The notes under the pieces were generated by a model. That model was not told where the DNA came from, made no database searches, and saw nothing but the letters and a program-made list of their open reading frames with translations. A program made the translations under genes and the position numbers. From positions 434,001 to 498,000 of the forward strand of contig NZ_FAOZ01000004.1 of the NCBI RefSeq assembly GCF_001536285.1: 64,000 nt of DNA, given 5' to 3'. The stretch comes from Parafrankia irregularis. GTDB taxonomy: Bacteria; Actinomycetota; Actinomycetes; Frankiales; Frankiaceae. Below are positions 1-64,000 of the stretch, piece by piece (position 1 is the stretch's first letter; each line of letters begins with the position of its first letter).

Positions 1-237
1 GAGCGCGGCCTGGTGCAGGAGGGCTTCCACGCCGACCTGGTCGCCTTCGACCCGGCGACGGTGGGCACGACCCCGGTCGAGCGGGTCCGTGACCAGCCGG
101 GCGGCGCGGACCGTCTGGTGGTGCGCAGCACCGGCATCGAGTACGTCTGGGTGAACGGCGTCGCGACCCGCACCGCCGGCAAGGACCTCCCCGACGCCGC
201 CCCCGGCCGTCTCCTGCGTGCACGCACCGCCTCGTAG
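1..237 (+). CDS. Amidohydrolase C-terminus (N-acyl-D-amino-acid deacylase-like), partial
   Basis: This is the last 78 codons of a gene that begins upstream of the window; the frame is open from base 1. The residues HADLVAFDP, then a T..ERVRDQP-like stretch, then YVWVNGV are the closing beta-sandwich of amidohydrolase family 3 enzymes such as D-aminoacylases. In that family this part rebuilds the small composite domain after the TIM barrel. None of the metal ligands lie in this fragment, so the substrate cannot be inferred. No terminator-like hairpin follows. Related imidase or dihydroorotase-like enzymes have a similar C-terminus and remain possible. Confidence 0.75.
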   Translation, partial: ERGLVQEGFHADLVAFDPATVGTTPVERVRDQPGGADRLVVRSTGIEYVWVNGVATRTAGKDLPDAAPGRLLRARTAS

Positions 238-310
238 CCGCCTGATCGTCGCCTGATCGCCGCACGAGCCGCGTGCCCCGGTAACGGCGATTGCGATCTT
301 CTTTGCGTTC

Positions 311-343
311 TGTCCTACTATGGCCTGCTGCGCAGCCGACGGT
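311..343 (+). promoter_or_regulatory. Promoter/leader block shared with the second septum gene
   Basis: A 33-base block starting TGTCCTACTATGGCC lies about 110 bases before the first septum-formation gene. It matches 29 of 33 bases at 2602-2634, before the paralogous gene. TTTGCG just upstream and TACTAT inside the block could be -35 and -10 elements, though the spacing is short. Conservation this far from the start codon suggests a common promoter or RNA leader duplicated with the gene. Confidence 0.45.
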
Positions 344-453
344 AGCCAGATCAGCGCATTGGGTGTCAGTTGATTCGGTGTCAGTTGATTCATGGTGCTG
401 TCCGCCGCCTGACCGCGGCCAGCCGATGATTCCCTGACCCGAGGAGCCCGCAC

Positions 454-1875
454 ATGCCCGCCGATGGCATGCCCCCTGACAGTGCCGTTCCGCCCGGCAG
501 TGCCGTTCCGCCCGGCAGTGCCGTTTCCCCTGACGGGGCCGTTCCTGTTCCTGCGGAGGGTGCCGTACGCGCCGGCGGCACATCCGCCCCGGCGGACGAC
601 CGCACACCGCCGACCGGTGCCGCGGAACCGGACCCGTTCGCCGGGCTGGTCCTCGACGACGCGTTCGTCGCCGCCGCGACCCGATACGAGGCACCGGCAC
701 GTACCCGGGACGCGATCGCCCGCTTCGGAGCGGCCGAGGACGAACGCTCGCCGCTGCTGGCGAAGGCGCGGTCTGCCCGAGCCAGGCGGGCGCGCTGGGC
801 CGGCTCCGCGGGGCGCACCCCGCGCCCGCCCCGCGGTCGGTCGCGGCTGTCATCGCCGTCCGCGACCGGCGGTGGATGGACCCGCGGCCGGGTCATCCTC
901 GCCGTGATCAGCCTGACCCTCCTGATCAGCACCCTGGTGGCGTTCGTCCGGTCGGAGCTCGATTCCGTGGGTGTACCGCGCACGACGGTGCCCGCCGCCG
1001 CGCCGAGCCCGTCGACCGGTCCCGTGGGGCTGGATCGGGACGAACCGGCCGATGCCTCGGACGAGAACCTTCCCGAACTGCAGCGGTGGAGCTGGGAATC
1101 AGGGCATTGCTACCGGTGGCCGCAGATGTCCGGCGACGTCTCAGTGGACGACGTCCCGTGCACCGCTCCGCATCTGTTCGAGGCGGTCAGCCGGCTCGAC
1201 CTGGGCCCGGCCTACTCCGGCGACGCACCGTACCCGTCCCGGTGGTCCGATGTCGCGGATCATCACTGCGGCCCGCTGGTCACCGCCTATCTGGGGCATC
1301 CACTGGATCCGTTCGGGCGTTATGCGGCCAGCACGATCCATCCCAGGCGGCCGGAATGGCGCAGTGGCGGTCGCGAGGTCGTCTGTGGGCTGGTCATCAA
1401 GGGCGAGGCCGATCCGAGTCGGCCGTGGTCCCTCCACACGTTTTCCGGCGGTGTCCGGGAAGCGGACCAGGCGATGACCTTCCCGGCAGGTACCTGCTTC
1501 CGGCAGGCCGCCGACGAGGATGACCGCGTGGTTCCATGCGAGGAGCCCCATCACTCCGAGAGCGTCGGAACGGCCGTCCTGCCCGACACGGCCGACGGCG
1601 CACCCCCCTCGGCCGAGCTTTACGACGAACTCGCCGAGGCCGCCTGCGCGCCGCGGCTCGCGCCCTACCTGGAGCACGACAACGGCTCCCGCGGCAACGG
1701 CGGCGTGATCACTCAGGGTGCCTGGCATGTGATCCGTCCGGAAAGCTGGCGCGCGGGCACCCGCTCCACCACTTGCCTGGTCGGCCTGGTGGATGGCTCC
1801 GGGCATGCCGTGGAGACCACCGGCCGGCTCGACCCTGCGCACCCCGCCGCCGGAACGGGAACGGCCAACGTCTGA
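454..1875 (+). CDS. Septum formation family membrane protein (copy 1)
   Basis: A 473-residue protein. Residues 1-145 are low-complexity and cytoplasmic, and include an 18-base DNA repeat that encodes PPGSAV units. One membrane helix follows at about 148-170 (VILAVISLTLLIST). The extracellular part carries a repeated module: CYRW...VPCTAPHLFEAV near residues 214-250, and a second Cys-rich unit (GTCFRQA...VVPCEEPHHSE) near 350-390. This matches the actinobacterial septum-formation domain (Septum_form, PF13845), whose biochemical role is unknown. The ATG at 454 is preceded by GAGGAG at 441-446. The downstream gene at 2750 is a shorter paralogue with the same architecture. Family call firm, function only by name. 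Confidence 0.8.
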   Translation: MPADGMPPDSAVPPGSAVPPGSAVSPDGAVPVPAEGAVRAGGTSAPADDRTPPTGAAEPDPFAGLVLDDAFVAAATRYEAPARTRDAIARFGAAEDERSPLLAKARSARARRARWAGSAGRTPRPPRGRSRLSSPSATGGGWTRGRVILAVISLTLLISTLVAFVRSELDSVGVPRTTVPAAAPSPSTGPVGLDRDEPADASDENLPELQRWSWESGHCYRWPQMSGDVSVDDVPCTAPHLFEAVSRLDLGPAYSGDAPYPSRWSDVADHHCGPLVTAYLGHPLDPFGRYAASTIHPRRPEWRSGGREVVCGLVIKGEADPSRPWSLHTFSGGVREADQAMTFPAGTCFRQAADEDDRVVPCEEPHHSESVGTAVLPDTADGAPPSAELYDELAEAACAPRLAPYLEHDNGSRGNGGVITQGAWHVIRPESWRAGTRSTTCLVGLVDGSGHAVETTGRLDPAHPAAGTGTANV

Positions 1876-1914
1876 GCATCGCCAGTCGGCCGACCGCCGT
1901 CGCTGTCCCGGGTG

Positions 1915-2355
1915 TCAGCCCGCTACCGTGATCCGCCGGGTTCGGGCGGGATTTCTTTCATCACCGTCGTAGCCACGGAGGTAGGCCGTGCCGGTCGCCG
2001 CCACGCGACATGGTTTGGCCGGCCGGTCGCACTCGTGGACCTGGGCGACCACCACCGCGGCGCCGTTGACCTCCGCGTCGTCGATGGTCAGGCGGACTGG
2101 CGGGGCGAACGCCCGGGCCCTTGGCTGCCAGACCCTGCTTGAGGACCTGCGGATCGGGAAGCCCGACCGGGCGGAACCCGGCCTGCTCGTCGAGGCCCAG
2201 GACGACAGTCCCACCGCCGGGTTGGTTCGCCAACGCGCTCAGGGTCGCGGTCAGCGAGGCAGGCAACCCACCCGCGGCGGACTTGACCTCGACCTCGATG
2301 GTGTCGCCACCCGAGCGGCGAGGAGATCGATCAGCTGGCTCACATCGCGTGGCAC
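1915..2355 (-). pseudogene. Truncated, frameshifted AlbA_2/Schlafen-type ATP-binding protein
   Basis: Reading leftward from a GTG at 2355, three frames together give one recognisable protein: VSQLIDLLAAR, then DTIEVEVKSAAGGLP and SALANQPGGGTVVLGLDE, then RAFAPPVRLTIDD to AYLRGYDGDE. This is the N-terminal AlbA_2 domain found in many predicted transcriptional regulators and mobile-element-linked ATP-binding proteins. Two frame changes are needed, near 2320 and near 2124 (one extra G in a GGGCCC run). The reading ends after about 140 residues, where intact family members continue for several hundred. No single frame encodes it, so it is a relic. A perfect palindrome starts at its own first codon. 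Confidence 0.7.
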
Positions 2356-2409
2356 GCCAAATGTAACCACGGCGCGGTTACATTTGGCGTGCGGGTTACA
2401 TTTGACACC
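2354..2409. repeat. Perfect palindrome with extra half-site (TGTAACC...GGTTACA)
   Basis: Arms 2354-2368 and 2376-2390 are perfect 15-base reverse complements (ACGCCAAATGTAACC), separated by seven bases. A further direct half-site GGTTACATTTG follows at 2394-2404. The palindrome overlaps the start of the relic gene on the minus strand. It could be that gene's own operator or the end of a small mobile element. Confidence 0.7.
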
Positions 2410-2476
2410 CCGAGACCTCGGCTGAGGCGACTGAAGTCTGCTGCAGCATCTGGCATCACCTGGGACGCAGGTGGCG

Positions 2477-2510
2477 CGCGAAATGTAACCAGGCGCGGTT
2501 ACATTTCGCG
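2477..2510. repeat. Second palindrome of the same family
   Basis: Arms 2477-2490 (CGCGAAATGTAACC) and 2497-2510 are perfect 14-base reverse complements around AGGCGC. The AAATGTAACC core and the spacer GGCGC are shared with 2354-2390, about 110 bases away. The two flank a 66-base segment without coding potential. A GCGGGT repeat follows at 2511-2535. Confidence 0.7.
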
Positions 2511-2601
2511 GTGCGGGTGCGGGTGCGGGTGCGGACGGGCCCTGGTGTGGGCTCGGGGGCCATCAGCTCGGCTGCGGCTAGCTGCGAGCATTTTTGTAGC
2601 T

Positions 2602-2634
2602 TGTCCTAGGATGGCCTGCTGCGCTGCCGATGGT
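2602..2634 (+). promoter_or_regulatory. Promoter/leader block of the second septum gene
   Basis: This block is the counterpart of 311-343, differing at four of 33 bases and starting TGTCCTAGGATGGCC. It lies about 115 bases before the GTG at 2750, the same distance as for the first paralogue. The rest of the leaders do not align, which argues for selection on this block. Confidence 0.45.
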
Positions 2635-2749
2635 GGGGGCCGTCGGTGGCAGGGGCGAGGCGAGACCCGGCCGATTCACCAGGACCCGGGTCGGCGACTC
2701 GAACCTTCGCGGCGCCCACTGATCCTCGTGCCCAGGGAGTCAACCTGTC

Positions 2750-3760
2750 GTGCCCGACAACCGAGAACGTGTCAACAGGTGGCGACGGGGCTGGCGTGGC
2801 CACGCGGTGACCGTCGCGATCAACGTCGTGCTCGCCGGCGCGGTCGTCGGCGCGGCCGTCTACGCGCTGGCGGAGGTTCGCTCCGACGACTCCGCTCAGG
2901 ATGATTCCGCTGCCGTGACGGAGATCGACGCGGCGGCGGGCGGGACGCCGCGTCCGTCGTCGTCGCCCACCACCGCCGGCGCGGACCGGCCCGTCGAGCT
3001 CGAGCAGTACATCTATGCGACCGGGCACTGCTACACCTGGCAGCAGGAAGTCAGCACGTCGAATGTGAAGGACGTCCCCTGCGGGGATCGCCACCTTTTC
3101 GAGGCGGTCGACGACACGGATCTCGGCAAGGAGTATTCGAGCTCGGCTTTCTATCCCAGGCCCGAGGAGTGGTCCGATATCACCACCCGGTACTGCTCGC
3201 AGATGATCGACGAATATCTCGGGTATCCCCTCGACCCGCACGGGCGCTTCGGCGCCGGCATGGTTTATCCGCATCCGCTGGGATGGGAGCGGGGCGACCG
3301 GTCGGTTACCTGCGGGATCATGGCGGGCGGGTCCGAGGCGGATCCCTCGGCGCGCCTCGTGCCGTTCGAGGGCGCCGTCCGTGGCGCTGACCAGGCCTGG
3401 GTGCCCGCTGTCGGAACCTGCTTCAGCGAGGGCGCGGACACCGTGATCGAGACGTCCTGCGCCTCCCCCCACAGTCTGCAGCTCATCGGTGCCGTCGCGG
3501 TACCGGGGGCGCCGCCGGGAGGCGGCGTGCCGTCCGACAGCTGGCTCGACGAGCAGGTGGGCTCGCGGTGCGCCGATCTCGCCGCGCCCTACCTGCGGAC
3601 GGACCGCTTCGAGTCCGCGTTGCTGGCGCCGCGGTGGAACACCATCGAACCGGAGAGCTGGCGCGCGGGCACCCGCCGGGCGAGATGCTACGTCGGCTTC
3701 GTCGACGAGACCGGGGCACCGGTGCCGGTCCACGCGGCCCTGCCCGTGCCGGCCGCCTGA
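2750..3760 (+). CDS. Septum formation family membrane protein (copy 2)
   Basis: A 336-residue paralogue of the gene at 454. A short basic N-terminus (NRERVNRWRRGWRG) is followed by one membrane helix at about 22-42 (AVTVAINVVLAGAVVGAAVY) and an extracellular region. The region holds CYTWQQ...VPCGDRHLFEAV and, later, GTCFSEG...SCASPHSL, the same duplicated module as copy 1. Both end with ESWRAGTR.A.CYVG/CLVG, so they are diverged duplicates. GTG 2750 is chosen for the AGGGAG at 2734-2739. The long Pro/Ala N-terminus of copy 1 is missing. A 50-base palindrome 24 bases after the stop should end transcription. Confidence 0.8.
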   Translation: MPDNRERVNRWRRGWRGHAVTVAINVVLAGAVVGAAVYALAEVRSDDSAQDDSAAVTEIDAAAGGTPRPSSSPTTAGADRPVELEQYIYATGHCYTWQQEVSTSNVKDVPCGDRHLFEAVDDTDLGKEYSSSAFYPRPEEWSDITTRYCSQMIDEYLGYPLDPHGRFGAGMVYPHPLGWERGDRSVTCGIMAGGSEADPSARLVPFEGAVRGADQAWVPAVGTCFSEGADTVIETSCASPHSLQLIGAVAVPGAPPGGGVPSDSWLDEQVGSRCADLAAPYLRTDRFESALLAPRWNTIEPESWRAGTRRARCYVGFVDETGAPVPVHAALPVPAA

Positions 3761-3783
3761 CCCGAACGGATCGCCTGGGCGAG

Positions 3784-3833
3784 CCGGTGTTTCCGTGGGG
3801 CGGTTCCGCGGAACCGCCCCACGGAAACACCGG
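3784..3833 (+). terminator. 50-base perfect palindrome, probable terminator
   Basis: Two 25-base arms (starting CCGGTGTTTCCGTGGGGC) are perfect reverse complements with no loop bases between them. It begins 24 bases after the second septum gene. There is no U-run, as is common in very GC-rich actinobacteria. A DNA-level role (cruciform or protein site) is also possible. Confidence 0.6.
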
Positions 3834-4066
3834 GCCAGCCGTGGAAGCATGCCCGAGGGTTCTTTTCCTGTCGTTCAAAAGACAGCCGATGTCCCCTTTT
3901 CGGAGCGCCGCTGTCGCTCTGGCCCGGCGTGTCGCGCCACCGACAGCAATTTCAGGGCGCGGATTTGTCGCCGGGGCCGACCCGTCCTGACCTCGTAGGG
4001 TAGCGTCCTGACGGAAATGCTGGTCGAGGTCGCATAAATCCGATTTTCGAGGGGTTCTCCAGGGCC

Positions 4067-4822
4067 ATGCGAAAAAGCCGCTTCCTGCCTTCCTGGTTGT
4101 TTCTTCCCGGTCGAATCATGATGATGCTGGTGATTCTGTCGGTCTCGGCTGCCGCCTGCGACGGCGACGCGAACGGCGGTGGTGGCCAGGGCGCAGCCCA
4201 GCCTGCTGGGAACGTGTGTGACGGCGTTTCCGCCTGCACCCGTGTCGGTGCGGCCGACCTCGACGCGGACGGGACCGCCGACGGCATCGCGCTGGTCCGG
4301 GCCGCCCCGCAGCGCTGGCTGCTGCGTGTCGCACCGGCCGGGGGCTCGGTCGCCGAGTTCCGGTTCGACGGGCCCGCCATCGGCCCGGACGAGCCCTGGT
4401 ACGGAACCGCGCAGGTGGACGGCGTGCCAGGTGCGGAGATCGTGCTGCTGACCGACCGGGGAGCGCATACCACGTGGTTCACCGTGCTGACCTACCGAAA
4501 CGGCCAACTCGTGCGGTCCGATCCGCCGGGCGAACGGCCGGAGCCGGAGAGCGGGTGGCCGGTCGACAGCGCCAACAGCGGCTGGATCGGCTACGCCTGC
4601 GGAAAGCAGGGCGAGACCGTGACGCTGTTGGCGAGTGCTTCGGAGCGAAATGACGATCCGGCCCGCCCCGAGGCCTACAACGAAATCAACACGCTGTACG
4701 GATGGACGGATTCCGGCTGGCGTGAGCTGTCCAGCCGGAACGTGGCCTACAACGCGGGGGACCATTCAGGGGAAGAGCACGCCGGCTGGCACTGCGACGG
4801 CCTTCCGGTCTATCCCGACTGA
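4067..4822 (+). CDS. Secreted lipoprotein of unknown function
   Basis: A 251-residue protein with a type II signal peptide: basic start MRKSRF, hydrophobic stretch IMMMLVILSV, and lipobox SAAAC with the lipidated Cys near residue 25. A Gly-rich linker leads to a domain containing ADLDADGTADGIALV, which resembles an FG-GAP/VCBS beta-propeller repeat or calcium-binding loop. Later come aromatic-rich strands (TTWFTVLTYRNG). There are four further Cys in the mature part. I do not recognise a family. It lies alone between the septum genes and a convergent amidohydrolase. Surface binding is only a guess. Confidence 0.7.
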   Translation: MRKSRFLPSWLFLPGRIMMMLVILSVSAAACDGDANGGGGQGAAQPAGNVCDGVSACTRVGAADLDADGTADGIALVRAAPQRWLLRVAPAGGSVAEFRFDGPAIGPDEPWYGTAQVDGVPGAEIVLLTDRGAHTTWFTVLTYRNGQLVRSDPPGERPEPESGWPVDSANSGWIGYACGKQGETVTLLASASERNDDPARPEAYNEINTLYGWTDSGWRELSSRNVAYNAGDHSGEEHAGWHCDGLPVYPD

Positions 4823-4898
4823 CGTCCGCTGGTCTGGTGGTCCGTGCCCACCCGCGGCGCGGCGTCTTACTGGGGATCCGCGTCGCCGCACACCCAGA

Positions 4899-4997
4899 AA
4901 TTCGCCCCAATAGCGGCAAACGAGGCGCAGGGTCGCCTGGCGATCGACAAGAAGTGAGGATATTGGTTGTTCGAACAGCCAATATCCTCACTTCTTG
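4899..4997. repeat. Dispersed hairpin repeat, copy A
   Basis: A left block beginning AATTCGCC at 4899 leads to GGTCGCCTGGCGATC and a hairpin with 25-base arms at 4948-4972 and 4973-4997 (CAAGAAGTGAGGATATTGG...), one mismatch. Block and hairpin recur at 13.98, 15.92, 35.21, 39.48 and 58.86 kb. This copy sits between convergent genes, so it could also serve both as terminator. Confidence 0.75.
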
Positions 4998-5046
4998 CTT
5001 TGTGGTAAATGGTGACCGCGGTGGCAGCCGGCTGGCGGCGGTGCGC

Positions 5047-6267
5047 TCAGGCCTGTGCGGTCTGCGCCTGGCGGGGCCGGTCCGAGCCGGTGTCGGGGAT
5101 GCGCAGCAGCTCCGCGGTGTTGCCGCGCAGGATCTTGCGGGCCACCGCCGGCTCGCAGGTGTCCAGGCGCTCCACGTAGTCGACCGGCTGGCGCAGGCCT
5201 TCGGGGTGCGGGTAGTCCGAGCCGAAGAGGACCTGGTCCGGGCCGAGGATGTCGATCAGGTCGTGGACGTCGTCCTCCGGGAACGGGCAGACCCACAGGT
5301 GCTCGGTGAGCATCTCGCTCGGGCGGGCGCTGAGCGGGCCGCCGATCATCGGGCCGCGCCGGCCCAGGGCCGCGGCCTTGTCGACGGTCTTGAGCAGGTG
5401 CCGGACCCAGTTGCTGCCGTTCTCGATCGAGACGATCTTCACGCCGGGGTGGCGGCCGAAGAGATTGTGCAGGGTCAGGGCGGTCAGGGTGTCGACGATC
5501 GGCCGCTCGGTGTTGCACAGCGCCCACTGCAGCGGCGACTGGCGGTGGGACGGGTTGCCCGCGTCCTCCGACCACAGGCTTCCGTAGGCCAGGTTGTAGC
5601 CGCTGTTGGAGACGTGGAAGACGACCCCGACACCGGCCTCGGCGACCGTCGCCCAGAACGGGTCGAACACCGGGTCGGCGGGGGAGCGCCCCCCGACCGG
5701 GCCAGGGCGCAGGTGCACCAGGCGGGCTCCGGCGTCGAGCACCCGGCGTAGCTCGACCAGGCAGTGGTCGAGGTCGAGCAGGGAGAGCATCGGCACGGCG
5801 AAGATCCGGTTCTCCGCCGCGTAGCCCCAGTCCTCCTCCAGCCAGCGGTTGAACGCCCGCAGGCTTGCGTAGGTGAGCTCGATGTCATCCACCATGTCCT
5901 GCTCGACGGCCACGCCGAGCGTCGGCAGCATGATGCTCGCCTCGACGCCCTGGTTGTCCATCAGGCGCAGCCGGGCGGGCCGCTCGATGAAAGCGGGGTG
6001 GTCCTTGGCGTTGAGGACCTCCCGGTGGGTGAAGCCGTCGGCGACCTCACCGACGAACAGCCCCTGCAGCGCTCCGGGTGCGGAGGCGTAGTCACCGGGC
6101 ATGACGCTCATGAAGGTGCGGCGGTCGCCGATGAAGACCCGGCCGAGACCGTCCGTGCCGCGTTCGACCCGCACGGTCTCGTTCTTCCAACGGGACTCGA
6201 TGTGTCGGGAGAAGCAGTCATCCGGCTCGTAGTAGTGGCCGTCGGCATCGATCAGCTCGTAGTCCAC
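5047..6267 (-). CDS. Amidohydrolase 2 family protein (metal-dependent hydrolase/decarboxylase)
   Basis: A 406-residue TIM-barrel protein of the amidohydrolase-2 family (PF04909). It opens with DADGHYYEP, giving the DxH metal motif at residues 9-11. It has FHVSNSGYN in mid-protein and FGSDYPHPEG near 350, whose Asp is the usual catalytic residue. Related enzymes act as gamma-resorcylate or ACMS-type decarboxylases, or as hydrolases of cyclic acyl compounds; which applies here cannot be told. GTG 6267 is preceded by GGAGGTGG. It lies 36 bases after the CoA-transferase and is the last gene of a three-gene minus-strand operon, pointing to catabolism of an activated acid. Confidence 0.8.
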   Translation of the reverse strand: MDYELIDADGHYYEPDDCFSRHIESRWKNETVRVERGTDGLGRVFIGDRRTFMSVMPGDYASAPGALQGLFVGEVADGFTHREVLNAKDHPAFIERPARLRLMDNQGVEASIMLPTLGVAVEQDMVDDIELTYASLRAFNRWLEEDWGYAAENRIFAVPMLSLLDLDHCLVELRRVLDAGARLVHLRPGPVGGRSPADPVFDPFWATVAEAGVGVVFHVSNSGYNLAYGSLWSEDAGNPSHRQSPLQWALCNTERPIVDTLTALTLHNLFGRHPGVKIVSIENGSNWVRHLLKTVDKAAALGRRGPMIGGPLSARPSEMLTEHLWVCPFPEDDVHDLIDILGPDQVLFGSDYPHPEGLRQPVDYVERLDTCEPAVARKILRGNTAELLRIPDTGSDRPRQAQTAQA

Positions 6268-6303
6268 CGATCCACCTCCACAAAGATAGTGAACACCCGC
6301 TCA

Positions 6304-8733
6304 TTATAGAGCGTGGCCTGCCTGGTGGATGCTCTTGCCGGCCAACAGGCTGTTGATCTCCTCCGCGGAGAAGCCGAGCCCGGTCAGGATGTCCGTGCTG
6401 TGCTCGCCGATACCGGGGAGCATCGGCCGGGGGGCCTGCGGAGTGCGTGGGCCGTAGCGCAGCAGCGGCCCGATCTGCTCGAACCAGCCCCAGTCCGCCA
6501 CGTCGTAGGACGCGACCCGCCCGAGCTGGCGGTTCACCGGATCGTCCAGCACCGCGCGGCGGAACCCGTCCCGGTCGGGCTCGTCGACCAGCTCGGCCGA
6601 CAGGCCGTGCGCACGCAGGTGCGCCACCCACTCGGCCGCGCTCGCGGTCGCGAACGTGGCCTCCAGCGTGGCCTCCGCCTGGCGGGCGAGTGCATCCTGC
6701 GGGCCGCCGCGCAGCGGGACGTACCCCTCGGGCAGGGATTCACCGCCGGTTACCGGCGTGCCGGTGCCGGTGCCGGTGTTGGAGTCGGTGCTGGTGGCGG
6801 TGCCGTCGCTGACGCCCACGCCGGCGGGCGGTGGCAGGGTGCGCAGGCGCTGCCAGGAGTCCCGGTCCGGCACGACGAGCGCGAACCAGCGGCCGTCCCG
6901 GGCCGGGTAGATGCGGTAGCCCGGGCCGTAGCCCGTCTGGGCGGCGTCCAGGGTGGGGGTGGCCACGGGTTCGCCGTCCCGGAAGAACACGCCGCTCTGC
7001 AGGAGCATCCCGGCGCCGAGCAGGCTGGTATCCACCCGCTGCCCGCGCCCGGTGGCCTCCCGCGCGTACAGCCCGGCGAGGATCCCGGCCGCGGCGACCC
7101 AGCCGCCCGTCATGTCCAGCGGGATCCAGGTCGGGGCCACCGGGTCGTTCCCGGCGCCGCCGACGGCCTGCTCCAGCCCGGTCAGCGCCTGCATCAGCGC
7201 GTCGTTGCCAGGGTGCTTCGCCCGCAGCCCGGAGGGCCCGAAGGCACTGGCGTGGCAGTAGACGGCGCTCGGGTTGAGCGCGGCGACGGTGTCGGCGTCG
7301 ATGCGCAGCCGCTCGGCCACGCCGACGCGGAAGTTGTGCAGGACGACGTCGGCCCAGCGGATCAGCCGCTCGACGACCGGCCTGGTCTCGGCGGCGCCCA
7401 GGTCCATGGCGAGGCTGCGCTTGCCGCGCTGGCAGGCGGCGACCGCGTAGGCCGCGGCCCGCATCGCCTCACCGCCCGGCGGCTCGACCTTGATGACGTC
7501 CGCGCCCAGGTCGGCCAGCACCTGGGCGGCGAGCGGGCCGGCCACGAAGGCCGAGAAGTCCAGGACCCGCACGCCGTGCAGCGCGAGCCCCGGCGCCCCT
7601 CCCGCCTGCGGGCCACGCCTGCTCACTGCGGCGCCGGCGCCGGCGCCGGTGTCGGTGTCGGAGCCGGTGGCCGGCTCCGCTGACTGGACGGAGATCGGCG
7701 AGCCGACGACGACGTCCTCGTGGCCGGCCTCGGAGCGGGTCACGGCGAGGCCGATCTCGGCCAGGTGTGGGTCGGCGAGCGCCTCACCGGGGCGCAGCAC
7801 CGGCTCACAGGCGATCCCGGCGGCCCGCAGCCGGGTCAGCCAGTCCGCCCGCGGCCGCAGCGCGAACGGGGAGCGCCAGCGCCGGGCGCGCTCGTTCAGT
7901 GCCCCGGTCATCTGGTCGGCGTAGTAGCCCTCCGCGCTGGGGGTGTCGCCGAGCACCTCGATGAGGCGCGCGTACATGCCCTTGCCGCCGAACCAGACCT
8001 GGAGCAGCTCGCCGTCCGCGCAGCGGTAGAGGAAGTTGGGGAAGGTCGAGCCCTTCTCCCAGTACGACTCGATCTCCGTGGCGGCCCGCTCGGAGCGCCC
8101 GATCATGCAGCCGAGGGTGGCCAGCAGACCGTCGTAGAGGGACGTCTCGGCCCATCCGCCGTGGCCCGTCGCGGCCCGGCGGCGCAGCAGCGCGAGCGCC
8201 GAGGTCGTGAGCAGGAACGCCGTGCCGCTGCCGGACGCCTGCGCGTCGACGAAGATCGGGCCCGGGCGGTGCCCGGCCAGCTGGGTGCAGAAGCCGGCGC
8301 GTGCCTCCACAAGCAGCCCGAAGTCCGCCGAGGTGCCCTTGGACGTCCGGCTGGGCCGGCAGCGCAGGTAGACCAGGTCCGGGTGGGCGGTGGTGAGCTC
8401 GAGGCAGCCCAGCCCGCGCTCCTCGACGAGCTGCTCGGGGCCGTAGACGATGGCCACGTCCGCGCCGAGCAGCAGGTCACGGATGTGCGCCGGGTCGTCG
8501 GTGACGACCAGGTGCTTGTCGCGGTGCCAGACCTGGCCCCAGGCGACCTCCTCGTCGAGCTCGGGTGTCGCCGTGCCCACCACGCGCACGACCCGAGCGC
8601 CGAGGTCGGCGAAGATCATGCCGGGTACGCCGCCGGCGAGCCCCAGCCCGAGGTCGCTGGTGCCGACGGCGACCTCGACGACTGTCAGCCCCGCGCAAGG
8701 GCGCCGCGCCCCGAGGGCGGCGGCCGCGCTCAT
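6304..8733 (-). CDS. Double-domain CaiB/BaiF CoA-transferase
   Basis: An 809-residue tandem fusion of two family III CoA-transferase modules. The first spans about residues 10-350 (MIFADLGARVVRV...), the second about 385-809 (LAAQVLADLGADVIKVEPPGG). The second keeps the candidate catalytic Asp in LDMTGG, and the first has VDAQASGSG at the equivalent place. Two Thr/Gly/Asp-rich linkers near 352-375 and 630-655 are encoded by simple DNA repeats. Single-module members are about 400 residues and act as dimers, so this may be a covalent dimer. Its ATG overlaps the stop of the LLM oxidoreductase by four bases (ATGA). The likely job is CoA transfer onto a carboxylic acid for breakdown. Confidence 0.85.
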   Translation of the reverse strand: MSAAAALGARRPCAGLTVVEVAVGTSDLGLGLAGGVPGMIFADLGARVVRVVGTATPELDEEVAWGQVWHRDKHLVVTDDPAHIRDLLLGADVAIVYGPEQLVEERGLGCLELTTAHPDLVYLRCRPSRTSKGTSADFGLLVEARAGFCTQLAGHRPGPIFVDAQASGSGTAFLLTTSALALLRRRAATGHGGWAETSLYDGLLATLGCMIGRSERAATEIESYWEKGSTFPNFLYRCADGELLQVWFGGKGMYARLIEVLGDTPSAEGYYADQMTGALNERARRWRSPFALRPRADWLTRLRAAGIACEPVLRPGEALADPHLAEIGLAVTRSEAGHEDVVVGSPISVQSAEPATGSDTDTGAGAGAAVSRRGPQAGGAPGLALHGVRVLDFSAFVAGPLAAQVLADLGADVIKVEPPGGEAMRAAAYAVAACQRGKRSLAMDLGAAETRPVVERLIRWADVVLHNFRVGVAERLRIDADTVAALNPSAVYCHASAFGPSGLRAKHPGNDALMQALTGLEQAVGGAGNDPVAPTWIPLDMTGGWVAAAGILAGLYAREATGRGQRVDTSLLGAGMLLQSGVFFRDGEPVATPTLDAAQTGYGPGYRIYPARDGRWFALVVPDRDSWQRLRTLPPPAGVGVSDGTATSTDSNTGTGTGTPVTGGESLPEGYVPLRGGPQDALARQAEATLEATFATASAAEWVAHLRAHGLSAELVDEPDRDGFRRAVLDDPVNRQLGRVASYDVADWGWFEQIGPLLRYGPRTPQAPRPMLPGIGEHSTDILTGLGFSAEEINSLLAGKSIHQAGHAL

Positions 8734-9785
8734 GAGGCGCTCCCGGCGGTCGGCGCGGACAGCGCGCTCGCGGCGGCGGACGGTTCACCGGCGGCCCCGC
8801 CGGGTTCGGCCCCGGCTTCGGGTGCCGGTGGGGCGACCAGTCTCGGCAGCACCTCCTCGGCCGCGAGGGTGATCACGTCCAGGGTGTCCTCGTGCGCGGC
8901 GGGTGAGATCACAAAGTGGCGCACACCGGCGTTGACGTACTCCTGGAGGCGGGCGGCGACGTCCTCGGGCGTGCCCGCGGGGGCGATGCGGTCCAGCATG
9001 CCGCCCGGCTTGTCCCCGTAGGCCTTGCCGAGGAACTTCGCGACGTCGTCCCGGGCCCGGTCGCGATCCCGGCGGATCGAGCAGTACAGGAAGATCATCC
9101 ACTCGAAGCCGCTCGCGTCGAGGTCACGACCAGCGGATTCGGCGTGCTCGCGGACGGTGGTGACGGTCCGGGCGTAGGCGTCCGGGGAGACGAGGTAGGG
9201 CATCCAGCCGTTGCCGAGGCGGGCCGCACGGCGCATCGCGGCGCCCTTGCGGCCGGACACCAGCAGCGGTGGCCCACCGGGCCGGGCCGACCGGGGCGCG
9301 GCACCGGAAGCGTCCCGTAACGCCACCGGGTGCAGCTCGACATCGTCGAAATGGAAGAACTTGCCGTGATGGCTGACCGGGCCCCCGCTCCACAGCGCGC
9401 GCAGGATCTCCAGGGTCTCGTCGGTGCGCGGCCCGCGCTCGGCGACCGGCACGCCGACGGCGTCGAACTCGTGCGGGAACTCGCCGCCGACCCCGACCCC
9501 GATCGAGAGCCGCCCGCCGCTGTGCACGTCGAGGTCGGCGATCTGCTTGGCGAGCACGACCGGCTGGTAGAGCGGGGCCAGCAGGACGGCGGTGCCGACG
9601 CGGACCCGCTCGGTCCAGGCTGTCATCAGCGCGAGCCGGGTGAGCACCTCACCGGTGCCCGTCCGCGGCAGGACGTGCCCGCCATGCCAGACGGACTCGA
9701 TCGGGAGGCGCTCGGCGGCGGCGAGCCACGCCCGGTCCGGCTCGGGGATTGCCGCTGCTCCGAAGACGATGTGGTTGTCTGGCAA
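8730..9785 (-). CDS. LLM-class F420-dependent oxidoreductase
   Basis: A luciferase-like monooxygenase/F420 oxidoreductase of 351 residues when started at TTG 9785, which has AAGGAG six bases ahead. A longer reading to 9995 adds a Pro/Arg-rich tail typical of non-coding GC-rich DNA and was not used. Family features are RVGTAVLLAPLYQPVVLAKQ, LDVHSGGRLSIGVGVGGEF, GPRTDETLEILRALWSG and LVSGRKGAAMRRAARLGNGW. These barrel enzymes use F420 or FMN to reduce or oxidise small substrates. It is the first gene of an operon with the CoA-transferase (ATGA overlap) and the amidohydrolase. Substrate unknown. Confidence 0.85.
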   Translation of the reverse strand: MPDNHIVFGAAAIPEPDRAWLAAAERLPIESVWHGGHVLPRTGTGEVLTRLALMTAWTERVRVGTAVLLAPLYQPVVLAKQIADLDVHSGGRLSIGVGVGGEFPHEFDAVGVPVAERGPRTDETLEILRALWSGGPVSHHGKFFHFDDVELHPVALRDASGAAPRSARPGGPPLLVSGRKGAAMRRAARLGNGWMPYLVSPDAYARTVTTVREHAESAGRDLDASGFEWMIFLYCSIRRDRDRARDDVAKFLGKAYGDKPGGMLDRIAPAGTPEDVAARLQEYVNAGVRHFVISPAAHEDTLDVITLAAEEVLPRLVAPPAPEAGAEPGGAAGEPSAAASALSAPTAGSAS

Positions 9786-10145
9786 CAAGGGCTCCTTCGC
9801 GGACGACCAGTCGAGCGCGTGCACTGGCCGGCCGGCCGGTTGGCCGGCTGGCCGGTCGGCCGGGTCCGGACCCGGCCGAGAGCACCGGCCCCGCCCGAGG
9901 CCGCGGGCCGCAGGCTGCCGGCGCCCCGCGTTCGGACCGGTGCGGGCCGTGACCTCGGCTCTTGCCAGCGTCAGTCGCGGAATGTCGGCACGCACGGCCG
10001 AGCTTGCGTGGCAGAATAGCGGAGTGAGCGTACACTTTTTAGTGGTTCGAGGGGAAGCTCAACCGGACCCGTCGACGGTTCTGGCGCCCGCGCCAGCCCC
10101 CGGTCTGGCACCCGGTTCGGAGCCGGCCAGAGCGGGGCGTGCCGC
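9786..10145. other. Divergent intergenic region
   Basis: 360 bases between two divergent operons. Positions 9825-9895 are a run of degenerate GGCCGG repeats. A less GC-rich stretch at 10010-10060 contains CACTTTTTAGTG and is the likeliest promoter or operator zone. I see no small gene here. Confidence 0.4.
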
Positions 10146-10652
10146 GTGACGGCGCCGGTCGGCATCCCGCCGGCGGTGACGGAGGAGACCGAACCGTTCT
10201 GGACCGCCGCCGCGCAGGGCCGCCTCCTCGTCGAGCACTGCGGCGCCTGCGGCGCCGAGTCGTTCCCGCCCTACGGGATCTGCCGGGCCTGCCGCCACCG
10301 GCCGGTCGAGTTCGTGGAGATCACCGAGCGGGGCCGCGTCTACAGCTTCACCGTGAACCACCAGCGCTGGCTGCCCGGCCTGGAGGTGCCCTACGCGATC
10401 GTCCTCGTCGACTTCCCGGGCCATCCGGGAGTGCGGGTCGCCGGCCGGCTGCGCGGCTGCGCCCCCGAGGAGGTGGCCATCGGCGCCGAGGTCGAGGTCG
10501 GCTTCGAACCGGGCCCGGGCGGCTACGCCGTCCCGAGCTTCGTCGCCGTCTCCGAGACCGTGAAAGCCCCTGGTGACACCGACGCCCCTGGTGACACGGA
10601 CGCCCCCGGCGACGCGGACCTCTCCGGCGCGGCGGGCGGTGCGGGGTCATGA
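10146..10652 (+). CDS. Zn-ribbon/OB-fold DUF35 protein, thiolase partner
   Basis: A 168-residue protein with an N-terminal rubredoxin-like zinc ribbon: Cys32, Cys35, Cys46 and Cys49 in CGAC...ICRAC. An OB-fold follows (GRVYSFTVNH, VPYAIVLVDFP). These are the two parts of the DUF35 family (PF12172/PF01796), which bind acyl-CoA and form complexes with thiolase-like proteins. In steroid side-chain degradation the DUF35 part of ChsH2 works with the aldolase Ltp2. The 4-base overlap (ATGA) with the downstream thiolase-like gene supports such a complex here. The last 30 residues are a Gly/Asp/Ala repeat tail (PGDTDA units). GTG 10146 starts directly at the conserved N-terminus. Confidence 0.85.
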   Translation: MTAPVGIPPAVTEETEPFWTAAAQGRLLVEHCGACGAESFPPYGICRACRHRPVEFVEITERGRVYSFTVNHQRWLPGLEVPYAIVLVDFPGHPGVRVAGRLRGCAPEEVAIGAEVEVGFEPGPGGYAVPSFVAVSETVKAPGDTDAPGDTDAPGDADLSGAAGGAGS

Positions 10653-11836
10653 CCGGCGCCGACCACATCGAGCGGCGGGCGGTCATCTCCGGGATCGGGC
10701 AGTCCGCCGTCGGGCGGCGCATCGACCGGTCCGGCTTCCAGCTCACCCTTGACGCGGTGCTCGCCGCGATCGCCGACGCCGGCCTGACCGTCGACGACAT
10801 CGACGGGCTCGCCATGTTCCCCGGCGGCGGCAAGGCCAACCTGCCCGGCTACGCGAACGGCAACCTGTACGAGATCCAGGACGCGCTGCGCATCACGACA
10901 TCCTGGCGGCAGGGCCAGGTCGAGGGCATGAGTCTGCCGTTCTACGGCCCCGCGCAGGCCGTCGCCACCGGGCAGGCCAGGCATGTCGTCATCTGGCGGA
11001 CGGTGAAGGAGGGCAGCGCGGCGCGCAACGCCGGCGGCCGGCCCGCCTACGGCTCGATCCATCCGGCGGCCGAGGGCCCGCTCGCCTGGCTGCTGCCGAT
11101 CGGCGCGCTCTCCCCGGTGTGCCAGGTCGCCCCGTACGCCACCCGCTACATGCACGACTACGGAGTGACCCGCGAGCAGCTCGCCTGGATCCCGGTGACC
11201 CAGCGGGCGCACGCGGCCCTCAACCCGGACGCCGTCTACCGCGACCCGCTCACCGTGGACGACTACCTGGCCTCCCGCATGATCTCCACGCCGATCTGCC
11301 TGTACGACTGCGACGTGCCCGTCGACGGCGCGACCGCGATCGTCATCTCCACCGCGGACGCCGCCGCGGACCTGCGGGCACCCGTCGCCATCGAGGCGAT
11401 GGCCGGGGTGGTGGACGGACGTCCGTCCTGGGAGCAGTGGGAGGACATGAGCCGGGTCGGCTACGCCACCGCGGCGGCGATGTGGAACCGGACGAGCCTG
11501 CGCCCGGCCGACGTCGACGTCGCCCAGCTCTACGACGGCTTCATGATCGAGGCGGTGTGGTGGCTGGAGGCCATGGGGTTCTGCGGCACCGGCGAGGCCG
11601 GCGACTTCGTCGAGGGCGGGAAGCGGATCGGGCTCGGCGGTGAGCTGCCGCTCAACACCTGGGGCGGGCAGCTTTCCGGCGGTCGGCTGCACGCGTCCTT
11701 CGGGCACACCGCGGAGGCCGTCCGCCAGCTGCGGGGTGAGGCCGGAGCCCGGCAGGTCGCCGGCGCCGAGGTGGCGGCGGTGACCAACGTGGGCGGTTTC
11801 GAGGCAGGCGCTGCCCTGCTGACCCGCTGGCGCTAG
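10649..11836 (+). CDS. Thiolase-like protein (lipid-transfer/Ltp2-type aldolase candidate)
   Basis: A 395-residue thiolase-superfamily protein: VISGIGQSAVGRR at the N-terminus, YDGFMIEAVWWLEAMGFCGTGEAGDF in two parts near 290-315, and LNTWGGQLSGGRLHASFGH near the C-terminus. The nucleophilic Cys that true thiolases carry near residue 90 is not visible; the region reads TTSWRQGQVEG. That absence, together with a coupled DUF35 partner, resembles Ltp2-type retro-aldolases rather than acetyl-CoA acetyltransferases. It overlaps the DUF35 gene by ATGA. A 15-base tandem repeat begins exactly at the TAG stop. The substrate is presumably a CoA-thioester side chain; this is inference. Confidence 0.8.
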   Translation: MTGADHIERRAVISGIGQSAVGRRIDRSGFQLTLDAVLAAIADAGLTVDDIDGLAMFPGGGKANLPGYANGNLYEIQDALRITTSWRQGQVEGMSLPFYGPAQAVATGQARHVVIWRTVKEGSAARNAGGRPAYGSIHPAAEGPLAWLLPIGALSPVCQVAPYATRYMHDYGVTREQLAWIPVTQRAHAALNPDAVYRDPLTVDDYLASRMISTPICLYDCDVPVDGATAIVISTADAAADLRAPVAIEAMAGVVDGRPSWEQWEDMSRVGYATAAAMWNRTSLRPADVDVAQLYDGFMIEAVWWLEAMGFCGTGEAGDFVEGGKRIGLGGELPLNTWGGQLSGGRLHASFGHTAEAVRQLRGEAGARQVAGAEVAAVTNVGGFEAGAALLTRWR

Positions 11837-11923
11837 CCGACGAGCAGGTTGCCGACGAAGAGGCAGCTGACGAGGGGACAACCGGCGGGCAGGTAGCCGG
11901 CGAACAGGCGGTTGGCGAACGAG
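11834..11923. repeat. 15-base tandem repeat starting at the stop codon
   Basis: Six degenerate units of 15 bases, such as TAGCCGACGAGCAGG and TAGCCGGCGAACAGG, start with the TAG of the thiolase-like gene. They run almost to the ribosome-binding site of the next gene. See the finding on stop-codon repeats. Confidence 0.7.
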
Positions 11924-11974
11924 CTGTACCGACACAGACCGGGTAAGAGGCCGGGCGAGAGCAAGGAGACGGCG

Positions 11975-12808
11975 ATGCCACGTGGAACTGGACGGGTCGA
12001 GGGAAAGGTCGCCATCGTCACGGGCGCCGGCTCCACGCCGGGTCCCGGGATGGGGACCGGCAAGGCCAGCGCGGTGGTGCTCGCGCGGGAAGGCGCGAGT
12101 GTCCTGCTCGTCGACCTGCACCCCGAGCGGGCCGAGGAGACGTTACAGATGATCGAGGACGAGGGCGGCAAGGCCAAGGTCTTCGGCGCCGACGTGACCA
12201 GCGCGGCCGACTGCGAGGCGATGGTCGACGCCGCCGTCGACACGTTCGGCACGGTGGACATCCTCGTCAACAACATCGGCCTGGCCTCGGTCGGGACCGT
12301 CGTCGACACCACCGAACAGGCGTGGGACCGCAGCCTCAACCTGAACCTGCGCACGGTCTTCCTCGCGTCGAAGTACGCGGTGCCGGTGATGGCCGCGAAA
12401 GGCGCCGGTTCGATCGTCAACATCTCGTCGATCTCCGCGCTGCGCGGCGACGGCACCATCGCCTACTCCGCCGCCAAGGGCGCGATCCTCGCGATGACGG
12501 TCGACATGGCCTACTCCCACGGCCGGGACGGAATCCGGGTGAACGCGATCGCGCCCGGTCACATCACCACTCCGATGGTCAACTCGGTGTCGGGCCAGGA
12601 CGCGGCCGCCGACTTCCGCACCCGGCTGCGCAACGAGGCGGGCCTGCTGGGCACGCCCGGCACCGGCTGGGACGTCGGCTGGGCGGTCGGCTACCTCGCC
12701 TCCGACGAGGCGCGCTGGGTGACCGGGGTGACGCTGCCGGTGGATTCCGGTGTTCTCAGCGTCACCCCGCTGATGATGGCCCCGCACCTGCGCGGCGTGC
12801 AGGAATAA
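11975..12808 (+). CDS. SDR family oxidoreductase
   Basis: A classical short-chain dehydrogenase of 277 residues. It has the cofactor loop VAIVTGAGSTPGPGMGTG (longer than the usual TGxxxGxG), VNNIG, Ser in VNISSISALRG, and YSAAK with catalytic Tyr and Lys. The C-terminus carries VTGVTLPVDSGVLSV as in NAD(P)-dependent 3-hydroxyacyl or steroid dehydrogenases. ATG 11975 follows AAGGAG at 11959; an upstream in-frame start would translate the tandem repeat and was rejected. Third gene of the plus-strand operon after the DUF35 and thiolase-like genes, so it probably oxidises or reduces a hydroxyacyl-CoA or its aldol product. Confidence 0.85.
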   Translation: MPRGTGRVEGKVAIVTGAGSTPGPGMGTGKASAVVLAREGASVLLVDLHPERAEETLQMIEDEGGKAKVFGADVTSAADCEAMVDAAVDTFGTVDILVNNIGLASVGTVVDTTEQAWDRSLNLNLRTVFLASKYAVPVMAAKGAGSIVNISSISALRGDGTIAYSAAKGAILAMTVDMAYSHGRDGIRVNAIAPGHITTPMVNSVSGQDAAADFRTRLRNEAGLLGTPGTGWDVGWAVGYLASDEARWVTGVTLPVDSGVLSVTPLMMAPHLRGVQE

Positions 12809-12959
12809 AGACCGCAACACCGCAACACCGCAACACCGCGCAGTGCGAGTGCGGAGTTTGTTTTTCGTGAATGTCGGGGCCGGTGGCTTCCAAGCCCGGT
12901 CTGGCGTCGGACCGGCCTGGGCTCGGCCCCGGCATTCACCACTTGCTCAGCCTCGGCGG

Positions 12960-13625
12960 TCAGCCCAGTGCGCGGACCTTGGCCGCGGCGAACGCGGCAC
13001 CGCTGGTGGTGCTGCCGTCATACCCGTAGGTGAGATGCGCCAGCGTGTTCACCCCGGCCGCGCAGACCGGGTCACCGAGGTTGCAGTATTCCTTGGCCTT
13101 CGAGCCGTAGAGCGCGCTGGCCGTCGGAATGTGCTGGCCGTACAGCGCCAGCGGGTTGCCGAACACGACCACCGCGGCGACCCGCGGCGCGAGGTTCGTC
13201 GGGATGGTCTCGCCGGAGCCGAGCAGGGTCGGGATGCCGATCGAGATGTCGGTGACGCTCGCACCCTGCGAGTACCCGCCGAGCACGAACTTCGTGTTCG
13301 GGCAGGACGCGGCCACCGACTTCACGTGGCGGGTCATGTCGGTGGCGCCGGGGCCGGCGGAGGTCTGGGCGAGGTCGGCGGCGTAGTTGACCGCGTAGGA
13401 GCTGACCGACTTGCCGGCCAGGTTCGTCTTCAGGGAGTTGACGAACGGGGTGCCCGTAATCCCCAGGCCGGCCAACTCGCCGCTGCCGCGGGCGAAGACG
13501 ATGTCGACGTCGGAACAGGTCGCCGCGCCTGCGGGTTCCGCGGCGATTCCGACGCCCAGCGAGGCCGCGAACGCGGCCACGGCCAGCGCCAGGGTCCGCT
13601 TTTTCCGGGAACGCGAGAGCTGCAT
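12960..13625 (-). CDS. Secreted cutinase-family esterase
   Basis: A 221-residue exported alpha/beta-hydrolase. The signal peptide spans about residues 1-34 (basic MQLSRSRKKR, hydrophobic core, AGA before Ala-Thr-Cys). Cutinase (PF01083) landmarks are DIVFARGSGE, GYSQG with nucleophile Ser119, CNLGDPVC with Asp185 between two disulfide Cys, and LAHLTYG with His197, giving a full Ser-Asp-His triad. Mycobacterial relatives (Culp) are esterases or phospholipases acting on lipids. ATG 13625 is preceded by GAGGAAAGAG. Monocistronic; a Pro-rich promoter side faces the SigE region 0.6 kb away. Confidence 0.9.
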   Translation of the reverse strand: MQLSRSRKKRTLALAVAAFAASLGVGIAAEPAGAATCSDVDIVFARGSGELAGLGITGTPFVNSLKTNLAGKSVSSYAVNYAADLAQTSAGPGATDMTRHVKSVAASCPNTKFVLGGYSQGASVTDISIGIPTLLGSGETIPTNLAPRVAAVVVFGNPLALYGQHIPTASALYGSKAKEYCNLGDPVCAAGVNTLAHLTYGYDGSTTSGAAFAAAKVRALG

Positions 13626-14265
13626 GGCATCTCTTTCCTCGGGAATCCATCGACCTTCTGCCGGAGATTCCCAGTCGTGCCCCCACGACAAATTGGCTTG
13701 CGCTCCCGAAACTAGCTTTCGCCCGGTGGTGGATCAAGCCACCCCCGTAGGGGTTCACCCTTAGGTGCCAGCGACATCACCGAGCGGGTTCGTCGGGTGC
13801 CCGCGCCGGTTACCCGACCCCGCCATCACCCGCCGCGCGCCCGCGCGTGATCTCCTTCGGTAAGTGGTTGATCACCATTTGCTCGTTGGACGACGCCGTA
13901 GGCGGAGCAGTGCTGATGGAAAGCGAACCCGACCCGCGCGGCCACCCATCGGGGACGGCCGTGCCGCCGCGCGGCACCGGAAATTCGCCTCAAGAGGGGC
14001 GAAAAGGACCAAGTTTCACTTGGCGATCCGCAAGAAGTGAGGATTTCGGTCGTTGGAGCGACCGAAATCGTTCGTTCTTGCGGCTCGCCAAACCGGCCTG
14101 GCGGGCTCGCGGAGGTCCGACGGTCTGGCGGTCGCCGGCGCGAGGTGCTGGGTGGCGAAGATCCGTTCGGACGCTGCACCGGAACCGGAAACCTGGCCGT
14201 GCCTGTCAACCTGTGCCCTCGCTGTGGTGTTCAGAAGGGGCAGGGACACGGAGAGGACATATCGG
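13626..14265. other. Intergenic region upstream of SigE-type sigma gene
   Basis: 640 bases between the divergent cutinase and sigma genes. The first half holds the cutinase promoter side and no convincing gene. The second half is occupied by hairpin repeat copy B at about 13982-14190. No start codon with coding bias precedes GTG 14266. Confidence 0.5.
13982..14190. repeat. Dispersed hairpin repeat, copy B
   Basis: It starts AATTCGCCTCAAGAGGGGC, continues with TTGGCGATCCGCAAGAAGTG, and forms a hairpin between 14028-14052 and 14059-14083 (four mismatches in 25). After the hairpin, CGGCTCGCCAAACCGG continues as in copy F. It ends about 75 bases before the sigma gene, so it may form the leader or promoter of that gene. 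Confidence 0.7.
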
Positions 14266-14784
14266 GTGCAGGCACGGGATGAACGTGCGTTCGAGGAGTT
14301 CGTCGCGCGTACGGGTGACCGGCTGCTGCGCTGCGCCTTCCTGCTGGTCGGGGAGCGCGCCGCGGCGGAGGACCTCGTCCAGGGGGCGTTGGAGCGCACC
14401 TATCGGCACTGGCCGCGGGTTTCGGCCGGCCAGCCGGAGGCCTATGTGCGTAAGGCGCTGGTCAACGCCGCCGCGAGCCGATGGCGAAGAAACCGGATCA
14501 GAGAGGTCCCACTGGGACCACATGACGTGGTCGGCCCGCCGGACCACGCGGATCATCTCCTGGCCCGCGACGAACTGATCCGCGCGCTCATGACCCTGCC
14601 GGCCCGGCAGCGGACGGTGCTCGTCCTGCGGTATTTCGATGATCTGCCGGAGGCGGAGGTCGCGGCTGCTCTGGGATGCAGCATCGGCTCGGTCAAGACC
14701 CATGCCTCGCGCGGGCTCGCCCGGCTGCGGGCCAGCACCGAACTCGCCGACCGCTCGCTACCGATGACGGGGAGGAATTCGTGA
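14266..14784 (+). CDS. SigE-family ECF RNA polymerase sigma factor
   Basis: A 172-residue ECF sigma factor. Region 2 spans about residues 5-70 (FEEFVARTGDRLLRCAFLLVG, AEDLVQGALERTYRHW). Region 4 lies near 105-155 (LPARQRTVLVLRYFDDL, then the helix-turn-helix ALGCSIGSVKTHASRGLARL). The sequence type is that of the actinobacterial SigE-like group (TIGR02983), distinct from RpoE/SigE of mycobacteria. GTG 14266 has GGAGAGG eight bases upstream. The stop overlaps the next gene's start by four bases (GTGA), so the two are translated together. Copy B of the hairpin repeat lies directly upstream. Confidence 0.9.
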   Translation: MQARDERAFEEFVARTGDRLLRCAFLLVGERAAAEDLVQGALERTYRHWPRVSAGQPEAYVRKALVNAAASRWRRNRIREVPLGPHDVVGPPDHADHLLARDELIRALMTLPARQRTVLVLRYFDDLPEAEVAAALGCSIGSVKTHASRGLARLRASTELADRSLPMTGRNS

Positions 14785-15866
14785 GCATCGACCTCGAAAC
14801 GGGACTACGCGAGGCCATGCGGGGCGCGACCGAGCCGCTCACCGCCGGGCCCGACCTGGCCCAGGCCGCCCGTGAACGGTTCCGCCGACGCCGCCGCAAC
14901 CGGCGTGCCATCTTCGGTGCGGCGATGGCAGTGTTGGTGACGGTGTTCTCAACCGGCATCACCCTGGCCCGGTCAGGTTCTGACACCATCGAGATAAGAC
15001 CGGCCGGGCCGTCACCTGCCGCCAGCCCGTCCCCTGTAACGACGGCGGACCCCCTCGGGTTGCTCTCCAGCCGTGACGTCGGTGGTGTCGACATCACCTG
15101 GCTGCCCGCCGGAATGATCCCCGGCCGCGGGGCGAGGTGGGGGTTCGGTGAAGTGCAGGCGAGAATGTCCCGTTTCGAGTTCTCCAGCGCTGTCGACGGG
15201 CACCGAGGCTTCATCTCCGTCACCACGGAATGGAACGCGGAACTAACCCTTGACGAGGCCGCGGCCCGGGCTCGTACCGAGCAGCGCAGGTTCGAACCGG
15301 CGACCGTCAGGGGCCGGCCCGCGCTGTTTACCTACACGGATGCCGCGGAGATTTTCAGCCTCGTCTGGATCGAACAGGACGGGCTTTTCCTCGAGGTCAC
15401 TGCGAGTGCCCCGGCCACCGAGAACGACATACGTCGGGTCGCGGACGGGCTCGTGGTCGGGTCTCCGCCGCGGACCGATCCGGCTGACGACCGGGCCGTC
15501 CGCGCGGTCGTCACCCAGGCGTTCAGTGCGACGACTCCGCCGGACCGGATGCTCGCGGCGGTCGAGAACGGCGCGGATCTCGCATCGGGCCTGGCGCTGT
15601 ACCGGTCGCAGCATCCCGGGCTGGCCCGCACGCTGCGGGTGGAGGTGGTCGGGGTGGACGCGGTGATCACCGGGGACAGCCGCGGCCTGGCGTCGATCAA
15701 ACTCACCTTCACCGACCCGACTGTGCAGATGCCAGACACCCTCGGGGGTCCTGAGGGGCCGACGACCCGCGACGCCATGGTCACCCTGGTCCGAACCGGG
15801 AAAGGCTGGCAGGTCAGCCGGGACAGCTTCTGCGGGCTTCTCCGGGGGGTGTGCCCGGCCGGCTGA
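14781..15866 (+). CDS. Sigma-factor-coupled single-pass membrane protein
   Basis: A 361-residue protein with a basic cytoplasmic segment (residues 1-42, ending RERFRRRRRNRR), one membrane helix at about 43-63 (AIFGAAMAVLVTVFSTGITL) and a large extracytoplasmic domain. This is the position and topology of an anti-sigma factor, but the zinc anti-sigma motif HxxxCxxC is absent. The outer domain has mixed beta strands (GFISVTTEWNAELTLDEAAAR, ALFTYTDAAEIFSLVWIEQDG in two parts) without a recognised fold. GTG 14781 overlaps the sigma stop, with GGGAGGA upstream. It is a likely regulator or sensor for the sigma factor, by context only. Confidence 0.75.
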   Translation: MSIDLETGLREAMRGATEPLTAGPDLAQAARERFRRRRRNRRAIFGAAMAVLVTVFSTGITLARSGSDTIEIRPAGPSPAASPSPVTTADPLGLLSSRDVGGVDITWLPAGMIPGRGARWGFGEVQARMSRFEFSSAVDGHRGFISVTTEWNAELTLDEAAARARTEQRRFEPATVRGRPALFTYTDAAEIFSLVWIEQDGLFLEVTASAPATENDIRRVADGLVVGSPPRTDPADDRAVRAVVTQAFSATTPPDRMLAAVENGADLASGLALYRSQHPGLARTLRVEVVGVDAVITGDSRGLASIKLTFTDPTVQMPDTLGGPEGPTTRDAMVTLVRTGKGWQVSRDSFCGLLRGVCPAG

Positions 15867-15894
15867 GCCGGAAATCCAGGCAGCTGCGGGCCGC

Positions 15895-15975
15895 CGCCGG
15901 GACTGGCGTTGCTACCGGACAAGAGTGGAGGATTCTGGTCGGGAGAACGACCGAAATCCTCCACTCTCCGGGCCG
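15895..15975. repeat. Dispersed hairpin repeat, copy C
   Basis: Hairpin arms 15922-15941 (AGAGTGGAGGATTCTGGTCG) and 15948-15967 pair with two mismatches around GGAGAA. The left flank GGGCCGCCGCCGGG resembles the flank of copy E. It lies between convergent genes 172 bases apart and could end transcription from both. Confidence 0.6.
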
Positions 15976-16037
15976 GTTGCTGGCGGTGCCGTCACCGCGG
16001 CGCCGGCGTCTGGCCAGGGCTGATCGCGGGCCAGGTG

Positions 16038-17120
16038 TCAGGGGAGGACGGCCACGAACCGCCAGTCGAGGACGTCCCGGCCGCCCCCGCCAGCAGCGCC
16101 GCCCCCGCCAGCAGCGCCACCGTCACCGGTGGGGGTGGTGTCGGCGCGCACCCGGGAGCGCAGGCTGACCAGGCCGCCGCCGGTGGCGAGCGGGGTCAGG
16201 TCCTCCACCGTGATCTCGCTGCGCAGCGTGTCGCCCTCGTGGACGGGGCCCACATGATCGCACCCGTGCCAGCCGGCGACCGTGACCAGCGTCGGCAGCG
16301 CCCGGGTGACCTGCGCGAACGCCAGGCCGATGGTGTGGCCGCCGTAGACCAGCCGACGTCCGCCGCCGGCCGCGGCGTCGTGGTGGACCTGCGCGATGTT
16401 GAGGGTGAGACGGGCGAGCTCCGGGGCGTTCGACACGACGTCGCCGCCGCCGACCTGCCAGCTCTGTCCGACCTTGAGGTCGGTGAAGCGGACGCCTTCG
16501 GTCGCGGCGGCGAAGCGGGTGAGGTCCCAGCCGTCGACGACGGCGGCGAGGTCCGCCGGGTCCGGCTGGGTGCCGACCGCGTCGACGTCGTCGCGATGCC
16601 CGGTGGCCCGGTCGGGATCACGCAGCGGCAGCATCGCGCACCGCCAGAAGTCCAGGACGGGGCGCCCGTGCTGGTCGACGGTGGTGATCCGCAGGACGGC
16701 GAGCCCGGTGGGCCGCCGGCCCGGGCGCACGCTGTTCTGCCGCAGCGCGACGACCTCGGTGGACGTCCGCAGAGTGTCACCGAGTTCGGGGGTGCGGCGG
16801 AAGACGAGCCCGCGGTAGAACAGGTTGGCCTTCACATGGTGGGTGACGACCGTCGACTGCCCGATGGCGACGTCCCAGACGACGTTCGGCGGGGCGAGCG
16901 CGGTGCCGCCGGTCACCTCGGTGTAGAGCGCGTGGTCGAGCGCGAGGGGGAGCCGGCCGCCGACGATGGCGCGGTGGACGTCGACCAGGCCCGGCGTGAG
17001 CGTCACCCCGGGCGCGGAGCGGAACGTCTGGCCGACGGTCAGCTCGTCGAAGTACGGCCCCTCGGCGACCTCCCCGATCGTTCCGACAGCACCGCCCGCA
17101 CCGACAGCGCCGATCGTCAT
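16038..17120 (-). CDS. MaoC-type double hot-dog hydratase (mesaconyl-CoA hydratase-like)
   Basis: A 360-residue protein of two hot-dog folds: EGPYFDELTVGQTF to about residue 165, then TDLKVGQSW...RLVYGGHTIGLAFAQ, with the MaoC-like Tyr-Gly-Gly-His loop near 268. VVALRQNSVRPGRRPTGLAVL and the C-terminal VLDWRF pattern resemble beta-methylmalyl-CoA dehydratase/mesaconyl-C1-CoA hydratase (Mch) of the 3-hydroxypropionate and ethylmalonyl-CoA pathways. A Gly/Ala repeat is inserted near 335-348. It overlaps the upstream CoA-transferase by ATGA. The neighbour resembles mesaconyl-CoA C1-C4 transferase, which strengthens the C5-dicarboxyl-CoA reading. Generic enoyl-CoA hydratase activity is the alternative. 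Confidence 0.75.
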   Translation of the reverse strand: MTIGAVGAGGAVGTIGEVAEGPYFDELTVGQTFRSAPGVTLTPGLVDVHRAIVGGRLPLALDHALYTEVTGGTALAPPNVVWDVAIGQSTVVTHHVKANLFYRGLVFRRTPELGDTLRTSTEVVALRQNSVRPGRRPTGLAVLRITTVDQHGRPVLDFWRCAMLPLRDPDRATGHRDDVDAVGTQPDPADLAAVVDGWDLTRFAAATEGVRFTDLKVGQSWQVGGGDVVSNAPELARLTLNIAQVHHDAAAGGGRRLVYGGHTIGLAFAQVTRALPTLVTVAGWHGCDHVGPVHEGDTLRSEITVEDLTPLATGGGLVSLRSRVRADTTPTGDGGAAGGGGAAGGGGRDVLDWRFVAVLP

Positions 17121-18370
17121 TCCGCCGCTCCTGACGTTCCTGTTGCCCCGGCGGCGATCACACCGCTGTCGACGAGGCGGCCGATCTCCGCGTCGCTGAG
17201 CCCGAGCACGTCACTGAGCACGGACGCGGTGTGCTGGCCGAGCCGCGGCGCGTCGCCGGGAGCACCGTACTCGCCGTCCCACCGCATCGGCGAGCGCGCG
17301 GTGATCGACGTGACCGGCCCACGGGACGGATCACTGGCGGGCAGCTCGACGTCCGCCAGCACGGCGAGCGGGTTCGCGGCGTGCGCGGCGACGACGTCGG
17401 ACATGCCCTGGTAGCGGCTCCACAGCACGCGGGCGGCGTCGAGCTCGCCTGCGACCTGCGCGTATTCACGGGCGGCGAACCAGGGGCGCAGCACCGCGGC
17501 GATGGTCTCGCGCAGGCGGTACCGGTCGGCCTCGAAGTTCAGGTCGGCGTCCAGCGCGGTCTCCAGCGCGCCGAACACCTCGCCGGTCTTGGTGACCGAG
17601 CACAGCGCCGCCCACTGGCCCTCGGTGAGCGCGACGACCATCACCCGGATGCCGTCACTGCAGGTGAAGTCGACGCCGAAACTGCCGTACACGTGGTTGC
17701 CGTGCCGTGGCCGCTCCCCGCCGCGGGCGGCGGCCTCGGACAGCCAGCCCATGTTCGCGACGCCCGCCAGCGCCACGTCGGAGAGCGCGAGCTCGATGAA
17801 CGCCCCGGCGCCGGTGCGGTCGCGGTCGCGCAGCGCGGCGAGGACGGCAGTCGACACGCTCAGGCCGGTGATGTAGTCCCAGGCGGGCAACACGTGGTTG
17901 ACCGGCGCGCCGCCCTCCTCCCGCCCGGTGATGCCGGGCAGGCCGACCTCGGCGTTGACGGTGTAGTCGACGGCCGGCCGGCCGTCGGGGTAGCCCTGGA
18001 CCCGAACGTGGATCAGGTCCGCCCGGCGGGCGGCGAGGACGTCGTTGGCCATCCAGCGGCGCCCGACCACGTTGTCGACGAGGATGCCCTGCTCCGGCCC
18101 GGGCGCCGTGATCAGCGCCGTGACCAGCTCCTTGCCCTCGGCAGCGCGCAGGTTGATGGCAGCCGAGCGCTTGGCCTTGTTGAGGGACGTCCAGTAGTAG
18201 CTCTCGCCGGTCGGGGCCACCGGCCAGCGCTGGAAGTCGCTGCCGCCGCCGATCGGGTCGATCCTGATCACGTCTGCGCCGAGCTGGGCCAGGGTCATCC
18301 CGCCGGTCGGCCCGGCTACGAAGCTCGCGCATTCCACGACCCGCAGGCCGGCGAGTGGCTGCCTGATCAT
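17117..18370 (-). CDS. CaiB/BaiF CoA-transferase resembling 2-methylfumaryl-CoA isomerase
   Basis: A 417-residue family III CoA-transferase. Diagnostic stretches are GLRVVECASFVAGPTGGMTL, AQLGADVIRIDPIGGGSDF, WTSLNKAKRSAAINLR, DYTVNAEVGLPGITG, NHVLPAWDYITG and VMVVALTEGQW. From memory these align unusually well with Chloroflexus Mct, which moves CoA within mesaconyl-CoA from C1 to C4. The CaiB Asp expected in the active site falls in LPAWDYITG. ATG 18370 was preferred; GTG 18403 in frame is possible. The stop overlaps the start of the double hot-dog hydratase. The assignment to the Mct subgroup is inference and could be tested by a tree. Confidence 0.75.
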   Translation of the reverse strand: MIRQPLAGLRVVECASFVAGPTGGMTLAQLGADVIRIDPIGGGSDFQRWPVAPTGESYYWTSLNKAKRSAAINLRAAEGKELVTALITAPGPEQGILVDNVVGRRWMANDVLAARRADLIHVRVQGYPDGRPAVDYTVNAEVGLPGITGREEGGAPVNHVLPAWDYITGLSVSTAVLAALRDRDRTGAGAFIELALSDVALAGVANMGWLSEAAARGGERPRHGNHVYGSFGVDFTCSDGIRVMVVALTEGQWAALCSVTKTGEVFGALETALDADLNFEADRYRLRETIAAVLRPWFAAREYAQVAGELDAARVLWSRYQGMSDVVAAHAANPLAVLADVELPASDPSRGPVTSITARSPMRWDGEYGAPGDAPRLGQHTASVLSDVLGLSDAEIGRLVDSGVIAAGATGTSGAAE

Positions 18371-18644
18371 GCGGACCACCCGCGGGTCACCAGGTGTGTC
18401 CACGAGTTGTCGGGCACGAGCGGGGTCGTGCCTGGGCTGGCTTCCACGTGCATGCGGGCACCGCCGTCCTGTTCGAGGGAACTGCCGGCCCGGCCCGGTC
18501 GAGGCACGTTGCCTGCGGTGACGGATGGGACAGAGCGGCAGCTTTGTAGCACGGGAGCTTTGTATCAGAATTCATCTCTCGGAATAATTCTTTTCGAGTG
18601 ATCCCTTTGGCGTGGGCTGGATCGTCCGCTTCGAAGCCGAAACG

Positions 18645-18681
18645 CACGAAGCCGCGGCCCGGGAGGAGCCGCGGCTTCGTG
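18645..18681 (-). terminator. Terminator hairpin after MFS gene
   Basis: Arms 18645-18658 (CACGAAGCCGCGGC) and 18668-18681 are perfect 14-base complements with a nine-base loop, 15 bases beyond the MFS stop at 18696. Confidence 0.7.
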
Positions 18682-18695
18682 CCGTAGGTCTGCGG

Positions 18696-20315
18696 TCAGG
18701 AGGAGGCGGCGGCGGCGCGGCTCGGCTCGGTCGTGGCCGACACACCGACCCGGCGCTGGCTGGGGACCGCGTTCTCGGTGGTCGCGACAGCCGCGGTGAC
18801 CCCGACCGGCCCGGTGACCCCGACCGGCCCGGTGACCCCGACCGGCCCGGTGGCCTCGACGGCCCCGGCGGCCTGGGGCCTGCGGACGGGGATGGTGAGG
18901 GCGAGCAGGCACGCGGCCAGCGCGGCACCCGCGCCGATGACGAAGCCGACTCGCATGCCGGTGAGCGAGGGCACCGCGCTCGACCCGAAGGCGACGGTCA
19001 TGTTGGCCAGCACCACGCCGATCACCGCGCTCGCGGTGGACGTCCCGATCGACCGCATCAGGGTGTTGAGGCCGTTCGCCGCGGCACCCTCGGACGCCGG
19101 AACCGAGCTCATGATGAGTGCCGGCATCGCCGCGTAGGCGAACCCGACGCCCAGGCTGATCACGGCGGAGACGATGAGGAGCCCCCACGGAGTGCTCATC
19201 AGGCCCTGCGCCATGACGTACCCGGCGGTCATGATGCCCGCGCCGGTGACCAGGGAGACCTTGGGTCCGCGAGCCGCGATCAGCCGCCCCGCGAAGGGCG
19301 AGGCGACCATCATGACCAGGCCGCCGGGGGCCATCCACAGCCCGGTCGCGATCAGCGACTGCCCGAGGCCGTGCCCGGTCTCCTTCGGCAGCTGCAGCAG
19401 CTGCGGCACGATCAGCGACATGGCGTACATCGCGAAGCCGAGCACCATGGAGGCGATGTTCGTGAGCAGCACCGGCCGCTTGCTGGACGTCCGCAGGTCC
19501 ACCAGCGGGGCCGGGATGCGGGTCTCCCACCAGCCCCAGGCCAGCAGGACGATGACGGCGCCGCCGAACAGCCCCAGCGTGGTGGCGCTCGACCAGCCCC
19601 ACGCGGAGCCCTTCGACACCGCGAGCAGGAGGGCGGCCAAGCCGGCGGAGAGTGCCACCGCGCCCGGCACGTCGAAGCTGCCCTCACCCCGCACCGGGGA
19701 TTCGGGGACCACGACCGCGACGAGCGTGATGATCAGTGCGGTCGCCACCAGCGAGCCCCAGAACAGCACGTGCCAGTCGAAGTTCTGCGCGACGATCGCC
19801 GCGATCGGAAGCCCCAGCGCGCCACCGATGCCCAGGGACGAGCTCATCAGCGCCATGGCGGGGATGAGCCGCTTCGCGGGCAGCAGGTCGCGCATGATGC
19901 TGATGCCCAGCGGGATGATCGCCAGGCCCAGGCCCTGCAGGGCACGCCCGGCGATGACGGGCACCAGGGAGCTGCTCAGCGCACAGATCAGCGAGCCGCC
20001 GGCCAGGAAGTAGCCGGAGACGAGCAGCATGCGCCGCTTGCCGAACAGGTCGCCCAGCCGCCCGTACACGGGGTTGGCGATGGCGCCGGTCAGCAGGGTG
20101 GCCGTGATGGTCCAGGAGGCGTCCGCCGCGCTGGTGCCCAGCAGGCGTGGCATCACCGGGAGCAGCGGCACCATGAGCGTCTGCATCAGGGCGACGATCA
20201 CGCCGCTGACGGCGAGGACGGCGACGATCGCGTTGGCGCGGGATGGGTCCTCGGCGACCCCGGAGCCCTTCGGGGGAACCGGCCCGGACCGGCCGGAGAC
20301 TTCGTTGGACACCAT
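18696..20315 (-). CDS. MFS drug exporter (14-TM DHA2 type)
   Basis: A 539-residue integral membrane protein with about 14 hydrophobic helices. Motif A is present as GRLGDLFGKRRM after helix 2, and motif C-like glycines occur in LGIGGALGLPIAA. This is the architecture of EmrB/QacA-type proton-driven exporters of drugs or metabolites. The C-terminal tail has three GPVGVT units encoded by an 18-base tandem repeat at 18796-18850. ATG 20315 is chosen over 20345 because the latter would run into an inverted repeat that looks like an operator. No regulator gene lies adjacent. Substrate unknown. Confidence 0.85.
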   Translation of the reverse strand: MVSNEVSGRSGPVPPKGSGVAEDPSRANAIVAVLAVSGVIVALMQTLMVPLLPVMPRLLGTSAADASWTITATLLTGAIANPVYGRLGDLFGKRRMLLVSGYFLAGGSLICALSSSLVPVIAGRALQGLGLAIIPLGISIMRDLLPAKRLIPAMALMSSSLGIGGALGLPIAAIVAQNFDWHVLFWGSLVATALIITLVAVVVPESPVRGEGSFDVPGAVALSAGLAALLLAVSKGSAWGWSSATTLGLFGGAVIVLLAWGWWETRIPAPLVDLRTSSKRPVLLTNIASMVLGFAMYAMSLIVPQLLQLPKETGHGLGQSLIATGLWMAPGGLVMMVASPFAGRLIAARGPKVSLVTGAGIMTAGYVMAQGLMSTPWGLLIVSAVISLGVGFAYAAMPALIMSSVPASEGAAANGLNTLMRSIGTSTASAVIGVVLANMTVAFGSSAVPSLTGMRVGFVIGAGAALAACLLALTIPVRRPQAAGAVEATGPVGVTGPVGVTGPVGVTAAVATTENAVPSQRRVGVSATTEPSRAAAASS

Positions 20316-20329
20316 ATGCACCCCACAGA

Positions 20330-20348
20330 TAGCTGTACCGTACAACTA
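20330..20348. promoter_or_regulatory. TetR-type operator candidate
   Basis: TAGCTGTACCGTACAACTA is a 19-base inverted repeat (8 of 9 pairs) 15 bases upstream of the MFS start. TGTAC.GTACA cores are common among TetR-family operators. No TetR gene is beside it, so the regulator would act in trans. Confidence 0.4.
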
Positions 20349-20519
20349 TGTGTATCACGCACATCGAACGAATGTCCGTATACGACATGGGGGTTCTTGG
20401 TCACACTTCGGCGCCTGGACGGGACGGACGGGCGCCGCCGCGGTGTGGCGCGGCGCGGTCCGGCGCGGTCCGGCGAGGCCGAAAATGATCGGTGCTGGCT
20501 TGGTGCCTGGCACCTGGTC

Positions 20520-20554
20520 GGCCGGGCGGCGGCTGGTCAAACCACCGCCCGGCC
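20520..20554 (-). terminator. Terminator hairpin after binding-protein gene
   Basis: GGCCGGGCGG at 20520-20529 pairs with CCGCCCGGCC at 20545-20554. It lies 43 bases beyond the stop of the minus-strand binding protein. Confidence 0.55.
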
Positions 20555-20596
20555 TTGCACATCGCCCTCAGGCGGTGCCTGGGATCAGGGTTCGGA

Positions 20597-21706
20597 TCAC
20601 GGCTCGGTCGGGGCGAGGATCCCGTCGACCTCGGCGTCCGTGAGCTTGTAGTTGTAGAAGGTGGTGTAGAACTCCTTGACCTCCTTCTCGATGTCCACGT
20701 CGGCGAACTTGTCGGGGTGCAGGGTCTTGGCGACCCACAGCGGCTGCAGCGCGGACTCGGCGCTGCGTGCCGACCAGACGAACACACCGCGCGGGTTGGT
20801 GATCACGTGGTGGTTCCTGACCGCGGCGACCTCCGCGAAGCGGTCGTCCTTGAGGATCTCCTCGCAGGTCGTGTGGTCTCGGCAGAAGATGTAGTCCGGG
20901 TTCCAGGCGACCACGGCCTCGAGCGTCACGGGCTTCGCGGTGCCGGAGACCGAACCGCCCTCGGTGACGGCCACGCCGCCGCCCTGCCGCGCCCAGACCT
21001 CGGCGATCGTCTTGCTGCCGTCGGTGCTCAGCGGGTTGTCCGCGGTGTAGTAGATCTTCGGCCGCTCCGCGTCGGTGAGGCCCTTCGTGCCCTCCGCGGC
21101 GCGCGAGATCGTGCCGTCGTAGAACTCGGTGAACTTCTTCGCCCGGGCCGGCGCGTCCCCGCCGAGCACGTCGGCGATGAAGGTGACGCCTTCGGAGAGC
21201 TTGTCGGAGTTCGGGAAGCTGGCGACGTCCACGGCCGGGATGCCCAGGTCGGTGATCGTCTTGCGGAGCGTGTCGTTGCCTGCGGTCAGCAGCACCAGGT
21301 CCGGCTTCTGCGCGAGCAGGACCTCGGTGTTCACGGTGGTGGTGTCCGTGCCGAAGACCGCGGTCTTCTGCGCGAGCGGCGGGTAGATCTTCTTGAACAG
21401 CGGGAGGGTCGTCAGGTTGGTCTGGGTCACGCCGACCTGCCGCTCGATCGCGCCGAGCAGGAAGATGATCTGCGTGACGGCCGGGTAGTTCGTCACGACC
21501 CGCATCGGGCGCGACGGCACCTCGACCTTGTTGCCCGACATGTCGGTGACGGTGCGGGTCGTCGGCGCGGCCTGGGTCGCCGCCGGGGCGTCCTTGGTGC
21601 TGCCGGTGGTGTCGTCGCCACAGGCGGTCAGGGTGGTGAGAAGGGCCAGCAGCACCGCCGCCAGGAGAGCGGTCAGGCGGCGTTGTTGGAAGCGAATTTC
21701 TGACAT
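20597..21706 (-). CDS. Periplasmic-binding-type lipoprotein (iron-siderophore/cobalamin class)
   Basis: A 369-residue solute-binding lipoprotein. The signal peptide ends in LTAC with the lipid Cys near residue 29. The mature part follows the class III binding-protein plan: RVVTNYPAVTQIIFLLGA, LLAQKPDLVLLTAGND, TLEAVVAWNPDYIF and LQPLWVAKTLHP. These proteins deliver Fe-siderophores, haem or B12 to an ABC importer. No permease or ATPase lies in the window, so it is an orphan component. It is divergent from the xdhC-like gene, with 305 bases between. Ligand not predictable. Confidence 0.85.
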   Translation of the reverse strand: MSEIRFQQRRLTALLAAVLLALLTTLTACGDDTTGSTKDAPAATQAAPTTRTVTDMSGNKVEVPSRPMRVVTNYPAVTQIIFLLGAIERQVGVTQTNLTTLPLFKKIYPPLAQKTAVFGTDTTTVNTEVLLAQKPDLVLLTAGNDTLRKTITDLGIPAVDVASFPNSDKLSEGVTFIADVLGGDAPARAKKFTEFYDGTISRAAEGTKGLTDAERPKIYYTADNPLSTDGSKTIAEVWARQGGGVAVTEGGSVSGTAKPVTLEAVVAWNPDYIFCRDHTTCEEILKDDRFAEVAAVRNHHVITNPRGVFVWSARSAESALQPLWVAKTLHPDKFADVDIEKEVKEFYTTFYNYKLTDAEVDGILAPTEP

Positions 21707-22011
21707 CTGGTGATCGCAGTCCTCGGATTGGTTCTTCGAGTGGGTTCTTCAACTGGCCCGCGGTAGGCCGGGGACGTCCACCGCGAGCCGCCGGAGCGCA
21801 GGCCGTGGCTAGGGACCTCCGCGCTGCGGATGGTTCGACCGCCGTCGGCGGCGACACTGCCGCTGGGCACCTCGACCCGGCCTGACCAGGGCTCCGTCGA
21901 GACGCCGCGTCCGCAGATACGGATCGACAGCGCGAATATAGACCGAATATGCGGTACTAGACTCACTGTTTGCTTCAGATCTGCGCCTTCGTTGTGACAT
22001 GGAGGGTTGTC
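21707..22011. other. Divergent intergenic region, binding protein/XdhC
   Basis: 305 bases. The segment 21928-21965 is comparatively A/T-rich (GCGAATATAGACCGAATATGC), with a direct repeat of CGAATAT, and is the likely promoter or operator zone. No coding signal. Confidence 0.4.
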
Positions 22012-23058
22012 GTGCTGATGCATGATCTGGTCCAGGTGCTGGCCGCGGACTGCGAGGCGAGCGACGTCGTCCTTGCCCGCCCCGTCGCCGCTCGCGGGAT
22101 CGGCGTCCGCAGCGAGGGCGAGACGCTGGCCGTCACAGCCGACGGAAGTGTTCTCGGGGAGCTGCTGGGCGGCGCGATCGACGGTCCGGTCCGTGGCGCG
22201 GCCGCCAGCCTGATCGCCTCGTCGGACACCGCTCGAGTGGTGCCGATGCACCTTCCCCACGGCGACGCACGCGAGGCGGGGCTCAGCTGCGGCGGGCACG
22301 TCGACGTGCTGTTGCAACGCGCCTCGGCCCTTCCCGCCGCCGCGGTCGAGCGGCTGCGGGCGGGATGTCTGGTCGCTCTCGTGACGGACCTCGCCAGCGG
22401 GCGGTCGCGTGCCGTCGAACCGGGCAAGCCCGTTCGGGCGCCTGCGTCGGTGTCCGTCTCTGTGCCGGCGTCCGTGTCGGCGTCTGTGCCGGCGCAGGCG
22501 CAGCCACCGGACGAGGAGGGCGGGTTCGCCGACACGGTGCGCCGCCTTCTCCTCGCCGGCCGGACGGCGGCGGCCGTCGAGGGGGCGACCGTGGTCGAGC
22601 TGTTCGTCCCGACCACCCACCTAGTGCTGCTCGGCGCCGGCGCGCTGGCCGAGGCCATCGCCGCGCAGGCACGGCTGCTGGGGTGGCGGGCGACGACGGT
22701 CGGGGTGGCCGCCACCGGGGTCGGCGCGGTGGAGCGGCTGGGCCCCTCCGGTGGCCTGGTGGCGTTCGCGCACGACGCCGCGGTGGACGATCCGGTGCTG
22801 ATCGCGGCGCTGCGGGCGGGCGTCGGCTATGTGGGCGCCCTCGGCAGCCGCCGGACGCATGCCCTGCGTCTGGAGCGGCTGCGCGCGGCTGGCGTCGACG
22901 ACGGCGACCTGGCGCGGATCCACGGCCCGGTCGGGCTCGACCTCGGCGCCCGCACCGTGACGGAGATAGCCCTCGCGATCAGCGCCGAGGCACTTGCGGT
23001 CCTTACCCGGCGCACTCCGACGCCGCTGCGGGACGGAGCTGGCCCCATCCACCGGTGA
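22012..23058 (+). CDS. XdhC family protein (molybdoenzyme maturation factor)
   Basis: A 348-residue protein of the XdhC/CoxI family. The N-terminal part (PF02625) has ARPVAARGIGVRSEGETL and LGELLGGAIDG; the C-terminal Rossmann part (PF13478) has LVLLGAGALAEAIAAQA and GYVGALGSRRTHALR. XdhC-type proteins load sulfurated molybdenum cofactor into xanthine dehydrogenase or CO dehydrogenase. No molybdoenzyme lies in the window. The linker at about 140-165 is a Val/Ser/Ala repeat (SVSVPASVSASVP) from simple DNA repeats and is absent from typical members. GTG 22012 has GGAGGG six bases ahead. Confidence 0.85.
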   Translation: MLMHDLVQVLAADCEASDVVLARPVAARGIGVRSEGETLAVTADGSVLGELLGGAIDGPVRGAAASLIASSDTARVVPMHLPHGDAREAGLSCGGHVDVLLQRASALPAAAVERLRAGCLVALVTDLASGRSRAVEPGKPVRAPASVSVSVPASVSASVPAQAQPPDEEGGFADTVRRLLLAGRTAAAVEGATVVELFVPTTHLVLLGAGALAEAIAAQARLLGWRATTVGVAATGVGAVERLGPSGGLVAFAHDAAVDDPVLIAALRAGVGYVGALGSRRTHALRLERLRAAGVDDGDLARIHGPVGLDLGARTVTEIALAISAEALAVLTRRTPTPLRDGAGPIHR

Positions 23059-23590
23059 CGCGGAGCCGTGGTTCCGCGGAGCCGGGTGGGGTGGCGGTTC
23101 CGCAGGGAAACGGAACTGTCGTGATCCGGAACTGTGCTGGTCCGGATACCGAATTCATGGTCGGCCGGGACGGCCGCATGGGCGTTCACGACTGCCCGAA
23201 TTGGTGCGCATGCTGGCCTCGGCCCGAATTTTGGCGATTGCCATAGATCCCTCGGCCTGAATTTTGGCGATTGCCCTAGATCGTGTACTGCCGAGTAAGG
23301 TTGTCGTTCGTCGCCGGGAGTACGGGGAACTATCCGTTCCGGCGCGGCTAAGGGCCGCCCAGGAGGTTCCGGGGGGTGCGCCGCCCGGCCGCAGGCGAGG
23401 ATCGTGTCATCGCGTCGTCGCAGGTAGAGCACCATGTGCAGCCCTGGATCGGACGCACTACTATCTCCCGAAACAACCGAAGTATTTGAAGTATTACGGT
23501 TCGTGCTGTGGGGTCCCGGGTGCGGTGCGGGGCTCGATTCAGCCCGCGGCGTCCAGGACGGCGTCGTCCGTGTACCCAAAGGGGGATCTC
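23059..23590. other. Intergenic region upstream of amino-acid-type binding protein
   Basis: 532 bases with lower GC than neighbours. It contains a near-perfect direct repeat at 23220-23282 and the imperfect inverted sequence AACCGAAG...ACGGTT near 23475-23505. The in-frame extension of the next gene runs through here but lacks a ribosome-binding site and signal sequence. Confidence 0.45.
23220..23282 (+). repeat. 33-base-period direct repeat
   Basis: CGGCCCGAATTTTGGCGATT at 23220 and CGGCCTGAATTTTGGCGATT at 23253 begin two 30-base copies that differ at two positions. They lie about 310 bases upstream of the binding-protein gene. Two copies only, so not a CRISPR; tandem regulator sites or a simple duplication. 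Confidence 0.7.
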
Positions 23591-24799
23591 GTGCGCAGGC
23601 ACCGAATTGTCGGACGGTTAGGCCTGGCGGCCGCAATCATCGCGGCTGCCGCGACCAGCTGCTCCACATCCGGGTCCGCAGCGGAGGCGAACGGCGCCTG
23701 CGACACCCCGGGCATCAGCGCCGACCAGGTCAAACTCGGCCTCGTCTTCTCCAGCACGGGCACCGGGAGCGAGGCGCTCGCCTCGGCCCGCTCCGGGTTC
23801 GACGCCAGGATCGGGCTAGCCAACGCGAACGGTGGTATCCACGGGCGCGAGGTCACCTACGTCTGGCGGGATGACGAGAGCACCGGTGCGGTGAACGAGC
23901 AGGCCACCGCCGACCTCGTCCACCAGGAGTCCGTCTTCGGGCTGGTGATGGTGACGTCGTCGAACGGCCAGTCACCGGAGACCCTGCAGAAGGAAGGCGT
24001 GCCGGTCGTCGGCCTGGCGCAGCCGGACTACGGGAAGTACTCGAACTGGTTCACGGACCTCTACGACCCCTCGCCGGCGACCGTGGCCCGCTACATGCTG
24101 GCCCGCGGTGGGACGAAGCTCGCGATCGTGACGACCGGCTCCTCGGACTACGTCATGGGATTCGCCCACAAGTACGGAGCGGAATTCCAGCAGGTCGGGC
24201 TTCCCACGGTCGAGGTGATTCCGTTCGAGGCAAGCACTGACAGCCCGAGCCGCATCGCGAAGCGGATCGCCGCGAGCGGCGCGGACGCACTGATCGGCTT
24301 CACCACCCTGGACGACTTCGCGCAGATCTCGGCGGCGGTGAAGGCAGCCGATGTGTCGCTGAAGGTCAGCGTGTCCCTGAGTGGATATGACCGCAGCACG
24401 CTCAGCCGGCTGGGGCAGCAGCTCGTCGGCGTGTCCTTCCCGGTCTATTTCCACCCCTTCGAGGGCGGCGGCGAGGCGATCGACCGATACCACCAGGCGA
24501 TGAGCCAGTACGCGCCCGAAACCGCACAACCCGAACAGCAGTTCGCCGTGTACGCATACATCTATGCCGATATGTTCCTGCGCGGGCTGGAGCTTGCCGG
24601 CGAGTGCCCGACCCGGGAAGGCTTCATCAGCGCGTTGCGCGAGGTGAAGGACTTCGACGCGAGCGGCCTGATCGAGCCGGTCGATCTCAGCACAAACCAG
24701 ACGACTCCGCTGCGGTGCAACGCGTTCGTGCAGATCGACCCGACCGGCGCGGCGTTCCAGGTCGTCCAGCCGCGGCTGTGCGTGGACGGAACGACCTGA
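23591..24799 (+). CDS. Branched-chain amino acid-type ABC substrate-binding lipoprotein
   Basis: A 402-residue type I binding protein (Peripla_BP_6). Its signal peptide ends ATSC, giving a lipidated Cys near residue 24. The mature part starts ISADQVKLGLVFSSTGTGSE and has NGGIHGREVTYVWRDDE, LVMVTSSNGQSPETLQKEGV and ADALIGFTTLDDFAQ, the two-lobe Leu/Ile/Val-binding plan. GTG 23591 is preceded by AAGGGGG. No importer membrane genes are nearby, so it is orphan like the protein at 20597. Frankia-type genomes often carry many such orphans; ligand unknown. Confidence 0.85.
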   Translation: MRRHRIVGRLGLAAAIIAAAATSCSTSGSAAEANGACDTPGISADQVKLGLVFSSTGTGSEALASARSGFDARIGLANANGGIHGREVTYVWRDDESTGAVNEQATADLVHQESVFGLVMVTSSNGQSPETLQKEGVPVVGLAQPDYGKYSNWFTDLYDPSPATVARYMLARGGTKLAIVTTGSSDYVMGFAHKYGAEFQQVGLPTVEVIPFEASTDSPSRIAKRIAASGADALIGFTTLDDFAQISAAVKAADVSLKVSVSLSGYDRSTLSRLGQQLVGVSFPVYFHPFEGGGEAIDRYHQAMSQYAPETAQPEQQFAVYAYIYADMFLRGLELAGECPTREGFISALREVKDFDASGLIEPVDLSTNQTTPLRCNAFVQIDPTGAAFQVVQPRLCVDGTT

Positions 24800-24877
24800 C
24801 CGGCTGACCCCGGGCCCCAGGGCGGGGGCGGGGTCGGGGTCGGGCCGCGTCGGGCTGCGTCGGGCTGCGGTCCACGG

Positions 24878-24928
24878 TTGACGGAACTGGGTGGGTGCCC
24901 ACATAGTGAGGAGTCCTCACTATGTGGG
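24878..24928 (+). promoter_or_regulatory. Promoter with overlapping perfect operator palindrome
   Basis: TTGACG at 24878-24883 and CATAGT at 24902-24907 form -35/-10 elements 18 bases apart. A perfect palindrome with 15-base arms (CCCACATAGTGAGGA, 24898-24912) and one centre base covers the -10 region to 24928. Such placement would let a bound repressor block the MFS gene at 25008. The TetR gene at 26568 is the obvious candidate. Confidence 0.65.
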
Positions 24929-25007
24929 TCCGGTCAACGCTGGGCCCAGCTATCGACGCTGCCGCCCGAGCCTGCTCGTGGTGGGTGGCGAGCCGGAAGG
25001 AGCCCGT

Positions 25008-26432
25008 ATGGGCGATACGCGCCGCCGTGGACCCGACCAGCGGGTGGTCGTCGCCGCACTCTTCGTCGCAACGATGTTCATCACGATCATGGACACCACG
25101 ATCGTGAACGTGGCGCTTCCGTCGATCGCGCGTGATCTCGGTGTCGCGCCCGACTCGATCGACGAGATCGTGGTCAGCTACCTGGTCAGCCTGGCGGTGG
25201 TGATCCCCGCCTCGGGCTGGCTGGCGGACAGGTTCGGGACCCGGCCGGTGTTCCTCGCCGCGCTCGCGATCTTCACCGCGGCCTCCGCACTGTGCGGCCT
25301 GGCCGAGAGCGTCCCCGAGCTGGTCGGGTTCCGCATCCTGCAGGGAGTCGGCGGCGGGCTGCTCACCCCGGTCGGCATGGCCATGCTCTTCGGCGTGTTC
25401 CCGCCGGCGGAGCGGGCGCGTGCCGCGCGCATTCTCGTCGTGCCCACGGTCATCGCGCCCGCGGTCGGGCCGATCCTGGGCGGGGTGCTGACCGATCAGG
25501 CCTCCTGGCACTGGGTGTTCCTGGTCAACATTCCGATCGGGATCGTCGCGTTCGTCTTCGGCGCCCTCTTCCTCGCCGATCATCGGCGGCCGTCCACCGG
25601 CGGCTTCGACGTGGTTGGCTTCGTGCTCTCCGCCAGCGGGTTCGCGCTGATCCTCTACGCGCTGTCGGTCGGGCCCACCAGGGGCTGGACCTCGCCGCTG
25701 ATCCTCACCACCGCCGGAGTCGGGGTCGTCGCGACCGCTGCCACCGTGTGGTGGGAGCTGCGACGTACCCATCCGCTGCTGGTGCTCCGCCTGTTCGGCA
25801 ACGCGCTGTTCCGCAACGTCAGTCTCACCCTGGGCGCGATGTTCATGGCGTTCATGGCCGTGCTGTTCCTGATCCCGCTGCTCATGCAGACGGTGCGGGG
25901 CGCCAGCGCGACGACGTCCGGGCTCGTCATCTTCCCCGAGGCCATCGGAGTGCTGGTCGCGAGCCAGATCTCCGGGCGTCTCTATCCGACGGTGGGCCCG
26001 CGCCGGCTGATGATGGGTGGCCTGGCCGTCATCGCCCTGTCGACCCTGGGCCTCGGGCTGCTGGGCGTCGACGCCTCGCTCTGGGCGTTCCGCGCGGTCC
26101 TGTTCGTGTTCGGTTTCGGGGCCGGCCTCGTGATGACGCCGGCGCAGGCGGCTGCCTTCGCCACGATCTCCCGCGCGGACAACGCGCAGGCCTCGGCACT
26201 GTTCAACGCACTGCGCCAGTTGGCCGCCGCGGTGGGCGTCGCGTTGGTCACGACCGCGCTCAGCCTCGCCAGGCCCGGCGAGACGGGTGGCGGCGCGGCC
26301 GCGGGTGACCTCGGCGGCATCTTCCAGTGGGGGTTCTACGTCGCCGCGGCGGTCGCCGCGCTCGGGATCGCGGTCGCCGCCCGCGTCCGCGACGCCGACG
26401 CCGTCGCCACCATGGGCCGCCCCGCGGCCTGA
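25008..26432 (+). CDS. MFS exporter, DHA2 (EmrB/QacA) family
   Basis: A 474-residue membrane transporter with about 14 helices. Helix 1 carries MFITIMDTTIVNVALPSIAR, the signature of this family. Motif A follows as GWLADRFGTRPVF, and motif C as APAVGPILGGVLTDQASWHW. These export drugs or endogenous toxic metabolites with proton antiport. ATG 25008 has GGAAGGAG ahead. A strong palindrome covers the promoter, and a convergent TetR gene lies just downstream, suggesting a drug-inducible repressor/exporter pair. The stop codon lies inside a 16-base tandem repeat. Confidence 0.9.
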   Translation: MGDTRRRGPDQRVVVAALFVATMFITIMDTTIVNVALPSIARDLGVAPDSIDEIVVSYLVSLAVVIPASGWLADRFGTRPVFLAALAIFTAASALCGLAESVPELVGFRILQGVGGGLLTPVGMAMLFGVFPPAERARAARILVVPTVIAPAVGPILGGVLTDQASWHWVFLVNIPIGIVAFVFGALFLADHRRPSTGGFDVVGFVLSASGFALILYALSVGPTRGWTSPLILTTAGVGVVATAATVWWELRRTHPLLVLRLFGNALFRNVSLTLGAMFMAFMAVLFLIPLLMQTVRGASATTSGLVIFPEAIGVLVASQISGRLYPTVGPRRLMMGGLAVIALSTLGLGLLGVDASLWAFRAVLFVFGFGAGLVMTPAQAAAFATISRADNAQASALFNALRQLAAAVGVALVTTALSLARPGETGGGAAAGDLGGIFQWGFYVAAAVAALGIAVAARVRDADAVATMGRPAA

Positions 26433-26555
26433 CCACCTGGGCGCCTGACCACCTGGGCGCCTGACCACCTGGGCGCCTGACTACCTGGGCGGCTGACTAC
26501 CTGGGCGGCTACCTGGGCGGCTGACTACCTGGGCGGCTGGGCACCTGAGCGCCCG
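26427..26555. repeat. 16-base tandem repeat including the MFS stop codon
   Basis: About seven units of GCCTGACCACCTGGGC and variants fill the gap between convergent MFS and TetR genes. The first unit contains the MFS TGA at 26430-26432. The period is not a multiple of three. Confidence 0.8.
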
Positions 26556-26567
26556 GGCGGCGGTGGC

Positions 26568-27134
26568 TCAGACTCCGGCGATCTGGTGCAGGCCGGCCCG
26601 GACGCGCTGCAGCGACATCTCGCGGGCCGTCATCAGATAGTCGACGACGTCGGCGCGCAGCGCGGTGAACAGGACGTGGGCCAGGTAGTCCGCGTCCTCC
26701 TCGGGACGGGCGGCGGCGATCCGCCTGGTCAGCTCGGCGATCCAGTACCGGCTGGAGGCGTTGGCGTAGTAGGCGTTGGGGCCACGGTGCTCGAGCGCCC
26801 GGATGAGGGAACGATTGGCCACCACGAAATCCAGCAGCGCGTCGAGGTAGGAGCGCATCGCGTCGGCGGGTGAAGCGCCAGGCCCGAGTGGGGGCGGGCC
26901 GTGCTCGACACATTGGCTCAGGGCGTTGACGCGCGGCTGCAGAACTGCTTCGATCAACGCCGTACGGTCGCCGAAGCGCCGGAACACGGTGCCCTTGCCG
27001 ACACCAGCCGCCTCGGCGATGTCGCTCATGGACACTGTCTCGGTGCCCTCGCGGTCGAACAGGTCCGCCGCCGCGGCCAGGATCGCGGCGCGGTTCCGCG
27101 CGGCATCGACGCGCTCCTGCGCGACCAAACCCAC
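26568..27134 (-). CDS. TetR/AcrR family transcriptional regulator
   Basis: About 188 residues. The N-terminal helix-turn-helix is clear: RAAILAAAADLFDREG, SMSDIAEAAGVGKGTVFRRF, GDRTALIEAVL. The C-terminal helical ligand domain is of the less conserved type seen with multidrug exporters. GTG 27134 is annotated; TTG 27128, with GGGAGGT nine bases ahead, is equally possible. The gene is convergent to the exporter at 25008, whose promoter carries a long palindrome, so repression of that gene with release by an exported compound is the simplest model. Confidence 0.85.
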   Translation of the reverse strand: MGLVAQERVDAARNRAAILAAAADLFDREGTETVSMSDIAEAAGVGKGTVFRRFGDRTALIEAVLQPRVNALSQCVEHGPPPLGPGASPADAMRSYLDALLDFVVANRSLIRALEHRGPNAYYANASSRYWIAELTRRIAAARPEEDADYLAHVLFTALRADVVDYLMTAREMSLQRVRAGLHQIAGV

Positions 27135-27720
27135 GCACCTCCCTCGGCCGGCCCGGCTTCCCGAGGCAGTCACCCGACTCGTACGGTAGCGGTTCCCACC
27201 CGCCCCGGGCTCGCTCCGGCGTGGTTGTGATGCGCAGCGCTGTCCCGAGTCAGGATTCCGGCTCGGAAATCCGCCCGGCTCCCTCGATCGTCACGTCGAC
27301 GAGGTTGCGGTCCCACGGCCACTCGGTGTCCTCCGGTTGGGCCTCACCGAGGTGCGCAGAGGTGAACCCTGTTCCCCGCGCTGCGAATGAACGAGAGTGC
27401 CGTAGGCCCGGGTCGGCGATAAAAGAGGATCGATGTCGCGCGCCCGCCGCCCCCGCCGTCGGACCTGAGAAGTCGAAGACTTTCGCAGAATGATGCCGAC
27501 CGAGATCGGAAATCGAGCGGAGGTCCGTGTTCACGGCTTGAAGATCTGACGGCTGGCTGGCCTGTGGGTGGCTGTACTCCCACACGGTTGTAGATTTATC
27601 GGCGGAGTGAACCCCAAGCGGGAGTCTCACAGTTTTGACTGTTGCTGTTTACCGGATTTTTGGCTTTCGGTAATCCCGTCGTCCGATTTTTCGCGGGAAT
27701 GGCGTCCTACCTTCCAGGTC
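27135..27720. other. Intergenic region between TetR gene and phosphatase
   Basis: About 590 bases, the last 200 notably less GC-rich. CCCACACGGTTGTAGA at 27581-27596 resembles a motif before the second secreted phosphoesterase. Open frames here lack bias or start signals; I see no gene. Confidence 0.4.
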
Positions 27721-29442
27721 ATGCCTGTGAGTCCTTCTGGTGAAGTGGTTGCATCGGGTGTCCCGGCGAATCTCGCCGAGGATATGACCATTGCCGAGCA
27801 GCATGAGTGGCTGCAGACCTACCTCCGCCGCCGCCCGGTCAGCCGCCGCGGCCTGCTGCTCAACGGCCTGGCGGGCGCCGGGGCGGCCAGCCTGCTCGGT
27901 ACCCCGTTCGGACGGGCCGCCTACGCGGCGACGAACACCGACAGCCCCCTGGTCATCGGTGGCCGGCACACCGCCTTCGGGGCGGACCCGTCCGCGCAGC
28001 TACGCCTCGCGGCGCAGCTCTCCCGCAACCCGGGCCGCGGCCGGATCCTCGTCGACTTCGGCACCGACCGCCGCCTCGGGCACACCACCGAGGCCGAGAT
28101 CCGCCCGCTGCTCTCCCAGGTACCGCAGCTGGACGGCTCGATCTTCTCGGTCGAGCAGTACTACGTCCACGCCGCGTTCGACCGGCTGAGCCCGGGCCGC
28201 GAGTACTACTACCGCTTCCGGGTTCCGGGCGGGGCGGCGACGGCCGTGCAGTCCGTCCGCACCGGCCACCGCAAGGGCCGGGGCGGCGGCTCGTTCCGCT
28301 TCACGATGATGGGTGACCACGGCTCGAACACCACGCCCGCCGGCGACCCGGCCGGCATGTTCGACGACAACTACTACGCGGCCGCCAACGACCCGACCAC
28401 CCCGCACGCCACGAACATCACCACCGCCATCGCGCGCCAGGACCCGGTGTTCCACCTGCTCGCCGGCGACATCTGCTACGCCGACCCGTCCGGCGCGGGC
28501 CGGCCGCCGGTGCACACCACCGTGGCGGGCACCGTACCGTCCGGCTACGACAACTTCGACCCGACCGTCTGGGACGTCTACCTGGCCGGCATCGAGGTGA
28601 GCAGCGCCCGTACCCCGTGGATGTTCGCCACCGGCAACCACGACATGGAGGCGCTCTACTCGTCGCACGGCTACGGCGGCCACCTCGCCCGGCTCGACCT
28701 GCCGAACAGCGGCCCCAGGGGCTGCCCGAGCGTGTACTCGTTCGTCTACGGCAACGTCGCGGTGCTCTCCCTCGACGCGAACGACGTCAGCTATGAGATC
28801 AGGACGAACACCGGCTACTCGGGCGGCGCGCAGACGTCCTGGGTGGAGCGGACGCTGAAGGCCTACCGCAACGACCCGGACATCGACTTCATCGTCTGCT
28901 TCTTCCACCACTGCGCCTACTCGACGACGCTTCAGCACGCCAGCGACGGCGGCGTCCGCGCGGCGTGGTCCCCGCTGTTCGACAAGTACTCCGTCGACCT
29001 CGTGATGCAGGGGCACAACCACCTGTACGAGCGCACCGACCCGATCCGCGCCGCCGCCCCGACCCGGGAGGCCCCCGACGGCTCCACGATCGAGCCGGCC
29101 AGGGACGGCACCACCTACATCACCGCCGGCAGCGCCGGGCGCCCCCGCTACGCGTTCCAGGCCGGTGAGCCCGAGTCCTACCGCGGGCACATCGTCGCGG
29201 GCTCGAACGTCGTCCCGAACAGCTACGCCTGGCAGTCCGACGGCACGAAGCTGACCGAGTCCATCAGCTGGTCGCGGACCAGGTTCGACAACTACGCCTT
29301 CGTGGCCATCGAGTCGGACCCGGGCCGGCCGGGCGGCACCTCGACGCTGACCGTGCGCGGCATCGACGAGTACAGCAAGGAGTTCGACCGGGTCGTCCTG
29401 CGCCGCTCGGTCCCGCGTGCCGGGCACTACGGCCACCGCTGA
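27721..29442 (+). CDS. Secreted purple acid phosphatase-type metallophosphoesterase
   Basis: A 573-residue exported enzyme. A Tat signal is visible near residues 38-70 (RRPVSRRGLLLNGLAGAGAA). An Fn3-like purple-acid-phosphatase N-domain follows (SPGREYYYRFRVPGG). The catalytic domain has all dimetal motifs: GDHG, GDICYAD, GNHDME, FFHHCAY and MQGHNHLYER. These enzymes hydrolyse phosphate monoesters outside the cell, typically to scavenge phosphate. ATG 27721 is used; the longer frame lacks a leader. The TGA lies within three 8-base CGCTGAGC units. A similar promoter motif occurs before the phosphoesterase at 35945, so shared control is possible. Confidence 0.9.
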   Translation: MPVSPSGEVVASGVPANLAEDMTIAEQHEWLQTYLRRRPVSRRGLLLNGLAGAGAASLLGTPFGRAAYAATNTDSPLVIGGRHTAFGADPSAQLRLAAQLSRNPGRGRILVDFGTDRRLGHTTEAEIRPLLSQVPQLDGSIFSVEQYYVHAAFDRLSPGREYYYRFRVPGGAATAVQSVRTGHRKGRGGGSFRFTMMGDHGSNTTPAGDPAGMFDDNYYAAANDPTTPHATNITTAIARQDPVFHLLAGDICYADPSGAGRPPVHTTVAGTVPSGYDNFDPTVWDVYLAGIEVSSARTPWMFATGNHDMEALYSSHGYGGHLARLDLPNSGPRGCPSVYSFVYGNVAVLSLDANDVSYEIRTNTGYSGGAQTSWVERTLKAYRNDPDIDFIVCFFHHCAYSTTLQHASDGGVRAAWSPLFDKYSVDLVMQGHNHLYERTDPIRAAAPTREAPDGSTIEPARDGTTYITAGSAGRPRYAFQAGEPESYRGHIVAGSNVVPNSYAWQSDGTKLTESISWSRTRFDNYAFVAIESDPGRPGGTSTLTVRGIDEYSKEFDRVVLRRSVPRAGHYGHR

Positions 29443-29493
29443 GCTGCTGAGCCGCTGAGCCGTCGTGTCTCCCGCCCTCGTGCCGGTGCGGCG

Positions 29494-30402
29494 TCAAGCC
29501 CTGCGGAACGGGGCGGCGAGCTGGCCGATCCAGTCCGCGGGAAGCGCCCGGCCGATTCCGTATTTGGCGGGCATCGAGCGCGGGAGATACGCGGTGCGGA
29601 ACAGCCAGTCCCAGATGGACAGCACCGCGCCGTAGTTGCGGTTCACGGCCGCGGGCTCGTCGGCATGATGCCAGTGGTGGAAGGCGGGGGTCACGAACAC
29701 GGCGCTGAGCGGCCGAAGCGTGATCCGGGTGTTCGCGTGCGCAAGGAACGGAAAGTAGAACTGGAATACCAGGAATGCCGCCGAGAACTTCAGGTCGAAG
29801 CCGATCGCATACACGGGAACGACCGTCACGACCAGATTGATGATCTGGTCGAGTGGGTGGCCCCGGCTGGTGGAGAGCCAGTCCAGACTGGTGCTTGAGT
29901 GGTGCACCGAGTGCAGCCGCCACAACAGCGGGATCTCGTGGAGTGCACGGTGGCCCGCGTAGTTCGCCAGGTCGGCGAGAAGGACCAGGACGACGAACTG
30001 GACCCAGCCCGGCCGGCTGAGCACATAGTCGCGCAGGGCCGGCGGGACGGCCGCGTGCAGCGCCGGCGCGATCAGGTTGAGCGTCAGCACCGCGACGATC
30101 GTTATCGGCAGGCGGTTGGCGAAGCTGTGCACCACGTCGACGAGCCAGTCCCCGCGTGGTGGCCGGCGTACCAGCGGGACGAACTGTTCGAGCGGGATGA
30201 AGAGCAGTGCGCAGATCACGAAGCCGACCAGCAGCTGGGGTCGTTCCAGCACCCCGGCGAGGACCGCGACGGCGGTGGCTCCTACCGCTGCCACCTGTGT
30301 CAGCCGCCCGGCACGGGGCTCCCGGGCCGGTGTGACCGGCCCGGGAGACGAGACGGACGGGCCTGGGCCGGGGAATGCCGGAACGGATGATGCGGTCGAC
30401 AT
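29494..30402 (-). CDS. Sterol desaturase/fatty acid hydroxylase family protein
   Basis: A 302-residue integral membrane di-iron enzyme (PF04116). About five hydrophobic segments surround three His clusters: HRALHE, HSVHHSS and HHWHHAD, with an additional HANTR His. Members hydroxylate or desaturate fatty acids, sterols, carotenoids or hopanoids. ATG 30402 has GAAAGGACG ahead. It is downstream of two tandem small-peptide genes on the same strand, with 127 bases between, so it may share their transcript. Substrate unknown; a lipid is likely. Confidence 0.85.
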   Translation of the reverse strand: MSTASSVPAFPGPGPSVSSPGPVTPAREPRAGRLTQVAAVGATAVAVLAGVLERPQLLVGFVICALLFIPLEQFVPLVRRPPRGDWLVDVVHSFANRLPITIVAVLTLNLIAPALHAAVPPALRDYVLSRPGWVQFVVLVLLADLANYAGHRALHEIPLLWRLHSVHHSSTSLDWLSTSRGHPLDQIINLVVTVVPVYAIGFDLKFSAAFLVFQFYFPFLAHANTRITLRPLSAVFVTPAFHHWHHADEPAAVNRNYGAVLSIWDWLFRTAYLPRSMPAKYGIGRALPADWIGQLAAPFRRA

Positions 30403-30529
30403 CGTCGTCCTTTCAGCGAGCCTTTTCCGTCTCATGTCTGTCGAGTGCCGTAAAGCGCAGGCCGGAGCCGACGGTGGAAAAGGCTCAGTTCTTCGGCATG
30501 CCCGCCCGTCACCGCGGGATGCGGTGTGC

Positions 30530-30736
30530 CTACTTGAGGACGATCACGATCGGGCCGCCCTTGATCGGGCCACCGACGCCGCCGCCGATCGGAATCACAC
30601 CGGCGTCGGAGGTCGCGCCGCTGAACCAGCTGGTGTGGGAGGCGGAGAGCGCACCACCGGCCAGACCGGCGGCCAGGGCCGCGACCAGGATCGCGCGGCC
30701 GGCGGAACGCTGCAGGAACGTGTGGGCAGTGGCCAT
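30530..30736 (-). CDS. Small secreted-type peptide, tandem copy 2
   Basis: 68 residues: MATAHTFLQRSAGRA, a hydrophobic Ala/Gly/Leu segment at about 15-30, then SASHTSWFSGATSDAG and a Gly-rich tail ending GGPIVIVLK. It shares 36 of the first 46 residues with the peptide encoded at 30783-30992; the tails differ. GAGAGGAATTG precedes the ATG. The segment could be a signal peptide (cleavage near SAS) or a membrane anchor. No Cys, so not a typical bacteriocin. Family unknown. Neighbour of a lipid-hydroxylase-fold gene. Confidence 0.75.
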   Translation of the reverse strand: MATAHTFLQRSAGRAILVAALAAGLAGGALSASHTSWFSGATSDAGVIPIGGGVGGPIKGGPIVIVLK

Positions 30737-30782
30737 TTCAATTCCTCTCTCGAAGAGCGTGTGCTGTCCTCGGGTGCACGGG

Positions 30783-30992
30783 TCAGTCGGCGGGCCGGAT
30801 GATGATCGGGCCGGTCTTGAGCGTGCCGCCGTTGCCAATCCCGATCCGCACGAGTCCGGCGTCGGAGGTCGCGCCGTCGAACCAGCCCGGGTGCGATGCG
30901 GACAGCGCGCCGCCGGCAATGCCGGCCGCGAGGGCGGCAATGAGGACAGCGCGGCCCGTGGAGCGCTGCAGGAATGTGTGGACCGCCGTCAT
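30783..30992 (-). CDS. Small secreted-type peptide, tandem copy 1
   Basis: 69 residues: MTAVHTFLQRSTGRA, a hydrophobic segment at about 15-30, SASHPGWFDGATSDAG, then a tail GNGGTLKTGPIIIRPAD. AAAGGGGATT lies just ahead of the ATG. It is the upstream partner of the 30530 peptide, separated by 46 bases, and the identical HTFLQRS and GATSDAG blocks show recent duplication with conservation at the protein level. It could be an exported structural peptide, a signal, or a precursor; none can be proved from sequence. Confidence 0.75.
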   Translation of the reverse strand: MTAVHTFLQRSTGRAVLIAALAAGIAGGALSASHPGWFDGATSDAGLVRIGIGNGGTLKTGPIIIRPAD

Positions 30993-31334
30993 GTGAATCC
31001 CCTTTCGCCTGCGGAGCGAGACGCCGGGAGTAATTTCGCGGGCGCCCGCGCCGACTGAGAACATCCCGTGGCCGGGCGGCCATGGGGACTTTGCGGCCGG
31101 TCAGCACGGTAATCCGTTCCGGCTCGGATGAAGGCTAGGCCGCGATGCTTTCCGCGTACAGGCGGAAGTGCGGTTGCCGGTTACCCGGAAATCAGGATGC
31201 GGGTAGGCCGGTCACGTGACGGGGGGCCCGCGCGATGCGAGTATGTCCCGACGCGGCGGTGGCACCGGTGGCACCGGTGGCACAGGGGCACCAGGGGCCC
31301 GGCCCTGGGCGCGAGGCGTGGCTAGGAGCGGAGC
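30993..31334. other. Divergent intergenic region, peptide pair/LLM enzyme
   Basis: 342 bases. Positions 31253-31290 carry short tandem repeats of CACCGGTGG type. The region 31010-31140 should hold the peptide promoter. No gene seen. Confidence 0.4.
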
Positions 31335-32339
31335 ATGCAGGCAGGTGACCTTCCCGACGGCGGAGCGGCTCCGGTCGTGACCGAGCGATGGGGGATGACG
31401 ATCCCGCTGCCGGACAGCCCGCTGCCGGACCTGCCGGCGCTGTGCACCCGGCTCGCCGACGCCGGCTACACCGATGTCTGGTCGTCGGAGGCCACGGCGG
31501 GGGACGGCGTCATCCCGCTGGCGCTGGCCGCCGCCGAACCGCGCCTACGCCTGGGCAGCGCGATCCTGCCGGTGTACACCCGCGGCCCGGCGCTGCTGGC
31601 CCAGACCGCCGCGACGCTCGCCGCGGCCGCACCCGGCCGGTTCGTGCTGGGCCTCGGCACCTCCTCCAACGTGATCGTGTCGAACTGGAACTCCATCCCT
31701 TTCACGAAGCCGTACCAGCGGGTTCTGGACACCGTTCGGTTCCTGCGCGCCGCCTTCGCCGGCGAGAAGGTCGACGAGGAGTTCCCGTCGTTCACGATCC
31801 GCGGGTTCCGGCTCGGGATCACTCCGCCGGCACCGCCGAAGATCATGGTGGCGGCGCTGCGCCCGCGGATGCTGGAGCTCGCCGGCCGCGAGGCGGACGG
31901 GGTCATCCTCAACTGGCTCTCGCCGCAGGACTGCGACACCGTCCTGCCACACGTGCACAAGCATCGCCCGGACGCCGAGGTGGTCGCCCGGATCTTCGTC
32001 CACGTGCACGACGGTGACCCGGCGCAGGCCAGGGCCCGGCTGCGGCCGTTGATCGCCGCGTATCTCACGGTGCCGGTGTACCGGCAGTTTCACGTCTGGC
32101 TGGGCCGCGAGCAGGCGCTCGCCGGCATGTGGCAGGCGTGGGAGGCCGGTGACCGCCGCGCCGCGCTGACCGCGATCCCGGACGAGGTGGTGGACGACCT
32201 GATCGTGCACGGGACGGTCGAGCAGTGCCGGGCCCGCCTGCGGCGCTACGTCGAGCACGGTGTGACCACCCCCGTCCTCGCGCTGACGAACACCGGCCCG
32301 AACCTTCCGGACGTCATGTCCGCCCTCGCCGCCCGCTGA
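31335..32339 (+). CDS. LLM-class F420-dependent oxidoreductase
   Basis: A 334-residue luciferase-like enzyme: RWGMTIPLPDSPLPDLPALC, GYTDVWSSEATAGDG, LRLGSAILPVYTRGPALLAQ, APGRFVLGLGTSSNVIV and GREADGVILNWLSP. This pattern is that of the F420-dependent methylene-H4MPT-reductase-like subgroup abundant in mycobacteria and Frankia. ATG 31335 has GGAG at 31326. Convergent with the Lrp-type gene. The TGA lies in the first of two perfect 14-base GCCCGCTGACACCC units. Substrate unknown. Confidence 0.85.
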   Translation: MQAGDLPDGGAAPVVTERWGMTIPLPDSPLPDLPALCTRLADAGYTDVWSSEATAGDGVIPLALAAAEPRLRLGSAILPVYTRGPALLAQTAATLAAAAPGRFVLGLGTSSNVIVSNWNSIPFTKPYQRVLDTVRFLRAAFAGEKVDEEFPSFTIRGFRLGITPPAPPKIMVAALRPRMLELAGREADGVILNWLSPQDCDTVLPHVHKHRPDAEVVARIFVHVHDGDPAQARARLRPLIAAYLTVPVYRQFHVWLGREQALAGMWQAWEAGDRRAALTAIPDEVVDDLIVHGTVEQCRARLRRYVEHGVTTPVLALTNTGPNLPDVMSALAAR

Positions 32340-32382
32340 CACCCGCCCGCTGACACCCGCCCGCCTGCATCCACCCGCCGTT

Positions 32383-33375
32383 CTACTCGGGGACGAGCAT
32401 CACCTCGCGTTTGACGGTGCGGACGACCGGAGCGGTCTCCACGTCACGAACGGTGGGCAGCGCGCCGATGCGCTGGGTGAGGTAGCGGAACAGGCCGGCG
32501 CCGTCCTCGCATACGGCCACCGCCACGAGGTTGGTGGGCCCGGTCGTCGCGGCGGCGAAGACGATCTCCGGATGGCTGGCCATCGCGGTCCCGACGGCGA
32601 TCAGGTCCGCGGGTGCGACGGACAGCCACATCCGGGCCGCCACGTGTGGCCCGATGATGTCGAAGGAGACGTCCACGTCGAAGTACAGGGCGCCGAGCGC
32701 GCGCAGCGCCTCCAGCCGGCGCCGAACCGACGACTCCGAGCGGCGAAGCGTGGTCGCGAGCTCCGCGTGGGAACGACGGCCGTCGAGGGCGAGGGCCGTG
32801 ATGAGCTCACGGTCCTCCGGTTCGAGCGCGGAGCCGGCGGTTTCGGCGGGCTCGCTCGTCGCGGCGGCGAGCAGCGCGACCTGCTCGTCGCTCAGGACCC
32901 CCAGGCGCACCCACTCGCGGCCGCCGGCATAGCCGGCCATCGCGCCCGCGAAGTAGTGGATCACCTGCTGGGCGGTGATCGACTGGACCTGCGCGGTGCG
33001 CGGCAGCTTGTGCAACAGCAGCGCGTTGTGCTCCTCGGCCGTCCAGGACCGGATGTTGCAGGAGATCTCGGTGCCGGCGGAGAGCAGGTGCACCCAGGAC
33101 GTGTCGGATCTGCGGGCAAGCGCGTCCGCGACCGCCCGGACCGCGTCCGGGACGCAGCGTAGTCGGATCATCCAGTGGCCGTGCCCGAACTGGTGGGTGT
33201 TGGGGACGCCGAAGACCCGCAGCGCGCCCGCGGCGACCATCCGCCGGTAGCGCCGGGCGACGGTCTGGTCGGCGACGCCCAGCGCCGCGCCCACCCGGCT
33301 GAAGGGGGCCCGCCCGTCGATCTGCAGTGCCTGCACGATCTGGCGATCGAGCTCGTCAAAGATTGCGGATGCCAC
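32383..33375 (-). CDS. Double-module Lrp/AsnC family regulator
   Basis: A 330-residue regulator with two Lrp/AsnC units in tandem. The first helix-turn-helix is at about 8-50 (FSRVGAALGVADQTVARRYR), with a RAM-like effector domain after it. The second helix-turn-helix is at about 187-232 (HAELATTLRRSESSVRRRLE), with a second effector domain ending VKREVMLVPE. Single-unit Lrp proteins are about 150 residues, so this is a fused dimer, a form known in actinobacteria. It is divergent from the DHA2 exporter at 33529, 153 bases apart, making that exporter a plausible target. Confidence 0.85.
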   Translation of the reverse strand: MASAIFDELDRQIVQALQIDGRAPFSRVGAALGVADQTVARRYRRMVAAGALRVFGVPNTHQFGHGHWMIRLRCVPDAVRAVADALARRSDTSWVHLLSAGTEISCNIRSWTAEEHNALLLHKLPRTAQVQSITAQQVIHYFAGAMAGYAGGREWVRLGVLSDEQVALLAAATSEPAETAGSALEPEDRELITALALDGRRSHAELATTLRRSESSVRRRLEALRALGALYFDVDVSFDIIGPHVAARMWLSVAPADLIAVGTAMASHPEIVFAAATTGPTNLVAVAVCEDGAGLFRYLTQRIGALPTVRDVETAPVVRTVKREVMLVPE

Positions 33376-33528
33376 CGCTGAAGGCTACTGCGATGTCGAG
33401 ATCCAGCGAATCCAGAGGTCGTCAGGTCGGGTGGTGTGCTCCCTGCCGGATCGTGGACCGACCGCCGGTCATCCCCGGTGCCGCGACGACGAGTCGCGAC
33501 GACGAGTCGCGACCAGGACAGGAGAGCC

Positions 33529-35127
33529 ATGCGTAAATGGCTGCCGCTGGTGGCGATCTGCCTCGGCACGTTCATGCTGCTCGTCGACATCACGATCGTC
33601 ACGGTGGCGCTGCCCGACATCGCCACCAGCCTCGACGCCTCGTTCTCCGACCTGCAGTGGGTGATGGACGTCTACGCCCTCGCCCTGGCCGCGCTGCTCC
33701 TCGGCGCCGGCGCGATCGCCGACCTGCGCGGCCAGCGCAGGGTCTATCTCGGTGGCCTGATCCTGTTCGCGGTCGCGTCGCTCGCCTGCGGGCTCGCACC
33801 GGGAGCGGGGACGCTCGTCGTCGCCCGCGGCGTGCAGGGCATCGGCGGCGCCGCGATGTTCGCCACGACCATGGCGCTGATCGCCAGCACCTACCGCGGC
33901 CGTGACCTCGGTGTGGCGTTCGGGATCTGGGGCGCGGTGAACGGGGCGGCCGCGGCCATCGGGCCGGTGCTCGGCGGCCTGCTGACCGAGCACGTGAGCT
34001 GGCGGGCGATCTTCCTGGTCAACCTGCCGGTGAGCGTCGCCGCCGCGGCCCTCACGCTGGCCGTCGTCGGCGAGTTCCGCCGGCCGGACGGCCCGCGGGT
34101 CGACCTGGCCGGAACCGTTACGTTCACGGTCAGCGCCGCGGCCCTCGTCTACGGCCTGATCCGCGCCGGTGAGCACGGCTGGGGCTCCGCCGGCACGCTG
34201 GGACTGTTCGCGCTGAGCGCCGTCGCGCTCGTGCTCTTCCTCGTGGTCGAGTCCCGCATCCCCCACCCGCTGCTGGAGCTTGGGCTGTTCCGCCGCGGCG
34301 GCTTCGTCGCCGCGCTCATCGCCGGCCTCACCCTGTCCGCCGCCGCGTTCTCCGTGCTGACCTTCACCTCCGTCTGGCTGCAGGCGGTGCTCGGCCACGG
34401 GCCGGTCCGGGCCGGCCTCGCGATGCTGCCGATGGCGCTGGCCGCGTTCGTCGTCGCCGGACTCGGCGGTCGCTTCCTGCACGCGGCGTCGCCCCGCCTG
34501 ACCATCGGCGTCGGCATGCTGCTGGTCGGCGCCGGTTCGGTGGCGCTGAGCCGCCTGGACGCCGGTTCCGACAGTGGCAGCCTCCAGCTCGGCCTGCTCG
34601 TCACCGGTATCGGCGTGGGCCTGGCCATTCCGGCGCTCAGCGCGGCGGCGATGTCGGCGGTGCCCCCGCAGCGCGGCGGGATGGCCGCGGGCGCGCTGAA
34701 CACCTTCCGCCAGCTGGGATTCGCACTCGGTATCGCCGTGTTCGGGCTGCTGTTCCACAACGGCATCCGCGACCAGCTGAGCGGGCACGTCGCCAATCCG
34801 GACACGGTGGCCGCCGCGATCGGCCAGGGGCAGGCCGCCCGGGACGTCCCCCCGGCCGCGCTGAGCGCCATCCGGGCCGCCGTGCCGACCTCGCTCGGCG
34901 ATGTCTACCTGATCGCGGCGATCGTGGCCTTCACCGCCGGTATCGCCGTGTTCATACTCATGCCGCGGGCCGTCGCCCACCTGGCCGAGAACGCCCAGCC
35001 CGCTGACGGTCATCCCGCTGATGGTCGTTCCGCTGCCGGTCGTCCCGATGACGGGCAGTCTGCCGACGGGCAGTCGGATGGCGCACCGCGGGACACCGAC
35101 CGGCCGGTCACCCACGCCGACATATGA
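33529..35127 (+). CDS. MFS exporter, DHA2 family
   Basis: A 532-residue, 14-helix transporter. Helix 1 reads LGTFMLLVDITIVTVALPDI. Motif A is IADLRGQRRVYLGG and motif C GAAAAIGPVLGGLLTEHVSW. The tail after residue 490 is hydrophilic and repetitive (ADGHPADGR, ADGQSADGQSDG). ATG 33529 has AGGAGAG ahead. Two GACGACGAGTCGC direct repeats at 33485-33512 lie directly upstream and could be sites for the divergent double Lrp regulator. Exports an unknown drug-like compound. Confidence 0.9.
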   Translation: MRKWLPLVAICLGTFMLLVDITIVTVALPDIATSLDASFSDLQWVMDVYALALAALLLGAGAIADLRGQRRVYLGGLILFAVASLACGLAPGAGTLVVARGVQGIGGAAMFATTMALIASTYRGRDLGVAFGIWGAVNGAAAAIGPVLGGLLTEHVSWRAIFLVNLPVSVAAAALTLAVVGEFRRPDGPRVDLAGTVTFTVSAAALVYGLIRAGEHGWGSAGTLGLFALSAVALVLFLVVESRIPHPLLELGLFRRGGFVAALIAGLTLSAAAFSVLTFTSVWLQAVLGHGPVRAGLAMLPMALAAFVVAGLGGRFLHAASPRLTIGVGMLLVGAGSVALSRLDAGSDSGSLQLGLLVTGIGVGLAIPALSAAAMSAVPPQRGGMAAGALNTFRQLGFALGIAVFGLLFHNGIRDQLSGHVANPDTVAAAIGQGQAARDVPPAALSAIRAAVPTSLGDVYLIAAIVAFTAGIAVFILMPRAVAHLAENAQPADGHPADGRSAAGRPDDGQSADGQSDGAPRDTDRPVTHADI

Positions 35128-35212
35128 CTCGGATCCGCCGACCGGCCGACCGGCCGACCGCAGTTTCTCCATCCGCCGGGCGTGGCCGAAGCGGCCCGTC
35201 TCGCTGTCGCGG

Positions 35213-35434
35213 ATTGGCGCCGATCAGGATCTCCAGTCGGTCGCCGGGGAGGTTCGCATTCCACGAACGCGGCCAGACCTCCGAGCGCCCGGTACTCCGG
35301 TACCCGGTAGGCCGGTACCCCGGTTTGGTGAGTCGCAAGAGTGAACGATTTTGGTCGCCCCGACGACCAAAATCCTTCTTTCTTGCGGGGCGCCAGGCAA
35401 CCCTCTGCCCCTTTTGCCGCTCTTGAGGTGAATT
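35213..35434. repeat. Dispersed hairpin repeat, copy D (full-length)
   Basis: In inverted orientation it matches copy F (58855-59061) along almost its whole length, from ATTGGCGCCGATCAGGATCT through GGTTCGCATTCCACGAACGC and the hairpin at 35334-35388 to the AATT end. Conservation well outside the hairpin shows a discrete element of about 210-220 bases. Confidence 0.8.
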
Positions 35435-35688
35435 ACTGGAAGCGCATGCCGGTGGCCCGGATCCGCCGCGTCTCAGGATTCTGCTACGGGCTCCAGAACC
35501 ACAGAATTCTGCATTCTTCGCTGCCGCTGCTTTCGTGCGAGGGGAAACGTGATTCTGCTGCAGACCGAGGGCGACCAAAAACCTCAACTGTTCGGGCCGA
35601 CCTCAGTCCGAACATCCGGTGATCATCGAAAGTCCGCCCGGGTGCGGGCTTGAGGCGGAGGTCCCGGCCGGAAGCATGTGCTAGAATT

Positions 35689-35708
35689 CCTTCCACACGG
35701 GTGTAGAA
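35689..35708. promoter_or_regulatory. Inverted repeat upstream of phosphoesterase
   Basis: CTTCCACAC and GTGTAGAAG pair with one mismatch. 16 of 20 bases match 27579-27598 ahead of the purple acid phosphatase. Possible common regulator of secreted phosphatases. Confidence 0.3.
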
Positions 35709-35944
35709 GTTCCTGAATTCCCGCGACAGTACAGAGTGACCTCTGGTCTGCGCCGGCAGATGGCAGAAGTGGCGTCGAATATTCGCCCGCGCGTCACCTT
35801 GCCCCGGCCGCGGGTGAAATCGACGGAATGTATTTGCCGGCACGTCGCCGATTGCCTACTGACCGCACCGGACGATCTCCCTAACCTGGCTCTCCTTGGA
35901 AGCAGATCGCTGCTTCCTCCCGGATTGCTCCCGGAGGTCCGCCA

Positions 35945-36829
35945 GTGTCCGTACCTGCTGGAATCAGGCACCCGCGCCTGGTGTGGGCTGTGCTCGCCGT
36001 CGTCGTGGCCCTGGCCGCGTCGTTCGGCGTGTGGCGTGCCGCGCCCGCCCGCGCGGCGTCGCTGCCCGCGCCCGATCACGTGGTTGTCGTGGTGCTGGAG
36101 AACCACGCCTACTCCCAGGTCATCGGCAGCTCCAGCGCCCCGTACATCAACTCGCTGAAGACCGGCGGCGCGAACCTGACCGCGTCCTACGGAATCACCC
36201 ACCCCAGCCAGCCCAACTACATGGCCCTGTTCTCCGGTGGCACGCAGGGCATCACCGGTGACAGCTGCTACACTGTCGGGTTCAGCAGCGCGGCGAACCT
36301 CGGCTCCGAGCTGATCGCCGCCGGCAAGACCTGGGCCAGCTACAACGAGGGCCTGCCGTCAACCGGTTCGACGGTCTGCACGAACAGCTCGACGAAGTAC
36401 GCCCGCAAGCACAACCCGTGGTTCGGGTTCAGCAACGTCCCGACCAGCACCGCCTACCCCTTCACCTCGTTCCCGACGAACTACGCGAACCTGCCGAAGG
36501 TCTCGTTCGTCGTGCCGAACCTCTGCAACGACATGCACGACTGCTCGGTTTCCACCGGTGACACCTGGGTGCAGAACAACCTCGGCGCCTACGCCACCTG
36601 GGCCAGCACCAACAACAGCCTGCTCATCGTCACCTTCGACGAGGACAACCTGCTCAGCGGCAACCGCATCCCGACCGTGATCTACGGCCAGCACGTCACC
36701 GCGGGCAGCTCCTCGTCCACCACCTACAACCACTACAACATGCTGCGCACCCTGGAGGACCTGGCCGGTCTGACGACGCACGCGGGCAGTGCCGCGAGCG
36801 CCTCGGACATCACCGGCATCTGGAGCTAG
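35945..36829 (+). CDS. Secreted phosphoesterase (PF04185, acid phosphatase/PLC type)
   Basis: A 294-residue exported enzyme of the phosphoesterase family that includes phospholipase C and AcpA-type acid phosphatases. The signal peptide is about residues 1-38 (cleavage after ARA). The motifs are VVVVVLENHAYSQVIGS with the metal-binding ENH, HPSQPNYMALFSGG, and FDEDN near 230. Members hydrolyse phosphate esters outside the cell; it is shorter than phospholipase C, so a phosphatase is likelier. GTG 35945 has GGAGG seven bases ahead. A GC-rich hairpin follows at 36869-36902, inside the putative start of the next gene. Confidence 0.85.
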   Translation: MSVPAGIRHPRLVWAVLAVVVALAASFGVWRAAPARAASLPAPDHVVVVVLENHAYSQVIGSSSAPYINSLKTGGANLTASYGITHPSQPNYMALFSGGTQGITGDSCYTVGFSSAANLGSELIAAGKTWASYNEGLPSTGSTVCTNSSTKYARKHNPWFGFSNVPTSTAYPFTSFPTNYANLPKVSFVVPNLCNDMHDCSVSTGDTWVQNNLGAYATWASTNNSLLIVTFDEDNLLSGNRIPTVIYGQHVTAGSSSSTTYNHYNMLRTLEDLAGLTTHAGSAASASDITGIWS

Positions 36830-36835
36830 GCGACC

Positions 36836-38233
36836 GTGTATCTCGCGGACGCGCGCAGCGTCACGAAACCTGCCGGCCCGGGTTCCGACCCGGGCCGGCA
36901 GGCCTCCACCAGCCATGAGCATGGCCGCGAACATCGCCGTGGACGTCGCCCGGCCAGCGTCTCGCTCGCGCGGGTGGTGCCGGGCACGGTCCTCATCCTG
37001 GGAACCGTCAGCCTGGTCACCGACATCTCGGCGGAGATGGTCACTGCCGTCCTGCCGCTGTACCTGGTGACGGAGCTCGGCCTCTCGCCGCTCGGGTTCG
37101 GCCTGCTCGACGGCCTCCACAACGGGGTCAGCGCCGTGGTCCGGCTGGTCGGCGGCCACCTCGCCGACCGCGGCCGGCGGTACAAGGCGACCGCGGCGGT
37201 CGGCTACGGCCTTTCCGCGCTGTGCAAGCCGGCACTGCTCGCGGTGCACGGCATGACGTCCATCGGCCTGGTGCTCGCGGTGGACCGGACCGGCAAGGGG
37301 CTGCGGACAGCGCCTCGCGACGCGATGATCTCCCTTGCCTCGCCGGCCGGTACCCAGGGCCGTTCGTTCGGCGTGCACCGCGCGATGGACACGGCCGGCG
37401 CACTGATCGGCCCGATCATCGCGTTCTTCATCATGCGCACGACCGTCGACGGATTCGACGCGGTGTTCACGGTGAGTTTCTGCGTCGCCACGACCGGCGT
37501 CGTGATCCTGCTGCTTTTCGCGCCGGGCCGTGACCGCAGCCCGGCCCTCGCAGAGCAGGTTCCCGACGCCGCCGAAGCCGCCGAAGCCGACAACGTCTCC
37601 ACCCGCGCCGCGCTCGGGCTGCTGCGCGTCCGTGAGCTGCGCCGGCTGACGAGCTGCGCCGCGCTGCTCGGCCTGGCGACGGTCAGCGATTCGTTTCTGT
37701 ATCTGCTGCTGCAGCACGCCCTCGGCGTCCCCGACGAGTGGTTCCCCCTGTTGCCGATCGGGACGGCGACGGCATTCCTGCTGCTTGCGGTTCCGATCGG
37801 GCAGGCAGCCGACCGCTTCGGCAGCTGGCGGGTCTTCCTCGCCGGCCACGGTGGCCTTCTGGTGGCCTACGGGCTGCTGCTGTCCCCGGTGCACGGCGAC
37901 TGGCTGCCGATCGTGGTGCTCCTGCTGCACGGTTCCTTCTACGCGGCCACCGACGGGGTGCTCATGGCCGCCGCGGCGGTCTCGGTTCCGGCACCGCTGC
38001 GCTCCAGCGGCCTGGCGCTGGTCCAGACCGGGCAGGCCGTGACCCGTTTCGCCTGCTCCCTGCTGTTCGGCGCCGCCTGGACGGCCTGGGGCGACCGAAC
38101 CGCGCTCGCCGCCGCCGCGATCGCCCTCACGGGCTGCGTCGCACTGAGCGCCTTCCTGCGCCCCGAAGCGACAACGAGCCCCGAAGCGAGAACGAGCCCC
38201 GAAGCGACAACGAAGGGACTACCGGCAAGATGA
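36836..38233 (+). CDS. MFS transporter coupled to a propeller protein
   Basis: A transporter of up to 465 residues with about 12 helices; the first is GTVLILGTVSLVTDISAEMV, and motif A reads GGHLADRGRRYKAT. This TDISAEM start marks a bacterial MFS subgroup of unknown substrate. The start is uncertain: GTG 36836 is six bases after the phosphoesterase but has a weak ribosome-binding site, and its first 25 codons contain a perfect 15-base-arm hairpin at 36869-36902, so a later GTG near 36971 is possible. An 18-base repeat encodes the tail (SPEAT units). The stop overlaps the next start (ATGA). Confidence 0.8.
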   Translation: MYLADARSVTKPAGPGSDPGRQASTSHEHGREHRRGRRPASVSLARVVPGTVLILGTVSLVTDISAEMVTAVLPLYLVTELGLSPLGFGLLDGLHNGVSAVVRLVGGHLADRGRRYKATAAVGYGLSALCKPALLAVHGMTSIGLVLAVDRTGKGLRTAPRDAMISLASPAGTQGRSFGVHRAMDTAGALIGPIIAFFIMRTTVDGFDAVFTVSFCVATTGVVILLLFAPGRDRSPALAEQVPDAAEAAEADNVSTRAALGLLRVRELRRLTSCAALLGLATVSDSFLYLLLQHALGVPDEWFPLLPIGTATAFLLLAVPIGQAADRFGSWRVFLAGHGGLLVAYGLLLSPVHGDWLPIVVLLLHGSFYAATDGVLMAAAAVSVPAPLRSSGLALVQTGQAVTRFACSLLFGAAWTAWGDRTALAAAAIALTGCVALSAFLRPEATTSPEARTSPEATTKGLPAR

Positions 38234-39390
38234 GCACACGTGGCCGGCTGGCGCTGCTGTTCGTCGCGATCCTCGCGCTCGGCGGGGTCGCCGTGGGCTC
38301 GGTGGTACGTGCATCCGCCCGAGCGGACCAGCGGGACCACCAGCAGGACGGCGGTCCGCCGGTGACCGCAGGGCGGGTCACACTGAGCGTGGCGGACGAC
38401 GCGCCGCAACAGCAACAGCAACAGGACCGGCAACGGCAGGGCCAGCAGGACGAGCACCGGCAGCAGGACGAGCACCGGCAGCAGGGCCAGCAGGGCCAAG
38501 ACCGGCAGCAGGGCCAAGACCGGCAGCAGGGCCAGCAACAGCGCCTGGTGTTCCGGAACATGCTGTGGGGGCCGCACCGCGACGAGCTGGTATCCGTGCC
38601 GGCCGCGCGGCCCGCCGGCGCGCGGACCGCGTCCGGAGTGCACTGCCTGCGGTTCTACGCCGCCGGCGGCGGCGGCATCTGCCTGCAGCAGGTGTCGGGT
38701 GTGCTGCAGGACACCTACCGCGCCGTGGTCCTCGACGCGAACCTGCACGAACGGCGCCACTTCGCGCTCACCGGCATCCCGACCCGAGCCCGGGTCTCGG
38801 CCAGCGGCCGCATGATGGCCTGGACGGTCTTCGTCAGCGGTGACTCGTACGCCGGCGGAACCTTCTCCACCCGCACCTCGATCGTCGACACCCGCACCTG
38901 GACGCTGGTCCAGTCCCTGGAGGAATACCAGGTGATCAAGGATGGCGCTCCGTACCGCAATGTCGACATCAACTTCTGGGGTGTCACGTTCGCCGACGAC
39001 GGCCATTTCTACGCCACTCTCGGCACCGGTGGAAAGACCTACCTGGTTCGGGGGGACGTCCAGGCGAAGACGGTGACGACGCTGCGGGAGAACGTCGAAT
39101 GCCCGTCCCTCTCCCCGGACGGCACCCGGCTCGCCTTCAAGAAGCGCATACCGGACGCACCCGCCGACGCACCGTGGCACGAGTACGTCCTCGACCTGCG
39201 GACCATGCGCGAGACGCCGCTCGCCGAGCAGCGCAGCGTCGACGACCAGGCTGTATGGCTCGACGACCACACCGTCGCCTACGCCCTCGCCGGGGACTAC
39301 GGCTCCGACCTGTGGACCGTCCCCGCTGACGGCACCGGCAGCTCCACCCGGCTGGCCACCGCCGCGCTCGCCCCAGCGGTGATCGGCTGA
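38230..39390 (+). CDS. Exported Gln-rich protein with WD40/TolB-like propeller
   Basis: A 386-residue protein with an N-terminal signal anchor (LALLFVAILALGGVAVGSVV). A Gln/Asp/Arg-rich low-complexity segment at about 60-105 (QQQQQQDRQRQGQQDEHRQ) is made by tandem DNA repeats. A beta-propeller-like domain follows, with PD40-type strands such as CPSLSPDGTRLAFKKRI and ARVSASGRMMAWTVFVSG. The ATG is fused to the MFS stop (ATGA), so the two are made together; the propeller would sit outside the membrane beside the transporter. Role unknown. A CTGCCA hexamer repeat follows the stop. Confidence 0.75.
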   Translation: MSTRGRLALLFVAILALGGVAVGSVVRASARADQRDHQQDGGPPVTAGRVTLSVADDAPQQQQQQDRQRQGQQDEHRQQDEHRQQGQQGQDRQQGQDRQQGQQQRLVFRNMLWGPHRDELVSVPAARPAGARTASGVHCLRFYAAGGGGICLQQVSGVLQDTYRAVVLDANLHERRHFALTGIPTRARVSASGRMMAWTVFVSGDSYAGGTFSTRTSIVDTRTWTLVQSLEEYQVIKDGAPYRNVDINFWGVTFADDGHFYATLGTGGKTYLVRGDVQAKTVTTLRENVECPSLSPDGTRLAFKKRIPDAPADAPWHEYVLDLRTMRETPLAEQRSVDDQAVWLDDHTVAYALAGDYGSDLWTVPADGTGSSTRLATAALAPAVIG

Positions 39391-39398
39391 TCAAATCC

Positions 39399-39436
39399 TG
39401 CCACTGCCACTGCCACTGCCACTGCCACTGCCACTG
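39399..39436. repeat. CTGCCA hexanucleotide tract
   Basis: Just over six perfect copies of CTGCCA, starting nine bases after the propeller gene stop. Such tracts are prone to slippage. Confidence 0.9.
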
Positions 39437-39439
39437 CGT

Positions 39440-39585
39440 CGCGGAATCCCGAGCCCCGGGCCGCCGCTGTGTAATTGTCGTCAAGCAAAAAATGAGGATT
39501 TCGGCTGTTGGAGCCACCGAAATCCTCATTTCTTGCGGATCGTTAAGCGGCCCTACACCCCTTTAATCTTATTTGTCATGAATTA
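39440..39585. repeat. Dispersed hairpin repeat, copy E
   Basis: Arms 39485-39504 (GCAAAAAATGAGGATTTCGG) and 39517-39536 pair with one mismatch. The far end AATTCATGAC (inverted, at 39585) corresponds to the AATTC start of other copies. The flank CCCCGGGCCGCCGCTGTG resembles copies C and G. Between convergent genes. Confidence 0.7.
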
Positions 39586-39688
39586 ATGGCGATGGTGATG
39601 GCGGTACAGGATCCGCGGTGTGCGCGGCTCGACGCCCTGGGTTGTAGGCGGCGGTCAGCCAGGAGGCCGGTTCGCCGTCGCCGTCGCG

Positions 39689-39736
39689 GCTACTGCGGAT
39701 CGCGGCTACTGCGGATCGCGCTTACCGCGGATCGCG
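39689..39736. repeat. 16-base tandem repeat over a stop codon
   Basis: GCTACTGCGGATCGCG occurs twice (39689-39704, 39705-39720), followed by a diverged third unit inside the dehydrogenase gene. The minus-strand TAG at 39706-39708 lies in the second unit. Confidence 0.85.
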
Positions 39737-40527
39737 GTGACGAGACGCTTCGCCACCTCGACGAGGTCGCGGCCTGGGGCGGACGCGAGCACCTCGGCCA
39801 TCAGGGTGACGTCCTTGGCGAGGGTCGGGCCGGCGGGGGAGTCGGCGACGGCGGCCAGCGAGCCGGCGCGCAGGCGTACCCCGGAGCCCACACCGGACGA
39901 GCTGCTCGTCAGCAGGACCGACGCGAGGCCCTCGAGGTCCAGGCCGAGTGACCGCCCGGCCGTCATCGCCTCGTCGGCGAGCACGATCTGCGCGGCGAGC
40001 AGGGTGTTGTTGATGAGCTTCGCCTGTGAGGCCGCGCCGACGTCACCCAGGTGCACGACCTGGTTCGAGAACGCCGCCAGCAGTCCGGTGACGTCGGCGA
40101 GCGCCGCGGCGTCACCGCCGATCATGACGGTGAGCTCCCCGGTGAGGGCGCGTGGCGCGCCACCACTGACCGGGGCGTCCAGGACGCGCAGGCCGTGCCC
40201 CGCGGCCCGTTCGGCGATGGCCCGGATCTGCGCCGGTGACACGGTGCTGTGCACGAGCACGACGGTTCCCGGCGCCGCGTTCGCGGCGAGCCCTTCCGGG
40301 CCGAACAGGACCTCCTCGACGCCCGCCGCGTCGAACACGCAGATCCCGACCGCCTCGACCCGCGCGCCCAGCAGTGCCGGCGTCGCGGCGACGGTGACGT
40401 CCAGCCCGGTGAACGGTTCGAGCGACGCCGGCCGGCGGGCGTAGAGGGTGAGCTCGTGCCCGGCGGACCGGAGCCGCTGTGCCATCGGCAGCCCCATGCT
40501 GCCGAGGCCGATGAAACCGACCTTCAC
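39706..40527 (-). CDS. 3-hydroxyisobutyrate dehydrogenase-family oxidoreductase
   Basis: A 273-residue beta-hydroxyacid dehydrogenase. The N-terminal Rossmann loop is VGFIGLGSMGLPMAQRL. Substrate-binding DAPVSGGAPRALTGELTVM follows near 120, and the catalytic Lys lies in GAASQAKLINNTLLAAQ near 170. Relatives act on 3-hydroxyisobutyrate, tartronate semialdehyde or as imine reductases; the choice cannot be made here. It starts four bases after the SAM methyltransferase stop, so the two are probably cotranscribed. Its stop codon sits in a 16-base tandem repeat. Confidence 0.9.
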   Translation of the reverse strand: MKVGFIGLGSMGLPMAQRLRSAGHELTLYARRPASLEPFTGLDVTVAATPALLGARVEAVGICVFDAAGVEEVLFGPEGLAANAAPGTVVLVHSTVSPAQIRAIAERAAGHGLRVLDAPVSGGAPRALTGELTVMIGGDAAALADVTGLLAAFSNQVVHLGDVGAASQAKLINNTLLAAQIVLADEAMTAGRSLGLDLEGLASVLLTSSSSGVGSGVRLRAGSLAAVADSPAGPTLAKDVTLMAEVLASAPGRDLVEVAKRLVTAIRGKRDPQ

Positions 40528-40531
40528 GCCG

Positions 40532-41386
40532 CTAGAGCTTACGGGCGATCGCGCCGTACATGAACACCTCGTTGTCGCTGTACCCGGCGGCGTCGGCGTC
40601 GGGGTGCCAGCGGTGGACGAGGACGACGCCCGGGTCGAGGATCTCCAGCCCGCGGAAGAAGCCTTCGACCGTGGCCTTGTCCCGCGCGGTCATCGGGATG
40701 CCGTTGCCGCGGTACGCGGCGACCCCACGCTCCACCGCTTCGGGCGCGTAGTCGCCGGTGGCCGTGGAGAGCGCGAGGATGCTGCCGGGGGCCAGCGATG
40801 CCACGAGCGTGTCGATGACGTGCTGGATGAGCGCCTCGTCCGGGATGAACTGCACGAGCGCGATCAGGCTGAGCGCGACGGGCTGGCTGAGATCGAGGGT
40901 GGAGGCGAGCTGCTCGGACTTCAGGATGCTTTCCGGGTCCGTGAAGTCGGCGTCGAGGTAGGCGGTGCGGCCTTCGGGGGTGCTGGTAAGCAGGGCCCGG
41001 GCGTGCACCAGGACGATGGGGTCGTTGTCGACGTAGACGATCCGTGACTCGGGGGCGGCCTTCTGGACGACCTCGTGCAGGTTCGGCGTCGTCGGGAGCC
41101 CGGTGCCGATGTCGAGGAACTGCCGGATGCCGTGCTCGGTGGCCACGACATGGGCCATCCGGGCCATGAAGTTCCGGTTCGCCCGCATGGATCGCGACAG
41201 GCCCGGCATCATTTTCTCGGTCTGGTCGCCCGCCGCGCGGTCGGCCGGGAAGTTGTCCTTACCGCCGAGGATGTAGTCGTAGACCCGCGCCGAGTGCGGT
41301 ACGTCGGTCTTCAGATCGACGTTGGCCGGCGCCCAGTTCGGTGCTCCCCGGCTGGCGCCCCACTTGGCGTCGTCGCGGTCAGTCAC
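40532..41386 (-). CDS. PF04672 (DUF574) SAM-dependent methyltransferase, copy 1
   Basis: A 284-residue protein of the actinobacterial S-adenosyl methyltransferase family. Residues: [20 protein letters not shown] at 24-45, [17 protein letters not shown], the SAM loop FLDIGTGLPTTPNLHEVVQ, then YVDNDPIVLVHARALL, and C-terminal [21 protein letters not shown] 41386 is used because all three copies start V-T at this point and an AGGGGT lies ahead; the longer frame runs into tandem repeats. Physiological substrates of the family are unknown. Copies 2 (42495) and 3 (51941) are in the window. Confidence 0.85.
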   Translation of the reverse strand: MTDRDDAKWGASRGAPNWAPANVDLKTDVPHSARVYDYILGGKDNFPADRAAGDQTEKMMPGLSRSMRANRNFMARMAHVVATEHGIRQFLDIGTGLPTTPNLHEVVQKAAPESRIVYVDNDPIVLVHARALLTSTPEGRTAYLDADFTDPESILKSEQLASTLDLSQPVALSLIALVQFIPDEALIQHVIDTLVASLAPGSILALSTATGDYAPEAVERGVAAYRGNGIPMTARDKATVEGFFRGLEILDPGVVLVHRWHPDADAAGYSDNEVFMYGAIARKL

Positions 41387-41587
41387 GACTACCCCTATCT
41401 CCGATATTGCCCACTTGCTACTTGTGACAGCTTCTTCAGCAGACTCTCGCACCCCCTGTCCGGGGGGTGTCACATGGGGGTGCCACGGCGGGAAGCGCAG
41501 GTCGGTGACCACGCGAAAGTCGCCCGGTCGGTTAGTCGTGAAATGGCCGCTGACCAGGCGTCTTCGCTTTTCGGCGCGCACACCGGT

Positions 41588-41677
41588 CAACAGCCCGTAA
41601 CGGCTCAACAGCCCGTAACGGCTCAACGCCCCGTCAGGACTCGACAGCCGGTAACGGATCAGCGGCCGGTAACGGAT
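41588..41677. repeat. 18-base tandem repeat abutting an SDR stop codon
   Basis: Five units such as CAACAGCCCGTAACGGCT fill the space up to the minus-strand SDR. Its stop codon (41677-41679) lies at the repeat boundary. Confidence 0.8.
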
Positions 41678-42390
41678 CAGCCCAGGTCCAGAGGCGTGGG
41701 CACATACCTGGTCGTCGGGCGTCCGGGAGTGAGGACGAGCTCGGTTCCCGGCTCACCGGTCCGCAGCAGCTCGACGACGGCGGCGGCCACGTCGTCGGCG
41801 GTGAGCATGGGGACGCCCGCGGCGCGGAACTGATCGCGCGCGGGGGCCGTCAGCGGAGTGTCGACAAGACCGGGGCAGACGGCGCCGAGCCGGATGTTCT
41901 CCCGGGACAGCGGTCCGGACAGCGCCCGGACCAGGCCGATCACCGCGTGCTTGGTCATCGTGTAGATGGGGTCCTGCTCGACGCCCCGCAGCGCCGCGTG
42001 GGAGGCGGTCACGACGATCGAACCGCCGCCGCGGGCGCGCATCGCCGGTAGCGCGCCGCGAAGCCCGTAGACCACCGAATGCTGGTTGACGCCGACCACG
42101 GCCTGGTAACGGTCCAGGTCGAGGGTGGCCGGGTCCTTGTCGGCACAGTTGTGCCCGGCGTTGAGCACCAGCAGGTCCAGCCGGTCACCGGCCGCGGCGA
42201 CCATCCGCAGCGACAGGTCGGGGTCGGTCAGGTCTCCCACCACCGCCTCACCGCCTATGGACGCGGCGACGTCGGAAACGGCCTGGTTGCGGTCGACAAG
42301 CACACAGTGCACGCCCGAGGCGGCCAGCAGGCGGGCGGTGGCCTCTCCGATGCCGCCCGCGGCACCCGTGATGATCGCGACCTCGCCCAT
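41677..42390 (-). CDS. SDR family oxidoreductase
   Basis: A 237-residue classical SDR: VAIITGAAGGIGEATARLL for cofactor binding, VLNAGHN, and Ser in VVTASHAALRG. The active site reads YTMTKHA, with Tyr and Lys at the usual spacing. The tail TELVLTPGRPTTRYVP is short. ATG 42390 (GGAG seven bases ahead) is chosen over ATG 42417. It lies between two copies of the PF04672 methyltransferase on the same strand, perhaps in one transcript. Substrate unknown. Confidence 0.85.
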   Translation of the reverse strand: MGEVAIITGAAGGIGEATARLLAASGVHCVLVDRNQAVSDVAASIGGEAVVGDLTDPDLSLRMVAAAGDRLDLLVLNAGHNCADKDPATLDLDRYQAVVGVNQHSVVYGLRGALPAMRARGGGSIVVTASHAALRGVEQDPIYTMTKHAVIGLVRALSGPLSRENIRLGAVCPGLVDTPLTAPARDQFRAAGVPMLTADDVAAAVVELLRTGEPGTELVLTPGRPTTRYVPTPLDLG

Positions 42391-42494
42391 GCGCCCCACT
42401 CCGTCCGGTCCGGCCATGCCCCTGATCCAGTCAACTGTTTACCTGCACTGGAGTCGGCGGCTCAACCGGTCGGCTAGGCGGTCGAGCGGTTTGG

Positions 42495-43349
42495 CTACGG
42501 CTTGCGGGCGATCGCGCCGTACATGTAGACCTGGCTGTCGGCGAGGGCGGCCGCCTCGGCGTCGGGGTGCCAGCGGTGGACGAGCACGACACCCGGGTCG
42601 AGGATTTCCAGCCCGCGGAAGAAGCCTTCGACGGTGCTCCTGTCCCGCGCGACCATCGGAATACCGCTGGCGCCGTATGCGGCGACGCCGGCGGCTATCT
42701 CCTCGGGGGCGGAGTCGGCCGTGACGGTGGACAGCGCCAGGAGGCTCCCCGCCGGAAGAGGAGCCATCAGCTGGTCGAGGACGTCCTGCACGATCGCGTC
42801 GTCGGGGACGAACTGCAGGATCGCGATCAGGCTGACCGCGACGGGCTGGTCGAGGTCGAAGGTCGAAGCGAGCTGCTCCGACTTCAGGATGCTCCGGGGA
42901 TCGGTGAAGTCGGCGTCGAGGTAGGCGGTGCGGCCTTCGGGGGTGCTGGTGAGCAGGGCCCGGGCGTGCACGAGGACGATGGGGTCGTTGTCGACGTAGA
43001 CGATCCGTGCGTCGGGGGCGACCTTCTGGACGACCTCGTGCAGGTTCGGCTCGGTCGGCAGCCCGGTGCCGATGTCGAGGAACTGCCGAATGCCGTGCTC
43101 GGCGGCCACGACATGGGCCATCCGGGCCATGAAGTTCCGGTTCGCCCGCATGGATGTCGGCAGGTTAGGCATGCTCCGGGTGAAATCTCCGGCCGCGGCC
43201 CGATCTGCCGGGAAGTTGTCCTTACCGCCGAGGATGTAGTCGTAGACCCGCGCCGAGTGGGGGACGTCGGTCTTCAGGTTGACGTTCGGCGGAGTCCACC
43301 CCGGTGCCAGCGAGGTACTACCCCAGTCGGCATCGTCGCGGTCAGTCAC
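42495..43349 (-). CDS. PF04672 (DUF574) SAM-dependent methyltransferase, copy 2
   Basis: A 284-residue close paralogue of the protein at 40532. Most of the N-terminal half is the same, including [39 protein letters not shown] and TSTPEGRTAYLDADFTDP. It differs mainly in the helices around the SAM pocket ([12 protein letters not shown] against EKMMPGLSRSMR) and in the C-terminal third. GTG 43349 has the same context as copy 1 (CGTGACTGACCGCGAC). High DNA identity to copy 1 makes gene conversion likely. Function unknown. Confidence 0.85.
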   Translation of the reverse strand: MTDRDDADWGSTSLAPGWTPPNVNLKTDVPHSARVYDYILGGKDNFPADRAAAGDFTRSMPNLPTSMRANRNFMARMAHVVAAEHGIRQFLDIGTGLPTEPNLHEVVQKVAPDARIVYVDNDPIVLVHARALLTSTPEGRTAYLDADFTDPRSILKSEQLASTFDLDQPVAVSLIAILQFVPDDAIVQDVLDQLMAPLPAGSLLALSTVTADSAPEEIAAGVAAYGASGIPMVARDRSTVEGFFRGLEILDPGVVLVHRWHPDAEAAALADSQVYMYGAIARKP

Positions 43350-43777
43350 GACTACCCCCACCTCTGATATCAGCCGCCCTCGACGGTGGCGTTTGCTTGC
43401 TAGCACTTTCCCACCACCCCATCGCGGCAATCGGACAGGGTAGGACATTCGGACCACTTTGGCTGACGCGAACATACCTGTGAAGAGGCCGGCGCAGGCC
43501 CCGATCCGCCCGCGCGCCGTGGTCTTTGCCCAGGTAGCGGCGTTCGGAGGGTGGGTGGGACGCGGCATGGCCGCTCGGCGCCGGTTCTCCGGGGTATTTC
43601 GACGAGGAGCGACAGGGTCTTTGGTCCTGTAGGCGGCGTCGGGAAGTTCACTGCAGTGCGCAGCCCGGCAGAGCCGGCCTTACCGGCGACCAGCAGGGCG
43701 ACCAACAGGCCCAGCGTGGTGCGGCCGGCATCAGGCGGCCCCGGCCCGCGGTATCCGTCGGCCCTGCCTACCGGCTT
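43350..43777. other. Intergenic region between methyltransferase and ABC-type cassette
   Basis: 428 bases. The first 90 should hold the promoter of methyltransferase copy 2. The remainder is GC-rich with no frame showing coding bias, and it includes the downstream end of the membrane-protein operon. Confidence 0.4.
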
Positions 43778-44365
43778 TTACCTACCGGCCCTGCCGCCCC
43801 AGACAAGGCCGCAGAGAAGGCCCAGGACAAGAGTCGCCAGGGCCACCACCAACGCCAGCAGCGACTCCGCGCCGGCCGCCGGCCACGCCCAGCTCCTGGC
43901 CTGCCCGTTGACCTGTGCGCCCAGCGAACTGGTGACGACCGCCACGGTAACCGGGAACAGGGACGAGGCCTGGGCGCCGACGATCGCCACACCGACCAGT
44001 GAAAGACCTATGTACCCGGCCATGTTGCGGCCCGCGGCGAACCCCTGGTCATTGAGCCCCGTCACCTGGAGCAGGGTTCCCGCCAGCATCCCGATCGCCG
44101 CGGTCATCACCATCACCGCGCAGTCGAGCCACCGCGTGGGCCGTGTACCGGTCAGCTCGAGGCCGTCGCGTCTGGACAGGCAGTAGGAGACCACGCTCGA
44201 CGGGGCCAGCGGGAGCAGGAGCATGACGGGGAGCCGCAGGCTGGAACCGCCAAGGAGGCTCGGGACCGGAAAGGCCGCGTCACCCACCAGGAGCACGGCG
44301 ACGAGCGAGCCCACCACGACGGAGAAGTGCATCGTGTAACCACGGTTGCGCCACCACCAGATCAC
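43778..44365 (-). CDS. Small integral membrane protein of ABC-type cassette
   Basis: A 195-residue protein with about five hydrophobic helices (VVVGSLVAVLLVGDAAFPVP, MVMTAAIGMLAGTLLQVTG, GLSLVGVAIVGAQASSLFPV, LLALVVALATLVLGLLCGLV). No known motif. It is 60 bases downstream of the large permease and shares its strand, so it is probably the second membrane subunit of the same transporter. A GTG at 44365 is used; an ATG at residue 12 is the alternative. Confidence 0.65.
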   Translation of the reverse strand: MIWWWRNRGYTMHFSVVVGSLVAVLLVGDAAFPVPSLLGGSSLRLPVMLLLPLAPSSVVSYCLSRRDGLELTGTRPTRWLDCAVMVMTAAIGMLAGTLLQVTGLNDQGFAAGRNMAGYIGLSLVGVAIVGAQASSLFPVTVAVVTSSLGAQVNGQARSWAWPAAGAESLLALVVALATLVLGLLCGLVWGGRAGR

Positions 44366-44425
44366 GCGTACCCGCCGGTGGTGACTGGACGGGCCCCGAG
44401 ATCAGAGCGTCCGCGCCTCGTGGGG

Positions 44426-45757
44426 TCAGGTGCCATCGGTGCCCCCGAGCGGTCGGCAGTCCCGTACCAGCGCAAGTGTCCGCTCGTATTCTTCCCGTTG
44501 GTGGGAGACAGGGCTTCCCGCCCGTTCGTGGAGATATGTCAGAACGTCCACCGGGTAGGCATCGGCGACATACTGCTCCGGAACGCCCACCTGGAGCGCC
44601 AGCCAGGCCTGCAGGTAGGGCACCGCGAGCGACGACGATGCCGTCCGCATGCTTTCCCAGGGCGGCAGCTGACGGGGTGGGCGACCCGGCTCGCATTCCG
44701 GCGGACGCGGAACCACCGCGCGAGCGAGCGCCAGTCGGACCTCGGCGGCGTCCGCGTCGCCGGGCAGGTAGAAGAACCAGTCCGCGGTGGATGCCTCGGA
44801 GGCGGTCCCCGGGACGTCCAGGCCGATCGCCTGCAGGCGGGAGCGGACAACCTGAGCCTGCGTGGCGGCCTCCGAGAGCAGGTTCGCGTGCTCCGGCCAG
44901 ACGCACACCAGCGGACTGGAACCGGCACATCGCAGGTCACCGGGATCGCGTTCGCTCTGGGGCGAATCCCCCATGGATCTGGCGGTGAGGCAGGCGGCCG
45001 TGACCGCGACCGCGGACACGGCCAGGCCGGGAAGCAGCATCCAGCGCGGATGCCTGGTCTCCCGCACCAGCAGGATCAGGACCAGGACAGCCCCCGCCGC
45101 GAGTGCGGCCGGGGCGAAGAAGACGCCGGCCGACGGCTGCGCGGCCAGCATGCAGCAGTCCTCCGGCATCCCGTTGAGGTGGCGCAACCAGGGTGGACTG
45201 ACCGTCACGGGATATGTGATCAGGATCCAGCCGAGCACCGCGACCGCCGGCGCGGCGATGACCCCTGGAAGGAACCACCCGAAGATCAGCCCGGCCGCGG
45301 TCATCCCCGTCACCACGGCGACCGCGGCGGCGGCGATGACAGGACTGGGGTGACCGGTCACCGCGTCGAGCTCGAAGCCGACCGCGACGTAGGAAAGCAG
45401 CAGACCGAGAAGCCCCGCCGCGGCGATGGGGCTGACCAACCGAAGCAGAACATGGAAGACACTGCGTGCGGGAGCCAGCCGAAGCGCGCCAGACCTCCCG
45501 AGACGACCGGCCTCCCATGCCGCGGCTGCCGCGCACACGGGCGCCACGAACGGAAGCGCATAGGACGCCTTGGCGGAGCCGGTTACCCAGTACCCGTCTC
45601 CGAGCTGCATCGTCACGAAGGCGGAGGTCTCGTAGAGGAGAACCATCGGAACGATGAAGAAGGGGGCTTTCAGCGCCGCATGGGATCTCAGGTACCAGGT
45701 CCATCGCGAGCTCAGGCGCGAACGCACCGCATAGCCGAGCCGAAGTCGACGGGCCAT
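44426..45757 (-). CDS. ABC-2-like permease with large extracytoplasmic C-domain
   Basis: A 443-residue protein. Residues 1-265 contain about six membrane helices in the style of ABC-2 permeases (APFFIVPMVLLYETSAFVTM, VLGWILITYPVTVS). Residues 270-443 form a soluble domain with paired Cys (LRCAGSSPLVCVWPEH; later ECEPG and RDCRP) and a His in WPEH. It overlaps the ATPase stop by one base (TGATG). I cannot assign the soluble domain, which may be a peptidase-like or substrate-handling module. Likely exporter core for a product of this cassette. Confidence 0.7.
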   Translation of the reverse strand: MARRLRLGYAVRSRLSSRWTWYLRSHAALKAPFFIVPMVLLYETSAFVTMQLGDGYWVTGSAKASYALPFVAPVCAAAAAWEAGRLGRSGALRLAPARSVFHVLLRLVSPIAAAGLLGLLLSYVAVGFELDAVTGHPSPVIAAAAVAVVTGMTAAGLIFGWFLPGVIAAPAVAVLGWILITYPVTVSPPWLRHLNGMPEDCCMLAAQPSAGVFFAPAALAAGAVLVLILLVRETRHPRWMLLPGLAVSAVAVTAACLTARSMGDSPQSERDPGDLRCAGSSPLVCVWPEHANLLSEAATQAQVVRSRLQAIGLDVPGTASEASTADWFFYLPGDADAAEVRLALARAVVPRPPECEPGRPPRQLPPWESMRTASSSLAVPYLQAWLALQVGVPEQYVADAYPVDVLTYLHERAGSPVSHQREEYERTLALVRDCRPLGGTDGT

Positions 45758-46509
45758 CAGCTTTCCGAGACCAGATGGGTGTACGCGAGCGCGGCCTGGC
45801 GTCCTACCGGGGCATCCGGGCTGTCGGCCAGAGCGAGGTAGTCGGCCACGGAGCCGGAGAACCGCACCTCACCACGGTCCAGGACGACGACGTTGTCGAA
45901 ACTCTCGAGGAGATCCTCGGTCTGATGGGTCGACACCACGACCGTGGCCGATTCGGCCAGATCCGACACGAGCTGAGTGAAGACCTGCCGCTGAGCGGGG
46001 TCCAGACCCGCCGTCGGCTCGTCCATGAGCACGATCCTCGCTCGGTGGACCACTGCCTGGGCGATACCCACCCGTCTGAGCTGCCCGCCGGACAGAGCCC
46101 TGGCCAGTTCGTTCTCCCGGTGGTCGAGGCCGACCTGGGAGAGCGCGTTCTTCGCCTCTCTCCAGGACTCCGCCTTCGACATTCCCTTGAGCCAGCCGAC
46201 GTAGGCGACCTGCTCACGAATCGTCAGACCGGCCATGGGCCTGACGTGCTGCGGCATCCAGGCCATCTCGCGTCGGTACTGCCGGCGCCCGGACCCTTGT
46301 TGGATCGGACGCCCGTCGAAGGTGACACGGCCGGTGCGTGGCGCCAGCACCGTCGCGCCGACGGCGAGCAGGGTGGATTTTCCCGCGCCGTTCGGGCCCA
46401 GTAGTACCGTGCGCCCGGGCTGGAAGGCGCAGGTCAGGTTCCGGAAGACATCCCGCCCAGCACGATAGGAGTAGGAAATTTCGTCAAACACGAGAAGCAC
46501 AAACGTCAT
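45757..46509 (-). CDS. ABC transporter ATP-binding protein
   Basis: A 250-residue ABC ATPase: Walker A LLGPNGAGKST near 35-45, a Q-loop in AWMPQHVRP, signature ALSGGQLRRVGIAQA, Walker B RIVLMDEPTAGLD, and switch His in VVVSTHQTED. The sequence is of the ABC-2 export type (CcmA/NatA-like). It directly precedes and overlaps the permease gene. Upstream, 71 bases away, is the small exported protein. Exports an unknown substrate from this cassette. Confidence 0.9.
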   Translation of the reverse strand: MTFVLLVFDEISYSYRAGRDVFRNLTCAFQPGRTVLLGPNGAGKSTLLAVGATVLAPRTGRVTFDGRPIQQGSGRRQYRREMAWMPQHVRPMAGLTIREQVAYVGWLKGMSKAESWREAKNALSQVGLDHRENELARALSGGQLRRVGIAQAVVHRARIVLMDEPTAGLDPAQRQVFTQLVSDLAESATVVVSTHQTEDLLESFDNVVVLDRGEVRFSGSVADYLALADSPDAPVGRQAALAYTHLVSES

Positions 46510-46580
46510 CCATTTTTTCGGAGCGGGCGGGCGGACGGGTGCCGTGCCCCGCGGCGCACGGCACCCAGCAGCTCCGATTT

Positions 46581-46997
46581 CTACCAGCTCACGCCGACAG
46601 TCTCGACGTCGAGGATTCTACCCGAATCCGAGCCGTTGATGGTCTTCAGCCTGAATCGGTAGTTTGTGGCGGCGGGGTCGGCCCAGTGATAGTTGTCGCT
46701 GTCGTAGCAGTTCAGCACGACGGTGCTGCCCTCGCCGTCCGGCAGATAGGGGCGCGACCAGCGGAGCGCGATTCCGGCGTCCGCGCCTCCGGTGCTGTTG
46801 TTGTTGACCCGGCAGCCCTTGAACGTCACGATCGTGTCGTCGTTCGTCGAGTTGTTGTCCTGCCACCAGCGTGACTCGAAGCCGGTCACGGCGTCATCGA
46901 TGTACGAGCTGAAGGTGCCCTCGTACGCATATGCCGGTAGTCCCATCCCCATGATGGCGACGGGAACACCGGCGGCCACGGCCGCGGACCTTCTCAT
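46581..46997 (-). CDS. Small exported protein of ABC-type cassette
   Basis: A 138-residue protein with a clear signal peptide (RRSAAVAAGVPVAIMGMGLP, cleavage after AYA near residue 24). The mature part is rich in Asn, Asp and aromatic residues, with two Cys (KGCRVNNNS and LNCYDSDNYHW), probably one disulfide in a beta-sandwich. I do not recognise a family. GAGAGCTGG precedes ATG 46997. It lies between the ACP-GNAT relic and the ABC ATPase on one strand, so it may be cargo, a receptor or a protein modified by the system. Confidence 0.7.
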   Translation of the reverse strand: MRRSAAVAAGVPVAIMGMGLPAYAYEGTFSSYIDDAVTGFESRWWQDNNSTNDDTIVTFKGCRVNNNSTGGADAGIALRWSRPYLPDGEGSTVVLNCYDSDNYHWADPAATNYRFRLKTINGSDSGRILDVETVGVSW

Positions 46998-47191
46998 TTC
47001 GACCAGCTCTCTTTCGTCGTTGTTTCGGTTTTTCTGGTTCCCGGGCCCGGCGTCGCCGTTCTGGTTCGAATGGGTAGACGTCTGTTGGGGCTCCAGGAAG
47101 ATCCGTGAATCCGTTGGCCTCGAAAAGCATGGTGGTCATCGGGGAGGTGGTCTTCTCGGCGGGGCTGACGGCCACCCGGGCAGGGCGGGTT

Positions 47192-48126
47192 TCAGAGGCG
47201 ATCCGCGCGGCGCTCGGCGTCGACCTGTCCCGAGATTCGCGGCCCGAAGGTCAGCAGTCCCGACGCCGCTCGTCGCCGGCTCGGCCAGACCGCGATTATG
47301 TACTCGTCCCAGTAGCGCCCGTCGTAGTAGATCGCCTCCCGGAGGCAGCCCTCGACGTCGTACCACCTGCCCCGGCCGCTGGCGATCTGGGTGAAGTTGT
47401 ATTCGGGAAGCTCTGCGTAGAGCTTTCTCGGGCCGTAAACCTGGAAGACGTGGTCGATGAACAGGCTGACCGCCTCCATCGGAAGCCCCCGTGCTATGGC
47501 TTCCGGCGTGAAGACAGCCGCAATGTATGCACTCCTGCGCCGCTGATCATGGTTGTAGCAGACAACATGGCCGATAGGTTCGAGTGTCGGCCACAGATAT
47601 GCGACGAACTGCGTGAGAACGCCCTGCTGGATTCCGTGCTGGAACGCCTCGAAAGTCGGGACCGCGCCACGGAACCGCCAGCGGTGACCCAGCTCCTCGC
47701 TGATGGCCAGCTGGTAGAGAAAGTGATGCGAATCTGGATTCACCGGGCCCAGGGCAATATTGTGCGTCCTGAGTCGGATGGGGCGCGGATGTGACACCCC
47801 GGGCACGTCGGCGTCGGCGTCGCCTTCGTTCTTTGTCTGCGGCGATTCTTCCGGAATGCTCCCGAGCAGCTCGACGAGATCGCCGAAAGTTTGCGGATGG
47901 TTCTGGTCGAGTGCCTCCCGAGGGACACCGGCTGTGGTCAGCCAGTGCACCAGCTCCAGCACTGCAGAGAATCAACCGCCAGGTCCTCGTGAAATTTTGC
48001 GCCAAAGGAGAAGAGCTCCCGCGAAAATCCGGTGAGGTCTGCCAGGAAATCGGCCAGGCCCGCCTCCACCACCTCCCGGGAGGGAGCTCCCGGGCCACCG
48101 CGGGCCGATATGGTTTCGTTCGTCAA
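47192..48126 (-). pseudogene. Acyl-carrier-domain/GNAT acyltransferase fusion, frameshifted
   Basis: Two overlapping frames give one protein. Frame one, from TTG 48126 (GGAG eight bases ahead), reads ADFLADLTGFSRELFSFGAKF, then DLAVDSLQ with the carrier-protein serine. Frame two continues LELVHWLTTAGVP...TFGDLVELLGSIPEE, the rest of the carrier helix bundle. A GNAT acetyltransferase then runs to 47192 (YQLAISEELGHRWRFRGAVP, YIAAVFTPEAIARGLPMEAV). The break is near 47958-47968 and is repaired by a -1 shift that gives DSLQVLELVHWL. No slippery heptamer is seen, so a one-base loss or read error is likeliest. Intact, it would be about 310 residues and the first gene of the cassette. Confidence 0.7.
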
Positions 48127-48865
48127 ATGTCCGGACTCCAGCCCTGTCCTTGGTATGTCTCGAGCCAGGGCGAAGTGAGGGAGCGGCCGGACCACGGCAG
48201 CACCGGTTGTCTGCGCACCACAAACGCCCGCCGAGCCGCGTCCCTCTTTTTGCATCGCCCCGCGGCGCGACACCAGCAGCCTCGATAGATTTCGGTGAAA
48301 TCTGTATTCTCCGACTTTCGGCATGCTAGTCGGGCTATTTATGGCGAGCAAGGCTTAGTCGCGGGCGGCATCGCCGAACGTCAGGCGGGAGCCGGAGCGG
48401 TTGAAGCGATTTCCTTACCAAGAGTAACGGCGTGGATTCTGTGTACCGAGCGTCTCTGGCCTCGCACCGACGGGAGCGATGCACGTTGAGGGGTCGACCT
48501 GCTGTCGGGGCATGAATCGCGATGCCGTGAGCTCCGTACACAGAGCGTGTTGAAAGGCGTGAGTGGGCGGCCGGGGTGCCCGCACATCATGTGAGGCATA
48601 TCACTCGATGATCCGAGCTGCCCGCCCGCCGGCCGTCCGTCGCGGGCCGGGGCGGCTCCGCCGAACGTGCGCGGGCCCAGGCGAAATCCGGGCTCAGGAC
48701 GCCGGAATCCGGACCGAGCGCCAGACGCGGAACGCCGGCAACGTGGATGCGTGGCCGGCGCTCAGGCGGCTGAGGGGGGCGCCGCCCGTCACCTGCCCGG
48801 GTGGCGCCCCGCCGTCGCTTCGTGGAACCAGTCCGGCTCTGTGGAACCAGTCCGGCTCGGTGGAA
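48127..48865. other. Intergenic region between cassette and katG
   Basis: 739 bases, the middle (48280-48560) less GC-rich than average. It should contain the cassette promoter near 48130-48330. A 19-base tandem repeat covers the katG end. Short frames here lack bias or start sites. Confidence 0.45.

Positions 48866-48868
<3 letters not shown>
48822..48868. repeat. 19-base tandem repeat over katG stop codon
   Basis: GTGGAACCAGTCCGGCTC at 48822-48839 and 48841-48858, then a partial third copy (48860) that contains the minus-strand TGA of katG (48866-48868). Confidence 0.85.
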
Positions 48869-51130
<2,262 letters not shown>

Positions 51131-51260
51131 TCAGGGCTAATCGGGTCACGAATTGTGCACTGAGAGTGACGGTTGGATTGATTGGTGAACGGGCGGCGGT
51201 GGATCGCAAGGCGAACCGGTCTTCAGGTGCTCGGTTTCTCGGGTGATCGGTGGTGGGGGA

Positions 51261-51698
51261 TCAGAAACTTCCGGCGTCGGAACCGGAACAGGCGGGGCAG
51301 CGGCCCCAGTAGACGACCTCGGCCTCGTCGATCGAGAACCCGTTGTCGTCGGAGGCGGTGAGGCACGGTGCCTCGCCCACGGCGCAGTCGACATCCGAGA
51401 TGGCGCCGCAGGATCTGCAGACGACGTGGTGGTGGTTGTCTCCGACCCGCGACTCGTACCGGGCCACCGAGCCGGCCGGCTGAATGCGCCGCACCAGGCC
51501 CGCGTTCGTGAGTACCCGCAGCGAGTCGTAGACGGCCTGGTGGGAGGCCTCGGGGAGCTCCGCGCGCACTGCCCCGATGATCGAGTCGGTGTCGGCGTGC
51601 GGATGCGCGTGGACCGCGCCGAGCACGGCCACCCGCGGACGGGTGACGCGCAGGGCGGCCCCCCTCAGCATCTGCTGGAAGTCCGCGGACGTCGTCAT
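51261..51698 (-). CDS. furA: Fur-family regulator FurA
   Basis: A 145-residue Fur-family repressor. Winged-helix DNA-binding part: [20 protein letters not shown] and [20 protein letters not shown]. Metal and dimer part: [17 protein letters not shown] and a second CxxC in GRCPACSG, which should hold the structural zinc. Lying upstream of katG identifies it as the peroxide/iron-responsive FurA of actinobacteria rather than a zinc regulator. ATG 51698 is chosen; the longer frame enters the operator. Autoregulation is likely. Confidence 0.9.
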
Positions 51699-51712
51699 GC
51701 GCACTACGGTGC

Positions 51713-51737
51713 GCCCTTTTCCTGAACGAGTCAAGAA
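51713..51737 (-). promoter_or_regulatory. furA promoter with FurA-type operator
   Basis: On the minus strand TTCTTGACTCGTTCAGGAAA ends 18 bases before the furA ATG region. It includes a -35 TTGACT and closely resembles the mycobacterial furA operator (TCTTGACTnATTCCAGAA). The promoter would give a very short leader, as known for furA-katG in related bacteria. Confidence 0.7.
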
Positions 51738-51840
51738 ACAGTTCAAGATCTTTTTGGGGGCGGGGTGCGGCGGCGCACCCGGGCCGGGCGGGGGCGGCCG
51801 GGTCGAGAGCGATCGGGTGGGGCTGGTCCGGGAACGAGAA

Positions 51841-51872
51841 AGCCGCGGCCGGAAGGGATCCGGCCGCGGCTT
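51841..51872 (-). terminator. Terminator hairpin after methyltransferase copy 3
   Basis: AGCCGCGGCCGGA (51841-51853) pairs with TCCGGCCGCGGCT (51859-51871). On the minus strand it is followed by TTTCTCGTT, a weak U-tract. It is 69 bases past the methyltransferase stop. Confidence 0.7.
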
Positions 51873-51886
51873 CGGCGAACCTGGGC

Positions 51887-51958
51887 GATCGACTGCGGCT
51901 TGCCCGCGTTGATCGACTACGGCTTGCGCGTGTTGATCGACTACGGCTTGCGGGCGAC
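51887..51958. repeat. 24-base tandem repeat over a methyltransferase stop codon
   Basis: Units GATCGACTACGGCTTGCGCG and relatives recur every 24 bases, three times. They duplicate the last codons and the TAG of the minus-strand methyltransferase. Confidence 0.8.
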
Positions 51959-52798
51959 GCCGCCGTACATGTAGACGTGGCTGTCCTCGATGGCGGCCGA
52001 CTCGGCGTCGGGGTGCCAGCGATGGACGAGGACGATGCCCGGGTCGAGCAGTTCCAGGCCGCCGAAGAAGGCCGCGACGGCCGTCAGGTCACGCGAAACC
52101 ATCGGGATCCCGCTGGCCCGGTAGGCGGCGGTGCCGTCCGCCACCTCCTCGGGGGCGAAGTCCGCCGTCACGGTGGAGATCGCCAGGATGCTGCCCGGGG
52201 CCAGCGGCGCCAGGAGCTCGCTGATGACGTTCTTCACGATCGCGTCATCCGGGATGAACTGGACGACCGCCAACAGGCTGACCGCCACCGGCTTGCTCAG
52301 GTCAAGGGTCTCCTGCAACTGGGCGGACTGCAGGATCTCCTGCGGCCGGCTCAGGTCGGCGTCGAGGTAGGCGGTGCTGCCCTCGGGAGTGCTGGTGAGC
52401 AGCGGCCGGGCGTGCAGCAGAACGATGGGGTCGCGGTCGACGTAGACCACCCGCGACTCGGGCGCGACCCGCTGGGCGACCTCGTGCAGGTTCGGGGAGG
52501 TCGGCAGCCCGGAGCCGATGTCGAGGAACTGTCGGATGCCGTGCTCCGCCGCCAGGTTGTGTGCCACCCGGGCCATGAAGTTGCGGTTCGCCCGCATGGA
52601 CGTCGGCAGGTTCGGCAAATGCCTGGAAAATTCTGCGGCTGCCGCGCGGTCGGCCGGGAAATTCTCCGTCCCGCCGAGGATGTAGTCGTAGACCCGGGCC
52701 GGGTGCGGCACATCGGTTTTCAGGTCGACGTCCAGTGGCGTTCCGTCGGCGATGATGACGGAAGTGCCGCCGTCGTTGGGCTCGGCCTCAGTGGTCAC
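51941..52798 (-). CDS. PF04672 (DUF574) SAM-dependent methyltransferase, copy 3
   Basis: A 285-residue third member: [76 protein letters not shown] and [20 protein letters not shown]. It is more diverged than copies 1 and 2, which lie 9 kb away. GTG 52798 has GGGGGAA ahead. Monocistronic, with its own terminator. The last codons and stop were duplicated downstream as a 24-base repeat. Function unknown. Confidence 0.85.
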
Positions 52799-53208
52799 GA
52801 ATTCCCCCGTAGTGGGCGCGAATATTCTTCCGGCGCCTGCGTACGGGTGGGTCACATCTGCCGAACGCGGCACTGGCGCCGCCGGCGGACAGTGCCGACG
52901 TTGCGGGTAGAACCCTACCGTTCCGCTGATGAGGCAGGCGCTGTTTTGTCAGAAGGGAGCAAATGGAGTTCCGGCCCACCCGGACCCGGTGGACGGCTGC
53001 CGGCCGTCGCGGCAAACGTGGCCACTGGTTGCTTCTGGAGGTAAACCGGTGCCGCGGAGCCGCCACACGACGGCGCGATCTGCGCGAAATGTCTAGTCAA
53101 CTGGGCCCATTGCCCTCTTGTTCGCACCGTGCATGCGTGTACCGGTGCGGTGAACCCGCGTTCTCGGCCCGAGGCCACTACCTGCCAGACCAGCTTGCCC
53201 TTGCCCGC

Positions 53209-53790
53209 CTATCTGGCTGACCCGGCGGCTCTGAGGCCATCCAGCAGGAGGTCGAGCAGGCGCCCGACCTGGGCGCGGTCGCCGCGATCCGCGGTCGCCA
53301 GGGTCACGCCACTGATGCCGAGCAGGAGATCGTCAGCGGTGACGTCCGCGCGCAGCACGCCCGCCGACACCCCGGCGGCCAGCAGCATCGCCACCGCGTC
53401 GGTCAGCCGCCGGCGGCTGTTCACGAACGGATCACCGCCGGCGGCGACCAGGGCGCGAAGCGCCCCGCCCATCCCGCGCTTCGTCGCCATGTAGTCGACG
53501 AACCGGTCCATCCACTCGCGCAGCGCCTGATCCGGTGGCAGGTCGCGGACGAGCCCGTCGACCGAGTCGCACAGCCGGTCGAGCTCACCGCGGTAGGCGG
53601 CGTCGACAAGCGCCTCCCGGGTGGGGAAATGGCGGTACAGCGTCCCGATGCCGACGCCGGCCTCCTTGGCGATCGCGGCGAGCGTGACCTCGGCGCCGTC
53701 CTCCTCCTGCGGCAGCAGGCGGACGGCCGCGTCGAGCAGCCGCTGCCGGTTGCGCCGGGCATCCACACGCAGGGGGCGGGTGGATGGCAT
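53209..53790 (-). CDS. TetR/AcrR family regulator
   Basis: A 193-residue regulator with N-terminal helix-turn-helix: RRNRQRLLDAAVRLLPQEED, TLAAIAKEAGVGIGTLYRHF, PTREALVDAAYRGEL. The C-terminal domain (LLLGISGVTLATADRGDRAQ) is like the TetR_C_33 group. ATG 53790 has AGGAGG nine bases ahead. It is divergent from the SDR at 53912 with 121 bases between, holding an inverted repeat; the typical arrangement of a repressor controlling an adjacent oxidoreductase. Confidence 0.9.
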   Translation of the reverse strand: MPSTRPLRVDARRNRQRLLDAAVRLLPQEEDGAEVTLAAIAKEAGVGIGTLYRHFPTREALVDAAYRGELDRLCDSVDGLVRDLPPDQALREWMDRFVDYMATKRGMGGALRALVAAGGDPFVNSRRRLTDAVAMLLAAGVSAGVLRADVTADDLLLGISGVTLATADRGDRAQVGRLLDLLLDGLRAAGSAR

Positions 53791-53846
53791 CAGCTCTCGA
53801 CCTCCTGGCCGGCCGGGCTGGCCGGCCGGGAAATTTTCCGGAGCCC

Positions 53847-53875
53847 CCTCCGGTTCCTGTCGAGTGGAACGGAGG
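53847..53875. promoter_or_regulatory. Inverted repeat between TetR and SDR genes
   Basis: CCTCCGGTTCC and GGAACGGAGG pair (one bulge) around TGTCGAGT. It is centred in the divergent promoter region and is a candidate operator for the TetR protein, controlling both genes. Confidence 0.45.
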
Positions 53876-53911
53876 AGACTCCGGATAAGCGTACCGAGGA
53901 GAAACCGGATC

Positions 53912-54907
53912 ATGACTGATCGGATCACTACCCCGTTCAACGCCGAGTCGACGGCCGCCGAGGTGATCGCCGGCATCGACCTCACCGGCCGCCGCGCCAT
54001 CGTGACCGGCGGCGCCTCCGGCATCGGCATCGAGACCGCCCGCGCACTCGCCTCCGCCGGAGCCGAGGTCACCCTGGCCGTCCGCGACCTGGCCGCGGGC
54101 GAACGCACCGCCGCCGACATCACCGGCTCCGGCTCCGGCACGGCTGCAGGGCGGGTGCTTGTCGAGGCGCTCGACCTGGCCGACCAGGCCTCGGTGGCCG
54201 CCTTCGTGCGCCGCTGGGACGGGCCGCTGGACATCCTCGTCAACAACGCCGGCGTCATGGCCTCGCCGCTGACACGCACCCCCGAAGGTTGGGAGCTGCA
54301 GTTCGCCACCAACCACCTCGGCCACTTCGCGCTGACCGTCGGCCTGCACGACGCCCTGGCTGCGGCTGCGGCTGCGGGCGGTGGCGGTTCGGTCGGCGGT
54401 GGTGCCCGTGTCGTCTCGGTGAGCTCCAGTGCCCACCACCGCTCCCCGGTAGTCTTCGACGACATCCACTTCGACCGCCGCCCCTACGACCCGTGGGGGG
54501 CCTACGGGCAGTCGAAGACGGCCAACGTGCTGTTCGCCGTCGAGGCCAGCCGCCGCTGGGCCGACGACGGCATCACCGTGAACGCCCTGATGCCCGGCGG
54601 CATCCGCACCAACCTGCAGCGCTACGTCTCCGACGAGGATCTCGCCCGGTTGCGTGCCGCCGCGGGCGGCGGCGACCTGAAATGGAAGACCCCCGAGCAG
54701 GGTGCCGCGACCTCGGTGCTGGTCGCGACCTCGCCGCTGCTCGCCGGCATCGGCGGACGCTACTTCGAGGACTGCAACGAGGCCCAGGTCGGCGTCCTCG
54801 GCGCCCGCAACGGGGTAGCCGCCTACGCCCTTGACCCGGACGCCGCCGCCCAGCTCTGGGACGTCTCCGAGCGGACCCTCGGCCTCGGCGTGACAGCCGC
54901 CAGCTGA
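53912..54907 (+). CDS. SDR family oxidoreductase (retinol-dehydrogenase-like)
   Basis: A 331-residue SDR: GRRAIVTGGASGIGIETARA, VNNAGVMASP, NHLGHFALT, VVSVSSSAHHRSPVVFDD, and YGQSKTAN with catalytic Tyr and Lys. The extended C-terminus is like the retinol dehydrogenase/WW-domain oxidoreductase-like group. An Ala/Gly-rich insertion at about 150-165 breaks the loop before the SVSSS strand. ATG 53912 has GAGGAGA ahead. The divergent TetR gene probably represses it. Confidence 0.85.
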   Translation: MTDRITTPFNAESTAAEVIAGIDLTGRRAIVTGGASGIGIETARALASAGAEVTLAVRDLAAGERTAADITGSGSGTAAGRVLVEALDLADQASVAAFVRRWDGPLDILVNNAGVMASPLTRTPEGWELQFATNHLGHFALTVGLHDALAAAAAAGGGGSVGGGARVVSVSSSAHHRSPVVFDDIHFDRRPYDPWGAYGQSKTANVLFAVEASRRWADDGITVNALMPGGIRTNLQRYVSDEDLARLRAAAGGGDLKWKTPEQGAATSVLVATSPLLAGIGGRYFEDCNEAQVGVLGARNGVAAYALDPDAAAQLWDVSERTLGLGVTAAS

Positions 54908-55380
54908 TCCCGCCCCGCCGCAGCCCACTCGGTTCCGGGTTGTCGGCCACGTGGCGTGACGGACGGCCGATGCCGCGGATCGGCCGTCCGCCGGCGTTCC
55001 TGCCAGGGCGTTCGTGGTCCTGGGCGTTGCACTGGGGCCGCTGATCATCCTCAGGAGGATCCAACCCGGTGAGGGATGAGGCTGGGGTTCGTCCCCGGGG
55101 CGCTGATCCTCACTGGAGGGATCGCGACACGGTCGGAGCCTGTGCGGGGCTGCCGGTCGTCTCCGAAGGTGGGCTTTGATCGATCGTCGATTCCTGATCA
55201 GCGGGTTTTGTTTCGCGGCGGGGTAGGTTTCCTGGCTGCCGGCCTTGTCGACGTATGTGCGCCTAATCCGGGCGGGCAGATACCTTACGCATGGTTACAG
55301 ATGCTTACCGTGAGCAACAATTTACATGGGTTAACATTCCGGACACATCCAGCTGGCCCTTCTGTCCGTAGACAACGGGC
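54908..55380. other. Intergenic region before beta-lactamase-fold protein
   Basis: 473 bases. The last 110 have lower GC (TTACGCATGGTTACAGATGC, AACAATTTACATGGGTTAAC) and probably contain the promoter. No riboswitch core or gene was recognised. Confidence 0.4.
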
Positions 55381-56526
55381 ATGGCTCGTAAGCACACCTC
55401 CACCGGCAACATCAGCAGTCACCGTGTCGACCGGCGTGCCCGGCAACGCGTTGTTGCAGTTGGGGGCGCTGCTGCTGTGCTGCTGGCGTCCAGCGCGGCG
55501 GCGACCGCCGCGGCCACGGTCACCGGCACCGCCGGGCTGACGGCGGTCGCGTCGACCTCGGCGCTGGTCCATTCCGTGGACCCTTCTCCCACCACCGCGG
55601 CGGCCTCGGCGGACACCACGGCCGCGCCCACGTCCACTCCCACCGCGACGACCGCCGCTCCGACGGCCACCCCCGCAACCACGGTCGAGCCCACGGCAAG
55701 GGCCACAGCCACGGACGCAGGCCCGGCCGGGTCGAATGCCGTCGGCGCCGCGGAGGCTCCCAACCCGCTGGCGGCGAGCAGTGCGTCCGCGCAGGGCGGC
55801 GTCACCGCGAGCGTCCTGGCGGAGCAGTTCCGCGCCTACCTGGCCGGACGTCCCGGCTCGACCAGTGTCGCGCTGTACGACGCCGCGACCGGCGAGACCG
55901 TCGTCAGCAGCAGCGCGACGACCCGGACGGGGTGGGAGACGGCGAGCACCGTCAAGCTGGACATCCTGGCCGCGTTGCTGTCGAAGACCGGTCAGAGCGG
56001 TCAGCTGACCTCGTCCCAGACAGCGCTGGCCAAGAAGATGATTTCGATCAGTGACAACGCGTCGGCCACCTCGCTGTGGAACCAGGCGGGTGGCAGCGCC
56101 GGCATGAACGCCTTCTACCAGCGGCTCGGGATGAGCGCGACCACCGCTGGCGCCGGCGGCAAGTGGGGGCTGACGAAGACCACGGCGAGTGACCAACTCG
56201 CGGTGCTGCGCGCGGTTGCCTACCCCAACACGACGCTGTCCACCGCGGCCCGGGCCACGGCGAAGAGCCTGCTTGACGGTGTGATCTCATCCCAGCGGTG
56301 GGGCCTGACGGCGGGCGTGCCTTCCGGGGTGGCAGTGGAGATCAAGAACGGCTGGCTGCCCTACGACGGCGGATGGGTGATCAACAGCCTGGCCCACGTG
56401 CACGGCAACGGCCGCGACTACGTGATGGCTGCCTACACCCGGGACAGCGCCAGCGAGAGCACCGGTATCGCCACCGTCGAAGGCCTCTCGCGGATCGCCT
56501 GGGCCGCCGGGACTGTGCGGGGCTGA
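55381..56526 (+). CDS. Exported class A beta-lactamase-fold serine hydrolase
   Basis: A 381-residue exported protein. A signal anchor at about 24-45 is followed by a Thr/Ala/Pro-rich spacer to residue 140, typical of wall-spanning linkers. The catalytic domain has all three penicillin-recognising motifs: Ser189-Thr-Val-Lys192, Ser224-Asp-Asn226 and Lys322-Asn-Gly324. I do not see a clear omega-loop Glu-x-x-Leu-Asn, so carbapenem-type hydrolysis cannot be assumed; a D,D-peptidase or esterase role is possible. ATG 55381 is at the end of the lower-GC leader. The stop lies in a degenerate 18-20-base repeat. Confidence 0.85.
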   Translation: MARKHTSTGNISSHRVDRRARQRVVAVGGAAAVLLASSAAATAAATVTGTAGLTAVASTSALVHSVDPSPTTAAASADTTAAPTSTPTATTAAPTATPATTVEPTARATATDAGPAGSNAVGAAEAPNPLAASSASAQGGVTASVLAEQFRAYLAGRPGSTSVALYDAATGETVVSSSATTRTGWETASTVKLDILAALLSKTGQSGQLTSSQTALAKKMISISDNASATSLWNQAGGSAGMNAFYQRLGMSATTAGAGGKWGLTKTTASDQLAVLRAVAYPNTTLSTAARATAKSLLDGVISSQRWGLTAGVPSGVAVEIKNGWLPYDGGWVINSLAHVHGNGRDYVMAAYTRDSASESTGIATVEGLSRIAWAAGTVRG

Positions 56527-56620
56527 CCTGGACGGTGCACGGCCGACGGGCTGTGCGCGGCTGACACGGCCAGGAACTGCTGTGTCAGCCGGCACGGCCA
56601 GGAACTGCTGCGTCAGCCGG
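56515..56620. repeat. Tandem repeats over and after the stop codon
   Basis: Degenerate units starting GTGCGGGGCTGACC, GTGCACGGCC and GTGCGCGGCTGAC include the TGA at 56524. Two 28-base copies of CACGGCCAGGAACTGCTG... follow at 56565-56592 and 56593-56620 with one difference. CTGACAC/GTGTCAG can pair as a weak terminator. Confidence 0.7.
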
Positions 56621-56873
56621 GTGGCACAAGCTGCGACAAGGTGCGAGGAGCGTGCTGGTCACGGCTTCCGGGTACGTACCTGTACCGGGGGACACGGAGG
56701 CCGCCGCGACGTGAGTTCGGCCGGTGATGTGCGCCGGCCTCCGGTGCTTGTGTGATTGGTCCGCCGGACGAGCCCGGTTCTGGAACGAGGCGAGGCTGAC
56801 AGTCCGGTCGACCTGTTTTCGCTGTTGTGGCTGTCGTGACTGGCGAACCACCGTCCAGGAAGGCGCTTGCGCT
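56621..56873. other. Leader region of rppA
   Basis: About 250 bases between the repeat and the type III PKS gene. The frame extending rppA upstream lacks conserved sequence. CAGGAAGG at 56856 is the ribosome-binding site. Nothing else recognised. Confidence 0.4.
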
Positions 56874-57971
56874 GTGCCGATTCTCTGTCGCCCGGCAGTG
56901 ATGGTGCCGGAGCATGTGATCTCCATGGAACGGACCCTGGAGCTGGCCCGTCAGCTGCACAGCGATCATCCGCGGCTTGACCTGGTGCTGTGGCTCATCG
57001 AGAACACCGGGGTGCGTCAACGTCATCTGGTGCGTCCGATCGCGGAAACCCTGCGGCATCCGGGTTTCGAGGCCCGCAACGCTGCTTACGAGCAGGAGGC
57101 GCGGCAGCGGGTTCCAGCGGTGGTGCACGTCGCGCTGGCCAGTGCCGGGCTCGACGTGGCGGACGTCGACGCGATCATCTTCGTCTCCTGCACCGGGTTT
57201 CTCATGCCGTCGATGACGGCGTGGATGATCAACCGGATGGGCTTCCGTAACGACACCCGGCAGATTCCGATCGCCCAGCTCGGCTGCGCCGCCGGGGGTG
57301 CCGCCATCAACCGGGCCGGCGAGTTCTGCCTGGCCTATCCGACGGCGAACGTTCTCATCGTCGCCTGTGAGTTCTGTTCCCTGTGCTATCAGCCGACCGA
57401 TGACGGCGTGGGAAACCTGCTGTCCAACGGACTGTTCGGTGACGCGGTCGCGGCGGCGGTCGTCCGTGGGCAGGGCGGTCACGGCGTCCAGCTGGAGCGG
57501 AACGGATCCTTCCTGGTTCCGGACACCGAGGAATGGATCTCCTACGCGGTCAGGGAGACCGGATTCCATTTTCAGCTCGACAAGAGGGTTCCGGCGACCA
57601 TGCCGATGCTGGCGCCGGCGCTGCGGACCCTGGCGAGCAGTCATGGCTGGGACGCCTCTGACCTCGATTTCTACATCATCCACGCCGGCGGCCCGCGCAT
57701 CCTCGATGATCTGCGTGACATTCTCGGCGTCGATCCCGCCTTCTTCCGCTTCAGCCGGGCGACCCTCACCGACTACGGAAACATCGCGAGCGCGGTCGTG
57801 CTCGACTCGCTGCGCCGCCTGTTCGAGGACGACACGCTCGAGCACGGCGCCCGCGGGCTGATCGCCGGATTCGGGCCCGGCATCACGGCCGAGACCTGTG
57901 TGGGTACCTGGTCCCGAGCCGTCCGCGGTGGCCGCGGTGGCCGCGGTGGCGGTGGCGGCAGCGACCGCTGA
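56874..57971 (+). CDS. rppA: Type III polyketide synthase, 1,3,6,8-tetrahydroxynaphthalene synthase
   Basis: A 365-residue chalcone-synthase-fold enzyme that condenses malonyl-CoA units to tetrahydroxynaphthalene, precursor of flaviolin and bacterial melanin. Counting from GTG 56874 (MPILCRPAV), the triad falls at Cys138 (QLGCAAGG), His270 (FYIIHAGGPR) and Asn303 (YGNIAS), the numbering of Streptomyces RppA, which supports this start. FVSCTGFLMPSMTAW and NTEEWISY-like DTEEWISYAVR are also as in RppA. The C-terminus is a Gly/Arg tail. The usual partner P450 or monooxygenase is not adjacent. The TGA lies in a 20-base duplication. Confidence 0.92.
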   Translation: MPILCRPAVMVPEHVISMERTLELARQLHSDHPRLDLVLWLIENTGVRQRHLVRPIAETLRHPGFEARNAAYEQEARQRVPAVVHVALASAGLDVADVDAIIFVSCTGFLMPSMTAWMINRMGFRNDTRQIPIAQLGCAAGGAAINRAGEFCLAYPTANVLIVACEFCSLCYQPTDDGVGNLLSNGLFGDAVAAAVVRGQGGHGVQLERNGSFLVPDTEEWISYAVRETGFHFQLDKRVPATMPMLAPALRTLASSHGWDASDLDFYIIHAGGPRILDDLRDILGVDPAFFRFSRATLTDYGNIASAVVLDSLRRLFEDDTLEHGARGLIAGFGPGITAETCVGTWSRAVRGGRGGRGGGGGSDR

Positions 57972-57996
57972 GAGGTGGCAGCGGTCGCTGAGGGGG
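57957..57996. repeat. 20-base duplication over rppA stop codon
   Basis: GGCAGCGACCGCTGAGAGGT (57957-57976) and GGCAGCGGTCGCTGAGGGGG (57977-57996) are tandem. The first contains the rppA TGA. Confidence 0.75.
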
Positions 57997-58229
57997 AACG
58001 GCGCGAGCGGGTCACCTGGGCGGGCTTCCTGGGCTGCCCGGACGGGCTGTGCGGGGAAGCTGTGTGGGAAAACCGTTTGATTTCCGGCCTCGTTCGGTTC
58101 GATGAATGCCGCGGATGGCGCTTTTCCAGCCCAATCAAATGGAGACTCAAGCGTTCTGCCGGGCTGTCGGGTTAACGTGCAGCCGGCGTCTGTAGTCGCG
58201 CCGAAAAATCATCTGGAGAGGGATCAAGA

Positions 58230-58520
58230 ATGAATCAGCAGGAGCAGCGCCAGCAGATCGAGCAGCAGCTGCGCCGGAACTGGCGGCAGCTGCGCTACCG
58301 CCTGCTTGACCAGTTCGGCCAGGTCAGCACCTCGGACCTGGACGCCGCAACCGGGATCAACGATCTCGTCGCCCGGATCGCGGACAGGACCCACCACAGT
58401 GAGCGGTACGTGGAGAACCGCCTGCGGGAACTGGTGGGAATCGGCGCGGGCCAGGGCATCCAGTCCAGTGAGCGTTTCGGATCCGAGTCGGCGGGGCGGG
58501 GCCAGCCGTTCGGCGGCTAG
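58230..58520 (+). CDS. CsbD-like small stress protein
   Basis: A 96-residue hydrophilic protein. Residues 17-70 (RNWRQLRYRLLDQFG, STSDLDAATGINDLVARIAD, YVENRLRELVG) follow the CsbD plan of a K/R-N-W-x-Q-L start, a D-D/D-L-D-x-x-x-G turn and a repeated helical unit. CsbD proteins are abundant under general stress but lack a defined biochemical role. A Gln-rich start and a Gly/Ser tail flank the domain. GGAGAGG precedes the ATG. Monocistronic. Assignment is by pattern only. Confidence 0.6.
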   Translation: MNQQEQRQQIEQQLRRNWRQLRYRLLDQFGQVSTSDLDAATGINDLVARIADRTHHSERYVENRLRELVGIGAGQGIQSSERFGSESAGRGQPFGG

Positions 58521-58854
58521 CAGCAGCGGGGGATTTCTGCACGGGCAGGCGCGGTACGGGGCCACGATCGACCGGGCGCGCCTGTCCTGCGTTCACAGCG
58601 CCGCGCCAGGCAGTTGTCGCCGCCCGGCGCGGCGTTTCCCATGCCTGGTCCCATGCCTGGTGACGTGATCGTCGACCTGGCCGCGGCTCGGTCGGGCCTG
58701 TGCTCGCTGGCTGATCTCGCTGGCTTTTCTCACTGGTGGCCGGCGCGGTGGCGCCCGTGGGTGCGCCGTGCTCCGCAGGAGCGTCACCGCCGAGCTCGAT
58801 CCGTCAGGCTTTCCCGCGGCATCCCGGGCCGGAGCGCGCCGCGGGACACCAAGC

Positions 58855-59061
58855 AATTCGACCAAAAGATGCAAAACGGGGCGAAGGGTCGCCTGGCGAC
58901 CCGCAAGAAAGAAGGAATCTGGTCGTCGGGACGACCGTAATCGTTCACTCTTGCGACTCGCCAAACCGGGCTCCCGGGCTCCCGGGCGCTCGGCGGTCCG
59001 GCTGCGTTCGTGGAGTGCGAACCTCCCTGCCCACCGACTAGCGATCTTGATCGGCGCCAAC
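58855..59061. repeat. Dispersed hairpin repeat, copy F (full-length)
   Basis: It starts AATTCGACC, then GGGTCGCCTGGCGACC, with the hairpin at 58902-58955 (CGCAAGAAAGAAGGAAT... against ...CGTTCACTCTTGCG). It continues through GCGTTCGTGGAGTGCGAACC to GATCGGCGCCAACC. It is the inverted counterpart of copy D along about 205 bases. Confidence 0.8.
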
Positions 59062-59089
59062 CTGTGACAGGCTCCAGAGCGACGACAAT

Positions 59090-59215
59090 CCGCAGATCTT
59101 CGAGCCGTGGCTCCGGGCCGCCGCTGTTCGCCGGGTCAGACCTGATGATCGTGGTCGTCGGGGCGACGAACACCTCGGGTCTTCGAGTTCCGGCTCCGGG
59201 CTGCCGCTGGGCGTC
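59090..59215. repeat. Decayed hairpin repeat, copy G
   Basis: GACCTGATGATCGTGGTCG pairs imperfectly with CGACGAACACCTCGGGTC around TCGGGG. Both flanks carry TCTTCGAG...GGCTCCGGGCCGCCGCTG-like sequence in direct orientation, similar to flanks of copies C and E. Probably an old member of the family. Confidence 0.45.
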
Positions 59216-59413
59216 GGCGGTCGGCGGTCGTGCGGTGTGCGGTGTGCGGAGGGCGGAGGACTGTGGCGAGCCCGCGTACACCGTCCTGCTTTATGGTGAT
59301 GGGGTGAGCCACGGAGCACTTCGCGCCACGCCTGCCTTATGGGGTTGCGCCGCCTGGCTTCACATGGTCGGGGAGCTTCCTGCTCCGGCGGGATCGCGGT
59401 CGCGGAGGTCGTC

Positions 59414-60358
59414 ATGGCAGGTGGGCTGAAGCGGCGGCGCTGGGGTGTGGCCGATGTGCCGGACCTGACCGGGAAGACGGCCGTTGTCACCGGCTCCAAC
59501 ACCGGAATCGGCTTCGAGGCCGCCAGACTGCTCGCCGTCAACGGGGCGACCGTCGTCATGGCGTGCCGCAACGAGGCCAAGGCGCTGGGCGCCAAGGAGA
59601 AGATCGTGGCCGCCGCCCCCGAGGCGGAAGTCTCCGTGCTACAGATGGACCTCAACTCGCTCACGTCCGTCCGCAAGGCGGCCGAAGCGCTGGTCAGTGA
59701 GCACCCGGTCATCGACCTGCTCATCAACAACGCCGGTGTGATCCTGCTGCCGCACGGTCAGACAGAGGACGGCTTCGAGCAGCATTTCGGCATCAACCAT
59801 CTGGGCCACTTCGCCTTTACCGGGCTTCTGCTGGACGCCGTGCTGGCCGCCGACTCCGGCCGCATCGTGACGGTCGGCAGCAACGGGCACCGGATGGGGA
59901 AGATCGACTTCGAGGACCTCGCCTACAAGCGGAACTACAAGCCGCTGCGGGCCTACGGCCGATCGAAGCTCGCGAACCTGATGTTCTCCTATGAGCTTCA
60001 GCGCCGGCTCGACGCGGCGGGGAAGACGTCGACGATCTCCCTCGCCGCGCATCCCGGCGGTGCGAACACCGACGTCGGTGGCCGGGGTGACACGCCGATC
60101 AAGCGGCGGATCAAGCGGTTCATCGACAGCATCCCCAACCCCATCGTGCATTCGGCTGTCAAGGGCAGTCTCCCCATCCTGCGTGCGGCGTCGGATCCGG
60201 AGGCCAAGGGCGGCGAGTACTACGGGCCGTCGGGGCTGCTGAAGATGACCGGTCACCCGGTTGTGGTGAAGTCCAACGCGGCGTCGCACGACGAGGAGGC
60301 CGCGAAGCGGCTGTGGGAGGCCTCGGAGCGGATGACGGAAGTGGCCATCTCGCTCTGA
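59414..60358 (+). CDS. SDR family oxidoreductase (retinol-dehydrogenase-like)
   Basis: A 314-residue SDR with GKTAVVTGSNTGIGFEAARL, INNAGVILLP, NHLGHFAFTGLLLDAVL, IVTVGSNGHRMGKIDF and YGRSKLAN (catalytic Tyr, Lys). The Ser is in VTVGSNGHR. The C-terminus (GGEYYGPSGLLKMTGHP) is characteristic of the Rv0439c-like oxidoreductase group in mycobacteria. ATG 59414 has CGGAGGT ahead; the upstream frame is not conserved. Stand-alone gene, substrate unknown. Confidence 0.88.
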   Translation: MAGGLKRRRWGVADVPDLTGKTAVVTGSNTGIGFEAARLLAVNGATVVMACRNEAKALGAKEKIVAAAPEAEVSVLQMDLNSLTSVRKAAEALVSEHPVIDLLINNAGVILLPHGQTEDGFEQHFGINHLGHFAFTGLLLDAVLAADSGRIVTVGSNGHRMGKIDFEDLAYKRNYKPLRAYGRSKLANLMFSYELQRRLDAAGKTSTISLAAHPGGANTDVGGRGDTPIKRRIKRFIDSIPNPIVHSAVKGSLPILRAASDPEAKGGEYYGPSGLLKMTGHPVVVKSNAASHDEEAAKRLWEASERMTEVAISL

Positions 60359-61363
60359 GGGGCAGCCGGGTGGCCCCGTGGGCCCGTGGCTTTTCGATCA
60401 CCGGGCTTGCGCCCTCGCCCGATCCCGGGTGTGGGCCATCGCCGGTGCGGGCTGCCAGCCACCCCCAGGCCTGCCGTGGGGGCCGAATGCAGCGCGTTGT
60501 CCGGTGGCCAGCTGTCGTGGGCGTGAACGATCCGCGGCCCGGCCTTCAGGCGTGTCGGCGTCCCGGTGTGTCCGCGTGTGGGCGCGGTTGGTGACCAGAT
60601 GATCACTGGTTTTGGTGGCGGTGTGCCTTCTTCTTCGAGGGGGGCCGGTGGACGTCGCCGTCGCCGAAGGTGTCAATAGGGGTCATAAGGGACGTTGCAG
60701 CCCGACGATTGTCGATATTAGTGGCATCGTCCTGAGTCCAATATTAATGAACTGCCATGTCAGTCGATCGGCGTAGATGTTGCCGACATCACTGCTCGGC
60801 TGGGAACGGTCGGATATTCGGTGGAAGGCGTGCTACAGTCGCGATGGCTCAAGGGCCAGAAGGCGCCACTGCCGATCCGGGGGGTTCTGCGTTTGACGCC
60901 AGCCAAGTCACAGGCGGCGGAGTCTGTGCGGTATGAGGTCATGCATCGTGCTCCGCGATTTCATTTGCGCGGCCGGCCGGCCTCGTGCTCTGAACAGTGC
61001 TGCTTCCGGGTGGTGCCCGCCTCTGATGAGGCCGCCCCGGCCCGATGCCGTATGCCCGTCTTCTGAAGCAAGTAAACGCAGTATGTCCTCATATGAAACC
61101 TAGTCCGAACGGGGTTTCAGGGCAGCTGTGTCTACAAATTCATGGCTCTTTTTGACATGTCGCCGACTGGGGGATCGGTTCATGCTGCCCATGAAGCCAT
61201 ACGGGCGTTCCGGAAATGAAAGCGCGGCGTGCCCTGTCGCGATGCCGAGAACAACCCGTGCCAGCGTGTCCGCGAAGGTCTGGCCGGCGCCGGCGCCGGC
61301 GCCGGTGTCGGTGTCGGAGCGGGTGTCGGTGTCGGAGGCCGGGGGCGCGGGGCGTGGAGCGCC
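60359..61363. other. One-kilobase intergenic region of mixed composition
   Basis: 1005 bases. 60680-60850 and 61060-61180 are clearly less GC-rich than the rest of the window (CCAATATTAATGAACTGCC; GAAACCTAGTCCGAACGGGG with pairing GAAACC/GGTTTC). 61280-61340 is a GCCGGC/GTGTCG microsatellite. The short open frame at 60821-61066 has poor codon bias. I could not recognise an RNA gene, but the low-GC islands merit a look. Confidence 0.45.
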
Positions 61364-62791
61364 GTGACGAGCAGACCTGGCGCATCTGACCGCGGCGACG
61401 TCGGCGACGTCGATGTGGCGAGTCTGCTGCCACCGCCGCGCCGCCCGGAATCCCCGACCGCGGTGACACCGTCACCGGCCCCGATCTCCGTTGCCGCCGC
61501 GGCTGGAGGTGCGGTGACGCCCTCGACAGCCGGGCCGCCGGCTGTCTCGGTCATCGTGCCCACCCGGAACGAGGCCCTCAACGTCGACCCGCTGCTGCGC
61601 CGGCTCGATGCCGCACTCGCCGGCCTGACCTGCGAAGTCATCTTCGTCGACGATTCCGACGACGAGACTCCGGCAGCCATCGAGGTCGCGCGCCGCAGCT
61701 GCGGAATCCCGGTGCGCGTGCTGCACCGGGCTCCACAGGAGCGCCACGGGGGTCTCGGCGGCGCCGTGTGCGAGGGCATTCGGATGTGCGCCGCGGCCTA
61801 CGTGGTGGTCATGGACGGCGACCTCCAGCACCCGCCGGAGACTGTTCCCGAACTGCTGGCCACCGCGCGGGAACAGCGCGCGGATGTCGTCGTCGGCAGC
61901 CGGTACGTCGACGGCGGCAGCGCGAACGGCCTGGCCGGAAAAGGCCGCAGGCTGATCTCCTCCGGGTCGAACCGCGTCTCACGGCTGGTGTTTCCGCGGC
62001 GGCTGCGAGGCGTTTCCGACGTCATGAGCGGATTCTTCCTGCTGCGGGTGCAGGCGTTCGATGTCGACGCACTACGCCCGGACGGCTACAAGATCCTCCT
62101 TGAGCTGCTGGTCTCGGCCCGGAAGCTGCGGGTGCGGGAAATCGCCTACGAGTTCGGCGAGCGGCAGGCCGGTGCATCCAATGCCTCGCTCACCCAGGGT
62201 GTGCGCTTTCTCCGCAGGCTGTTCGCGCTGCGGGTGCCGCGCCCGGCCCGCTTCGCGCTCATCGGTATCTCCGGGCTGCTCCCGAACCTGGCCACAACCT
62301 GGCTGCTCCACCACGCGGCCGGTCTGAACTATCTGGTCGCGGCGACGGTCGGCACCCAGGTGGCGATTGTCTGGAACTTCGTCGGATGCGAGTTGCTGGT
62401 CTGGCATGGTCCTGAGCGGGTTCCACTGCGTCGGTTCCTGCCGTTTCTCCTCATCAACAACGCGGACCTGGTCCTGCGGCTCCCGCTGCTGACGCTGCTC
62501 GTCGACGGCTGGGGCCTCGGGGTCGGCCTGTCCATGCTGATCACTCTCGCCGTGGCCGTGGTTGCCAGATATTTCGTGGTCGACCGGACGATCTACCGGC
62601 CGCGCTCGTTCGACGCCGACCCTCGAGGAGAGTCGCCGCCAGCGCAGGCGTCGGTGCCGATGGCCAGGACCGCCGCGACCAGTTCGCTGCTTCCCGCGTC
62701 GGTGTCGGCACCGGTGTCGGCACCGGTCTGCGCACCGACCGGCGGTGTGGTCGATCTGCGGCCGCAGATCGAGAACCCAGGGGTGGAGTGA
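61364..62791 (+). CDS. Polyprenol-phosphate sugar transferase fused to GtrA membrane domain
   Basis: A 475-residue protein. A Pro/Ala-rich start is followed by a GT2 glycosyltransferase of dolichol-phosphate-mannose synthase type: VSVIVPTRNEALNVDPLLRR near 60, VIFVDDSDDET, VVMDGDLQHPPETVPELL with the DxD-like metal motif, and VVGSRYVDGGS. From about residue 290 a GtrA-like four-helix domain follows (FALIGISGLLPNLATTWLLH, VAIVWNFVGCELLVWHG). Such fusions make lipid-linked mannose or glucose and flip or deliver it for exported glycans. GTG 61364 has GGAG five bases ahead. The next gene, three bases on, is an exported PA14 protein, perhaps glycosylated or glycan-binding. Confidence 0.87.
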   Translation: MTSRPGASDRGDVGDVDVASLLPPPRRPESPTAVTPSPAPISVAAAAGGAVTPSTAGPPAVSVIVPTRNEALNVDPLLRRLDAALAGLTCEVIFVDDSDDETPAAIEVARRSCGIPVRVLHRAPQERHGGLGGAVCEGIRMCAAAYVVVMDGDLQHPPETVPELLATAREQRADVVVGSRYVDGGSANGLAGKGRRLISSGSNRVSRLVFPRRLRGVSDVMSGFFLLRVQAFDVDALRPDGYKILLELLVSARKLRVREIAYEFGERQAGASNASLTQGVRFLRRLFALRVPRPARFALIGISGLLPNLATTWLLHHAAGLNYLVAATVGTQVAIVWNFVGCELLVWHGPERVPLRRFLPFLLINNADLVLRLPLLTLLVDGWGLGVGLSMLITLAVAVVARYFVVDRTIYRPRSFDADPRGESPPAQASVPMARTAATSSLLPASVSAPVSAPVCAPTGGVVDLRPQIENPGVE

Positions 62792-62794
62792 CCT

Positions 62795-64000
62795 GTGTCA
62801 GCAGCTGATCTGCGCCGACCGAAGCGAGCCCGGGCCCGTCGCGGCCCGGCTCGCCGGCGTCGCCGAATCCTGGTGGCCGTGTTGGTGTTCGCGCTGGTCG
62901 ACCTCGGTGCGCTGCTGCTGGTGGCGCCCTCGGCGAACGCGATCACCTGCCCGGCCGGACAGTGGGCCGCGGACTACTACGAGGGCACCAGCCTGACCGG
63001 CACACCTGCCGGCTCACGCTGCGACAGCGAGATCTACTTCACCTGGACGGACCAGGGCCCCGGCATCGGCGGCCTGGGCACGGAGAACTTCTCGGTGCGG
63101 TGGACGCAGACCGTCACCTTCCCCGCCGAGGGCACCTACACCTTCACCGGCGTGGCCGACGACGGGATCCGGGTGATCCTCGACGGCACGACCGTCATCA
63201 ACGGCTGGGTGGACCAGGGGCCGACCGCCTACACAGCCGAGCCGCACATCACGGCCGGTCAGCACCAGGTGGTCGTCGAGTATTACCAGCACGGCGCCGG
63301 ATCCGTCGTGGCCTTCGACTGGTCCGGTGGCCCGCCACCGACGGCGTCGTGTGAGCCTGACCAGTGGTCGGCCGCCTACTATGCCGGGCGGACCCTGTCG
63401 GGCACCCCGACCCTGCAGTGCGAGACGGCCGTCAACCACGACTGGGGCGCCGGCGCGCCAGGGGTCGGCACGCTCGGGGTGGACAACTTCTCGGTGCGCT
63501 GGATCCGGACCGACACCTTCGAGGCGGGGCCGGTGACCTTCACCGCCACCGCCGACGACGGGATCCGGGTGTGGCTCGACAACACCCTGGTCATCGACGA
63601 ATGGCGCGACCAGGGCACGCCGACGTTCACCGGGACCGTCCCCGCGGTCACCGCGGGTGAGCACACGATCAAGGTCGAGTACTACGAGGCCGGCGGGGGA
63701 GCGGTCGCCCGGGTCAGCTACGCGGGCGCGCCACCGCCGGCCTCGGTGTGCCAGGCCACCCAGTGGTCGGCGTCCTACTTCGCGGGCACCGCGCTCGCCG
63801 GCAACGCGGTCGCGCAGCGCTGCGAGGACGCGGTCGACCACGACTGGGGGGAGGGCACGCCCGGCCTGCCCGGTATCGGGGCGGACAACTTCTCGGCGCG
63901 CTGGACCCGGACCGACACCTTCCAGGCCGGTCAGGTGACGTTCAACGCCACCGCCGACGACGGGATCCGGGTGTGGCTCGACAACACCCTGGTCATCGAC
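62795..64000 (+). CDS. Exported PA14-repeat protein, partial
   Basis: An open frame of 402 codons that runs off the window. Residues 1-24 are very basic (RRPKRARARRGPARRRRR), then a signal helix (ILVAVLVFALVDLGALLLVA) with cleavage near ANA-ITC. Three PA14-like modules follow at about 52-186, 187-318 and 319 onward, each starting C-x-x-x-QW(A/S)A-x-Y(Y/F) and containing ADDGIRV(I/W)LD. PA14 domains bind carbohydrate in adhesins and glycosidases. Modules 2 and 3 share an identical 54-base stretch. The C-terminal part is unknown. It starts three bases after the glycosyltransferase gene, so they form one operon. Confidence 0.85.
   Translation, partial: MSAADLRRPKRARARRGPARRRRRILVAVLVFALVDLGALLLVAPSANAITCPAGQWAADYYEGTSLTGTPAGSRCDSEIYFTWTDQGPGIGGLGTENFSVRWTQTVTFPAEGTYTFTGVADDGIRVILDGTTVINGWVDQGPTAYTAEPHITAGQHQVVVEYYQHGAGSVVAFDWSGGPPPTASCEPDQWSAAYYAGRTLSGTPTLQCETAVNHDWGAGAPGVGTLGVDNFSVRWIRTDTFEAGPVTFTATADDGIRVWLDNTLVIDEWRDQGTPTFTGTVPAVTAGEHTIKVEYYEAGGGAVARVSYAGAPPPASVCQATQWSASYFAGTALAGNAVAQRCEDAVDHDWGEGTPGLPGIGADNFSARWTRTDTFQAGQVTFNATADDGIRVWLDNTLVID

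Follow-up and report, generated by a model that had tools for sequence, protein, structure and literature searches.

A narrow family of small, probably membrane-spanning peptides encoded directly upstream of a membrane hydroxylase in Frankia-type bacteria

The locus lies within a 64,000-nt stretch of the 9.5-Mb genome of Parafrankia irregularis (RefSeq assembly GCF_001536285.1, contig NZ_FAOZ01000004.1, positions 434,001 to 498,000), hereafter called the window. Two small open reading frames and the gene of a membrane hydroxylase follow each other on the minus strand, from 30992 to 29494, in the order pep1, pep2, hydroxylase (Table 1). The first-pass annotation of this DNA had pointed out two small ORFs, each with its own strong ribosome-binding site, and a membrane hydroxylase gene downstream on the same strand, and all of this was borne out: Shine–Dalgarno-like sites precede both small ORFs (GAAAGGGGATTCAC-ATG and GAGAGGAATTGAA-ATG, one each), and the two peptides are homologous (68% identity). 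For the hydroxylase, the ATG at 30402 (GAAAGGACGACG-ATG), with the better ribosome-binding site, is a likelier start than the ATG at 30435, which would yield a longer protein; measured from the former, 127 nt separate the peptide and hydroxylase genes. Neither a terminator-like site nor a consensus sigma-70 promoter was seen in 29400–31400 of the window, and no RNA family from Rfam in 29300–31500.

Table 1. Coordinates of the features of the peptide–hydroxylase locus in the window.
Feature	Position	Strand	Description
pep1, leading gene of the unit, predicted to encode a small membrane peptide	30783..30992	-	69 aa; ORF and ribosome-binding site GAAAGGGG; homologues in 8 genomes
pep2, paralogue of pep1	30530..30736	-	68 aa; ribosome-binding site GAGAGGAAT
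Membrane hydroxylase of the FA_hydroxylase family (PF04116)	29494..30402	-	302 aa; Pfam match, three His boxes, AlphaFold model
Upstream element, diverged copy of TGAACnnnkGRTGTC	31180..31194	-	Here TGATTTCCGGGTAAC; starts 202 nt before the pep1 ATG
-10-like TANNNT (TAGCCT)	31132..31137	-	Starts 57 nt downstream of the element's first base

Homologues of the peptide were found in eight out of 35 Frankiales genomes at E < 1e-10: G000, G002 (F. canadensis), G004 (F. gtarii), G007 (Frankia sp. AgB32), G009, G017 (Parafrankia colletiae), G018, and G020 (Parafrankia sp. EUN1f). In four further Frankiales genomes the sole matches were weak (E between 6.6e-4 and 7.8e-3) and fell within frames of 430–525 aa. 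A class-wide profile search over 393 genomes, in which the best 15 first-look candidates per genome were scored (the best five in another search), recovered the same eight; the matches in six other genomes were confined to frames of 210–1052 aa, with E between 4.6e-4 and 8.7e-3. These weak matches inside long frames were rejected as chance likeness of signal-like segments. A peptide scan of genome contigs yielded no relative, and pep2 had no match among plasmids. When the 35 Frankiales genomes were searched separately for the close hydroxylase (E < 1e-50), exactly the eight peptide genomes were obtained; weaker matches (E ≤ 1e-10) were a remnant in G006 and relatives in G029 (41%) and G014 (32%). 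In all eight genomes, the hydroxylase (a remnant in G020) lies directly downstream of the peptide on the same strand, and the genome search did not find the peptides occurring broadly without the enzyme. The pairing suggested by the first-pass annotation is thus strongly supported, with one enzyme and one peptide truncated, and the linkage is stronger than its reader could know: given the homologues accompanied by the same hydroxylase in eight genomes and the peptide dN/dS below 1, the pairing is more than chance. Certain Frankia-type bacteria of soil and nodules thus have an undescribed narrow family of peptides of about 70 residues, probably membrane-spanning, encoded directly 5' of an iron-dependent membrane hydroxylase. 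Frankiaceae, known for nitrogen-fixing plant nodules, thereby gain a small-protein family tied to an orphan membrane hydroxylase.

The peptide–hydroxylase pair is compact (1.2–1.5 kb), and all nine intact peptides have an AAAGG, AAGGG or AGAGG-type site 6–8 nt 5' of the ATG. The gap between the peptide and the hydroxylase is about 110–145 nt in the other genomes with a full-length enzyme (in G002 the enzyme start is uncertain, and in G017 the gap is measured from the peptide remnant); in G018 it is 19 nt, to a start that has no clear ribosome-binding site. Ahead of the module, the pattern TGAACnnnkGRTGTC is exact in six out of eight genomes and degenerate in the window and G020. In four genomes, the distance from the start of the element to the first ATG is 203–205 nt, and in G018 it is 121 nt; in G017, the element starts 313 nt ahead of where the peptide remnant ends. 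A TANNNT hexamer starts 54 nt from its first base in six out of six exact copies, and 57 nt in G020 as in the window. Across the eight module genomes the pattern matched 19 times (six at the module and 13 elsewhere, 0–5 per genome), compared with five matches of a reversed control pattern; as the alignment had been inspected before the pattern was chosen, these counts are evidence of conservation and not an independent test. By eye, a TGTC-N8-GACA dyad overlaps the element; it is perfect in G004, G007 and G009 and nearly perfect in G017 and G018; G002 has a weak version and the window none. In an unbiased pairwise comparison of 30-mers, the upstream element stood above 15 shuffles in only three out of ten pairs (G007–G004, G007–G018 and G004–G018), and no pair involving the window or G002 exceeded the shuffles. 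Most copies of the module thus appear to have a common promoter-like element upstream.

The location of the small ORFs between this element and the enzyme gene, together with their strong ribosome-binding sites, could be that of regulatory upstream ORFs, where translation of the peptide, and not its product, sets expression of the hydroxylase. We consider this highly improbable: the peptides are conserved at the level of residues over their whole length (see below), the gap before the enzyme in most genomes is as long as stated above, and G020 keeps two peptides after most of its enzyme gene has been lost.

The hydroxylase matches PF04116 at 99.5 bits (gathering cut-off 31) and has three His boxes (HRALH at 151, HSVHH at 164, and HHWHH at 242, numbering of the 302-aa protein), confirming the type of enzyme named in the first reading. 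Residues H155, H164, H167, H168, H242, H243, H245, and H246 are invariant in 27 aligned rows, and H151 is nearly so. The AlphaFold model has a mean pLDDT of 88, and its best solved neighbour is the hydroxylase domain of yeast Scs7p (Z 5.3, rmsd 4.9, 164 aligned); in a second look with VIA-align, with 45 chains aligned, the Scs7p entries were the only ones listed, at a Z of no more than 5.3. A Foldseek search with the model gave no match at E ≤ 0.001, and phmmer gave none among PDB sequences. The module enzyme resembles the FA_hydroxylase superfamily (Scs7p, bacterial sterol-desaturase-like proteins) in the Pfam match, the three His boxes, and the helical model, and differs from it in the constant small-peptide partner genes and in residues 214–225. 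This run, located beside a conserved His, belongs to a set of 40 residues that are fixed in the five rows from Frankiaceae and seldom seen in the 22 distant homologues; these clade-specific residues could reflect contact with the peptide or simply common descent.

PF04116 enzymes are known to act on lipids or sterols; the family is large, and its bacterial members are, to our knowledge, mostly without an assigned substrate. The first-pass annotation had offered a modified or lipid-associated peptide system as one reading; the lipid-associated part is plausible from the enzyme family, and the modified-peptide part is less likely. The sole NCBIfam match of the hydroxylase was OlsE, at 117.1 bits, far below the cut-off of 475. 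OlsE is described as hydroxylating the ornithine part of ornithine lipids (PMC3972451), and the module enzyme has in common with it that this was the only NCBIfam model matched, and differs in the low score. PF13444, the domain of the OlsB-type acyltransferase that would make the substrate, had no match in seven out of eight module genomes, including that of the window. G004 had a partial match (24.2 bits against a cut-off of 22.4), the module-free G001 had one match, and the controls, E. coli and Bacteroides, were matched. Due to the score and the lack of PF13444 matches in seven of the eight genomes, an orthodox OlsE identity was rejected, and ornithine lipid seems an unlikely substrate.

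The alignment of nine peptides has 27 invariant columns across residues 1–63. Mean pairwise identity is 0.67 for residues 1–14, 0.65 for 15–33, 0.76 for 34–46, 0.74 for the tail 47–63, and 0.34 for residues 64–69, so that, as far as the alignment tells, only the last six or so residues vary freely. The tail of pep2, PIGGGVGGPIKGGPIVI, agrees with the family consensus. The conserved front and variable tail described in the first-pass annotation are therefore seen between the two window paralogues (identity 0.53 in 47–63) and at the extreme C-terminus, and not across species. In simple pairwise counts, the peptide dN/dS ranges from 0.14 to 0.68 and is below 1 in 36 out of 36 pairs (0.26 for pep1 and 0.39 for pep2 against their G020 orthologues), and that of the hydroxylase from 0.13 to 0.36 (21 pairs); the substitutions suggest purifying selection on both. 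The peptides look like real, conserved genes.

The Gly-rich tail is no less conserved than the front, so the argument by which these peptides had been likened to precursor or signal peptides with a variable tail fails. Moreover, none has a lipobox Cys after the hydrophobic segment (Cys is absent in eight out of nine peptides, and the single Cys of the G018 peptide is at position 7, before this segment). A related possibility is a RiPP-like system, in which the enzyme would hydroxylate the tail or leader of precursor peptides before their export. The peptides come first, they are duplicated in two genomes (the window and G020), they have a hydrophobic N-terminal segment, and the enzyme is their only constant neighbour in the visible flanks; the last six residues vary, and one tail has a repeated GGPIK unit. 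The likeness to known RiPP precursor–enzyme pairs, one or more small genes 5' of an oxidative enzyme, ends there: instead of a conserved leader and a diversified core, the tail 47–63 is kept like the rest, and no maturation or export genes (peptidase, transporter, second tailoring enzyme) are common to the visible flanks, four of the eight modules being near a contig end. The lipid and sterol substrates of PF04116 enzymes also speak against such a system, and open PMC papers yielded none joining fatty acid hydroxylase, precursor peptide, and RiPP. Taking all this together, we regard it as unlikely. That the membrane di-iron enzyme oxidatively modifies, for example hydroxylates, its own cognate transmembrane peptide, which would be an undescribed class of pairs and a RiPP-like chemistry of Frankia, seems quite improbable.

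Residues 15–33 of the peptides are hydrophobic (KD 1.9–2.4), the N-terminal side is acid-free with a charge of +1 or +2, and the motifs G24xxxG28 and G27xxxS31 are invariant in nine out of nine. The hydrophobic segment is followed by W-F, within the conserved part HxxWFxG..SDAG..GGPIKGGPIVI. GxxxG is known to favour helix packing, and W-F often marks the membrane interface; the hydrophobic segment with GxxxG/GxxxS and W-F fits a single-pass membrane protein. In the AlphaFold model, whose confidence is low (mean pLDDT 59), residues 3–33 form one helix ahead of a disordered tail; this and the positive, acid-free N-terminal side also suit a single-pass protein. No significant matches of the peptides were obtained in Pfam, NCBIfam, PHROGs or PADLOC (the last two at E 0.1), and the best PDB match had E 1.7. 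HpnN, the sole NCBIfam match of pep1 (10.8 bits, E 0.085), was rejected.

A cleaved signal sequence would also account for the charge of the N-region, the hydrophobic core, and the small residues ahead of H34, and the conserved part downstream could then be the mature portion of an exported structural or signalling peptide, with about 36 Gly/Pro-rich residues outside the cell and the hydroxylase adapting the membrane. By eye, however, there is no canonical AxA site near residue 33 (SAS, or SIT/SVT, is found instead), and the invariant G24xxxG28 and G27xxxS31 exceed what a signal peptide needs. Export of a cleaved peptide thus seems rather unlikely.

The modules reside in differing surroundings. 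The window, G020, and G017 have a common neighbourhood (MFS-TetR-...-LLM oxidoreductase), in which the G017 module is inverted relative to its neighbours. G009, with both flanks visible, has other neighbours than these three; G007 and G002, with only the downstream flank visible, differ from each other and from these four genomes, and the same is true of G004 and G018, with only the upstream flank visible. Since upstream-only views are not comparable with downstream-only ones, at least four separate genomic settings are demonstrable, and six at most. Weak family-level likenesses occur kilobases from the modules (46% for G004–G018, 32% for G004–G017); within the visible flanks, only the peptide and the hydroxylase are constant. 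The modules of G002, G004, G007, and G018 lie within ~0.5 kb of a contig end, with one flank unseen, a hint that repeats or insertion sequences may adjoin the module. In G021 (L120:8981–9923) the site is empty: the same MFS-TetR and LLM-AsnC-MFS neighbours stand there without the peptides, the hydroxylase, or the phosphoesterase. The last is a convergent metallophosphoesterase gene (PF00149; 27568–29442 in the window), which adjoins the module in the window and G020 and was not found in G017 or G021; in the window, its product has an SRRGLLLNG stretch resembling a twin-arginine motif.

Two modules have decayed. In G020, two intact peptides accompany a hydroxylase reduced to residues 225–311 (of 313), with the first two His boxes lost; in G017, the first ~25 peptide residues are lost and the enzyme is kept, its first His box now reading RRALH. 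Both are draft assemblies. Given these losses, neither gene strictly needs the other in the short term, and the peptide–hydroxylase unit is gained and lost easily. The hydroxylase remnant of G006 (47 residues, L056:1500–1650, frameshifted by eye) is flanked by an oxidoreductase-like frame and by one that by eye looks SulP/STAS-like; no peptide match was found in this genome.

Small hydrophobic peptides with a patchy distribution (eight out of 35) and differing settings, one copy (G009) lying ~2 kb from an ORF that by eye resembles a serine recombinase, bring to mind a membrane-active bacteriocin or toxin-like peptide, against which the hydroxylase would protect the producer by altering its lipids. 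We judge this to be decidedly unlikely, as neither PADLOC nor PHROGs gave a match at E 0.1, and keeping both peptides beside an enzyme without two of its three His boxes, as in G020, would be self-harming, which weakens the immunity role of the enzyme.

The best explanation, to which we would give about an even chance, is that the peptide is a small accessory membrane partner of a lipid hydroxylase. The peptide would be a single-pass small membrane protein, N-in and C-out, whose invariant G24xxxG28/G27xxxS31 helix may pack on the hydroxylase or on itself, while the HxxWFxG interface and the Gly/Pro tail would sit outside the membrane; there it might stabilise the hydroxylase or gate access to it. 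Through its His-coordinated di-iron centre, the enzyme would hydroxylate a lipid of the membrane, which is probably not ornithine lipid; the presence of both pep1 and pep2 would reflect duplication of the partner subunit. Most likely, the peptide and the hydroxylase act as two parts of one device for the chemical alteration of membrane lipids. The partner reading agrees with the single predicted hydrophobic helix (prediction and hydropathy), with the constant linkage to one membrane enzyme, and with the 40 residues shared by the hydroxylases that travel with peptides. Against it stand the G020 peptides, which persist without the first two His boxes of the enzyme, the G017 enzyme, which persists with a truncated peptide, the low confidence of the peptide model, and the gene order, as peptides before the enzyme are usual for RiPPs too.

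Small membrane partners are known in respiratory and transport complexes (CydX, AcrZ); no such partner of a lipid-type di-iron hydroxylase is known to us, and none was described in the titles and abstracts of open PMC papers. As far as CydX of cytochrome bd is described in PMC4325964, the module peptide has in common with it a single predicted helix, a strong ribosome-binding site, constant linkage to an enzyme, and patchy gain and loss. It differs in being longer (68–73 vs 37 aa), located upstream of the enzyme, and provided with a Gly/Pro tail, and its partner is a lipid-type hydroxylase; the two are likened by action, not by family membership. A term search in the main text of an exoproteome paper (PMC11093716) found no mention of desaturase or hydroxylase. 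The peptide–hydroxylase pair could give a substrate to a large hydroxylase family, and it can be transferred to a laboratory host.

Outside the module genomes, distant hydroxylase relatives (27–44% identity) were found at 34 loci, 26 of them in Alphaproteobacteria. Together with L055, L057, and L058 these make 37 distant loci, none of which has the peptide next to the hydroxylase; in 9122 six-frame segments of L055–L097, with the module loci (L059–L062 and L076) set aside, the best match to the peptide profile had E ≥ 0.6. At 16 out of 37 distant loci, some of them near-duplicates, a relative of PEMT/ICMT-like membrane methyltransferases is encoded within 300 nt (Pfam was checked on six proteins), which points to lipid chemistry; the alphaproteobacterial hydroxylase and methyltransferase are possibly a lipid hydroxylation–methylation pair. 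Such alphaproteobacterial loci include L064, L065, L066, L068, L074, L081, L082, and others. A further scan of the 37 loci looked for small ORFs of 35–110 aa that stop shortly before the enzyme gene, encode a hydrophobic segment, and are preceded by an RBS-like site. There were three hits, two of which are tail pieces of a methyltransferase frame. The remaining one is an unrelated 52-aa ORF in a Hydrogenophilus MAG (L095:5538–5696), which stops ~10 nt short of where a distant FA_hydroxylase relative probably starts and has a tail with what is presumably a PEP-CTERM-like motif; it is either a second, independent small-peptide-plus-hydroxylase arrangement or a coincidence. In an Actinomycetes MAG (L063:5443–6816), the hydroxylase has a long N-terminal extension, weakly DUF7144-like (24.4 bits, cut-off 27).
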